NCBI RefSeq assembly: GCF_018143015.1
Contig: NC_054746.1
Coordinates: 34,132,830-34,196,829, forward strand
Source: Lytechinus variegatus
Lineage: Eukaryota; Echinodermata; Echinoidea; Temnopleuroida; Toxopneustidae
Direction: 5' to 3'
DNA: 64,000 nucleotides
Positions within the stretch are counted from its first letter, which is position 1, and every line of letters starts with the position of its first letter. The translations under genes and the position numbers were made by a program. Below are positions 1 to 64,000 of this stretch, in pieces. The notes beneath the pieces were generated by a model, which worked only from the letters and a program-made list of their open reading frames with translations, did no database searches and had not been told where the DNA came from.

Positions 1-1296
1 GAAATCATTATAATATATGTATGGATTTAATTCTGTAAATTGGACAATTATATAGTGATCTTCCAAGTTCTATGGATGGAGATAACAGTTGAATGTTCAT
101 TCAAGCGATCATTTATCACTCTAGGATCGCCAAAGATTTTCATTTTTTACATGGGTGTGTTCAATCAATCTTTTGTCTGACTTAAAAAACAAAATGTCTT
201 TTAAAACACAAACATGAAACACTGAAAAAGGTGTGTTCCATGACCTGATTCTTCAGAGTGGCATTGCTAAAAATCTCTTTAAGACATTGGGGATATCAAT
301 TACAACTTCCTGTCATTGTTGTGGCATAATACTCTAGGTTGAGAGATGATTCCTGTATCAACGACTGCACAGTGTTTTTGTTTAAATGAAGGATAAACAG
401 GGTTGATAAAAAGAGCTTGAATGCTCTCCTGTATTAACTTTGTTATATGATTATATTTGGAGAAAATTCATTTGTGGTTTTACTTGAACGCACCCAAACC
501 TGTCTGCTTGAATCCTTGTGAGTCATGAAAAAAGAAGAAATAAAACAGAAGGAAATTTGTGATCATGGCTACCTGATGATTGAAAGATTGAAACATACAG
601 CATATTTTTTAATCTCATCAGTCAATTGCCAATTCAACAAAGAATAATGATTTTTCGATTATATAAGAGGCTGAAATTAGCAGCTTATTATAATGAACTT
701 ATCATAATTAACTTCAATGTGCCAAAAAAAAAAATAGTGAATGCATGACAATCCCCAAATCTGATAATTTTCTATGGTTCCACCACAAAATAATCCTTGT
801 TAAAGATCTTTCTTTGGCTTTTATTTAATCTTGATAGAAATATGTGAAAGAACATCTATTACATTAGGGTGTGGCAGTGATTCAGTCGTCGTAGGGTCTC
901 TAAAAAATTGTGTGTCAGTTAAGAGGCTACCAATGAAATGGAAAAGAATAGAAAATGGCTATTTTATGTAAGCAATTGATTGTGGCCCTAAGATAGAAAA
1001 AAGTCATACAATAAAATAGCATACACCGATCATAACATGAAAAAAAACATAACCCACAATTGGATATACTTGAAACTTTTCTATAGTTGTACATTTAGAT
1101 GTACACATGTTTACAAAGTAAAGTCTGTATATTGCCTGTCAGCAACTGAGTCTAATATTGGAAAAATTGAACTGCCCAGACTAATGAAAAATTGCAATTT
1201 TTCTACAGGGTATATTTCCTACTTGTTTTTATTCTGAATTACATTTTGTACCAGTCCTAATATCACCTAATTTTATGGAAACCTTAATTGCTTCTG

Positions 1297-1838
1297 AAAG
1301 GGGATTCCAGGCTAAAAATAATATGATTTGAACAGAAAAAGAAATATCAGACAATTTACAGTTTTGCATCAATTTTGATGAAACAGTTCTATGCATGTCC
1401 TCATGAATATTCAGTGAGCAAACTGATGATGTCGTATCCCCACTTGTTCTCCTGGATTTTATTACATGAAATTATGTTTTTTAAAATTTTCCCTCCAATT
1501 AAAAACAAAGAGTGACAAGCGATTAAAGTGCATTCAGTATTCATTGCCACAACTTATTTTATTAAACAGGAGATATAACATAGATATGTATGAAAATATG
1601 AAATAATTATGATTTTATGTAATGACACAATATAAAGGAAAGTGGGGATGTGACATCAGCCAAGCTGATGAATATTTATGATGCCATGCATATGTTTTCA
1701 CAAAATATTGATTAACTTTAAAATTCAACAACTTCGTTATTTGTTGTCAGATTTTGATGAAATTTTTAGCATTTTGCTCAATGAATATTACTCTAATTAT
1801 TTAGATATGATTATTTCAGCCCCAAGTACCCCTTTAAT
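1297..1838. mobile_element. MITE-like inverted-repeat element, family B copy 1
   Basis: The left end begins AAAGGGGATTCCAGGCTAAA and the right end is its diverged reverse complement, ending in TACCCCTTTAA. The interior shares phrases such as 'gatgaaattttcagc' and 'gtgagcaaactgatgatgtc' with the copies at 35,334-35,910 and 59,401-59,691. It has no coding capacity, so it is best described as a non-autonomous DNA transposon relic. This copy is the more decayed of the two near full-length ones. Confidence 0.7.
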
Positions 1839-2162
1839 TGGTATTCTTTCATTGGGGTTTGGTTAGTTATACATGTCAATCTGCCTTAGTCCAATCTCAT
1901 CATATCACAGTTGTACTCAAGTAAAATTCAATTTGTGCAATCTTTTCCTTGATGGGCTGTTGGCCAGTTTTTTTAAATTTAAATCATAATTTCTTTTAAC
2001 CACAAAAATAAAGGGTTAGTTTATTATTGTCATTGAAATGTATTCAATATTCATTTTTTCTCAATGCATTTGTTATTCCAATCGGTGTTGTTTGAATAGA
2101 ATTCAGGGCATTTTTTTTTATTTCAGAATCATAATTTTTTATTCACAAAAAGGGTGAATTGA

Positions 2163-2447
2163 TGTCAACTTTATTTATTGTTTTGTTCTGAATGCTCCCT
2201 GAACAACCCCTACTCTCCTATGGATGATGCTTGCAATAGTTTCATCAAATATTTTAACAAAAATCAAAATAAGTCCAACATGTTTACTTTAGCACCTGAT
2301 GCTCCACCAAATTTTGCATATTCTGGTTTGAAAAATACTGACTTGATCAACCATTCACCTTATAGAAGGTGGACCTATGCAGACTGTTTTGCAGTTAATC
2401 TTGCACAGTATTGCAATATTATATTAGAGTCTGTAATGTTCCATTAA
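2163..2447 (+). other. Unexplained open frame, possible orphan exon
   Basis: An open frame runs from just after a stop at 2,160 to a TAA at 2,445, with its first ATG at 2,220. Composition is more balanced than the surroundings and the translation is not low-complexity. It contains PPNFAYSGLKNTDL and RRWTYADCFAVNLAQYC. I do not recognise a family. The one good splice acceptor nearby (around 2,112-2,126) leads into a stop in this frame, so a spliced gene is not supported. It could be a relic of a mobile element or chance. Confidence 0.15.
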
Positions 2448-3647
2448 GAGTGAATTCATAATTATCAGCAACTTAATGGTTTTGGGGCCATTTAGTATGA
2501 AATATTTTATTTGTATATATGTAATGTATATTTGTAAAATAGCATTTTATATGAAAAAAATCTCATATTGTGTGATGTGATTTAAAGTGTAATTACATTT
2601 TGTTAATAAAATTGGAGGATTCTTCACTTAAAATCGTAGCTATGATCTGATTAGCAATGTGTCAAGTACTAAAAATCAGGGAAATTGCCTTAAATGAGGG
2701 AAAAATCAGGGAATTTTTATCAGCCCAAAAAGTCGAAAGCACAGTAGTGAGACTCTATCATATTTTTTGCATACCAGAGCAACATCCATTAAATGACTTG
2801 ATATGGTGGTACTAATTAGCTATACATAATTACATGTATTTCTATACTGAAAAGACATGTAATTCACTGCATCAACTTTAATAGAAAAGATGTGAAACTG
2901 GGAATGGGTTTAAATTATTATCAGGGATTTTGGTTTTCTTGAAAAGCTGGGAGCCCTGATCTTGTACACGATAAAATCCATCCCTTACATGCATGCCCTT
3001 CCCCCCAAATACATACATGTACATGGAATCCATCCCCCCCCCACACACACACACATCGCAACCACACACTTTCAAAGCATTCTTTTGAATCATTACTTCT
3101 CATCACAATGCTATGAGGTACAGTGTTAGAAATATTGATGTTACATGATAAATCATGCATTCAAAAAGACTGTTTTGTTTTCATGCACAGATGCTGCATA
3201 CATTTTTTTTCTAGATAACTTCCAGTCCAATATAAATCATGAATATATCGGAAGTATTTGTGAAAAGAAAACATGGTAGCAATGTAAAGACAACTTCTTT
3301 TCATACAGTTAGTTTTCTTACAAAAATATAAGTTATCTAATTTCTTTGAATCTCGAGTAAGTAATGGATCACTTTCACATTCTGCTACATCTTTTGAATA
3401 GGTCATAATACTTGTGTGAACCTGCTATTTAAAGAACATGCTCAGACATGACACATTATCTGGGGATGGTTGCACAAAACTGGTTGCAACTCACAAAAAC
3501 ATGTTTACATAATTAACACATCTTTCAATGGGACGTCTGCAAACTTGAGGTTTCATTTTATTTTGATTTACGGGGCTGGGAAGATGCCCATGATTACTGA
3601 AAGAAGGCCGTGAAACTGAAATTATTAATCTTCTGAATTCTAACATT

Positions 3648-4205
3648 TAAAGGTCAAATCCAACCCAGAAAAATGTTGATTCAAATAAAAACATAAAAAT
3701 CAAATAAACATAATGCTAAAAATTTCATCTATATCGGATGTAAAATAAGAAAGTTGTGTTATTTTAGTATTTTGCTAATTTTTCACAAAACAGTTACATG
3801 TATATGCACAACTTAGTGCCATGCAAATGGGAGAGTTGATGTCCCTCACTCACTTTTTCTTTTGTTTTTATTGTTTGAATTACACATTTCAAATTTTACA
3901 ATAAGGACCAACTTGACCAAATCATAAAATGTTAAAATAATGGTAATTCCACATGTTCAGGGAGGAATGAAACTGTTTCTCAGGACAATGAGAAAATTCG
4001 AATATTCCATATCTTATATAATCAAATACAAAAGAAATAGTGACGTCATCAGTTCTTTAATTTGTACACAGACCAGGAAATTAAGAGAAACTTGAATATA
4101 TCAACTTTCTTATTTTACATCAGATTTGGATGATATTTTCAGTGATATGCTTTTTGGATTTTTCTCTTTTTATTCAAATAAACTTTTTATTGGGCTTGTC
4201 TTTTA
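3648..4205. mobile_element. MITE-like inverted-repeat element, family A copy 1
   Basis: The left end starts AAAGGTCAAATCCAACCCAG and the right end reads back as a similar sequence. The inverted termini match imperfectly for about 100 bp, including 'gatgtaaaataagaaagttg' on the inner side. A second copy lies at 40,388-40,966. There is no coding capacity, consistent with a non-autonomous DNA transposon. Confidence 0.75.
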
Positions 4206-5649
4206 ATATAAAATTTAAAGAAATATTAGGAGTAGGATATAAACAATTAGATGGCAGATTCAAAAATATAATTGCTCTGCAACTAATGCAAAATGACATG
4301 GTGATTAAACCAATACCATACATATAATCTCAGAAAGAAATGAAGTAGTTTACATCACATTTATCTTTTAAATAAAGGTTTAACAACACCTTGAAGAGTA
4401 ACAGATAACTGCCAAAGGAATTCAAAAATTTAAAACATATGGATATTTTTTTTCATATGCATTCTATTAGATGCCAGTATGATATTTGGTAGAATGTTTT
4501 TTTTTTGTTGGTGAGTGCACCCTTTTTGCATTATGATTTGTCATTATAGTAACCCATGTGCAGATCAGAGGGCCGTGGGGGGGGGTTCAAGCCAATTAGA
4601 ACCAAGCCCCCCCCCATCAAAAACAAAACAGGGTGCCAAAAAGTAAAAAAAAAACAATGGAGGGAGAGGGCCCAGAGGGGGGGGGAAGAAACAAAACAAA
4701 GGATGGGAGGAGACGGGAGAGAAAAGGGGAAAGAGGGAAAGGAAAAACCAGAAATTTTTTGGACCCCCCTCCCTTATCAATAAAAACATTGCTATTCAAG
4801 AAACCGATCAAGAAAAATATTGATAAACATGTTATCATTTTACACTGTACCATCACCTCATGAACAATTCTACATCATTGCAATATTGAACACATATATA
4901 TTCTAAATTTAGTACTGGTTAGTTGTTAACACTATTGCATGTACATTCATATTTTATGCAGATGGGTAAAACCAGTAAAAAAAAAACTAAATTTGTATGT
5001 AATTCAACAAACTACATGTATTTTTTTAATACTCTGTTTTTTTTCCAGACAATTGCAGATTTATGTGCATGGTGTTATATAACTATATGATTGTCTCACA
5101 TTGCATAACATATTTCCAATTACACTATAATTAGTAATAAAAAATTGCTATCGTAAGAATGGCTCTTGCATTGATTTTCAGAAGAAAGTAGGTTAGCATT
5201 AGTTATGACATGATTCAAAATAGTGGGAGGTTTATAAAAATTAGGGTTGAAGTTGTGTTTGAATAGATTCTATATTTGCCTCAAACAGCATGTTTTCTAC
5301 AAGAGTATTGTCAAGCAGTAACCACTTTAAATTGGTCAGCTCTATTTCAAACTAGCTGATCTTTCAATTCAGCCCTTAATCTTTATTTCAATTTTGCTGA
5401 TTCTTCAGCCAAGGTATCCACAGCCATGACCTCAGATTAGTTTAAGCCCTGAATAAGTGATAACAACATAGGAGAAAATCAACCTTTCTAGTGAGTTTTC
5501 AAACTACAGTTTATTGCTGTTCACTTCACCAAACAGGGCTAAGAAACTAGTATATAAGATAAATCACAAATCCATAACACTGATTGTAGATCAATCTCAA
5601 ATTGAAAGCTTGCACACATAGGTACAAAACAAGCACCAAATAATATTCA

Positions 5650-5676
5650 TTTATTTATTACTTAATTACCTTTATT
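5650..5676 (-). terminator. Polyadenylation signals of the OPA3-like gene
   Basis: On the minus strand two AATAAA hexamers (plus-strand TTTATT at 5,650-5,655 and 5,671-5,676) lie 50-80 bp past the OPA3-like stop codon, as expected for a short 3' UTR. No other candidate lies nearer. Confidence 0.5.
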
Positions 5677-5727
5677 TACTATATAAATTCTTTTTATACA
5701 CAAATATAAAAACATCTACACCTATAT

Positions 5728-7266
5728 TCATTTTTTCTTTGAAGAGGGTGCATATTCTACTAATAATCTATTGAATTCGCGTAACTTTGCATCTTGTTCT
5801 TCAATGAGGAGCCCAAGCTCTTGAACCTGTGATTGTAGTTTCTTTATATCCAAGCTTTGTTGGGATTCATGTTTTTCTTCTTTTTTCGATGATCTCCAAT
5901 ATTCAAATGCGATTGTTCCTGTTGCTACAGAAAATAGAAAGCTTTCACTGATGATCTCTGCTCCTAGTTCTACAGCTGCTTCATTGCTTAAAGGTTTCAC
6001 TTCAGTTGCTTTTCCCAGACCAAGAATTCGCATTCTCAGGTTCACATCCAACCAATGGTAAACTGTTGAAAAGAAGATCAGAACATGGATTAAAATAAAA
6101 GTTCATGACACTGCAAATCAAACCATCAACATGAAAAAAAAGACATCTCACGAGTCACGACTCCTTCAATGAGGAACATGTAATGAAATTGGCACAAGTA
6201 TAGTGAGTGAATGTAGAACATGTACCAACCGTAAACGTGCACATTTACGCATCGGGAAATAGTTTCAATATGCTTAAAACTCTCCAATATCCTTCCAAAG
6301 CTAGTGACCATAAAAAATCACATGCGAAGAGGGTTGCGATCAGAAGCTGATATCCTTCTTTGAAAAAAAGAAAAGGAAACTGATCTTGGAGTAAATATTA
6401 TATCTTTATTTTTGTAGGTATATGTGAACTGATGGTGGAAGTTTGATGAATTTATGAGAAAATTTTGTATTTGTAAATTGAATTCATGAAGTGTTTGGTA
6501 ATAAATACAATCCACTGACATACAGCAGACGACTCTAGATAGACTTTGCTCAAGTCAAATAATCACCTACAATGTAAGTCCTGACTAAGTCAAAGCGTTT
6601 AATTTTTCAGATCACAAGATCCAGTATTACATCCAGGACAAATTTGGCCTAAGTTGGAGGTAGACCCTAAGTGCACATACACTTAGAGGGTTCTATCAAA
6701 GTCAAATTCAGAATCAAATTTCTATTCTGTGATCCCAAAACTCAATTGCCAGAAGTCAAAACAAAAGGCAATCTATTAATTGTTTGAGGGCATGGATCTA
6801 CATAAACATAGAAAAAGAGAGAGAAGGGGGAGTTTAGTTTTCATATTTTAATTGAAAATAAAGTGATTGAATATGAACACGTCATTGATGATTGAATGAA
6901 ATTGAAATCAATTTTCAATGATGTATTCAAGCAATCACTTCATTTCGATTAAAATATGCATCAAACCCTGAAAATAACCCCCCCCCCCTCTTTCTATGTT
7001 GTGTAGAGCCACGCCCTCATACAAATAGATCTCTCAGTCTCAATCACAATGCATTATTGCCATATATCGGAATAAGAAATTCATTTTGGTCTTTATTGTA
7101 GTCCCATATACTGATATTGATGACATTACTTACACTGGGCAGGAGGCATGCACACATATTTCCTCATAAATGGACTATTCTTAGCCATATTTCGAATAGC
7201 TTTGGACATAGGTTTGCTGATCTGCTTCACTGCAAGAGTTCCAAGTTTTATTATCGGAAAAACCAT
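5728..7266 (-). CDS. OPA3: OPA3-like mitochondrial protein (2 exons, 155 aa)
   Basis: Exon 1 is 7,134-7,266 and exon 2 is 5,728-6,062. Exon 1 ends CAGT|GTAAGT, the acceptor is CAACAG, and the phase-1 join gives the conserved AQFYHW (human AQLYHW). Exon 1 begins MVFPIIKLGTLAVKQISKP and keeps the N-terminal mitochondrial leader, the 'ISKP' and the 'YVCMPPAQ' of the family. Exon 2 has MRILGLG, then VKPLSNEAAVELGAE and a hydrophobic stretch before FEYWR, matching human MRIMGF, IKPLNEEAAAELGAE and LEYWR. The C-terminus is a Lys/Gln/Glu-rich coil ending SSKKK. OPA3 proteins sit on mitochondrial membranes and affect mitochondrial shape; human mutations cause optic atrophy. The length is slightly below the human 179 aa. 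The gene stands head to head with the glutaredoxin gene, 411 bp between ATGs. Confidence 0.92.
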
Positions 7267-7677
7267 TTTTTACAAGAAAATTACCACCTTTTCTCACGCA
7301 AAAAAATTGCAGAGCCTCATCTGCTGAAATGTTTATGTTAGTCTTTTTGCTGTCATTTCTACATTTTTCTTGTACATTTTTATTGATAAGTCAAGTCTCT
7401 GAAAGCATTTCAAATTAGTATCCGAGTGTTTAAAATAGTAAGCTTAATTGAAAATACAAAAAAAATAATCATGATAAGATAATGATAAAGAAGGTGGGAA
7501 ATTATTTTTAAATATCACATTTCCACGGAATTGTGTAAATAAAAAGACTAGTTTTCCCATGCCTCAGAAATTGCGTAATTTTTCATGATCTCCGTTTCGT
7601 CATAAATTCTATCTCTTTTGCTTCATCAGTTCATATTTTCATAATTACATCACCAGCTTTAATCATAGGAAAAGATC
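7267..7677. promoter_or_regulatory. Shared 411-bp divergent promoter of OPA3 and GLRX5
   Basis: This interval separates the ATG of the minus-strand OPA3-like gene from the ATG of the plus-strand GLRX5-like gene. It must hold both 5' UTRs and at least the core of both promoters. I see no TATA box at a usual distance and no CpG-rich core. It is AT-rich, with a long A-run near 7,459-7,467. The assignment rests on position, not on recognised motifs. Confidence 0.55.
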
Positions 7678-8744
7678 ATGTCGCTGTTTACTCAAATTAT
7701 TCGGCCGTCTTCCAGGCTTTTTCGTAGTTTCCAGGCGACCGGTCTCCCACACTGCCAGCTACGATTGCTTTCATCGGAGCTGAAAGAGCGGATCGACGGG
7801 CTAGTTCAGGGGAAGAAGGTAGTCGTGTTTATGAAGGGTGTTCCAGAGCAGCCGCAGTGTGGATTCAGCAATGCTGTTGTACAGATCTTGAGGATGCATG
7901 GAGTGGACAGCTATGAAAGTCATAACATCTTAGAGGATGATGACCTGCGGCAAGGTATTTAACATGGCAAATAGTTGCTTCCCCCTTTTTCCCATTTTGT
8001 CGTCACTGTTTTTCCATACATGTTGAGTTTGAATATTTTTTATTTTCTACAAGAGTACTATCATGACTATGAACATTAAGTTAGATCTTTGTTACACATT
8101 CAAGTTTTACTTTTAATGAATACAAATATAAAGATTTTTAGAAAGTTTATAATTCTCGTATAGATACATTGACATTTGGCAATCTCTTTATTAAACTTAA
8201 TTTAACTTGCAACTCATCAGTCATTAGCTCACATAAATTAAAAAAAAAGTAAAACGTTGATCGATAAAGAGAGATTGATCAAATTGATATTACTCAGTCA
8301 TACATGCACATGCAGTTATATTTTGGTTGAATCGATCATAACCTGATAATACTGTTGGCCTCAAATCCAGTCATTACAAGAAAATATGAAAAGGAAAATT
8401 GCTCTTTTTTATTGTGATAGGGAATTTTTTTTAAATGAAGAACAGGAATTAAACTACTGGAGACTTGGCCAAATATCAATTTTTCTTTTATTAGTCTAGA
8501 TTTTTACAATTGGATATAAATGTGCTAAAAAATATATACTATTTAATTGTTCAACCATACAGGTATCAAGGAATACTCAGAATGGCCGACAATCCCTCAG
8601 ATTTATTTGGATGGTGAGTTTGTAGGAGGATGTGACATCATGATTCAGATGCATCAGACAGGTGACTTGATTGAGGAACTAAAGAAAGTCGGAATCACAT
8701 CAGCGTTACTCGATGCACCCAAGGAAGATGAACCATCAAAATGA
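7678..8744 (+). CDS. GLRX5: Mitochondrial monothiol glutaredoxin 5 (2 exons, 152 aa)
   Basis: Exon 1 is 7,678-7,954 and exon 2 is 8,563-8,744, joined in phase 1 (CAAG|gtattt ... catacag|GTATC) to give [14 protein letters not shown]. The first ~30 residues ([19 protein letters not shown]...) are Arg/Ser-rich without acids, a mitochondrial presequence. The glutaredoxin fold follows: [19 protein letters not shown], with the single active-site Cys in the CGFS motif at about residues 61-64, then [19 protein letters not shown], which holds the cis-Pro TIPQ and GGCD glutathione-binding segments. CGFS glutaredoxins bind a glutathione-ligated [2Fe-2S] cluster and pass it on in mitochondrial iron-sulfur assembly. 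The length is close to human GLRX5 (157 aa). The ATG is the first in frame and precedes the presequence directly. Confidence 0.95.
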
Positions 8745-11700
8745 TACTTAAATATTTTGGAGGATACTTTTACTCTTGGACAATTCATGAAAACTGGAAA
8801 ATCCACTTTCAAGAAGCCATAACTGATGTGCTGTTTAAATAGTAGGAATAACAGTGATAGTATATAATCATGTTTTTTTTTTAAGATTTCATAATGCAGG
8901 TTACTGGTATTCATTTTACCTCTGCAAAAGTGTGGGGGCATCTAGCTCTTAGTAAAGAAATATGGAAACTCGCACAAGTGTTTATAGTGATGGCAGTCTA
9001 TGGGCATTTTGTTGCCTTAGATTTGAGCTCTAAATGAAAAAAAAAATGAATTAAAAGTAATCCTTGTTAAGTCACTGACCTTACCTTTGAACATTGAGGG
9101 GGTGGGGCAAATAATCCCTGGAGGTGTTTCTCCCATGTATTGTATTGTACACTGCAAAGGGAGAGCACCCCCCCCCCCCTCTCATCTGTAAGGTAGTGCC
9201 AACTAATTGGATGAGATATAGCCTAATGCTTGGTGTATTCACTTTCATAAAAATTTAACCATTAATATCAATTTTGGATTCGAGATATTATGATTATGAC
9301 TCAAGTCTTGATTTTTTTAGATAACTTGTGCTTTTAGGGGCTTGTAACACTTTCATCTCTGGTGCACAGCTATATTAACTGATTAGCTGTCTTACTATAT
9401 GCTTACTTGCTACAGGCTGTCTCGAGAAAATGAGATAATAGATTTCATCATGTGAGGTGATAAATGAAACATGTACATGTATATGAACAGTGTAGAGGGT
9501 GATGGTGTCATATTTGTATGAAAGTTCATATTTGTATGAACGAGTCTGATGTTGAAATGAATCATCCAAATTCAATATCGAGGAAGTATCTCTACAAGGT
9601 TCTAAACTTGCCTCTTGTCAGAAGATTAATATTGAAAGTGGAAAAAAAAACTTTAGCCATTCGATGAACTACCATATTTAAATTGGATGGAGTGCTTCTT
9701 TGCTGTGAGTAGATAAAACTCCAGATTATTCTTTGAGGCTCAACATAAAATTTGCACCAAACTATCATTTTTGTTTAAGCATATTTATGTGTTCCTGTCA
9801 AGCAGGATATGGATTGTTCTATACAAACAAATTTGTATTTTGTGAATGAATTCATAATATTAAATGGACATAAACAATGATATTCAGTTGATTTCACATT
9901 GTGTCAATGGTTCCTTTGTTCCTATATATTACATCATATAGATGAGAATTCAGTCAAACTTATTTTGTCTAAAGAACCCCCCAAAATCATGTTTTTCATC
10001 TAAATGAGTCATAAAAAAGGATATATCTTATTTTAACTGATTTCCAAAGGAAAATTACAAAGATGATGAACTGGAAACATTTCTTTAGTTTCTTCATTTT
10101 AATATTGCACTTTGCTCTATGTTTTTACAATACACAAATTATAAGTACATGTACATGAGACATTCATGCAAACTTGAAATAAAGATATTCCTGCTATTTA
10201 GTATAGAAATATTACAAATGAAAATCTCTGAAACACAATTATAATGGGTGATATTCTCAAGTATACATGTACATGCAGACTTAACATGAAATGTACTATA
10301 GTCAAAACCTCTATGACAAGCTATGTTTTATCTTTAATATTCAAAACTTGTGGCATAGATAAGTATTGTACCAAAGAATCCATTGAAACTACCATTTTTA
10401 GTCCTTATGTCATTGTATAGGTAATTTTGGCTCCTTTCCACAGCAAGATTGAAATAATATACTCCACAAAGGTGTGGTCAAAGCTACGGTAATCTACATG
10501 TATGGTTAACTTACATGTAATACTATGAGAATACCATCCATTGAATTTGTCAATGAACCAAGAATTACTGAAAATAAAGTTAGTAATCATGATCATATAG
10601 AAAACTCTGTAAATATCAAATGGTAAATAAATATGCAATTATAGCATTCAGAATTTGCCTCTTGAAGAGGAAATCGAATAGGAATATGGGAAAATTTGAT
10701 AAAATGGGAAGGGGATTCATACCATGTACATAGATTCATACATTTTTCAAATTCATTGAAAGAAGTAAAAGAAAACAAGGAGGGGGGGTGGGACTTCAAC
10801 TATAATCAACATTGAGATCATACCAGTCCAAAACACACCTAAAGATACATACAATGTGTAAGACTTGAAAGTAAATTGGTGTGGTAAAAAATTTGTAAAT
10901 ACATGTATGGTCACATTAAAAAAAATGTAAAATTGGGGGGGGGGAGAATGATCTGACCCCCTCCCACCTGGTCAATTTAAGATTAAATTTCTTGATGTAA
11001 AGTAATATGTTTTTCTATTTTCTTTTGAGTGATATAATCCATATCATCATGGATATACATGTATGGGTAGATTAAGAAACTTACATGTAGCAAACTTTAA
11101 GTTAATGATTTCAAAGATATATATTGCATCCCAGAAAAATAAAACCACATATTTTTTATATGTTATTACTTACGCAAATAACAAGTCTCCTCTTTTATAT
11201 ACAGTAAGTATAATTTAGATAATTTCTCATTCACGCACAAATGAGTAAAGCAATTTGAAGAAAAAATACCAAAATGTTACATGTACATGGCAACCGGTAT
11301 CTTGATTTAAAAAAAAGCCACTATTGTTGATATCTGCTCTTTTATTTGATACCTCAATCAAAGAAAATTTCAAGAAATAACAGTTCTTTCTTCAAGATAT
11401 TGTTTGTATTTCCTCAATTTCATCAACATATGTGTCATGGATTCCCTGTCATTATTGTACTGTTAACAAAAGACTAAGTATGGCTGGTCATTAACAAAAA
11501 CCAAGCGACGTGAAAGTCTGAAAGCTAGCCTGTAACACATTCTCATTCAATAAAAGTATTGAAATTCAAGCACTATTCTTAAAGAAACTGAATTAACAGA
11601 ATGTGTTATTTCTTTACCATTTTCTTCATTTGAATTAAAAGAAAATATTAAACTGTTTAGACAATCTTTCAAATGACATTTTGGTATCCTGTCTTCAAAT

Positions 11701-12639
11701 TGTTATCATTCACTCATGCCAGTATTAGGAATCATCTGATGAATGATAGGTCACATCTATTGTATTTGTGACTAACTTATGATAAATCATTGATAATTTT
11801 TAGTTTGAGTAACTCTGCCTAGTTCCTATTTTGCATAGATATGGCACAAAGCTTGTAATTAAAGTGGAAGGGAACACAAGTTAAATTTGACCTTCAGTGA
11901 GTATATATTATCCTTGCATTTATCTTTGCACATAGCGGATCAAAGGGATATATTATGTAATTTCGTTTAAAACCATCATTTTCCGCTATATAAATCCTTA
12001 ATTCTTATACTCGTTAATCACTCCATAGTTTTATCCTGTATAATAATGTTCATAGATTTCAACGTAATTTTGATCAGGGAGGCGTTTCGCAAAGAATGAA
12101 ATCTAGATAGAAGTCATACATCTACATAAGTTTCCAACATCCCTGTGATATTCAACTTTAATCTCATAGGCTTGTCTCATCATCTCATGATCTGTCCAAT
12201 ACAGCAATGCATTGCTTACCTTGAGTAATTGTGAATTCAAATATGATTTTTAATCACTCTCAAATCTGAGTGAAACACACCAAGATCTGATTACAAATTT
12301 CAACAGCACAGTTCTTAAATGTTATCACAATTATCTAAATGGAATGACAAAAAAAATTGCAAATGGCAGCATGATTACATAATTCCACATATGTTCAAAA
12401 AAAGGTGTACATATTTTTAATTTGTATAAAAATTAATACACTATTCAAACTTTTTTCATTTACATGACTTTTCAAACAAACAATGATCTAAAGCATGATG
12501 TACACTGACTCACAGTTATTCAAGAAATTAATTTTATTAGCACAATGCTAGTCTGTCTTCACCCAAAAAGATAAAATAACATGTTGATAGTGAATATGGT
12601 TTTCACAGGACAATTTGAATTTTTCAGGTTAATACTCCT

Positions 12640-12853
12640 GGGGGGTGTTTCACAAAGATTTAAGTATGACTTAGAGTCGCATTTAAATGTCTAGTTGCGC
12701 GCAGTATAAAAGGCATGACAGCATTGGTCAGATCATGCCAAGAGGACGCGCACTACTGCGTATTGATCAATAAGATTGCGCGTTGCACATCATGTACGTC
12801 CGACACTTAAGTGCGACCTAAGTCATACTTAAATCTTTGTGAAACACCCCCCT
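12640..12853. mobile_element. Compact MITE with ~35-bp near-perfect terminal inverted repeats
   Basis: The left end reads GGGGGGTGTTTCACAAAGAT and continues TTAAGTATGACTTA. The right end is its reverse complement, ending ATCTTTGTGAAACACCCCCC. The arms match perfectly for about 35 bp. The ~150-bp core contains GC-rich words (GCGCGCAG, GGACGCGC) that stand out from the AT-rich surroundings. No coding capacity. Confidence 0.85.
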
Positions 12854-13153
12854 GTTAATACATATATTTCACATGCAGTCTGTGGCAATATCTGATCACA
12901 ACCTGAAGACAATTAACATGAGGCCACATGTCCTGCAAGTCTTTGTGTCATCAACATCTAGAACGGTTACAGAGCATGCTGAAGATTAGAAGAAGCCAGG
13001 TACAAACTATAACATCAAATATTATATCTCAGAAGATTAGTTCTTTAGGTAACTTTCCAGTAGTTTAAGCCTGCTTCTTCTATTTTCCATCTGCTTTCAT
13101 CTCATATGGTCTAATGGCCATTTAGCCCACTTACTACTTTGTCCAATTTCCAG

Positions 13154-13300
13154 TTAACTCTTTGCCCGCCACGTACACTACCCCCCCTGCGCTACATTAA
13201 TTTTGGGGTGCCGTATGCATTGTGTGCGAACTGTGACTTGAGTCGTCGTTGGCAGTCCTCTTTATGTGCCGCGAGTCATCCGTGGCGGGCAAAGAGTTAA
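13154..13300. mobile_element. 147-bp MITE with 20-bp perfect inverted ends including TTAA
   Basis: The element starts TTAACTCTTTGCCCGCCACG and ends with its exact reverse complement. A TTAA at each outer edge suggests the TTAA target duplication typical of piggyBac-type insertion, although the TTAA is also part of the inverted repeat. The core is GC-rich relative to its surroundings and non-coding. Confidence 0.8.
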
Positions 13301-14040
13301 GATACATACCTATTTCATCTTATTTCCACTTGGCCTAAAAACCACTATGTCTATAATGGTTGTATGAACTGTTTATGAAAAAAAAATTAATCTGACGAAG
13401 TAAAAAATAATAGGAAGACAGAGGAAAGTAGACCAACTGGGCATACAGACTAAATGGGAATGAGACTAAGTGGGTATTGGACTAAACAGCAACTAGACCA
13501 CATTGACATTATAAAACCAAATGGATTTAATGTGGAGAAGGTTTACGGTTCACCATGTGTAATATGAAGAAGGGAAGGAAATAGAGGCTGAAAGATCGAA
13601 ATGGAAAGACGAGGATGAAAAGAGGAAATTAGAAGTATCATTTTCTTGAAAGTGAGTAAAGTCCTGAAAAGGACTGTAAACCAGATGAGATGAGCTGAAT
13701 GTGGCTTGAGTAGCGATGGTTTGAATAGTACCAGGATGAAGTGAAGAGAGGTTACTCAATGTTTCGGGCAGGTTGACTGTCCGTCTTCCGGAGTGAAGGA
13801 TGCGCAACGTGCGTGGGGTACTCTTTCGTCATTTCATCCTTTCTCGTCTTTCTATTTCAATCTTTCTGCCTGTATTTCCTTCCCTTCTTCATATTACACA
13901 TGATACACTGAAAACCTTCTTCTCGTTATAAACTCCACCATGCAAACCTACAAAGATCATCTCAAATGGATTTAGCTCTATGGTATCTGAGAAGTAGACC
14001 AACTGCTTGTAGACCTAGTTAATACAAATCGCTCTTCAGG

Positions 14041-14530
14041 AAAGGCTACTGAGAATGCAGAAGCTCAGGAGAATAAGACAGATGCAATCTTGTTACTGTC
14101 ATCTAGAATGTTGCAACTTCGGGCGATGGGTTCTTCAGGAAAGACTACAGAGAATGCTGGTGCTCAGATGAAGCCTGGTAAAGTCCATGTTATAGTCATC
14201 AATGATGGTGTTATCTCAGGATCTGGGTTCTTAAGGAAAGCCTAGAGAGCACCCTGAAGATCTGAAAAAACTTGCCATGATAAATGCTGTTGTCATCGAG
14301 AATGTTGCCTTCTCAGGCGCTGAGCTCTAAGAAATGCTAGAGAATGCTGAAGCTCAGAAGAAACAGTCAGGTATAATCTATGCCATAGTCATCAAGGATG
14401 TTGCTATATCAGGAGTTTGGGTTCTTCAGGAAAAGCTACAGAAAATGCTGAAGCTCATCAGAAGAAGCCAGGTATAATCTATGTCACTACCGCCAACTTC
14501 ACCAAGGATGTTGCTATCTCAGGAGCTGGG
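14041..14530. repeat. ~100-bp tandem repeat (about 5 units) overlapping the EXOC5 stop codon
   Basis: Five diverged units start near 14,041, 14,141, 14,236, 14,332 and 14,431. Shared phrases are 'gctacagagaatgctgaagc', 'ggtataatctatgtcatag' and 'gatgttgctatctcaggagc'. The last unit runs into the final EXOC5 exon and includes its stop codon (14,514-14,516), so on the minus strand the array appears to have grown from the end of the coding exon into the 3' UTR. A further diverged unit may lie near 12,950-13,010. Confidence 0.75.
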
Positions 14531-17500
14531 CAATCTTTGCTGTCTTGAAGTCAGATCTCAACTGGACAAAGGACATAACCACTGACTTGTCTAATCCAGC
14601 CTGGAAGAAAAGGAAGAGGTGCAGGTATAAAAGAGGATTACTTACTTTACAACTTTGTCAAACATATTAACATTTACAAAAAAGCAATAATCATTTACAT
14701 ATTCTAAACAGCAGTCAAACTGAGAGAATATCTATCCAATAATGTAGGTGGATCTATTGGAATGATAATCAGATTTATTCCTCCACATCCCCATATAAAA
14801 ACAACCCCTCTCCCTAGAGCACATATCAAAATAATAATTTAAAAAAAATTGTGAATTTGTCTCTTGTAAGATCTATAGACCACAGGGATATATTCAAACT
14901 TTAACTTTCATAATATCTCCATACATTTCTTACCAGCTGTTCTCCTGTGATGACTTGTCTAAGATTCTCTGGAGCTACAACTAACAGGTTACACAGGGCA
15001 TGGAGCATCTCAAACAGTGTGTTAACCACTGGAACCTTTGAGAGTAATGAAATTCAAGGTCACATTATAATCATCAAAATGAAAGCATGAGCGATTTAAA
15101 ATCATCTAAACAAAATTAAAGAGATCAGAAATAATGAAGAAGAAATCACGGATAGAAGAAATGGGGAAAGTGATAAAGTAAAATACCATTCAAAATCTTC
15201 AGACAAAATATGCAAAAAACAATCTCACTTAAAATCATAATAGGATGAAATATCATTCTCTTGTTCATACAACTGATTTTTATTTAATTCTCAGCCTATT
15301 TCTTATTTTCGGAATGTGTTACTCTTGGGAAAGGCAAGTTGTCTTTGCATATAATAATAACATTTACCTTGAAATTCTTGACTAGTCTTCTGTATTCATT
15401 GACATCACAGATTACTAACATTGCACCTGTATTAGAAGAAATCAAACAAATATAATTCAATAATAAAAGAGAAAGATAAAATAAGAATTATAGAACACTA
15501 CCAAACACAGAATTGGCTTTTGAAATGAAATCTGGAATTTTATGCAAAACCTTTAGTGATCTTTGAACAGATCTTAGAGCAGATTAAAGTGAATCATGCT
15601 CAATAAAAACACTTTAAATATGAAGAACAAAAAATATATTAAACATCAAGAAAACACCAAAGCAAACAAAGGTAAATATTATTGGATGTCACAAGCAAAC
15701 ATCCTTCCTTTAATAGTGATCATTGTTGACAACATACCCATTGAGTTATAGGAGAATTGTTGAAGATGATCATAGACAACTCTATGGAATCGTATACCAA
15801 GCTCTGCCAATGTTGAGTTGATGTTCTTGCCATCCATGCATCTCTTGATGGTTTCAACCTGCTTTTCCATGTAGGAAATCACTTTAGCACAAGCCTACAA
15901 GTATAACAATAACAACAATAAATATGAAATCTTTCATATCAATATCACTTCAAAGCTTCACAATGTGACCTTATTAGAATGTATGGAGAAGAATAAGTAT
16001 TCACTGTCCATCAATAACCTGTTTACATATCAGTGTGAAATATATCAGAGGTAACACACTTTTGGAAATTATAAACATAAACAATTTTCAAATAACTAGG
16101 CTTTGAACTGCTAAAATATAACTCAAAATTTTCCCAATAATCCAACAAAGAAAGACTGTATCAGTAAAAATTCCATCCAAATTGTGGCGAATACTTAATT
16201 TTAAAATAAACCCTCTTACACAAGTACAATTGCTGATTAACAACTGCACATATTAACCTTACCTCAAACATGTAGAAATGATTGTGAAACATATTTTGGC
16301 TTTTCATACAAAAGTGGTTCCTTAGCCAAGTATTTGTAAATACACAAACAGCTACTAGAATATGAAACTTCTTAGAGCTGATCTATGCATTTGGCCCTTA
16401 GACTCCACAATTTATTGTTGTTTATTGCCATAATATTAAATGCTGATTGATTGGAACAAACAAGATATGTTTGACTTACTGGAGAGAATGGTGTCATCAT
16501 TCCAGCCTCTGCTTCAGGTCTAAAGTCCGTCTTCTTCTGCTCAGTTGATAGCAGGTGCTTGAGCCATCCACAGATGGCATTTAATAACCTAAGAATTCAA
16601 AGACAACAAGAATGACAGCTCTGGAAAGTATATATCAAACATCAAGATTAAAATGCACACATTACTGCATGAAGATATGAATTCCAATAGGAATGACATA
16701 CTTGAGTAGTTAAAGGGTTAAGTAATGATTGCCACAGAGTACTGACCTGTCCACTCCTATTTCTAGCTTCCCTTCCATTTGTTCCATCAAAGCTTTCTTC
16801 TTTGCCACACACTCTGTATGCTGCTCAGTGGAACTGTAAAATAGAAAGAAAGTGTGACATCACATAACTATCTTACAACATGTTCTGTGTTAATTCTTGA
16901 GACAAAGCTGTCATTGTGGAATGATAATGGTAGTGATGATGACGATGATGATGCCGGCAGAGATGATGTATATAAGGACAAAATAGGAGGACGAGAAAGA
17001 GAAAAAGACGATAAGGATGGTGATAACGGTGCAACAAATTATGATGATGATGATGATTGTTACCAAATTCCTTTCATTAAATTCCTACAATTGACCAACT
17101 TTTTAATTTCATCATATTCATTAAAATACATAATCACCACTTCTTAGAATGAATTTACATTTTTATTTTAATCATTATAAATCAATATGCCACAAGTTGC
17201 AGGAAGTTTATATTAAAAAGCCCAAAGAACTCACCTAATGAGAGGTACCAAGATGTCACTGAACTGCTTCTCTAGAAGATGGAAGATGGCATTGGCCTGG
17301 CAGACAATCTCAAAGAAGTAGCTTGCAGGAGGGGCTCGAGGTTCACCCATTGGTATCCCTGTCAGACCCAGCTCCAGGGCATAGTCAATGTGCTCATTGC
17401 ACATGAAGTCAATCAGGATACAGAAAATATCATAGGCATTCTTGGCAAGGTTGGATTGGTTCGACAGCTGCAGAAAAGAAAATGCAATTGAGAAAATGAC

Positions 17501-20500
17501 TGCCATTATAGAGGATCCTATGGAAGTAAATGGTGATTTCACCCTCATAACAGACCAGAACGCTCCTAAACTTATCAATCTCAATCAGAGTCGATCAAAA
17601 AAAATTTCCAAGTGAAACAATGAGAACTGAAGTCTAGTAAGCAATGATTACCAGATTACCATTTCAGAATGTACCTCATGCAGAAATATCTTATCTTTAA
17701 TCAGAGACATGGTGACTAAAGAAAAAACGACGATATGGACAAATAGGCAAAATTTTAATAAAGATTCCAAAGAAAGATGGCCTCCCCCACTAAAAATTTA
17801 GTTCATAAAAACATTTCACAGAGAGTATTATTTACCAGTTGACATCTCGTAAAGCTCATTTTTGCTTCATAGAGGAGATTTAGAGCCAATTCTTGTGAGA
17901 GGAAAGTCTCTCCTTTGTAGTCTGCCACTGGAGCTGCTCCTACGATGTTTAGTGGAGCCTTGGTCCTGATCTTGTTCTGAAGGTCTTGAAATCTGAAGAA
18001 GTGCATAAGTAAATTAGTTCTTACTTACATCTGATTTTAAACAAATTTCAGGGTAAAATTATGGAAGTATTACATTTTTCCTTGTTTGGAAACAATAGGT
18101 AATCATGGCTACTATATCATTTTTATCTGTATCTATCTCCTTTTACAACTGAATATTAAACAGTAGATATGACGGCTTTCATATCAATTTATTACTCTGT
18201 TTAAAGCAACTTGTTTTTGTCTCCTGTGAATTTTACTATATGGACAAACACATAAACCACTGCTTGGAGTAGCAACAATAACCAAAAAGCCATAAAGATC
18301 CAACTCATCTGTCAGCTGGATGTGCTCCGCCTTTCTTAGGGCACCACACCCCTCATAATACATATCAAAGTCTTCTGTCATCTTCTATCTCAGGTGCTTG
18401 GTACCCCTCCCCTAATGCAGCACAAGCCCTGCATCAAACTCACCTGTCTACAGGCTGTGGACCCTTCTTTGTGTGACCAAGACCCTTATAATACATATCA
18501 AAGTGTTCTCTTGGGTGCTTGGTTACCCTTTCCACCTAATGTAGCACAAGCTCTGGATCAAACTCACCTGTCAACAGGCTGTGGACCCTTCTTGGTGTGA
18601 CCAAGCCCCTTATAATACATATCAAGATGATCTGCCATCTTTTCTCTAAGATGTTTAGTCTCAGCGACATTGTACTTGTTAAGGTATGCTCCAAAGATCT
18701 TCTTAGTCAGACGGCTGAGGAGGTGGGCATCGGATCCTAGCCGGTATTCAGCCAGGGCACTTGTTAGCCTATCTGTCCTGTAGAGAAAACATGAGGAGAA
18801 TCTTTACTTATGAAAGGTCTTCTCCACAAACAAATCTGAAAAAATGCATTACAAACTTGGCTCAGTTTGCTTGTTTTGGAGGTATGACATACATGACCGT
18901 GCAATGCATGGGAGGTAACAAGGACAGGAAGAGGGTAAGAGCTGATAAGCATACTCACATTCACAAGAGAAATTTCTTAATCCAGTGACCTACGACCTGC
19001 TTCAACAATCGTTCCTAGCTTATGATAGTCATGATGCTAGGATTAGTATTATGATAGGCCTGGGTTTAGGTCATGCACAGCTAGATGACAAGGACTACTG
19101 TCAGTGATTTCTCTAAATTCATTGTCGGCTCGAGATGAAAATGTTTCATGGGAACAATTTTTGCCACAGTAAGATTCGTGGAAGCCTTATGCAAGGTGTG
19201 CTTGTGATATTATATATTCAGAGAAGATTTTTTTAAATATTGAAATAGGCAATAATCATATAGATCACTAAGAATGGATTATATTCAATAATTCGCAAAA
19301 TGAAACAAGCAATCAAGTTAAAGTGATCATCTTCGGGATTGAGTCTGACATGAAAGGAAATAAAGTGAAAGGGTTTCAATAATACTTACCTCACATACAG
19401 ATGTTGCAGGTTTTTTAGATAGTGTTCTAAATCATTCTTGTCAGCTAGCTTGCCCTTCACATGTGTCTATAAGGATATAAGGACAATCAACCATTCTAAA
19501 ATATATCAAAAAAGGTATGTTATGACAGCATGAATCCTTTTTATCAACAAAATCTAAGATAAATTAAGACCTTCTCATATTTCTAATTTGTGAAGAAAAT
19601 CTTCTCTCTCTTAATACAATATTAAAGATATGTTTTAATTTAAAAAGAATTCTAATACAGTGCTTTTTACAATGAGAAAAAGTTCCCACTTTAAGATGTG
19701 ATAAAAATTATGCTCATTCCCGAACCCTCTGTCAAAGAAAGATTTATATCACAATCAATTATCAAACTCAGATGTTTACAAACAAGCAAAAACAGAAAAA
19801 ATTCTACTCCTGCTCAGATTACAATCATCAGCTTCTTACTTTCACACCCTTATGACATTCCATTCATCTTTTCACTCATTGAAGAGGGATCATATCTCAC
19901 CTGTAACTTATCTTCATAAAGGTTGACCACAAACCTCCCCATCACGCTCTCAGGACTACTGAATACATCATGAATTAAGGCATTAACCTGTGAAGAATTT
20001 TTTAAAAAAGGAAATATTATGTTATGTTAATCACTTTTTATTCAAATAGCAAGTACAACATGGATTGGGTATACTACATTTTTTTCCTCCCAAAGGACAT
20101 CACATTTTTTCTTAAATTTCTCAGCAATAATGCAATTTCTTTCAGAATCACTTCGCCCAATTTCTTTTCATTAATGCAAAACAGACGCTTGGGTGAATGT
20201 TTTATTGGAATTTGAATTCATTACCTCAACTGGCATTTATTTTTAAGTCCCAGTTCATGATATATAACCTGATAGTTTTAAAGCTATGATGGCATTTTAA
20301 AAACTTAACCTTGATTAGGATTTGGTGTTGATAACACAACCATCAGAAAGTCTCACTTCTGTTACGCAGGTAAGACACATGGTATGAAAGTTACTGAATA
20401 TCTTAAAGTTAAAATTACTCCACATGTAATGCACAATACCACAGTTCACTACAAGCTCCATGTTTTCTTTCAATCCAACACTAGAAAGAAAAATAACTAC

Positions 20501-23500
20501 TCTAAACTACAAACAGTAACACTTCATATTCTTAATTAAATTGTGAGAATTCTCACCTTCTTGCACAGTGGAAGCAGATCTTCACATACGTCTTGAAGAA
20601 TGAAACAATTCTAATATATTGAAACGACAAATTTAAATATAATTATTCTTTCTTAATGATTATCAAAAATTAAGAGAAGTAATAAATACATGTGAAATAA
20701 ATATATTTTCCAGACTAATTTTAAGAAATTGCCATTTGTTATTTACTTGAATATTCTGATGCAAAAAAGAATTCTAAATTATCTGTGGAAATAAATGGAA
20801 ATGGAAAATAAAATATGGAGATTTTTCTTTTCTTTGCAATGTGAAAATAAAGCTGAGTTATTTATTAGTTCAGCAATACAATACATAATAAACATAATAC
20901 AGTAACTCTCCTGGCAATAAATGATATTTACCATCTGACTTTCCTCAATGAAAGCATCCACACATCGATTGTAACCCTGCATTGAAAGAAAAATAAATCA
21001 GATGAAGGTATTGAGATGCATTAATGTAAATACAATAGCATGCACATTTGACAAAAGTCAAAATATCTTAATGCAACAAAATGAACTCTGCCCACATTAA
21101 AGAAAGGGCAACTCAAAATATAATTTCAACCTAAAATTTGACTTTAAATGGGGAAAAATACAATGTATGGAAAACGGACATTAAACTAATGGCTAAGGCA
21201 ATGGCTCAGGCTATATAGGTTGACTTTAAATAGACAGTGGTCTAAAAAGATGTGCTTTGGTTGAATTAACTATGATCTACCAGTCAACAGTCATATTAAC
21301 CTATTTCCTGCTGAATTCAACAATGATTTAAATCTTACCTTAAAATGAATGAGAATATTTGCTAATTCTTTCATTCTTTCAATGTCAGCTTCTTGGAAGT
21401 AATGTCTGAAATCTTGGATTAGATCCTCCTCTATCTGATTATATTTCTCTGTAGGAAAAAGACAGCAAATATTTTTAATTTTTTCTTTTATTGTTTTCAT
21501 TGAATTGCCATTGTATAATATAGAGTGTAATTAGATCATTCAATAGTTTTATTCAGAATCATGAATGGCACAACATACTGTATTTGAAATTATAATTTTC
21601 AGCATATTTAATTGTCTATTATTAATTATTCTAATCATTTCATGTGTGATTGCTCACATTCAGTATAAAGAATTTGACATGTCATCTATTTAGGTGAACA
21701 AAGGTTCCATAAATTTCCTGCCCCTACTCTACTCCAGTTTACTTCCTCTGCATTTCTATCAGGATTCCTCTCCACAAACTTTCAAAACTCATCTTAAAAC
21801 TTACTTCATATTGCCAATGAAATCATTTTAAGTGTGTAACTATAATTCAGAGTTTTCATAATCATATATCATATGTTAAGTTTCAAATAGTCTTGCTCTT
21901 ATCAATAATTTCATATATTATCCTTTAAACCAATTGGCTTTAGCTTCAGACGACCAGTGTATTTTTATTTTAAATCGAGTTGTAAATCTTTATTTATAAA
22001 GATGTAGATACACAGAAAACCTATGTTTATCTGGTAAATCAATCAATCACACTTCTGCCTTCTGTTGATATCAGATTAAACATTAGATTCAAACTGACTG
22101 AAAGTGACTATCCACACACAAAATAACAATTTTTCAAAGACTAGAACATTTTCTGAATTTCTTATATTTGCATATAAAGATGAAGTTGAAATATACTTCA
22201 AACATAGATATGGGTTTAAATTATGCTATTTAATTGATACAATTTAAATCAAATCATTTGAACTAGCAATAATTATTGTTAAACATCAGTAGATAGTTGT
22301 GCTCACATTTTGGCACTTCATAACTCAGTCATTTATAAATTTGCTTTACAAACAGCTTTATGAAAATTACCCAGGTCTATTGATACATAAAATACATAAA
22401 GGATATAACAATATGAATCTAATCTTCACTCACCTTGAATCTTTTTCTTTGGCTTATCAAATCTGGTGAAGAGAATGTACAAAATGAACAGAAAAATTTA
22501 AAAAAAAGTCCCCATATATTACCACTAGGTTCAATTTAAAACATAATTTGTAATAAACAAAAGAAAATAGTTCCTGTTGCATTTTGTTCTCACATTCTCA
22601 TTTTCGCCCCATCAAAAGTGATGCTTTGAATGTGCAACTGATTGTAGATTTATGTGTTAACAGGCCTTGAACTTACTGATCTTGTGGTAACTCTTGGGCA
22701 ATTAGTTGTAGCTTCTGTATAACATCAGCAGCTTCTTGGTACTAAAAAAAAGAGAAAAACACAGAAAATCCAAAAATAAATTGAGGACAGTGCTATCATG
22801 ACATCACATATTTAGCCTCAACAGAGAATTTTTTAAATAAATTGATCATCAATAAATATATGTTTGACATTTTAGCCCATTCAGGACAATGGACAATTTG
22901 AAGAGTTATTTGATCAACATTAACTCTTCAAATTGGCGACGGTATTTTTCTTTTTTTCTTGCTGAAGTTTATGTACCTGAAACGAATAGAAATTCATATG
23001 AAATATGAAGTTAGAAATTTGCAAGTTTGTATGGAGAAAGAGTTATAGAAAACGCTGTATTCTAATTTACCTTTTCTGGATCATTGAAGATATCAGCTGT
23101 TGGTCCAAAATCATCCATGAAATCTGCAAAGTATTGGATGAGTTTGAGTGCTTCCTCTGCCCTTGACCTGGGTGTGTTAACACCCTCTAACTGGTCTCCT
23201 AGATGAACAACTTTGGTTGCTACACTGTTGATACGCTCATCTAGCTCTTGAAAATGTAGAAAGGCTAGCTGTGTATGCCGAGAAAGAGATTTCACAAAGA
23301 GATGTATGGGCGTAGAGTATGAAAGAAGGACAAAAGACCATGATTTTACTATCAGAATATTGGAATGCCAGGTATTGAGAGGTATGGACAATCATAGAAA
23401 TGCTAATATCAAATGGAAGCAATGGCCTGATATTCAACCATAATGAAAAAAACACATTAATCTTTTTATCTTTTCTATCATTCCTCAATCAGTCAAAAAT

Positions 23501-24735
23501 GTCAAAAAATGTGTGTTTTTTCTTCATCTACAGTAATTTTTAAGGTTGTGACTTTTCCACTTGGACCCAAGGTTAGGCTGGGATACTGGGCATTATACCA
23601 TTTATGACCCTACCTCAAAATCACATAATTCAACAGCAGATTTCTAGTCAAATACATGTCCTAACCTCATTTCTAAAAATCACGTAAGGTGATATATAAT
23701 AGACCCAATAACATTGTTGAATATAGTGATTATATTGCTATATCATGATATAGCAATATAATCACTACACTGTGCAACCTCTCCTACCATCTCCACTTAC
23801 TTACCTTATTATGATCCTGAAGCTGTGAGATACGTTTAGCATGCTGCTTCATCTCAGTCTTCATACCATGTTCTAGCTTTGTGATCTTCTCCTCTACCCT
23901 GGCAGAGCTTAGCTTCAGCTCCTCAATGGTACACACAAATGCATTGAGCATCTTCTTAGGATCAAAGCTGCCTGGACCATCCCTGGTGTCCCCACCTAAA
24001 ACACGCCAGGCAAGCTGCTCCACGTGCTGCTCAGGGTCAAAATCAGACTTCTGTATTATGAAGAACAGAATTTAAAAGACCTTAAAGAGAGTGTGGTGTT
24101 ATCATGTATGTATTTTTAATGATACATGTATGGGAAATACATACAAAAGGGAAGTTTGAAGAAAAAAGTGAAAAATAAACTAGATTCGCTGTATGCTGTC
24201 CATGAGAGCACAAAGTTGGAAGAGCAGCTCAAGCAATTTTTGTTTGACCTACATTTTTAAAAGTCTGCAATTGTGATTTCAACAGCATGTAAAACTATAT
24301 TGGTAGGTTTGATTTTAAAACCAAGACAAACTGCCTATAACTAAACACTTGAATTGACCATTAACAAAAATCAGTCAAAAGAGCTGTGAGAAATAACATT
24401 ACGAAAATACCACTAATATCTATTGGAGACTGGGGATGATTTCTGAAAAAAATGTTTTACTTCAGTTTGTTACTTCAATAACATGGTTAGTAAAAAGATA
24501 TAGAGGAAATAAATCCATTTTGAAACAATTCCTACATGTAGAAATCCTAAATGATCTTGGAATTACTTTAGATCCGGGGTGAAGAGGAATAACAAAAAAA
24601 AAACAGAAGGGAATTGACACTGTCATGATCCAGATTTGCAGCAAAACTTACCACAAAAGAAGTGAGGTCGGTCATATTTCCCAAGCCTCCCATAACTTTG
24701 TAACTTTTTACACTGTTAATCCTTGACTGAGCCAT
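14514..24735 (-). CDS. EXOC5: Exocyst complex component 5 / Sec10 (19 coding exons, 731 aa)
   Basis: Coding exons, 5' to 3': 24,652-24,735; 23,805-24,050; 23,071-23,268; 22,677-22,741; 22,434-22,462; 21,339-21,448; 20,932-20,976; 20,557-20,610; 19,901-19,987; 19,390-19,466; 18,568-18,777; 17,836-17,992; 17,235-17,467; 16,747-16,833; 16,480-16,588; 15,738-15,894; 15,368-15,426; 14,934-15,035; 14,514-14,600. All borders are GT-AG and all phases agree. Matches to human EXOC5 run throughout: FDPKKML (residues ~55), HFQELDERINSVATKVVHLG (~115-134), GETFLSQEL (~430), EHIDYALELGLTGIP (~480), DGKNINSTLAELGIRFHR (~620) and LHALCNLLVVAPENL (~682). The N-terminal ~180 residues are coiled coil, the rest helical bundles of the exocyst (CATCHR) fold. 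Sec10 is a core exocyst subunit that tethers secretory vesicles to the plasma membrane and is needed for ciliogenesis. Human EXOC5 has 708 aa; the extra length is at the N-terminus. An in-frame ATG at 24,750 is an alternative start. Confidence 0.95.
16930..17070. repeat. GAT-type microsatellite in an EXOC5 intron
   Basis: Interrupted GAT/GAC trinucleotide runs lie between EXOC5 exons 13 and 14. They open a spurious Asp-rich frame. No other signal. Confidence 0.8.
18297..18516 (-). pseudogene. Two partial tandem copies of the 3' half of EXOC5 exon 11
   Basis: Downstream (on the gene's strand) of the real exon 11 donor at 18,567, intron 11 holds two diverged copies of the exon end plus flanking intron, in units of about 100-120 bp. 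The nearer copy (about 18,395-18,516) encodes HFDMYYKGLGHTKKGPQPVD with an intact GTGAGT donor. The farther one (about 18,297-18,394) encodes DFDMYYEGCGALRKAEHIQ, and its donor GT is changed to AT. The real exon reads HLDMYYKGLGHTKKGPQPVD. Neither copy has the first two thirds of the exon or a convincing acceptor, so they are most likely dead exon fragments. Confidence 0.75.
22894..22935. repeat. 15-bp-arm hairpin in an EXOC5 intron
   Basis: CAATTTGAAGAGTTA at 22,894-22,908 is exactly reverse-complemented at 22,921-22,935, with a 12-base loop. It may be a decayed inverted-repeat element; no function is implied. Confidence 0.6.
23724..23767. repeat. 44-bp perfect palindrome without spacer in EXOC5 intron
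   Basis: The 22-base arm TAGTGATTATATTGCTATATCA is written here only as positions 23,724-23,745; its exact complement follows directly at 23,746-23,767. The centre is ATCATGAT, and the first mismatch is the next outer base. It lies between EXOC5 exons 2 and 3, just before exon 2's donor in genome order. Such spacerless AT-rich palindromes can extrude as cruciforms and are unstable. Confidence 0.9.
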
Positions 24736-25023
24736 GTCAAAATGAAGCATGTAATGTACTGGATTGATACCGATAGAATGTATTCACCAAGAAATATCGT
24801 AAGACTCAAGAGTCGCCAACAAGATCTGAATATTGAAACTTGTCCCTGAATACTTTGTGGACTGGCAAGCAGCAATGATAAACCTCAAAATATGTTGGTT
24901 TGGTCCGCATATAAAATACTGACGCATATGCTCGCAGTTGTCTCATCTTTTGTGTGCTTTGTATATTGCACCATTCCCCCCCCCACCCTCACCCTTTATC
25001 TTAATCTCTCTTTTTCTTTAGGA

Positions 25024-25102
25024 ATGTCTCCCTGTCTTTCTCTCTCTCTCTCTTCTTCTCTGTCTCTCTTTGTCTCTTTTTTTCACTCTCTTCCTCTCAG
25101 AA
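25024..25102. repeat. CT-rich microsatellite
   Basis: Interrupted (TC)n and TCTTTTTC-type pyrimidine runs. No coding meaning. Confidence 0.85.
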
Positions 25103-26673
25103 CATCCTGTATGAGCGAGTGATCACCACGGACTTTGCATTGATCATGAGTAAGATGAGTGTTGACCTTGGGCCTGGATGTCAGTCACTAAACATGCAAG
25201 ACAGTGTCATGACTAATCTCTCGTTGAACTTGATCTTTTAAAGGTGAATTCCAACCTGATACAAATTGGTCAGTAATAAAAGTGGATGAATAAAATGACA
25301 AAAACAACATAATTATATCAGGGGAATGACGGTTGCAAAAAATCCTCAAACGCTTCTTACTTTTTTTTTTTACACATGTCAAGTAATATTCTTCCATAAA
25401 TTGCTGTATAAATAATATGGTTCATCTCCATTATTACCCCCAGGTTTGGGGAATTCAATTCCTAATCCTCATTCTATTGGGTACATGTATCAAACTTCCC
25501 ATCCAATTAAGAATGAAGCAGAGTACAGCTGCAGCTCTATCTTTTCAATCAACCGACTATTATAACTTGACTGTATGTACAAAACAATTTGTGCATCTGT
25601 TATTGTTCTGACATTGAATTACATTCATGACTTTTGAAAATGTAACTCCATATCAGATCCTTGTCATCCCTGAATGAATAAATAAGTCAAGTCAGAAGTT
25701 GATCAGTCAAATAGTTCTAGTGTTCAGAAGAACTAAAATCGGAAAGACAGAAAGGACAGTATGAAAAACACATGCAAAGCATCCTATAACCAGCTATTTT
25801 GGTAGACATACAAGTAATAATAATTACCGGTATACACATCCTTAAAATCAGTTTTATTCACACATATCCATGATATACGACATGCATAACAAATGTGTAA
25901 TATAAATTTGTTTAAACCCAAACAATCTCTTTAACTTGATAATGGCTCATGGACAGAGCGTGCACAGCTCTGAGAACTATCAGGTGAAACTTTGAAAATC
26001 ACTTTCACCCACCCCCACATGTGTGAACAGCACCCCCAGAAGCACAGGAAAGTGTATGGGGAAGGGGTGGGCAACCACAGGAAGGGGAAGTTCAAAAGAG
26101 GAGCTAGAACAGCAGGAGTTCATCATCATTCTAGAAGGCTTGAATCACAGGAGTCATTTTAAACCTTGATCAAATTTATTATCAATCACTCACTGTTCCA
26201 GGAAAGATGTAACCTGGTGAGCTTATGCTGAGCAGCGCCAACAGTATTTTTATTCATTTATTACAATGTACACCTGAGCCTAGGGTAAGACATTTGTGAA
26301 AATATTGTATTGAAATTTTTATTTATAAATCTTTTATGTGTGGGTATATACTTTGATGCCTTCTTTGTTAAACGTTTTTGACATTGGTGCCCCAAAATGT
26401 AAAGTTGAAGGTCTGTACCAATTTCAATCAATTTTGTATGATCTTCATGTACTGGATCAGTTTGCAATATTTCATATTCAAATTTTGTATTATTAAAATC
26501 TGTATTTTAACCAGGGGCTTTAACTGTTTTCTCAATGAATGATGAAAATAAAATTGTGCTTTTATTATGAAAATCATACAGGCATGACATGAGATGATTT
26601 TTGGTCATAAAAATATTTTTAGGATGTAATGTATTTTATGCGAGTACTGTAAAATTTGACACAAGCTGAATGG

Positions 26674-26792
26674 CTTAAGCCCCTTCCTGAATTGGTGGTA
26701 TGACTGCTTACAACCGTTGCGATTGTGTGCAACATATATTTTGACCAAATGACTGCAAACGATCGCAAGAGCGATTGTGAAAGCCCCTTTAA
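26674..26792. mobile_element. Short inverted-repeat element, family E copy 1
   Basis: The ends are CTTAAGCCCCTT and GCCCCTTTAAG-like. The core carries repeated CGATTGTG / TTGCGATTG words. The reverse complement matches the copy at 33,836-33,957 along nearly its whole length, for example 'ggggctttcacaat' and 'catttggtca'. Non-coding, MITE-like. Confidence 0.75.
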
Positions 26793-28407
26793 GGACATAA
26801 AGTATGTAAACATTCATGGTAGTGGGTCACCTGCACACACATTAGCTCAATCTCAGAATTACATGTATACCTTTTCCAGGCATGTTTACAGCGATCTGAC
26901 TGATATCTTCTTGACGAGAACATCTACCAGGCTAAATGGAAGGTAAGGTTGTATATTTTTTTTTTTACTCTCCAAAGGCCAGTAGCCTTAAGATGAGCTG
27001 GCCCTGAATACAAAAACTTCTAAGGCATGAGAGTGAAGACACAAGTGTCAAAGCTCTAAACATTAGCTATCTGGCTGCTACTGCATAAATATAGATAAAT
27101 AATGGTAGTAAAATACGAGCTGTGATTGGCTAGATTGGTGCCATGTGACCTCATTTCAAAAAGTTGTACAATATAACTTTTGACTTTGGAGCGTAAACCC
27201 CATGTTACATGAATGGGGAGAATATCGATTAATGGTAATGTGCATTTAGCCAGTAAGCCCTGTGTCTCTGCATTTACTAAGCGCATGCAACGCGTTGAAT
27301 CTTAATTTTTACATATATAGTGACGTCACCTTTCCCTGACCAAAGCAAGAGTGTACCTTATGGACAGTACATTTTTGGATGGTACGTGTCCAACGGTACA
27401 AATGTTTGACATTCAGCCTCCCAATTGCTCGCGTACAACAAGCTAAGTAGGCATTTTACAATTTATTATAATAAATAGTAAACATTCTGTCATACAATGT
27501 TACTGGACTTTATTTACGACAAATATAAAATTATCCCGAGTGCAGGTTTATTTTTTTTAATTTGCATCATGAAATTATACAAATCAATATAGCTTTGTCG
27601 TTGCATGGACAGACTTTACGCTCACCTTGCAGTAAGTCAGTCACAGTTTTGTTGGAGTAAAATTACTAGGAGAGATCTAACACAGTCCTAGCTATAAATT
27701 CACATATGGCTTCCCCTTGGCACCCCAAAAATGGTGTCTTGACCAAATAAGAATGACCTCCTTTGATAATTGGAAGCATAATCTTGTATCCTTATTTTAG
27801 ACATAATTTCAGACCACAATATATATGCACATGAATAAGGCAGTCACAATCCCTGGCTCCGTGGAGGGTAAGCATACGTTAGTGAATGATTTTTAGGGGG
27901 AATTGATCTCACATTGTTCAGTAAGTTTCGTAGAAGCACTTGATTTTATAAAACCTCGCCTGAAATTCGCGGGAATTTGTTGCAATTTTGCATGCGCCGT
28001 GCCTTCAATTTTCCTGTACACGGCAGCAGTAATGGCACCCATGGGTGAGTTGGCTCGCCAACGTTGTGGTAGTGAAATGTGCTGGGTATTCTACAGTTAA
28101 GCCACATTTGTGGCATTATCGTGAAATAGGAAACCACATTTCACTTCAGTCTTTTTTAAGTCACTCACAGTGCTTTTTTAATTACATGTAAGTCACTCAC
28201 ACGATCAAGAACATTGTCAATAACTGATTAATACCTCAATTCATTTGTACGTGCTCATATACAAATGGATAAGTGGTTTCCTAAACATGCTAATACAACA
28301 ATTTAGCCATATTTACAGTACTCTGTACTCTAAAATTTTTGTTAGCTAAGTTTGGAGTCTTTGGGCATTCCAATTCTGACTCAATTACCCTACATGTACA
28401 TTAGTAG

Positions 28408-29160
28408 GATGGGGGGGATCGACTTTGGATTACACTAAAATATGAATTCAATACATGTAGTTGTAATCATCTTATTTTTTCTCTATATTTCCTAACATTT
28501 TGTACTAAAAATTGTTGAAACTTCGCTTGTATTAAATTTTTCCAAATTACTTTCTAAAACTGATCGTCCGGACACACAACTGGGCAATTCCATACGTGTC
28601 GTACGGGACATTTAGACAACTATTTCTAGTTTCCTAATCCTACATGTAGCCGAATACTTGAGCAATAAAATATAATTTTTTGTCAATGATAAAGCTATAG
28701 TGCCTGTGGGTAGTCATGTGAAAAACTTATAACCAGAACTAAAAAAAAATTGATTTTGGGTACATTATAGGTGAAAATGTTGTGTCGTATGGGACGCAGA
28801 AATATCCCATACGACACGCAACATTTTCAGCTCTAAATTTTTCACTTAAGTATGGACAACATATATTTGTTGGTTGTCATTTTTTTGCATGTCTACCCAG
28901 TAGTACCGTAACTAGTAAGTATGGCAGTGTATCCTATTGCAGGACACCTTTATTTCAGTGCTTTAAAAAACAACTAGAGGAAATACAATCAAGAAAAATT
29001 TGCATTTGCTATTCCAAATATTATGAAAATTATGAATATGATAAAAATTTACCAACCATTTTCTTTGCATCACTCTTGCCACATACCCCTCTACGAAAAA
29101 CAATTATTTTTGTGCGCGACAAATTACATCATGATTCCGGGCACGCACCAGAGGGGTAAA
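28408..29160. repeat. Dispersed repeat, copy 1 of a diverged pair
   Basis: It shares collinear blocks with 29,935-30,690: 'aggatggggggg', 'cctaacattttgtactaaaa', 'gatcgtccgga' followed by 'caactggg', and 'taagtatgg'. It contains an imperfect hairpin at 28,773-28,828, whose core arms GTGTCGTATGGGA and TCCCATACGACAC match exactly. The family is not recognised and nothing in it looks coding. Confidence 0.6.
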
Positions 29161-29344
29161 GACATCCTTGATTATAATGATGTAAGAACAAATTTGTGTG
29201 ATTTTTTTTCTTCTTATATATCATATCATGAGTAAATTCTAAGTTTTTGTATGCTTTTTTTTATATTGAATCTGAACAGATGTTGGTAATAAATTTGTGT
29301 ATGATAACTTATTTCATTTTTTCTCGTTAGCTGCATGTTCCATG

Positions 29345-29515
29345 GTATTTATTATTATTGAAAATAAGCATCTTTTGACATGACCCTTTTTACCACCTTG
29401 ACCCATACAGGCCTATTATACTGCCTTAAAAATCCATGTCTCTCTTTCAGTGTCTGTCTCTTTCTCAATTATCCATTTCCCTCTAGTTTTCAGTTCATCT
29501 TCTCTAGCCGTTAGC
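29345..29515 (+). repeat. Direct repeat, left copy (pair with 43,868-44,030)
   Basis: About 165 bp shared in the same orientation with 43,868-44,030. Shared words include 'aataagcatcttttgacatg', 'ccctttttaccaccttgacc' and 'attatccatttccctctagt'. The two copies lie outside the two arms of the foldback structure, at 1.4 kb and 1.1 kb distance. The family is not recognised. Confidence 0.75.
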
Positions 29516-29934
29516 TGAATGTTCCATGGCACTTTCAAATATGATGCTCGTTCGTATTGTGATACTCATCAAGTTATATCGATGCGCTGCCAATCGTCGA
29601 CGGCTCCAATCACGGTAAACCTTGCGCACGGGTACCTTGAGAACTAGCCGTTGACAATCACCCACAATGCACCACACCTCATCATTTGATCGAAAGAGCG
29701 GACAAGATTGAAATTCGGCAAATCAGGCCCATATTTCCGTTAGAACATACATCAATTGTTAATGCAAAACTATGTTATGATATTTTAAGCATTTTCTGTC
29801 ATTTTAGAGATAAATAAGGTAAAACATTGATTTTTTTCTCTTTGTTTTTGCAATCTTGTTCTATGTATTGCTCTGTGAAATTGAATTGCGGAAGTCTTAC
29901 TAGTCTTACGGTAAGAAATTGTTTTCGAACGCAG

Positions 29935-30690
29935 TAATATGCGCGTCCGGAATCATAATACCGTACCGGTAGGATGGGGGGTCGGTTGTCCGGACACTTT
30001 ATCTTTTTGAAGCCTTCTTTTTTTGTCTGTGGATTAATACACTAAAAATACGAATTCACTACTCGTAATCATTATCTATTTTGTTCTTTATAATATTTCC
30101 TAACATTTTGTACTAAAATTTGATGAAACTTCACTTGTAAAATTTTCCAAATGACATTCTAAAATTGATCGTCCGGATACATGACAACTGGGTATAGTGT
30201 CCGGTAATAAATATGTGACTAAGTATGGTAGTGGATCGTATTACCGAACACTTTTCATGAATTTGATCATATCAAACACATTATTCCAAAAAAAAAATCA
30301 CCAAATTTTCACCATAAATACACAAATACCTACAAAATATAAACATGCAGAAATTTTGCCGAAATTGTTTTTCATTTTTACGACATCAGCTTCCAATCGG
30401 ACCCCTCTTCACAAGTGAAATATTTTGGTCACTTGAAAAGGTATCGTATTACCGAACGTGTGTTTTCTATGGGAAAAGTTGGGAAAACAACAAAGTCACT
30501 GATGAGCTATTTTGACCATATTTTATTGTTTTGAGGATATAAAGACTTCGAAATCTTGTTTTTGATAATTTTTCATCAGTTTTCTATTTAAGTTCCCTTT
30601 GGAAGGAATTTGCAAAGGTTTGAGCGTATTTGATTATTTTCTGACGCATATGATGCGCGCGTTCGGTAATACAAGGCCGGGGTTCCCAAG
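29935..30690. repeat. Dispersed repeat, copy 2 of a diverged pair
   Basis: Collinear with 28,408-29,160 as described there. This copy carries repeated GTATTACCGAAC / GTTCGGTAATAC words in both orientations (about 30,239, 30,449 and 30,660) and GTCCGGAC motifs. Its left edge (GCGTCCGGAATCAT) is an inverted match to the right edge of copy 1 (ATGATTCCGGGCACGC), hinting at terminal inverted repeats. Confidence 0.55.
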
Positions 30691-32564
30691 GCCGGTCGGT
30701 AATATAATCACTCACTATTACAAGATGCAAAATTGAAGTTCTTCTTTCGTTTGGACAGTAGAGTGAAAAATGAAGTGAAAATGGCTGATTTTTCTAGCAT
30801 GGAATCGCCCGACTGGGTACCCAGTCAAGTTTACATACAGTCATGACAGTCGATCCACTGACTAGATCACCTCATCAACAGATCAATGTTTCATTCATTC
30901 CAAGCCAATACGGTACCGGTACCGTACGGTACCAATTCAATGGGGTCCGGACAGCCCGACCACTGGACAGCCCGACCCTGGACAGCCCGACCCGCTGCCC
31001 TGGACAACTCGTCCCGGTCGAGTTGTCCAGGGTTGGCTCTGAATCGGACAACTCGACCACTTGAATTCTTCTTCAAAATTTCATGAAATAAGATTTCAAA
31101 CTTTACTTCAAAAGTATTTTCCCGCATAATCCATGTTTCTTCAATACATTCTCGACAGAAAATTGACATTTCAGTGCATTTTGAGCTATTTTGAAAGAAA
31201 ATAAAGCGAGTTCCCTTGCAACGAGAAAAATCCGATACCGCCGGCGAGCTGTGTTCGTGCACCTTGGCAAGGTCTGCAAATTGAGTTGATTTTTCCGTCA
31301 CTTGAGATATTTTAATGGTGAGTGTGTGCTATTTTGTATTTTCCTATTCCATTTTCATATTTCCTCTACTTATTTAAAGTTATTGCATTGCACAAAACTG
31401 ATACTTAATGCAATCTTTTTTTAGATAGTTCACCTGGAAAGGACACCGATGCGGTGCTTCGCCTCGCCGGCCAGCTGGCTGGGCGACCGGCTGCGCTGTG
31501 ATTGTGACTGAGTGAGGCAGTCAGCTCAACTAGCTATCTATGCGAGGTCAACTTACTTATTTTAGTTAATTTTCCGTCTCTTGACATATTTCCCATTTTC
31601 CAGTGGCGAGAGTGTGCTACTTTTGTATTTTCATGCTTCTTTCACTTATTAAAAAGTTTTTTTTATGTCACTAACAAAAGGAAATAAAATAGATTTGAAA
31701 TTATGTCTCAGTAGCCGGCCTCTGAAAGTGTCATTTTTGTTCTGAAATAGGCCTAACTATTACAATTTGTTTTATTGTTTTCTAAGTTTAGAAGAGCAGG
31801 GTGGGGTGCACAACTGACAATAGATCGGGTAAGTATAGTTATCAAACTTGAATAGTTTATTGAAAAATGAAATGTATTCTGCCGAAAATGAAAAACTTAC
31901 CTTTTTTATCAAAATCTAAAAACTTGCTTTTCGTTAGCGAAAAACTTGTCTCTCATGTTTTACCTGTCGGTTACTGTCGCAGCTTTTTTTAATGCAACTT
32001 CCATTGGTAACAACGGGTCTTCTGGAGGATACAAGCACTTGGGTTGGTACCTAACCTACACCAGGGATGAGGAGAAGAGGTTTCAGACTCAACAAGCGAT
32101 GGCCTTTCCATTTCCTTAATGAGCAGAAATAATACCGAGTTCCAATGACTTAGGCATCAGAGCGGCAGTCCCTTGATGGATGAGGTAAATACAGCTTCTT
32201 AGATACAATAAATCAATTTTTGTGCACTTCATGCAGGCATGTCAAAGTTAAATTTCTGGGGGTTTTGGGGGGTATTTTCAAATTCTTTTAAAGAAAGAAC
32301 AATTGAATTAAACAATAATTTTTTTTTCTTTTATACATTGTTTGAATTGAACAAAAATTTAACTTATTTTTTCTTACATACATTGTATTCATAAAAAATC
32401 AAAATTGCTTCTTCTTAAAAATGTGAGTAACCACTACATTTTTAGGTTATTAGTTGTAACATTCTAAATTAATTTTGGGTATGTAGAGGTTACGCTTAAT
32501 TCATGTGGAACATTTATGTCATACACATCTTCTAGATGATACCAAGTATCGTTCAAGTGAGCTT

Positions 32565-33047
32565 GAAAGGGAAGTTCACCCTGACAAAAAGTTTATTGTA
32601 AAAACAGCAGAAAAAATAATAAAAAATATTGCCAAAGGTTGAGGAAAATCCATCAAAGAATTGAAAAGTAATAGAATTTAAATTATTTGATTTGTGATGT
32701 CATATGCGAGCAGCATTTCTACAGTACATATAAATAAAAGGTAAAAATCAAGAAATTGTCATTTTCTCAGAAAATTGAAAATGGTTTTATTCTACCTATT
32801 GTATATCAAAAAACAAAACATTTCACACCAAACATGAAAGTAAGTCATAAGGAACCATTGAAGAAATTAAATTCATACATTTTATATTACATAACATATG
32901 GGGCAGCTGCTCGTTTATGGACCCACAAATCCAAAACCTAATATTCGAATAACGATTTTAATCTTTTCCTCATACATTCACCAATATTTTTTATTATTTT
33001 CTGCTATTTTTATGACAAACTTTTTTTCAGAGTGAACTTTCCCTTTA
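32565..33047. mobile_element. MITE-like inverted-repeat element, family D
   Basis: The left end is AAAGGGAAGTTCACCCTGAC and the right end AGAGTGAACTTTCCCTTT; the arms continue with 'aaaaagttt' / 'aaacttttt'. It interrupts the left arm of the foldback structure at a point where the right arm is continuous (about 41,220), so it inserted after the arms formed. Non-coding. Confidence 0.8.
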
Positions 33048-33835
33048 AGATTGAATTAGTTGCAATTAATTTAACTTTAATATTATTAAAAAATGTATTT
33101 GCTTCTAAACTGAAGGTTGAAATGGTTTGATTTGTTTCAGTAGCAAAAGAGGTGCAGAGCTTCAAATAGTTTAAATTACTTTATTTTATTTCTATCTTTC
33201 CAGCTCTTTGAGACCAAATAAAAGATGAGGAAGGGTTGAAAATCCCTCCAGCTAAGTTAGGGATCATGTAATTGCCATGGAAACCAAATATAGTAATGTA
33301 TAACAGGTTGTATAGTCATGAAAGTGCAATTGTTGGATAAATGTTAATTTATATTTCCACTAATGTAATTTTAAGATTGTCCTTATTGCAGTTAGCTTTA
33401 CATAAACACCAAAAGCAGAGGATATTGTTCCCAGTTGGAATTGTGTCATATTTATTATCATAATAGTATTATCATAATTTTGGTAATGTAATCCTATTTG
33501 AAATTTTGAACCAGTATTTATTTTATGTGGGATATAATATGTTTTATATACACTGAAGTTCAATATGTATTACTTGTTATTTTAGATCTGATCAAGTTTA
33601 CCTTAATGTAACTTAATAAAACCCACTTAACTCCAAAGAAGTAGTTTGAATATTTGGTTCTTGCACTATTGTGTATCCCTTTTCTCGCTGAATATTTACC
33701 TTTTATTGAGAGCTGTGGTGACGGGTTCCATGACATTTGCTCTGGCAAATTCCACACCATAATCTTATGAACAGCTTCAACCAGTAAGGTCTAAATCTAA
33801 ACTTAAAACCATATTGCAACCCTGAACCTCTATCT

Positions 33836-33957
33836 TAAGGGGCTTTCACAATTGCTCGTGCGATTGTTTGCGATCACTTGGTCACAATATATTTTGCACA
33901 GAATTGCAACGGTGAAGGGTCGTAAGTAGTTGCGCAACCAATTGTGAAAGGGGCTTT
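33836..33957. mobile_element. Short inverted-repeat element, family E copy 2
   Basis: Ends TTAAGGGGCTTTCACAATTG and CAATTGTGAAAGGGGCTTTA are near-perfect inverses. The core has TTGCGATCACTTGGTCA-like words shared with the copy at 26,674-26,792. Non-coding. Confidence 0.8.
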
Positions 33958-34019
33958 AGACAAAATTAAGCCTGGGGCAATTGTCACAGGAGCAAATGTT
34001 GTGTCACATGGTAATCAGA

Positions 34020-34960
34020 TGGAGATGATTGGAGAGATGAAGATGGGGGGGGGGAGGATGGAGATGGTGAAAGGTGGGATGGCCATGATGAGGAGTGATG
34101 GAGTTGAGATGGGTGTGGATGATGAGTGGATGGATGGGGATGATGCAAGGATGGATAGAGATGATGCGGGGAGGGATTGAGATAAGGTTTAGAGATGAGG
34201 ATGGAGGTGAGGAGTGGAGATGATGAGGAGTAGAGATGATGAGGTGAATGGAGATGATGTGGAAGGGTTGACAGGAGTAGGGGGTGGAGATGAGAGATTG
34301 AAATGAAATAGGGATGGAGATGCGAAAATGGTTGGAGAAGACGGGAATGGAGATAATGTGGACGGAGATGTCAGGAGGCGTGTTGATAATGGGGGAATAA
34401 AGATGAAAGGGCAGGGGGGGTGATCATCATCACAAACATCATTGCCTCCACCAACTTCATCATCAATATCATTACCATCATCGTCATTATGACATCATCA
34501 TCACCACAAACTTCATCATTATCATTGGCGTAATGAGTGAAAGATTTTGAGGGGTAAGATATGGCCCATCATGCCAAAGTTATTTTTTTTTAATTGTGAA
34601 CGGGTAAAATTTTTGACATTTTTATTAGACAAACTCATTTTTTGATAGATTATGACATCATACTAAAACTCTTCTCTCTTTTCGTTTCTCTTTCATTCTT
34701 TTTTTTGGGTATTTTATCTTCTTTTTTTGCCCCCAAGATCATGATCCCCCACCACCTGTATTCCACTGTTCATTACCAACACCATCTACTATCGTCATAA
34801 TCATCATCAACACCACTAGCTTCATTACCATCATCGTCATCACTAACATCATCACCTCCACAATCATCGACATTACCATCACTATCATCACCACCTCCCA
34901 TCTCGTCACAATCACCAGTCCATAATATTATTATCTTCATCACATCATCCTCATTACCAC
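34020..34960. repeat. GAT/CAT satellite-like block, left arm
   Basis: Purine-rich GGATGGAGATGATGAGG-like minisatellite (34,020-34,400) is followed by CATCATCACC-type trinucleotide repeats (34,420-34,960), interrupted near 34,525-34,770 by non-repetitive sequence. Their reverse complements appear in the right arm at 38,760-39,720 in the expected mirrored order. Confidence 0.8.
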
Positions 34961-35333
34961 GACATCTTGATCATCATGATTATTTCAACTGTGATTTTAT
35001 ACACAGATACTAGTACTAATGTCACATTCATCTCTTACCCTGCCTAAGATGGACTTTACATATTCTCACCCAAAAATGACATTTCAATCATTGTTAGTAA
35101 TAATCAATGAATAGGATTTATATCTCCGTTATCAAATCAGCGCGTGTTGAAAACGCTTTGAAAATGGAACCAGATAATAATGTATGTCATAACTATTAAT
35201 GAGAATTAATGAAAAGTAAAATATCAAGATTCAAACTCGCAGCTAAAGAAGTCATATTTGCGTTTGACAAAAGGAATATTTCAAGCTAAAGCTGTTTGTT
35301 GGAATTCTTGTAGAGAGTTGGTATGATTATCTT

Positions 35334-35910
35334 TAAAGGGGTGGTCCAGGCTGAAAATATATCTTAATACACAGAGTAGAATTCACTGAGCAAAACGCTG
35401 AAAATTTCATCAAAATTGGATAACAATAAAGTTATTGAAGTTTAACGTTTAGCAATATTTTGTGAAAACAGTCGTCATGAATATTCATTAGGCGAGCCGA
35501 TGATGTCACATCTCCACTTTCTGTTTTCTTACATTATTACATAAAATCATGTTTTTTTTTCCATTATTTCATACTTGTGAGAATAATATGTCTCCCTTAT
35601 CATGAAATAAGTTGCAGCAATAAATATCTAATGTACTAAATCAGTTGTCAATCCAGTTTTTCTAGTTCTTGGAGGGAAAAATTTGAATAAACCTAATTTC
35701 ATATAATAAAATACAAAAGAACAAGTGGAGATGTGACATCATCAGCCCACCTATTCATGACGACTATTTTTACAAAATATTACTAAACTTTAAAATTCAA
35801 TTACTTTGCTATCTGTTGTCCGATTTTGATGAAATTGACGGTATTTTGCTCAGTGAATTCTACTCTATTTATTAAGCTATAAATACTTTCAGCCTGGACC
35901 ACCCCTTTAA
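35334..35910. mobile_element. MITE-like inverted-repeat element, family B copy 2
   Basis: The left end is TTAAAGGGGTGGTCCAGGCT and the right end AGCCTGGACCACCCCTTTAA, a perfect 20-base inverse. The inner arms pair 'aatagagtagaattcactg'-like with 'cagtgaattctactctat' and extend beyond 150 bp. This is the best-preserved family B copy in the window. It lies in the spacer between the foldback arms. Confidence 0.9.
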
Positions 35911-36228
35911 TCAAAAAGTGGCACGAATATTCATCCTTGGATAAAGACATGCAAGATTCATTTTCTAAATGTGTTGGAAACGGCATTACCATGGGAATAA
36001 CAAGACGGGGTATTAATTTCCTTCAGTTCAGTGGTATCCCTTTTCTGCACTTTTATTCCTTTGCATTATTTTCCCTTTTTTCATTTCTTTATTTGCGCCC
36101 CCTGAATGTGCCCCTTAGATACGACCCTGACTGACCTGGGTACAATACTAGTTTTATCTACCATATAGATCCCCCCAAAAATATCAACTTTTGATATGGC
36201 TGCCGAATAAAAAATATATCACTTTTTG

Positions 36229-37326
36229 TCTCACCTGCATAGCAGAGTGAGACTATAGGCGCCGCTTTTCCGACGGCGACGGCGGCGTCAACATCAAATC
36301 TTAACCTGAGGTTAAGTTTTTGAAATGACATCATAACTTAGAAAGTATATGGACCTAGTTCATGAAACTTGGCCATAAGGTTAATCAAGTATTACTGAAC
36401 ATCCTATTAGAGTTTCATGTCACATGACCAAGGTCAAAGGTCATTTAGGGTCAATGAACTTAGACCATGTTGGAGGAATCAACATCGAAATCTTAACCTG
36501 AGGTTAAGTTTTTGAAATGTCATCATAACTTAAAAAATATATGGACCTAGTTCATGAAACTTGGACATAAGGTTAATCAAGTATCACTGAACATCCTGCA
36601 TGAGTTTCACGTCACATGACCAAGGTCAAAGGTCATTTGGGGTCAATGAACTTTGGCCGAATTGGGGATATCTGTTGAATTCCCATCATAACTTTGAAAG
36701 TTTATGGATCTGATTCATGAAACTTGGACATAATAGTAATCAAGCATCACTGAACATTTTGTGCAAGTTTCAGGTCTCATGATTAAGGTCAAAGGTCATT
36801 TAGGGTCAATGAACTTTGGCCGAATTGTGGGTATCTGTTGAATTACCATCATAACTTTGAAAGTTTATTGATCTAGTTCATTAAACTTGGACATTAAAGT
36901 AATCAAGTATCACTGAACATCCTGTGCGTGTTTCAGGTCACATGACCAAGGTCAAAGGTCAATGAACTTTGGCCGAATTGGGTTATCTGTTGAATTACCA
37001 TCATAACTTTGAAAGTTTATGGATCTGATTCATGAAACTTGTACATAAGAGTAATCGAGTATCACTGAACATCCTGTGCGAGTTTCAGGTCACATGATCA
37101 AGGTCAAAGGTCATGTAAGGTCAATCAACTTTGGCCATGTTGGGTTTTTTTGTTGAATAACCATCATATCTCTGTAAGTTTATTGGTCTAGTTCATAAAA
37201 AGTGGACATAAGAGTAACCATGTATCACTAAACATCTTGTGCGAGTTAGAGTAGTTTTCAAAGTCAGCACTGCTGCTATATTGAACTGCGTGATGCAGGT
37301 GAGACGGCCAGAGGCATTCCACTTGT
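36229..37326 (+). repeat. Tandem repeat element carrying five perfect DR1 motifs
   Basis: It begins GTCTCACCTGCATAGCAGAG and ends ATGCAGGTGAGAC, short inverted termini. Inside are about six diverged units of 150-190 bp, each with 'tcatgaaacttggacataa', 'atcactgaacatcctg' and 'gtttcaggtcacatgac'. AGGTCAAAGGTCA occurs exactly at 36,431, 36,623, 36,786, 36,949 and 37,101. A GC-rich stretch of GACGGCGACGGCGGCGTC lies near the left end. It has no open frame. I recall similar repeats from sea urchin DNA, unverified. Confidence 0.8.
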
Positions 37327-38759
37327 TTTTTTTTTTGGGGGGACCTACATATATATGGAAGTCAATAAAGCCAACTTTCAAATGACACCAAAATGTGTTG
37401 AGCGAGCACTTCCCATTTAAACAAAGGGTATGAAAATTAGGCTGGGCAGGAAATAGCCTTCCAATTTAAGTCAGTTTTTGAAAGGCAAATCCGTTAGAAC
37501 CTGCAAAGTTAAGGGTGTTGTGATAAATTAATGATCAACCGTGGCCAGTTTTGATTGTTAAAGCAAATTTCATGAATTATTAAATTGAACTTTAATGCAC
37601 GAGTGAAGTTCAACACACATTGTATTTTTGGGGGCAGCATTTTAACTTTATTATGTGGATCTCAGCAATGTGTTCATGGGAGTCGGGAGAATAGGGGTGA
37701 GATGGAAATTAAGTGGGAAAAGTAGGTTGATGGAATAAGGTTCAACAGAAAATTTAGCCCCCCCCCCAACCTCCCTCTCACCCGCCCTCCCCTTCTGTTG
37801 AGAGACTGATTGCTATGCGTATGAATTCCAGAGCAGAATTTTCGGAATTTAATGATAAGTTCCGAAAATTGGGGCATAAACTTACCTATCAATCCTTTTG
37901 TCAAAAATTTATCAATAAATCAACTCAATCAATGTGCAATATGCTTGATCAAACATTCATTTTTTAATAAATTATTTGATAAATCATCATCGGCCTAATC
38001 AGTCAATTTCATGGTAATCATTTGGCACCCCTAGTTCAAACATCAATCCCCCCTTATTTCAAACATCAATTTTGCACTCCTACATGGATAGAACATGGCA
38101 GGGGATAAGGTTTTAATATCAATGACACCCTTAAAAATGTTATGAGGGAATGTGGTGACCGGGGAGAAAATCTTTGAAGAATTTGAATAGTAAAAACTTA
38201 ATTGATTTTAGAGCACTTGATGACATGAATGGAATAGTACATTATTACATAATATGGCCCATATATATAGCGATTATTTTTCTTTGTGGTCGAAAAATCT
38301 TGGTAGGGCTTGAGCGATTTTTTTGGGGGGGGAGGGCTTTAATCACCCCCCCCCCCCAAAAAAAAAAAAAAAAAAAAAAAAAACGCGCCTGAAGAAGAGA
38401 AAAAAGGAGGGAAAGAAGAAGAGAAAAAGTGGAAAGACAGAGCGAATGAAACAGTGGAATGGGGGAGAAAGGAAAAAGAAGGGAAAAAGGATACAAGACA
38501 GAAAAAGCGAGAGAAAGAAGAGGGGAAGAGAGTGACGGTCCTACTTTAGGCCTTTTGAGATAAGCTAATCGTGTTTTTGAGAATGAAATTATGATTTTCT
38601 TAAACCTTTTTCTGCAGGACTATCCCCACAACATATTTATCTTGGTGCCCCCTACAAAAGTTCAAGGCCCCCAGTGCACCCAAAGCTAAATAAACCCAGC
38701 TACTTCATGCACTGATGAGATCGAGTCAATGGATTGCATCATTTCCAAGAGGTTCTCAA

Positions 38760-39720
38760 TAATATTCCTGAGATGATGAAAAGGATGTTGGTGGCGATGG
38801 TGATGATGGTCATGATGATGATGTTTATGCTGATGATAATGATGAACATTGGTGATGACGGTGACGATGGTGGTGATGATGATATTGGTGATCATGATGA
38901 TGCTGATTATGATGGTGATTATACTGGTGATACGATGACAATAATGATGGATGATGTTGTGATGATGATGGTGGTGATGGTGCATGGCGATGATGAAGAT
39001 TATGGTGATAATAATGATGGCGATGATGATAGTGGTGATGGCGATGATTATGATGGATGAGAATGATGTTGGTGGTGATGATGATGATGTTGGTGTGATG
39101 ATGATGGTGGTGATGGCAATGATTGTGATATTGATGGCGGCGATGTTGGTGATGATGTTGAATGATAATATGATGATGGTGATTAAGATCATGATGGCGA
39201 TGATGATAGCGATAGTGATGATAATGATGGCGATATAGCGATAACGATTGTGGTGATGATGACGATAATTAAGATAATGGTGGTGATAATGATGGCGATG
39301 ATGATAGCATAGTGATGGCGATGATGATGATGGTGGTGGTGATGGCAATGATTGTGACGATCGTGATGGTGGCGATGATAGAGATGATGTTGGTGGTGAA
39401 CTGGTGATGATGTTCCATTCCTCCTCTACATCCCCTCCTCATCTCTGCTCCTCTCAGCTTCATCTCTCTCTCTCTCATCGTCATCCCCTCCATCGTTTCC
39501 CTCATAATTTCAATCCCTCCTCTCATCATCTATTCCTCTCATCTCAATCCTTCCTTTCATCTCCATGCCTCCTCTCATCATCTCTATCCCTCTCATCTCC
39601 ATCCCTCCTCTCATCATCTCCATCCTTCTCATCTCCAAACCACTTTTCATTACCATCCTTTTCACATCACCGTCTCCATCCCTCCAATTTCAACTTCATC
39701 TCTCCCAAAATGTCCACTTG
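38760..39720. repeat. GAT and CCTCTCATC satellite-like block, right arm
   Basis: GATGATGGTGGTGATG-type repeats (38,760-39,405) run into a pyrimidine minisatellite of CATCTCCATCCCTCCTCT-like units (39,420-39,720). This gives long spurious frames rich in Met/Asp on one strand and His/Ile on the other; these are not genes. Confidence 0.85.
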
Positions 39721-40387
39721 ATCACCACAGCACTTAATAGTGAAATGTTCAGCAGAAAAAAATACATGGGAGTAATAGAACCCAATATTCACAATACTTT
39801 TTTAGTAGACTCTTTATTTTCTATGTAACAATGTGATAAACTTGATCACAACTAAAATTACGAAGTAACACATAATTTTCTGTTATATCTTACAAACAGT
39901 ATAGCAGCCTAGCATAACAAAAACATGGTCTTGTTATGCTGTTGAAAAAAACATACATAAAGAAAATCAAATAGTGCACCATTCCTGGTATATTTGTTTA
40001 CTATTTACATATTCACAAATTCATGTGTGCCCAGTCATACTTTTGCCTCTTAGTATTAAAAGCAATTGCCAGTCCAACTTCAGACAAATAATTCCTGCTA
40101 TACTTACTTAAAGCCTGCTATATTTGTATACTATTTGTACATATTCAAATATTCATGTGTGCCCATACTATATTTGTTGATTTGTAACTCCGATTGAGAA
40201 TCCTCTGCTTTGGTGTGAAATGAATGTAACAATATAGACAATCTTAAAACTACAATAGCAACCATACAAATTAACATGTAATAATTAATTGCCCCTTTTG
40301 GTTTAAGAATATACATTTCAAAATTTATTGCATATATATTTGATTGCCATGACAACTAACTTAACCCTAACTTAAGTAGAGGGCTCT

Positions 40388-40966
40388 TTCAAGGTTAAGT
40401 CCACCCCAGGAAAATGCTAACTTGAATACATAGAGAAAAATCAAACTAGCATAGTGCTAAAACTTTCATCAAAATCGGATGTAAAATAAAGTTTTGAAAT
40501 TTTAAATTTTCGTTTATTTTTCACAAAACAGTGATATGCGCAAATAGGTAAGTCGATGATGCCCATCACTATTTCTTTTTTTTTTTGAATAATAAATATT
40601 TCACTTTTTAAATAGATTTGATTTGACAATAAGGACCAACTTGACTGAACCATATTAGCATTAAACAATGATAATTCCACATGTTCAGGGAGGAAGTAAT
40701 CGTTGTATTACTCGACAATGAGGAGAAAATTAGAATATTTCATATAGTAAAATACAAAAAAATAGTGAGTGGATAACATCATAGTCTCCTCATTTGCATA
40801 CCAGCCAGGATTTGCAGATAACTGTTTTGTGAAATTAAGCGAAACTTTAAAATGTCAAAACTTTCTAATTTTACATCCGACTTTGATGAAATTTTCAGTG
40901 TTATGCTTGTTGGATTTCTCTCTTTTTATTCAAATCAACTTTTTGTTGGAGTGGACTTGTCTTTTC
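40388..40966. mobile_element. MITE-like inverted-repeat element, family A copy 2
   Basis: The left end AAGGTTAAGTCCACCCCAGG and right end TTGGAGTGGACTTGTCTTT are diverged inverses, with inner arms 'atcaaaatcggatgtaaaat' / 'attttacatccgactttgat'. It matches the copy at 3,648-4,205. It is absent from the left foldback arm, so it inserted after arm duplication. Confidence 0.85.
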
Positions 40967-43159
40967 AGCACTCCCTTAAAATTTTGTTTTATAAATAAAA
41001 ACAAGCTAAGTACGGTTTGCAATCCATGTTGTCTGAACTAAGTCAAACAGCTGGAAAGATGAAATGAAGTATGAAATGAATAATTGACAAAATTATTGTA
41101 ATTTCAAATATTTGAAGATCTGCAGTCTGCACCTCTTGATAATAAAACAAATTCGACCATTTTCAATCTTCACCTTGTCTTGAACAATTTAGAAGCAAAT
41201 ATAATCAAAGTTAAGTTAATTTGCTAAACACACTAGAACCATACCTGGTATCTTCTGGAAGATTTACATAACATAAAGGATCCACATACATACCCAAAAA
41301 TTAATTTGAAATGTTTCAACTTATACGAAACCTATAAGTAAAATAAGTAAAATTTTTGTTCCATTCAAACAATGTATAAAGAAAAAAAAGTAAATTCATT
41401 ATCTAATTCAATTGTCCTTTCTTTCTTTTAAAGAATTTCAAAATACCCCCCAAAAATAAATTTCACTTTGATATGCCTGCATGAAGTGCACAAAAATTGA
41501 TTTATTGTATCTATAAAGCTGTATTTACCTCATCGATCAGGGGACTGCCGCTCTGATGCCCAAGTCATTGGAACTCGGTAATATTACTGCTCGTGAAAGA
41601 AATGGAATGGCCATCGCTTTTCGAGTATGAAACTTCTTCTCCTCATCCCTGGTACAGGCACAGCCCAAGTGCTTGTATCCTCCAGAAGACCCGTTGTTAC
41701 CAATGGAAGTTGCATTAAAAAAAGCTGGCACAGTAATCGATAACGAAAAACAAATTTTTAGACTTTGATAAAAAGTTAAGTTTTTCAATTTCGGCAGAAT
41801 ACATTTCATTTTTCAATAAACTATTCAATTTTGATAATTATTAATACCCAATCTATTGTCACTTGTTAACCCCCCCACTGCTCTTCAAAACTTAGGAAAC
41901 AATAAAAAATTGTGATAGTTATTTAAGAACAAAAATAAACAATGACACTTTCCTACAAAAATTGTAAACTTCATAACTAGTTACATATGCCGGCTACTGA
42001 GACATTTTCAAATCTATTTCCTTTTTAGTTACTAGTAGTGACATTAAAAAAACCTTTTAATAAGTGGAAGAAGCGTAAAAATACAAAAATAGCACACTCT
42101 CGCCACTGGAAAATATATCAAGAGACGGAAAATTAATTAAAATAAGTAAGTTGACCTCGCATAGCTAGTTGAGCCGACTGCCTCACTCAGTCACAATCAC
42201 AGCACAGCCGCTCGCCCAGCTGGCCGGCCGGCGAGGCGAAGCACCGTATCGGTGTCCTTTCCAGGTGAACTATCTCAAAAAGTTTGCATTAAGTATCAGT
42301 TTTGTGAAATGCAATAACTTTAAATAAGTAGAGGAAATGTGAAAATGGAATAGGAAAATACAAAATAGCACACACTCACCATTAAAATATCTCAAGTGAC
42401 GGAAAAATCAACTCAATTTGCAGACCTTGCCAAGGTGCACGAACACAGCTCGCCGGCGGTATCGGATTTTTCTCGTTGCAAGGGAACTCGCTTTATTTTC
42501 TTTCAAAATAGCTCAAAATGCACTGAAATGTCAATTTTCTGTCGAGAATGTATTGAAGAAACATGGATTATGCGGGAAAATACTTTTGAAGTAAAGTTTG
42601 AAATCTTATTTCATGAAATTTTGAAGAAGAATTCAAGTGGTCGAGTTGTCCGATTCAGAGCCAACCCTGGACAACTCGACCGGGACGAGTTGTCCAGGGC
42701 AGCGGGTCGGGCTGTCCAGGGTCGGGCTGTCCGGTGGTCGGGCTGTCCCGGCAAACAAAAACGTCACCGACATACCGGTAGGCCTACGTCGCTGTTATTT
42801 TTAGTGTTAGTGTTCGGAACTCGCACCTAAAATAGACAAATATTACACGTTTTACTGCATCAAAAGTTCAACTTACAGCAAATTCTTTTAGAGAAGACAT
42901 CTTCCTTTAGATTTAGAGGTGAGACGAAGAATTAATGATGTTTTCAACGATAGATTTTCACGTCTGCTTCTCACTCTCAAATGCAAGCAGAATCCCGGAA
43001 GACATTTGCCAGGGGAGCACTGTAAAGCTTTGCCCAAAAGAGGGAGACACTACTGAGATGTGAGGCGATCGAGGTCAAGTGGTCTGCCTGATCCTTTAAG
43101 GCCCCCGGGTTCAGACCTCGCATTTATCGACTACAAATTAGGATACCCTGTGGTATAGT

Positions 43160-43860
43160 GTGCCCATAATTCATGGCGCTGGGAAGCAGGGATGCTGGGG
43201 TGAAGCACCCCCAAGATTTTCTAGGGGTGCTAGGTGTTTTATTCTCCATCATGGGCAGAAATCCCAGGGGGGACGTGTCCCCCCTACCCAAAATAGTAGG
43301 GGGGGGGGCACAATATCAAATGTCCCCCTACTATTTGTGGTCTTATATGATGGTAAGAAATACATCATTCAAAATCGAAATAAAACATGTATTTTAAGAC
43401 AAGATGACATTACTTTGTGATAACCTTTTTTTTTTTTGCTTGTCAAATTTTCCAGCCACTTGTCCCCCTACATTTTGGGAAAGATTTCCGCCCATTTTTC
43501 TCCATAGGCAGCACCTCCAGTAATTCTGGTAGGTGTGGGAAATTGAAAAATAATTAGTAGTGAGACCCCTCCCCCCCCCTTTTTTTTTGCTTGTCAAATT
43601 TCTCTTGGACATAATGAGCTTCGTGTTGTCGAAGCCTTTTTTTTTTGTTAAATTGCTTTTCAAATTCTCTGGACCTATTAAGTGAATTTCCAGGAGTCGG
43701 TAGTCTAAAGAAAAAGAGGGAATAATTTATGTAGTGAAAACCCTTTGTTTTTTTTTGCTTGTCAAATTTCTGTGCAACAAAATGACCTTCATTTTGTAGT
43801 ATAACCTTTATTTTCAAATTCACATTGACACCCCCAGTAAAAAAATAATTGCCAGGGCCC
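43160..43860. repeat. Composite repeat with recurring TTTTTTGCTTGTCAAATTT units
   Basis: TTTTTTTGCTTGTCAAATTT recurs near 43,432, 43,582 and 43,753, each preceded by a short AACC or GACCCC block and twice followed by a '...aatgagcttc' / '...aatgaccttc' block. A further upstream segment pairs 'gtgtcccccctacc' with 'aatagtaggggggg'. Non-coding; the family is not recognised. Confidence 0.6.
43684..43729 (-). repeat. 46-bp copy of an intron/exon junction from the CFAP97-annexin gene
   Basis: The sequence matches 46,757-46,803, the acceptor of the last exon, with about two changes. Shared words are GAATTTCCAGGAG and GGTAGTCTAAAGAAAAAGAG. It lies about 2.5 kb past the gene's stop codon and is too short to encode anything. 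Confidence 0.75.
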
Positions 43861-43867
43861 TGCCATA

Positions 43868-44030
43868 ATTTATTACTGAGAATAAGCATCTTTTGACATG
43901 ACCCTTTTTACCACCTTGACCCGTACAGGCCTATGATACTGCCTTAAAAACCCTTGTCTCTCTCTTTCAGTGTCTGTCTCAATTATCCATTTCCCTCTAG
44001 TTTTCAGTTTAGTCTTCTCTAGCTGTAGCC
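43868..44030 (+). repeat. Direct repeat, right copy (pair with 29,345-29,515)
   Basis: Same orientation as the left copy with few substitutions and a small gap in the CT-rich part. See the left copy. Confidence 0.75.
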
Positions 44031-44269
44031 CCCTGTCGATGTCTTTCTTTCTTTCTAGATTTTTCTCCATGCATTCATCCGCACCCTTCCTCTATAAACC
44101 TCACTACCTACCCCCCCCCTTATAGGATAAAACAAAGTAATAAGAAATTACAAAAAAAAATCAGCATTCAACCTTCTTTGCCTGTTCTTCAATAAGTTTA
44201 TTTTCTTTTTGGGGGGATATATAAGCATGAAAGTTTCTACCATGTTTTTATTGATATTGATCCACCACG

Positions 44270-44363
44270 TGGACTATCTATCAAGTATACATGTACATTA
44301 AAAAAAAGTATACATGTACATACATATTTACGTACTTATATACTGTACTTGGTAGATAGTCCA
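44270..44363. repeat. Hairpin with 18-bp arms around TACATGTACAT repeats
   Basis: TGGACTATCTATCAAGTA (44,270-44,287) is reverse-complemented at 44,346-44,363 with one mismatch. The ~58-bp loop holds two TATACATGTACAT words. It may be a very small inverted-repeat element. A (CT)n run follows at about 44,380-44,404. Confidence 0.7.
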
Positions 44364-44372
44364 TGTATCTTC

Positions 44373-44405
<33 letters not shown>

Positions 44406-46218
44406 ACTCTTTCACACTTTTCATATAAATTTTTACTGTTTTTAGTTGTAATGCAACTAGCTCATCATCAATGAAACACTAACAATTCTTTTTTATTCAT
44501 GTTATTTATTTACAAAATACAATAAGTTAAAATTTAAAGTTCATGTAGTATGATACAACATTACAAAATGGTGATCAAAGCAATACATACATTATCAAAT
44601 TAGATTTGATTGAAATAATTTGAAAAATGGCCATGATCATGATGAGTGTATAAGGCAATAAAAATAAATCATCAATTTTAAATTGGTGCATGTGTAAATT
44701 TTCATGTACAAAATATAAATTTGCATCACAAGATTAACACACAGTGATACATGACAGTGTATACTCCATATCAACAGTTTTTTACAAATAAAAATTACAT
44801 TTCTGCCAGATCATAAAAATACTTTGTATTTCATGAGTTAAGGACACTTAAGTCATATTGAAGACTTGTATGACAATCATACAGAATTTCTTGATAAAGC
44901 TAAACTTTATCAAGAGCCACATACGGATTACAAGTTGAATTATTCAAGATCCTAAATCAAATATTCTTAAAATTTATTTGTGACATAAAAAAAATGATTA
45001 TAAATGTATAGGCCTTAAGGCTTCAAATCTCTGTTATTGATATCCAATGATGAAGACAGGTTGAAAGTCTACTCTCTAAATTTCATGGATTAAAAATAAA
45101 TCCAGATGTCGGGTGTAGATGAGTTTTGAACAATGACAAGCTGCCACTTAGATCCAGGTGAGGCATTTTTATTTTTAAATTGAGACATGCCTCAACAAAA
45201 TAATTGATTTAAGAATACCTCTGTTATAATTTCCAAGATCTGATTTTTTTTTACTAAATCCAATCATGGATATATTGTCTTTAGAACATTAATTTGTCAT
45301 AATGCAAAAAATAACAACAAATATGCATTCATACACCTGTAGAACAGAAAGCAATATATATATAAACATAATAAGGCTCTATGGAGATGGTCAAGATGAA
45401 TATGTGAAAAATAAAAAAATATATGCATCTTAACAAAATTCAGAAAGGTATCTATTTGCACTACCCATAATGAATGAAGGAGGGAAAGAGAGAGAGTAAG
45501 AGAAAGAGTAAGATATAAACATATTTTTTTTTTTAGTGAATAAATAAAATCACAACATAATGTATAGAATCACTAGATATATATCTGAGGGGTTAATATC
45601 TGTGCATTGTATGATCTCTTTACGACACAATTACTCAAAATGGATAATCATCTATAATTTAGGTTAAACATACAAGGATATTGTTAACCTGAATACAGAT
45701 TCTGGTCCAGAATCAGCAATGATTTGGGATTTTATATACTTTATTATGATATTCAAATATGAATTCTAACTAAGAAATGCTAGATAGGTCATATTTTGTC
45801 AATCAAATGCAGATGTAAGGGCACTTTGTAAACAAAAAAAGCATGCTGATTGGTGGGATTGCTAGTGCATAGTATTGCTTGGGTTAATATAACTCTTATC
45901 TCAAAATCACTTATTTACTGTGAAGAAACAGATGACCTACTGAACACAAGATATATCCTGTCTAAGGTCTCTCTCTATCTTACAAAATGAAGATACAACA
46001 TCATCCCAAAGAAACCACTCTCGTTATTTCCGGTGTTATGGCATCAATGCTTTGTAACTTTGTTGGATATTTCAATTTTGAGCTACATAATTTGTCATTT
46101 CAGGAGCAATACACCTCTCTGAAGGTTACTTCATTCAGCAACACATACATTCTAGATATGGATGTGATGGCTTTCCATAGTTTTTAAATAAATAATTTCA
46201 AATTCTTTATGCAGCTCA

Positions 46219-49200
46219 TCATGATAAAGTTCCTTGCTCTTGATCCTCTTTGGGTTTCATCTCAATCTCCTTTCCATATTCTTCCACTTTACCTTCTTCC
46301 TCCTTCACCTCTTCTTTCACTTCACTCTCTGCTGACATGTCCTCTGATGTTTGTTCTGTAGCACTCAGAGACTTCATCTCTGCTTCGGACCTCTCCTCTG
46401 GTTTTTCCTCTTTCTCCATCCCATCTTTGTTATCATTTTCATCTTCACCCTTCTCACCCTCTTCCGTGGGTGCATTCTCAGGAGTCTCTTTCTCTGCAGA
46501 TGCCTCTCCTTGGGACTCCTCATCCTTCTCCATTTTCTTCTCTTCCTTCTCTTCATCCATCTTGGCTTGATCTTCCTTTTCAGTAGTTGATTTCTCCTCC
46601 ACCTTCTTCTTGGTCGGTGGTTGTGCTTTTGAGGTTTCTTTTGAGGGTTTGGCTGGTTTGGGTGGAGTCGCCTTTCGTGGGGGTGTTGTGGTTTTCCTGC
46701 TGATGGCCGATGCCCCTACTCCAGTCTTGGTTCCAGGAGCTTGTCTGGACTTTCCAGAATTTCCAGGAGAGTTGGTAGTCTAAAGAAAAAGAGGGAATAA
46801 TTTGTTTATCATGATTATGATTTCAAAAAGAGATGGAACTAGACAGCTTCAATATTAAGCTCACAAGCTTAATTTCTTGTAATAATCTGATACAGAAAAT
46901 CATCATTTTAAATGAAATAAGAAGCTTTCAAATACCAATCATGTAGTAACCTTCACAATAATTATTATGGAATGGTATTTAAGGAGTATGGACAATAGGA
47001 TTACAATATGATATTTTCATGAAAGAAGATTAATGAGTATTTTTTCACATCCCCCTGTCTATTTGCAGGAAAGTAAAAAGTTTGATTCACCACAGGTTTA
47101 GAAAAAAATACTCCTCTAATAGACTAATTCATTACCTGTTTAGACTTTGCACCTGCTGATCTATTTGGAGAACCTGGAGTGCCCTTTCTGGTGTCATTGC
47201 TCTTTATGGTACTCTTCACTAGGGGGTTACTGGCAGGTACCTTGGCACCGGTGTTAGGTGTAGGGCGTTTCAAGGGCCTCTGCTGGGAAGGTTTAGGAGG
47301 TCCACCAGTCTGCTTTTCAGCTTCTTGTGAGTCAGATCCTCCTGGCTCCTCTTCTTTAGTCTAGAAATGAATTTAATTTTCAAATAGGTTTGGATTAACT
47401 TTTATCACATTTCTGCATTAAATAGAATAAGAATAAAGTAATTGCCAGGGTTGCTTCTTGAGCTTCTTGTGAGTCAGACCCTCCTGGTTCCTCTTCTTTA
47501 GTCTAGAAATGAATTAAATTTACAAATAGCTTTGGATTAACTTTTATAATCACATTTCTGCATTAAATAGAATAAGAATAAAGCATTGCTGGGGTTGCAA
47601 CAGTTTTTATCAATAATTTTGAAAAAAAAAAAATTAATGAAATCTAGTAAAGATTTTTTTTTTTCTTGAAAAAAATGAGGCCACGTACTGCATCAGGTCA
47701 AAAGTGTTTATAAGAACACCAGTCAGTGTTCTGAGAGACCCACACTCTTAGGTGTTAAAATATACCATGGAGTTTGGACATATATGTGTCACAAATCACA
47801 TCTCATACTGGTAGAGAGAATAGAGCTTACTTGGTCCTGTTTTTGAAATGCTCCATGGACCTGGACCATCTGGACCAGGGCCATCTTGAAGGAGGCTTTG
47901 CACTTCTGTTCAATCGCTTCCATCAAGGTCTGCTGATATAGTTTTTTGTAACTCCGTCTGATGTATGGAAGGTCCAGCTGCACAATGAAAAGAAATTAAA
48001 AAAAATCAGTATCCTTTTCTCTAACTATGCGCTGCCATTAAAATCATAGATTGCCTTCATCTGGGTCTGTTTATAAAGCATTCTTTAAATCCAGGTCCAC
48101 TTGATGTATTGAAAATCAAGCTATAAAATAGCACAAGGGAATTAATCAACACATGGGGAAAATATTCCATCTGGGGTACTATATTCTGTACAATTATATA
48201 ATCAAAGGGCAAAATTTTGACCCCAAGATGAGTCAACATGGAAGTCATAAAAAAAAGATAAAATGAGAGTGAGAGGAAGAGGCATGCTCTTCTCTTTTCT
48301 ACAGGCTGGTGCTTTTTTGTCTCGTTTTCAGTTTGGTCAATGGAAATAATCACACTCTTGTAGTTCATGATAGATTGCAATTTAGGGTAATTTCGATTGC
48401 TGTTACATGTAATATAATGAAATGACAATATAGCAAATCATATATGATGCAAGCCTACCTCTGATCGGGTGATGATGATTCTAATGAGTGTCATGTCATC
48501 TGCTTCTCCAGTCAGTGATGCATGGATACGTTCAGCAAGGAATTGAGTATTGCTATTCATACATTTCACTGTAACAAAAAAGGTCATATGATATATATAT
48601 CTTATTTAAAATATTCATACATTACATAAACATAGCATGTGTCATCTTCTTTGGCAAATTTATTTGAACAATGCTCATACCTGAATAAATGTACGGTATC
48701 CAATACATCTTTGTACAAGATGGGCCTGGTGTATAATTCTTCTTAAGTCAAGGATGAGCCAAGCATTTTAGCATATGGAAAGTGATCTATCCTTAATCTT
48801 TTCACTACCACACATGTATCTTTCAACTTTTCAATAATTTCTAAATAAGCCTAATCAATTCTACATAAATATGTTAATACTGCTAACGGGAACTAATGAC
48901 ACATGATTCGCAGAGGATAAATGATTAGCTAAAAAGTATGGGAATGATTTTATATAAAGCTAGCTAAACCCAAATCATTTGTGAATAGGTTCTCAGAAAC
49001 TTACCTAGACAGAGCATTGCATCTCTAAAATCCCCAAAGAGTGACTTTTCTAATTCTTTTACCAGATTTGAGTTGGTTAGCTGTAGATTTAAACACAAAA
49101 ATAATGGGTATATGTTAGATCATATACATTTTCTTCATAAAAGCAACAACCTGTCTCCCTCAAAACTGAGCGGATTAATCACAAGTTTGTAAGGGTTAAT

Positions 49201-52200
49201 GTGCCCATTAAAAGTAGAATATGATATACTCTTTTGGCAAATCATATATGTTTGATAATATAGATATGCTAAAACATTTATTTAGAAGACCACGCTATTA
49301 TAACTCTTGAGGAAACAGTGTGTTGCCTATTACTTCTTAGTCAAGCACAGTCATTTTAAAAAATAAATATATAAATCAATTAACTTAATCATCACATCAA
49401 CAAACACACATAATCATTCATGATTATGACAATGCCTCACAGATACACATATTTAGTGGTCATTTGAGTTTGAAATATGTAAGAATAGTTCTGAAAAGAG
49501 GTTCTATAGAATCAAACATTAAAGGATTTTTTTTTAAGTCTGACATTGAAAAGGTAAGTGGCAGAGGTGAGTATCCGAGGAAGACTATAAATGAGTGAGC
49601 AGGATACACTGAATACAATGAAGCGGACTGAGAGAAAAAGAGCAATAAATACTTGCTATGACAAAACATGACAACTGCCATATAAACAGAAAATGAGTTC
49701 CCAATGTCTTTACATGTACCTATTTCTTCTTCAAGCAAATTTCACAGAAAATACCCACCATGCTGTGAAACATATGACTGGTTAATCACTATGCTAATAT
49801 GTAAATGACACAGTTTGCCCTTTTACAGGAAATTATACTTTAATACTTACTAACTCATTAAAAAAATATCCAAGTTAAAAAGGTAAATACAGCCATCCCA
49901 TAATACTACATACCTACATATCTAACAAACTGATTAATTCCATTAACTTTCATTTTATGGGAGGTTCTGAAGAAACACACTTCGATGTACCAATAAATTC
50001 ATTGAATACAAGAGCTGGTATTCTGAAAATGACTTTGTGTTATTTTAATTATTGTAGTGATCAGAAATGAGGTAAACTATTTACTTAACATTGTGTACTT
50101 TTAACTTGCATGCTGGTCTGTGGGTGCAATTTTTGTCTCTTCAACCGATCAAAGTATGCCTACAAAATCTGTTAATTTCACAAAATTTACAACAATAACG
50201 ATAAGATAAAAGACAATCTGATTTTCCCAATAAAAAACCAAGCTCTGTAAACTCCATTAGGAAGAATCATTATTAAATCAGTGCAAGGACCATTCACTTA
50301 CTTTATTATACTGCAAGAGAACCTCCCTGAAATGAAGCAGACTGGATGATTGGAGAAGTTCAGACATCTTCTCACTCCTGGGTGTCCATCTTTCATCTCC
50401 CGCATCCCGGAGTGCCTCAGCGTCTCGTAAAGCAGTCTCATCATCCACATCAACATTCTCTACTCTAACACCCTATGGGAGGATGGTTAAAATGAATACT
50501 ATTAAGGCATTCAAGTGCATAAACATGTAATGAAATTACACCAAGAAGATTTAGGAAAAACATGTTCTAATATATAAATCAGGGCTGTATTTACAGCTGT
50601 AGTTTCAAGACAATGAAATTATTATCTAAATTTTTTAAGAATTGATTAACTATCTGAATTCATTAATATTTTCATATTCATATGTACATAAAAAATATCT
50701 ACCAACCAATGATATTTTCCATTTACTTTGATGTATGTTTCATGAAGTCATATTTACCATGTCTTTTCATGACTTTTCGGTAAATAAAATTTCTCATTTA
50801 TTTAACTCTGATTCTTATAGATCATTTTATAGATCATGATGAACTGGTATTACAATAGTCCTGTCAGTATCTCTTTTCATTTTTGTTCAATTATTTCTTG
50901 AGTACAAAATTAATTTTTGGTTTTACTTACCTTTGAAAGAGCCAAAAATAAGTTCTTGAGTTTGCCTTTTATTTCTGCAGTAATGTCATCTTCTAAGGTG
51001 ACACCATACAACTTGTTGTACGCTTCTCTAATTAAACCAATAGCCTGCAAAAATAGAAAACCATCATATCACTATCATATACTAGTAAATTATCATAATT
51101 ACCATTAATTCTCAAACATTGTCAAAATGTTGAACATGGAAAACTGCCACTATAACATTGTAAGAAATGTAGGTGTTGTAGCACCACCTTTAGTGTCAAC
51201 CAGGTGAGGTGAAATGGTACCTGGCAGGATATTTCCTTGAAGGCACTGAGCACCAGTGACGGTAGCTCACACTAAAGCTGTGGTAATAAGAGCAGCACTT
51301 TGTGTCCTCAGGCCAAAAGTGCTTGATAAATTTAGCTATCATCATTATACAATGATTGTAATATCAACTCTTGTTGGCAACATGTTGAAATCTTAAAATG
51401 TGTTGTTAAAGAGTAGGTTCAATTGTAACTATTAAGAATGTAGTTTCGGATTATCATTACATAATCATGATTTGGTGGCAGCGGTGGGATTAAAATCTAC
51501 TGAAATGACTGATGCCTAAAACAACCTTCACTAAAATAGTCTAGATCACTCCCACCATTGCAACCATCATTATTTTCATCCTCACAGACATTATGGATGT
51601 CATAATCATGACAATTGTTGATATCATCATCAGCAGCAGCATCATTACTATCACCAATGCAAACTCACCACCACCACCAACACCGCCATCATCCTTGTAA
51701 ATACCATCATTACCAAAGACAACATCATCACCATCATCATCATAATTATCATCTTCATCATCATCATTGTCAATACCATCGTTATCAGCATCATCATAAT
51801 CATCATTTTCATCCTCACCACCACCACCATCATCATCATCATCTACTTACAGAATTACTTCTTGTGCAGAGTACCTCAATAATAGGTTCGACTAATGAAT
51901 CATCACCCTGTTGAATAAAAGAAACAGGAGGTAATTTCGAATTTGATGTCATCGAACAAATGTTTTGACCTAAATCTTGAGAGTTCCTATCATAGGACAC
52001 ACTTTCTAATATTTTAATAGAAATTGTATATCAAGTAAAATGAATTATTTTCATATGAAAATTTCATATATAAAGATAAACACAATTTTTCTTAGTAAAA
52101 CTTGCATGTAAAGTCTGCTCAAGGGATCAAGACATGTATATAACGATTTTTGTGAGAATGGTCTTTATGAAGACGCTCCTATAAGACATGTTTTAATAAT

Positions 52201-55200
52201 AATCAAGAGAAATAAACTGGTCTTTATAGACATGTACTGGTAGTCCTTTTATACAATAGGTCGTTAAAGCAGATGTGAATGTATTCTGCTTTCTTGAAAA
52301 TCATCTTTCAATGAGAAAAAGATCACTTTTGATTCAATGTACCTTGAGAGCTCTTCGTATCGTCATGGCATCCAATTCTTCTCTGGTCGTTAGGAGGGCT
52401 TCAACGATATCATCATACTCTGCATTCAGGTTATTCTTCAACTCTTCCTCCAAGGTCTGCAAACATAAAAAAACAACACTTATTTTAAAGATGGTGAACA
52501 GCCTCAAGCATTTTAAATTTAGAAGCATTTGATAAGTACTGCATACATACTTCTCAATTTCACAATACTTTCCACTTGCATATGCAGGGATATAGAATAA
52601 CATATTCCAGAATAACCTAAAAAATTTCAAAACATTTATTCTTCAGAAACTATCCAGGGGAGGGGGCACAAACCCTCTTTTTATGACTTTTTTTCTTTCC
52701 ATATTTCGCTTGTCAATTTTTTAAGGGAAAGTGTTCCCTATGAAAAAAGGATAAAATTTATATTTCATTGTTTTTATTTTTATCATTGTTTTTTAATGAG
52801 TACCACCTTCTGGTATATTATAGAACCACCCCTACCCACAACCAGCATTATTACCTTTATAATCACTTTCACTACCACTATATCATCATCACCATGACAA
52901 TCACCACAATCTCTATACCACATCCACCTTCATTACCAACATCATCACTTTCACCATCATCATTCATACTACAGTCATGGAGATTAGAATAAAGAGAAGG
53001 GAAATAGAGCTGTGTGAACACGTACAAACTCCACTTACCAGACCGTAATTTTCTTCAAACTTCTTCATGGTGTCTTGTCGCTGTTGATATTGACGTTTGG
53101 CTAATGTCTGAACCAAGATCTGTTCCGGATTACCTGCAGAATATAGACATATGGATATTGTCATATCTATCAATTATAATTGCAGAAATAGACTGAAGCA
53201 CACTCCCATCACCCTTGCAGAATCGTAAGGCTTCATTTAAACTCTTCAAATTTCTTCTTAACTCTAAGATATCAAAACAAATTTACAGAGATTTAATATG
53301 TTGTTTTTAAAACAATTACAAAAGTGAAAAGAACAAGCAATTAATACGTTCCTTCAAAATCACACTCCCAAGAAAGACAGTCAGTTCTTGAATTCTTAAG
53401 TCTGGAGTTACCAAAGTTTATTACTTAAATACTACACAGTAAGCCAGCAATCTATTCATTAATGATAACATGATTATTATTATCATCGATTCCATATTTT
53501 GTCAGTATATCTGTTTGATATTCTTACCCATTCCCTTTGTTGCTTTGAAGAGTTTTGCAGCTTCCTCCTTCTGATTGTATGTTGCAATCCTAACCACCGA
53601 GTCTTTCTACAAAAATAAAAGGATCAAGAATCACTGGTAATAAAATGTAAAGTACACATATTAAATTGTATGAGGCCGATAAATGACAAACAACCTTCCC
53701 AATCAGGCTTATACATCATATTTCCCTTGGAACTCTTAGAACAAACAGACAAGTTGCATTTATAAGTTTGAGAACTATAGCAACTAAATGTAAATGGATT
53801 CAATTCCCTCTGTGAGTGGTACTCACGGGAGGAATAAATATATGGTTAAGGGCAACAAAAGGCTATTCACTTTCAATATCAACATGCTATTCTTAATTTT
53901 CTTTATCTATTGAACACAATGGTAATTTACTCTCTGCTCCATTAGGTTTATTCAGTATATCTATAATAATAATTTTGTTCAGACTTGCACACAAAAAGTA
54001 ATTACATTAAAGGTAAATGCTAGTTTTGGTAATGATATCAAAATGAGTTCGTACAGAATCCAATGAAATGACCACTAAAGTGTCTGTTTGTATAAATAAA
54101 ACGCATGTGCCAAAGGATTCTGGAAGAAATTGTGTAATTGCTGAGAAATCAGCAAATAAGCACGGGATTCGGGTAGGGCGTCGGGCCCGACGCCCTGAGC
54201 AATAATTATACATTGTCCCACGTGCGCTTATCTGTGTTGGGGATTTTTGGTGTGAACATTTTTCAGCGTAGATTTCAAGATTTCACAAAGTCCAGTCAAT
54301 GTAACTGTACCAGATCTAGATCCTCGATGATATACTTGCAATTAAGCCTTGTTTTACAGACTTTCTCATGAAATCAGTGTTAACTGCAACTACTGGAATT
54401 TCTCTTTAATATATCATAAATTGTTGTTCAGAAGCTGTTCATTACACCTATTTTAAAAAGCTCAGCAAATTGATTATTGTTAATTCAATGGTGACATGTG
54501 TTTGTGGAATTAAAAAATAAACATGGAACCTAAATTGTATTAACATCTTAAAAGCAATATCTCACCTTTTTCTTCTCCTCAGCCTTTTTCCTCTCTGGTC
54601 CAATCAAAGGAAGTTTTGTGGATCTTCTCTTGAGTTGCTGTCTTGTCGATAATCTCTTTGAAACACCCTACACATGAAAAATATGTATTTCATTCATTTA
54701 TTATTATTCATTTTATATCTATTTCATTTCATTTATTTTAATTTCTCAGTAAATAAAAATGTAGTTTACATTAAACAATATTTATCATAGGGAAATATAC
54801 AAACATTACAGAGAAAATGGTGAGCCAGCAGAGGCAATTGCAATTTCAAAGTCAAGGGGAAAAGTACCATAATAAATTAAACAAATTCAGTATAGAGGGA
54901 GGAGGGGCGCATTAATGTGAAGTAAATTAATTAATTCATCCATAAACATTCGTTCAATTATCTCTGAATCCTTATATTTAGCAATTTTTTTTTCTCCATC
55001 ATTTACCATATAATCATATGGATTATCACACGTTCTGATATTAACAACATAAATTTAAAGAAATAAACAAAAACGACAATTACAAATGGATTCTTGTATC
55101 ACATTTACAATGACAATACAGTAAGCCATATAAGAAAGTTTGGATAGAGTGACCCATTAAAAACTATTGCAAATATGATACATTCATTGTAGAGTATTTC

Positions 55201-58200
55201 TTAACATAAGCTGCTAAAATCTTCTGGATTGTCTATTGTTTCCAAGAATGCAGCACATATTGATTAAACCTTGGTATTGATTCAACTGTCATTCAAATCT
55301 CGTGACTTACCACTTTGGCTGATGTTAATTCTCTGACTTCTCCTTCTACTGGCTCCTCTATCGTCTCTTCAATGTCACCATCAACAAAAGTTTTCTGAAA
55401 CATAGAAATAAATAAACAATATCATGTTCCAACTAAAAAGTGAGCTTTTAAATATTGATACTTTAATTACTTATTGATACTTTAATTACTTATTGATACT
55501 TTAATTACTTATTGATACTTTAATTACTTACTAACTAACAAGTATTTACAGATATCACATCTGCACTATTAATGAATGAATGGATGGATGGATAGATGAA
55601 TGAATCTTTATTTTGTTTTGTCAACAACAGTAAATCATCATATTACAGGTAAAAATCTAAGACCAAAATGTAAATAATCACAGAATAATATTTACTACTA
55701 CATCATTATGGTACATTGCAACATGGATTAGAAAAGAAAGAAAAGAATACTCTTTTTTACCCAGGGGAACCACTGTTGAAAGCTGACCTTCTACTGGCTT
55801 TGAAAAAAATTGTTTTATTATAGTCCTTCATGCCTTGATAATTAAATTATAATTAAGCTCACCTCTTTGTTGGCATGCCTGTCCTTAGCATAGAAGACAA
55901 ATTTATCAGGTTCATCAACACCTCTGAGGTCCACCTCATAGTTCTTCGTGGCCTGCGCCTTCTGAGCTAGGAAGTAGTTATGCATGAGGTAGTCGTCCTC
56001 CTGAAAGTGATAGGGGTGGATGAGAAGGACATGCCATGGAGATTTAACAAATGTATATTAATCCAATTCACATCTGGGAAAGACTTATGTAACAATTTGA
56101 GAGATGTGATTAGGTCTTGAACCTTGAACACCTGCATCAATTTGTGACTTCCCCATATACAACTCAAATTACAGGCGCATGTCACTACATGTACATCCAA
56201 CTTGAAGATCAGACTGGAGAATTGTACATTTCTGAAATTTTCCAAATCAATTAAGACTTTCACTAATCAAACTTTAAACTTGATAAAACAAGGAAATCAT
56301 TTCTTTAGTATATTTTTTTTCATGGTACTAGTTTACAGGGATGTGGCAAGGAAACTATTAGCAATCAATTGTAAATATCAATTACAAATTTCCCAATTCA
56401 TAGATCGCTTTCAATTCCTTAATAATTTTTTTTTCTGTTGCAAGAAGAAAACAAGTCATTAATAGCAAATTTTCAAATAATTGCAAGACTTATGACAGGT
56501 GTTGGGATATTAATTTATTTGCAATTGACAGCCAGTTAATGATATTCAGAGTTAAAATGAAATCCATGCCATTTTTACCAAACTCTGCAAATAGTGACTT
56601 TGTTACCTATATAAGCTAAATATGACCCCCCCCCAAAAAAAAAAAAAAATGACACTGGTTCATGGGATCATTTGCTACTTTAATACCTCTAGGCAAAAAA
56701 AAAGGGAAGTATGGAAATTATTGAGTTGCGACTTAAATCTCAACTGTGAAACTCATTGCTCGAAATATAAAGGTTGGAAGCACAACCTACTATATCATCA
56801 AAACTGTGACTGAATAATCTCATGGTTTAATAAACACTGTTAATGTCACATATATGCACAGAAAACCATTTCCCATTTATGAACATTAGAATTTCATTAT
56901 AACTTCAATTGAATAAAAAAGTGCAGGCCTACTGTCCACAATAGAACAGCACAAACAGACAAACAATTGCATTACTATTGCTCATTTTACAACTGACTAG
57001 TTAACAAAAGTATTGGTGATTGTGGTCTAATTCAAAGCATGTTATTTATAGTATTTGTTGGAAATGAAATATATTCTGAGTTCTGGAAACCTAATATTAA
57101 AACTCACCATCTTGTCAAAATTAACTTGAGGTTTCACATTATTAAGACGTTTAAGTAATAAAGCATTTTCTCGATCTATTCTCTCCTGTTCTCTGTTCTT
57201 ATATGGAGCATGTAACCTGTAAACAAAAAAGAAAACATACTAAAATAAGTAATCAATGCTAATATCTATAACTTATGTAACTGTCCTAAAATTGTAGCAA
57301 ATCATTTCTATATTCTTCATATAATATTGATAATCATTTCTTTTTCTCAACATATATCAATTCGTTCATAGTCATTTTGTCATAAAATTTAATTTTAAAG
57401 AACATGAATATTTTGCTTAAAATATATAAATCAAGCACTAGTCTTAAGTCACAAAAATGTACAAAATGTAACAAGGAGCATCTTTATTAATACAAAAATA
57501 TAGAATATGCTGCTTCAAATGAAAACTTCATACTTTTTTATCAACTTCAATTATCATTATCATTATCAATCTTTAATATGAAAAACTCACGTTTTGGGTT
57601 GGGCTTCATATTCAAAATTCCAGTTATCAATTTGGCCACCAGATCTGATGATGTTTGTCAGCTTTGCTAATAAGATGCGATTCTCATGATCAATCTGGGC
57701 TTGCTTCTCTTCTTCAGCCTGAAAATAAATGAAAATAAAAATAAAATGAATGCTCACCTTTAGGAAAGAGAAAGTGAAGAAGAACTTTCTACATGTTTTA
57801 CCATTTGATTCATTGCAACAAATCCCTATTACAATAATTATAACCTGTAGAATTAATGTCCATGCTACAGTATGAAGGAAAAAGGATGAATATTGGATAA
57901 TAAATGCAAGATGAATGCTTTCTATGGAAAAATCAAAAGTAATCTAATCAAATTCACAACATACCAGTACTGAAATCTCAGAACCTACCAATACCTGTAA
58001 CTTAACTGAGCAAATACATGCATTACACAGGTGTCACCAAGAAAGCCAGGTGAAATGCTATGTTTCTTTAAAATTGAGGTTTAATTAACATTCATAGCAT
58101 ATAATTGTTTCAAGGAAATCACTATGAAAGCAAAGTGGTAATCACATGTAAGTCTTGAACCTTGAAAATAATCTGTTTCAGCAGCTCCAAAGCAGCGCTA

Positions 58201-59113
58201 CATGCATCCATAGTGAACTCCACCAAAATAATAAATTTACAATGTTGCATTATTGAAGATTCAGCCTTTTTTCAATGTGATTTTTCTGATCTCAACTATT
58301 TATAAAAGAAAGAAACCAATACCTGCAACTTCTTCATGTTAACCTGTAGATGGGGGTAGACCTTGGGAGAGGTGGCATCGATCTTGGTCCTCATGCCATT
58401 TTTCTGGGGAAAAAAAATAAAAAATAAGGTACATCAATATTGTCATTAAATTCTGTGAAAACAATCCGAAGGTCAAAATGTCTAGATGCATCAATAACAT
58501 GTACATGTAGTGGAAGAAAAGTGAACTCAAGTAAATAGAATGCATAAGCATGTATCCATAAACAATTGAAACTTTGGTGATTAAAATGTGTTTTACAATT
58601 CTCTAGACAGTCACCTTTGTTATGTTGTATATCCAACTGATTACCCTTCCGATCTTAAACAAAATTATTATCAGAACTAATACAAACAGATCACACATCC
58701 TTTTTTAATTACACTTCATATCCTAATACTGTACCAAACAAAACTCTGATAACAGAAATAAACAAAGAAGAAATAAAGTAAACATTAAACGACAGACACA
58801 TTTCCTGTTCATTTTATGTCATTTCTTATTGATCTCTAATAATGAATACATGTACACTGTACTATTTAAATGTACTATTAATTGGTCAACTGAACAGTAT
58901 CTATTTATTCCTTTTAAAAGTCGAATCACTGAAGTATATACTTTTCCTTTAGAACATACAGTAGGCCTTGTACCACACCTTAAGTGGATATTAATCATGT
59001 AATTACAAACGACTCACCATATTTCTTGATGTTAATTTATTTCCCTTAACATTAAAATTCTTCAATAAAAATGTGTAACCACGCTTCAGACTTTGATGTT
59101 TCCTTCTTGTCAT
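46219..59113 (-). CDS. CFAP97-domain / annexin-core fusion protein (18 coding exons, 828 aa)
   Basis: Exons, 5' to 3': 59,018-59,113; 58,323-58,403; 57,591-57,718; 57,108-57,216; 55,863-56,000; 55,311-55,394; 54,566-54,667; 53,528-53,606; 53,039-53,133; 52,343-52,456; 51,851-51,907; 50,931-51,044; 50,302-50,472; 49,005-49,080; 48,459-48,568; 47,831-47,977; 47,136-47,360; 46,219-46,779. All are GT-AG and in phase. Residues ~33-138 match the CFAP97/hemingway ciliary family: KVYPHLQVNMKKLQAEEE, then two IDHEN/IDREN...LL repeats. Residues ~262-567 are four annexin repeats: KGMGNPEQILVQTLAKRQ (R1), LVEPIIEVLCTRSNS (R2), HFREVLLQYNK (R3), DMTLIRIIITRSELDLPYIR (R4). Calcium loops are eroded: R1 has KGMGN, and R2-R4 lack KGxGT. 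Residues 568-828 are Lys/Pro-rich, then Glu/Lys-rich. Annexins bind membranes; CFAP97 proteins act in cilia and sperm tails. A membrane or microtubule role in cilia is inference. Two adjacent genes are unlikely because no stop or start separates the parts. Confidence 0.88.
47461..47598 (-). repeat. Tandem duplicate of the exon-17 acceptor of the CFAP97-annexin gene
   Basis: About 135 bp at 47,324-47,455 (start of exon 17 plus upstream intron) are repeated here with few changes. The copy keeps the CTAG acceptor at about 47,505 and 14 codons (TKEEEPGGSDSQEA), then reads on in an open frame into AT-rich sequence with no exon-17 continuation. If spliced, it would give a protein without the charged tail. 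Confidence 0.75.
50095..50159 (-). other. Possible alternative terminal exon of the CFAP97-annexin gene
   Basis: Between exons 13 and 14 a good acceptor (ATTTTGTAG) precedes an in-phase open stretch AYFDRLKRQKLHPQTSMQ and a stop at 50,095-50,097. Using it would end the protein in the middle of annexin repeat 3. It is not needed for the annexin fold, since exon 13 to exon 14 joins exactly as other annexins do. It could equally be a chance open stretch. Confidence 0.25.
51600..51845. repeat. CAT/CAC microsatellite abutting exon 11 of the CFAP97-annexin gene
   Basis: Interrupted CATCATCACC repeats end only a few bases from the exon-11 donor (51,850). A second CAT-rich stretch lies at about 52,845-52,975. 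Both generate spurious His-rich or Met-rich frames. Confidence 0.85.
55454..55531. repeat. 19-bp tandem repeat, 4 perfect units
   Basis: ATTGATACTTTAATTACTT is repeated four times without change in the intron between exons 5 and 6 of the CFAP97-annexin gene. The perfect identity suggests recent expansion. Confidence 0.9.
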
Positions 59114-59163
59114 TATTTTGATAGAATTATTCATAAGTTTCAAAGTGAAATCAACTAGTCACT

Positions 59164-59176
59164 GTTGCTAGGCAAC
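59164..59176. promoter_or_regulatory. RFX X-box in the promoter of the CFAP97-annexin gene
   Basis: GTTGCTAGGCAAC is a 13-base palindrome-like site that fits the RFX consensus GTNRCC-N-RGYAAC-type inverted repeat. It lies 51 bp upstream of the start codon of the minus-strand gene. X-boxes at this distance drive ciliary genes through RFX factors across animals. The site is the same read on either strand apart from its centre. It fits the ciliary CFAP97 domain of the gene. Confidence 0.75.
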
Positions 59177-59400
59177 CTGAGAGCCTCATATGCAGTTGCT
59201 CAGAAACAACAGAAAGTGGTTTGAGTGTAAGCGATGTTATACCGTATATGCACCTGTATTATATTAGGTTACAGGAAAACACTTTTTCAATTCACACAAA
59301 ATGGTTCTTTTTATTATATTCAGACTTATTTGAATGTACAAAAGATTGAATAATAAGTGTATTAATTCCATTGAAGTATTTGAGCTACTATCAAGACTAT

Positions 59401-59691
59401 AGCCCGCCCAGAACTACTGAAGATATTTATATCTCAATAAATAGAGTAAAATTCACTAAGCAAAATTCTGAAAATTTGATCAAAATGTTGGGATGTGACA
59501 TCATCAGCCCACCAAATGGATATTCATGATGATGTGCATATAACTGATTTCACAAAATACTGATAAACTTTAAAATTAAATAACTTTGTTATTTGTTATC
59601 TGATTTTGATGAAATTTTCAGCATTTTTGCTCAGTGAATTTTACTTTATTTATTTAGAGATAAATATTTTTAGCCTGGACTATCCCTTTAA
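59401..59691. mobile_element. MITE-like inverted-repeat element, family B copy 3, shortened
   Basis: It carries the family B right end (TAGCCTGGACTATCCCTTTA) and the arm words 'gatgaaattttcagca' and 'gacatcatcagcccacc'. At about 290 bp it is half the length of the copy at 35,334, with the central part missing and a decayed left tip. Confidence 0.8.
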
Positions 59692-62012
59692 GATGACCTC
59701 TTAATTTACCCTGCTATAGCTGTTCATTCCCTGTCAGATATAGAATTATGGTTATGTTTTGATATTTTAGATTTGGCTTTAAAAGCAAATTTACAGATTT
59801 TCTATCTACATGTATGCAATTGTACATGAGATGTCATGGAATCAGAGATTTAAGTCTCATAGAGGTAATTGGAAAATTATTCCTTCCAATATCAATTCTT
59901 TGGATTTAATCGGAATCAACAGATTCATCTGGTTTTGGAGGGTGCTTTGCAACTTTTTTTTTTGCAATGCCATTAGGCTCCTACCCCTGCCACATTTCCA
60001 TTCACCCTTAAAAAATCCAATGTGTTCAGCTGACTTTTCTTTATCTGTTCAAGACACATAATTTTCAGCCTGTGGAGTACCCCTTTATACATTCCTATCA
60101 CCCTATCTGCAACCCCCACACACATCCAGTGGCGCCACTGAGAGAAATATCAAATGAGGATTATTTCTTGTGTTTAATCTTATTTCACTCTTCAAATGTA
60201 CTGTCTACATGTACTATGTTTCAGAGAATTATAGTCTACATAAATTGCAAGTGATGTGATTAAAAATCCTTACTTACCAGCATGAACAAGAAAATATTGT
60301 ACCACAATACAGGAATTACAAAGTAAATTGCACATGCTCAGCCTTTTGTTATGAGTGATTTATTACTATTTGATTTACTCAAATTGGATTAAGAAGGTGT
60401 TTTATCAAATCAAAGCTCTTTTCACACCCACATTAACTTACAATGCAGGGTACAAAAATGTCATCTTCACAAATCTGTAGCTTACAGATGACCATACATA
60501 TATATTTGTACACATATTTCATTATGAAAGCACTCAGCATCCTCAAGTGGCCTTCCCTACTCCCCCACCACAAAGTACAATATCTTTTTTTTTAACCCAC
60601 AGAGTGTATTGTTCATGAACCTTTGAATATTTTCTTTCTTTTGAAAATTACTTGGTGTGTTAAACTTTCTTTTCAACATTTAATCATACATGTCATTTCA
60701 AAACAAATTTCACAAAAATGACTGTCTGATACTAAAAACAAATTTTACACAAACGACCGTCTGATACTAAAAATCCACTCCATTGTTCATGTTTCCAAGC
60801 AACGATAGCTGCAGCAAAACTATTCCATCCACCTCATTTTTTCAAAGTCAAGTATAATCATTTCTACAGGACAAAGTGCACACAAGAAGCTTGTTGCAAA
60901 GATGAAGTTGTCAGTTTATCAATCATATAATGCCATATGGTAGTATTTATTTTGTGCTCACTAGAGGCATCACATGAAATAAGTTAAACATCTAATGATC
61001 TCCTTTTTTCTGCTCTACATGTATGTAAAGAATCTCTCTTTCTAATCAGAGTAAGTTACATACAACACTTTTAATATGAAATAGCAAGTTTAATCACTAC
61101 ATGTAAGTCTCACCATGATTTATATCATTTGAATGAATAAAATGAACCCTGGTAAACCTTTCAATAATTCATATTAAAAGGTAAATTATAAATAAAGCTA
61201 ATTATGACATCAACAGCTCTTTTAAGAAAGGGGAAAACTAATGATCTTTTACAATAAAGTACTAAAAAAAATGAAAACATTCCAAGACAAAAACCCAGAA
61301 GTAAATGGCTTTCTTAAATTTTAATTTCAAAATTTGATACTTTTGGTGTTATTTCTTCGGATTCCTCGATACTCTTGATGCAACTATGTACTTCAGATTA
61401 TATCTTTGTTTGGAGGGGGGGGGGCATTTACCAATTTATGGAACCAGTGTTACAGAAAGTCAGATACACTGTGGCCTACATGTACTTCTACCTGTACACA
61501 TACATGAAGCTAATACACAAATATAAAGAGTTAGCATATATAGTTCTGGGTTTCACTCAGCAGATATACATACTATGTATACCTCCCACTAATGTTGTAT
61601 TGATTTTAGCATTGATTTTTAATATATTATCTGATTCAGTGTCGATGAAATTGAAAACAGCTGCATTAATATGTGTATTAGGTAGAGGACTGCCATAAAG
61701 TCATTGCTTATTCATTTCCAGATTGATTATATCTGATAGTGACTGATTATGAGCCTGATGACTTCTGAATTCTGTGATTCCCGTTGACTTTGCACAGGGA
61801 CCACCCAGTTCCAGAAGGCAAAGGGTTACATGATATTAACTCCAAACTGATCATTATCAATATCAGTTATACTAGATCTCAAAAATATATAGTGCATAAT
61901 AGCTGCTCATAAGGAACAGATAAAAAAACTAGGCCACATTTAGTAGGAATGAACTCTTTGGAGACTCTGAGACAAGAAGCATGAAACGGTTTTATTTTTC
62001 TCATCACCAGTT

Positions 62013-62577
62013 TAAAGGAGAATGAAATCTTTGAAACAAGAAAACAGAAAAATCAAAGAATAAGAACAAAGAAAGTTTGAGAAAAATTGGTCAAATAGTG
62101 AGAAAGTTATGAGCATTTGAATATTGCAATCACTAATGCTACGGAGATCCTCTCATTGGCAATGCGACAAGGATGTGTGATGTCACATGTGAACAACTTT
62201 CCCTTTGATGGACTACAAAATACCCTCAAAATGTCTCTTTTTGCTTTTTCTTATGGTGATACAAACTCTTTATCCATGATGTATTCTTTAAAACTCTGTA
62301 TTACATGCCCTCCTATAGAAAGAACACATGATGTACTGATAGATGTGATAAAAAAGGCAATTTAAGTGAAATATATATACTAAAGTAATGGGGAGAGTTG
62401 TTCACAAGTGACATCATACATCTTTGTCGCATTGCCAATTTGAGGATCTCCATAACATTAGTGATCGCAATATTCAAATGCTCATAACGTTCTCATTATT
62501 TGTCCAATTTTTCTCGAATTTTCGTTACTGTTTCTTTGATTTTTCTGTTTTCACACAACCTACCTTTAATTTGGTGT
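62013..62577. mobile_element. MITE-like element with ~160-200-bp inverted arms, family C
   Basis: The left end is TTAAAGGAGAATGAAATCTT and the right end ACACAACCTACCTTTAAT. The arms match closely inward: 'aaaacagaaaaatcaaaga', 'gttatgagcatttgaatatt' and 'ggagatcctc' each recur as reverse complements. The ~200-bp centre is unpaired. Non-coding. Confidence 0.85.
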
Positions 62578-64000
62578 GTGGGTAAAGGAATGAGAAAAAT
62601 AACTGATGCCTAGCCTTAAATGAACTAGGCAAATTTTTATGATATTAATAACATAATATTGTCAGCAACAATATACAATGCATTCCCCAAAATACATCCA
62701 CTCCATTGCATATTTGCAATGCATTAAAAAGTATTTTATGTCCGTTTGGTATTGGGTTGCAGCAGGTGAAAATGTATTGTGAAATTATTTGATGTCCATT
62801 TATTTGATGTTCATCATTTGATGTCCATCACTAACAATACTCTACAAGAGGGATAGACTCTAATGGAAGAGGAATATATATTAAGCACCATCACTACATT
62901 TGCAATTTTGTAATTTCTCTTATCCAAGAATATGGGGACAAGTACTTGTATATTTGAAAGTTTACCCCTCCCCTGTATGACATGGATCCCTGGGCTGTAC
63001 TGTACATGCAGGCCTATACATGTATGCTACTGACTTAATATGCTTTATAAATAAGATTTTTTTTTTCTTAAGCTTTGAAATTTGACCCACAAACAAGTCA
63101 GAGGTGTACATGAACACTGAATTTTCCACTGTACCTTTAGTCCTTTACAAATTGCTTCCTTTATAGTGCCCAATGTAATCCTTGATGATCAACACAATAA
63201 TTAGCTGACCAACTGAGCCCTGTTATGAGATTGGGCTAGGATCTATGTAAATTGTGTGTTACACTAAAATTGTATCATGATTGGTTAAACTGTGGATCAG
63301 CAATACGCAGCTCTGACAAAGTCTTCTGGTGAATTAATAGAATTATGAATATGAAAATTCTCAAGTCGTCAGGGAAAGTGATAAACTAGCAAATGAATAA
63401 TAAGGGAACCATGGTGATGTCACATACTCTTTCCCATCAAAATAGGTGAATGCATACTGTACATATGTACAGTATAGTGAATTCCAGTCGAGATCCTGTA
63501 CTAGTAGAGCCTGATATTTCTGGCAAATGTAAGCATGTGCATAATATCCACCAACAAACATTCATTTTTTAATTTAGATTTTGGCTGTTTTTTTTAATAA
63601 AATTTGAATCAGTCACTAATCATATTTGGGTTGATATTTCTCTAAAATAGATAAAGTCCCTAAAGTTTGAGGTAGGCCTCCATTTGTTTAAAGATAATTA
63701 AGTACAAAAAAAACACCTTTCGATTTGCCACACCTTAACAATGCCACAATACATCTACACTTAATCCTGCTGCACTCTCAGAAGGCAAATTATACTGGGG
63801 AAAAAGATTGATAAACAGAAATATCCTACAGTATATAAGCAGAATTTTGCCGATCATAATTAAAAAATATATAACTTTCATGTAATTCGACTCCATTAAT
63901 GCAGTAACAAAGTCAGTCTTAAATGTTTTAAAGCAATACCCAAACTAGACCATATTTTTATGTTGTAGCATCATTCTTTTGTTTCATTTCCATCTCTTGC

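What the first reader, a model, noticed from the sequence alone, without database searches (positions are those of the whole stretch)
46219..59113. CFAP97 ciliary domain fused to a complete four-repeat annexin core
Eighteen exons join in phase without an internal stop and read from a CFAP97/hemingway domain into a full annexin core and a long charged tail. Annexins usually have short, variable N-termini, and CFAP97D proteins are small stand-alone proteins. I know of no described CFAP97-annexin architecture. It would be a membrane-binding fold placed in the cilium by a ciliary domain.
Basis: partly seen in the sequence, partly recalled or inferred. Interest (0 to 1): 0.88.

Follow-up and report, generated by a model that had tools for sequence, protein, structure and literature searches.

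The report
Ciliary CFAP97 domain fused to annexin
A sea urchin gene joins a protein module known from ciliary microtubules to an annexin, normally a calcium-dependent membrane-binding fold; the join is real and shared by many marine invertebrates, but in this protein the annexin part has lost its usual calcium sites.

Summary

Two corrections. And 0 of 4 type II calcium sites remain, so calcium-driven membrane binding is unlikely in this protein. I read it as an adaptor: CFAP97 holds it on the doublet microtubule and the annexin core docks a partner. Location and partner are inferred, not shown.

Ten open-access paper searches found no description. It is a new variant built from two known families, ancient within Bilateria if the annelid case holds.

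The parts
59018..59113 (-).
   Evidence: Good donor and phase, but 8/25 identity to P0001 where the other segments are about 95-99%; relatives have another N-terminus not found in the window
58323..58403 (-). Exon 2, first supported coding exon; start of the CFAP97 domain
   Evidence: GT-AG, phase 0; Pfam match from residue 34
57591..57718 (-). Exon 3, CFAP97 domain
57108..57216 (-). Exon 4, end of CFAP97 domain
55863..56000 (-). Exon 5, conserved helix after CFAP97 and start of linker
55311..55394 (-). Exon 6, variable acidic linker
54566..54667 (-). Exon 7, basic linker (LPLIGPERKKAEEKKK), conserved except in the annelid, where it is weak
53528..53606 (-). Exon 8, annexin repeat 1 begins; first half of the loop KGM-GNPE
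53039..53133 (-). Exon 9, annexin repeat 1
52343..52456 (-). Exon 10, annexin repeats 1-2; capping acid of repeat 1 replaced by N
51851..51907 (-). Exon 11, annexin repeat 2; loop KGDDSLV begins at the end of exon 10 and runs into this exon
50931..51044 (-). Exon 12, annexin repeat 2; acidic cap E kept
50302..50472 (-). Exon 13, annexin repeat 3; loop GDERWTPRS
49005..49080 (-). Exon 14, annexin repeat 3; cap replaced by S
48459..48568 (-). Exon 15, annexin repeat 4; loop TGEADDM, one residue short
47831..47977 (-). Exon 16, annexin repeat 4; cap replaced by K
47136..47360 (-). Exon 17, tail with the conserved PLKRPTPNTGAKVPASNPL motif
46219..46779 (-). Exon 18 with stop; charged tail, mostly low-confidence in the model of P0001

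Best explanation
The locus is one gene, in an echinoid close to Lytechinus pictus, for a fusion protein: a CFAP97 helical module, a basic linker, a four-repeat annexin core without a canonical calcium site, and a charged tail with a short conserved PL[KR].P...NP[LI] motif. SHOWN by sequence or model: architecture, sharing with relatives, loss of the calcium sites in this protein, annexin fold. INFERRED: the CFAP97 module binds ciliary doublet microtubules, as CFAP97D1 does in mammalian sperm, and the annexin core is a calcium-insensitive docking platform for a partner (a protein, tubulin, or lipid without calcium) instead of a calcium-switched membrane binder. It may act in cilia other than the sperm tail, or in a part of the axoneme not yet modelled.
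Against: No localisation, expression or binding data were available. The CFAP97 part is further from CFAP97D1 (52.7 bits) than a protein without annexin, P0016, is (103.8 bits), so its binding may differ. The fusion is not among solved structures by sequence (best match annexin VI, 276 bits, where close relatives score over 1000), so doublet binding is not shown. Calcium loss is not uniform: 2 of 13 relatives (Saccoglossus GIGT...D, Amphiura GSGS...E) have a complete site in repeat 2 by the same rule, and the window protein keeps the acidic cap there. Annexins can bind lipid or protein by other surfaces (recalled).
Confidence: 0.58

Rival explanations
1. It is a calcium- or lipid-responsive tether between axoneme and ciliary membrane: CFAP97 on the doublet, annexin on the membrane, with calcium bound through non-canonical sites or lipid bound without calcium.
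For: Annexin fold kept in the model. Saccoglossus and Amphiura keep one complete type II site each (2 of 13 relatives). Thecamonas P0017 joins CFAP97 to a C2 domain, another common calcium/lipid module. The annelid P0015 ends in the start of a further annexin repeat with a canonical GWGTNE loop.
Against: 0 of 4 sites in the window protein; no intact loop and 3 of 4 acidic caps replaced.
Confidence: 0.27
2. Two neighbouring genes, a CFAP97 gene and an annexin gene, wrongly joined by the reader and by automatic annotation.
For: Most relatives look like predicted gene models, and a shared prediction pipeline could repeat an error. I had no cDNA.
Against: Linker between the domains conserved, tail motif in 14 of 14, one transcript-like contig carrying both domains (P0014).
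Confidence: 0.03
3. A degenerating gene: the annexin core is a decaying passenger under relaxed constraint.
For: Calcium sites lost; the crinoid Anneissia model lacks part of repeat 2, though that may be a gene-model fault.
Against: Against L. pictus the annexin core is as conserved as the linker (306/314 and 79/81), and the core is still predicted to fold with good confidence.
Confidence: 0.07

Closest known systems
Annexin family (PF00191); highest identity among the 50 rows: annexin A13a (35%)
   Different: About 250 residues with a CFAP97 domain in front; long tail behind; no canonical type II calcium site in the window protein
CFAP97 / CFAP97D1 / Hemingway family (PF13879)
   Same: CFAP97 domain well above the Pfam cut-off
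   Different: CFAP97D1 chains are 164 aa; here the domain is the N-terminal part of an 828-aa protein and more divergent
Alpha-giardins and diplomonad flagellar annexins (PMC4863580, passages seen)
   Same: Annexin-fold proteins, alpha-giardins with mostly lost calcium loops, several in flagella and near tubulin
   Different: No CFAP97 domain mentioned in the passages seen; common descent of the flagellar role not tested
Thecamonas CFAP97-C2 protein (P0017)
   Same: CFAP97 domain followed by a module often linked to calcium/lipid binding
   Different: C2 instead of annexin; its CFAP97 part groups, with modest support (87/77), with P0016 and 8snb chain 4T, not with the annexin fusions

Membership tests
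Annexin | Four annexin repeats of about 70 residues | tested here: met
Annexin | At least one type II calcium site (G-X-G-T/S loop, then D/E about 40 residues on) | tested here: not met
   0 of 4 in the window protein; 4 of 4 in each control (6b3i, 1m9i core 1); 1 of 4 in 2 of 13 relatives, 0 of 4 in 11. Some accepted annexins also lack it, e.g. S. salmonicida annexin 13 (PMC4863580, passage), so this excludes a canonical calcium-dependent annexin, not homology
Annexin | Calcium-dependent binding to acidic phospholipid | not testable with these tools
   Needs protein
Annexin | Short variable N-terminus before the core (usual, not strictly defining) | tested here: not met
   About 250 residues with PF13879 precede the core
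CFAP97 | Hmw_CFAP97 domain above the curated cut-off | tested here: met
   68.9 bits against a cut-off of 25.6; 70.2 in P0001
CFAP97 | Small stand-alone protein (CFAP97D type) | tested here: not met
   828-829 aa with annexin core and tail
CFAP97 | Located in cilia or flagella | not testable with these tools
   No localisation data; absent by sequence from solved structures
Ortholog group of CFAP97-annexin fusions | Same order of domains, linker and tail motif; fused parts group together in trees | tested here: met
   14 proteins; annexin cores of 13 apart from 4 controls (three PDB cores and P0010) with support 97/100; CFAP97 parts of 11 apart from 4 rows without annexin with 89/93. Few controls, midpoint rooting; the annelid row is long-branched

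The most novel reading that the evidence does not exclude
An unnamed, bilaterian-old family of axonemal annexins: annexin cores, mostly without calcium sites, held on the doublet microtubule by CFAP97 and kept in echinoderms, hemichordates and at least one annelid. In the annelid the degenerate core appears to be followed by a canonical one, which would place a calcium-responsive annexin on the axoneme. (Odds lowered from 0.40, and the main odds from 0.60, after a recount showed that 2 of 13 relatives, not 1, keep a calcium site.)
Probability: 0.37. Interest if true: 0.72.

Novelty: new variant of a known kind. Interest (0 to 1): 0.55.

Why it matters
Annexins are known mainly as calcium-switched membrane binders. 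An annexin core without calcium sites, fused to a module known from sperm doublets and shared across echinoderms, hemichordates and perhaps annelids, points to a second, structural use of the fold in cilia, parallel to the annexins of diplomonad flagella. It is hidden in databases under unrelated names, and sea urchin embryos and sperm make it directly testable.

Tried and rejected
Searching the window's own genome for the missing first exon: three tries got no answer, so its place is unknown. The first structure job (crinoid P0011 as lead row) gave pTM 0.30 and was not used; the second (P0001, pTM 0.44) was. The 50 VIA-align rows are all annexins or annexin fusions, and the part of the model they test is residues 250-561, so nothing is said about the fold of the CFAP97 part. 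I rejected 'found nowhere else', since 14 proteins carry it, and 'echinoderm only', since hemichordates and an annelid have it. I do not claim it is missing from vertebrates, insects or cnidarians: the searches need shared 5-letter words, one search scored only the 7988 candidates sharing most words, and none of the 16 hits is a vertebrate CFAP97, which shows limited reach. The duplicated piece of exon 17 (47458-47583) has an acceptor, but I saw no usable donor, so I do not count it as an exon. Rfam and tRNA scans of the window gave nothing. Paper searches that gave nothing on this architecture: all ten; one paper was not held.

Full report
WHAT IS THERE. The gene lies on the minus strand. Pfam finds an annexin match with four stretches (E 1.2e-45) and Hmw_CFAP97 at residues 34-126 (E 6.8e-19).

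RELATIVES. A search with residues 33-570 scored 7988 candidates (those sharing most words) and gave 10 proteins at E 1e-3 or better: nine with both Pfam domains and one annexin without CFAP97. A search with residues 1-170 of the Ptychodera protein gave 6 of 71 candidates, all six with both domains. A profile search with the annexin part masked gave 16 of 4048 candidates at E 0.01 or better: 14 with both domains, one with CFAP97 alone (P0016) and one CFAP97-C2 protein of Thecamonas trahens (P0017). The 14 are from Lytechinus pictus, Strongylocentrotus purpuratus, Diadema antillarum, Diadema setosum, Amphiura filiformis, Apostichopus japonicus, Asterias amurensis, Anneissia japonica, Antedon mediterranea, Ptychodera flava, Glandiceps talaboti, Saccoglossus kowalevskii, the annelid Ridgeia piscesae (taxonomy) and one unnamed source. 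That covers the five living echinoderm classes (classes recalled). Residues 33-570 are 98% identical to the L. pictus protein, so the window is probably from that genus (inference).

ONE GENE, NOT TWO. After CFAP97 the relatives keep a helix, and before the annexin core a basic linker of the form [LF]PxxGxxR[KRV]K, weak in the annelid. Behind the core, 14 of 14 keep a short motif, P[LM][KRHQ]xP...[NS]P[LI], written from these same proteins; three search hits that are not fusions (P0010, P0016, P0017) lack it. P0014 is an unbroken 616-aa ORF on a contig of at most 4,006 bases. In the window the same stretch, from the end of exon 2 on, takes about 11 kb with some 15 introns, so that contig looks like a spliced transcript (inference). 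Trees put 13 fused annexin cores apart from three PDB annexin cores and P0010 (97/100) and 11 fused CFAP97 parts apart from four rows without annexin (89/93); controls are few and the annelid row is long-branched.

EXON 1 IS NOT SUPPORTED. Aligned to P0001, identity is 132/133 in CFAP97 and its following helix, 79/81 in the linker, 306/314 in the annexin core and 251/265 in the tail, but 8/25 in exon 1. Relatives with a complete start share an N-terminus with F..N..LQKKW, which tblastn over the window and an ungapped scan of both strands from 58404 to 64000 do not find; only weak matches appear. The true start probably lies beyond the window. An alternative first exon or a tiny split exon is not excluded.

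HOW IT MAY WORK. In mammalian sperm CFAP97D1 is a doublet-associated protein that is lost together with EFCAB3 when TSSK6 is missing, while the inner proteins stay (PMC13066092, passages; PMC11779644, one legend); I take that to mean it lies on the outside. Its loss harms sperm axonemes (PMC7444823, passages including part of the abstract), and the fly CFAP97D1 is ciliary (PMC10425847, passages). I infer that the CFAP97 part binds the doublet here too. Some annexins of diplomonads lie at flagella and near tubulin, and alpha-giardins mostly lack intact calcium loops (PMC4863580, passages); in the same passages two diplomonad annexins do bind phospholipid with calcium, so flagellar annexins need not be calcium-free. 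A calcium-insensitive scaffold on the axoneme is the simplest reading for the window protein. Against it: its CFAP97 part is further from CFAP97D1 (52.7 bits) than P0016 is (103.8 bits), and no chain in the PDB matches the fusion (best 276 bits to annexin VI). The best PDB match of the CFAP97 part, 8snb chain 4T, is a CFAP97 of 231 aa without annexin; I recall that entry as sea urchin sperm doublets. If so, urchins have both forms, and the fusion is not in the modelled sperm doublet.

THE ANNELID. Ridgeia P0015 has CFAP97, a core with no calcium site, the tail motif and then the start of a further annexin repeat with GWGTNE, where the protein ends soon after. Either the annelid protein has a second, canonical core, or its model has run into a neighbouring annexin gene.

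NOVELTY. Ten searches of the open-access library found no paper that describes this architecture (listings seen, plus passages of five papers). The library lacks most subscription papers. The proteins are in public databases under names such as DNA ligase 1, myosin-9-like, neurofilament medium polypeptide-like, annexin A7-like and annexin A13-like.

Noticed in passing
window 47316-47438 and 47458-47583: Tandem duplication of the start of exon 17 and its upstream intron (90 nt at 93% and 35 nt at 100%, spacing 142-145). The extra copy keeps the acceptor; I saw no usable donor.
   Followed up: partly
window 5731-6102, minus strand: Open stretch matching OPA3 (PF07047, E 1.4e-27), a separate gene at the other end of the window.
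   Followed up: no
window 38686-39435, minus strand: The longest stop-to-stop frame listed (250 aa) is simple-sequence repeat (histidine and isoleucine runs), with a weak, below-cut-off Pfam match.
   Followed up: partly
P0017, Thecamonas trahens (465 aa): CFAP97 joined to a C2 domain: another pairing of CFAP97 with a module often linked to calcium and lipid.
   Followed up: no
P0015, Ridgeia piscesae, residues 595-638: Best-scoring annexin stretch of this protein is the cut-off start of a further annexin unit with a canonical calcium loop, behind the degenerate core.
   Followed up: partly
window 51626-51850 and 52835-52963: Runs of imperfect ATC/ACC repeats in the introns between exons 11 and 12 and between exons 9 and 10.
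   Followed up: no
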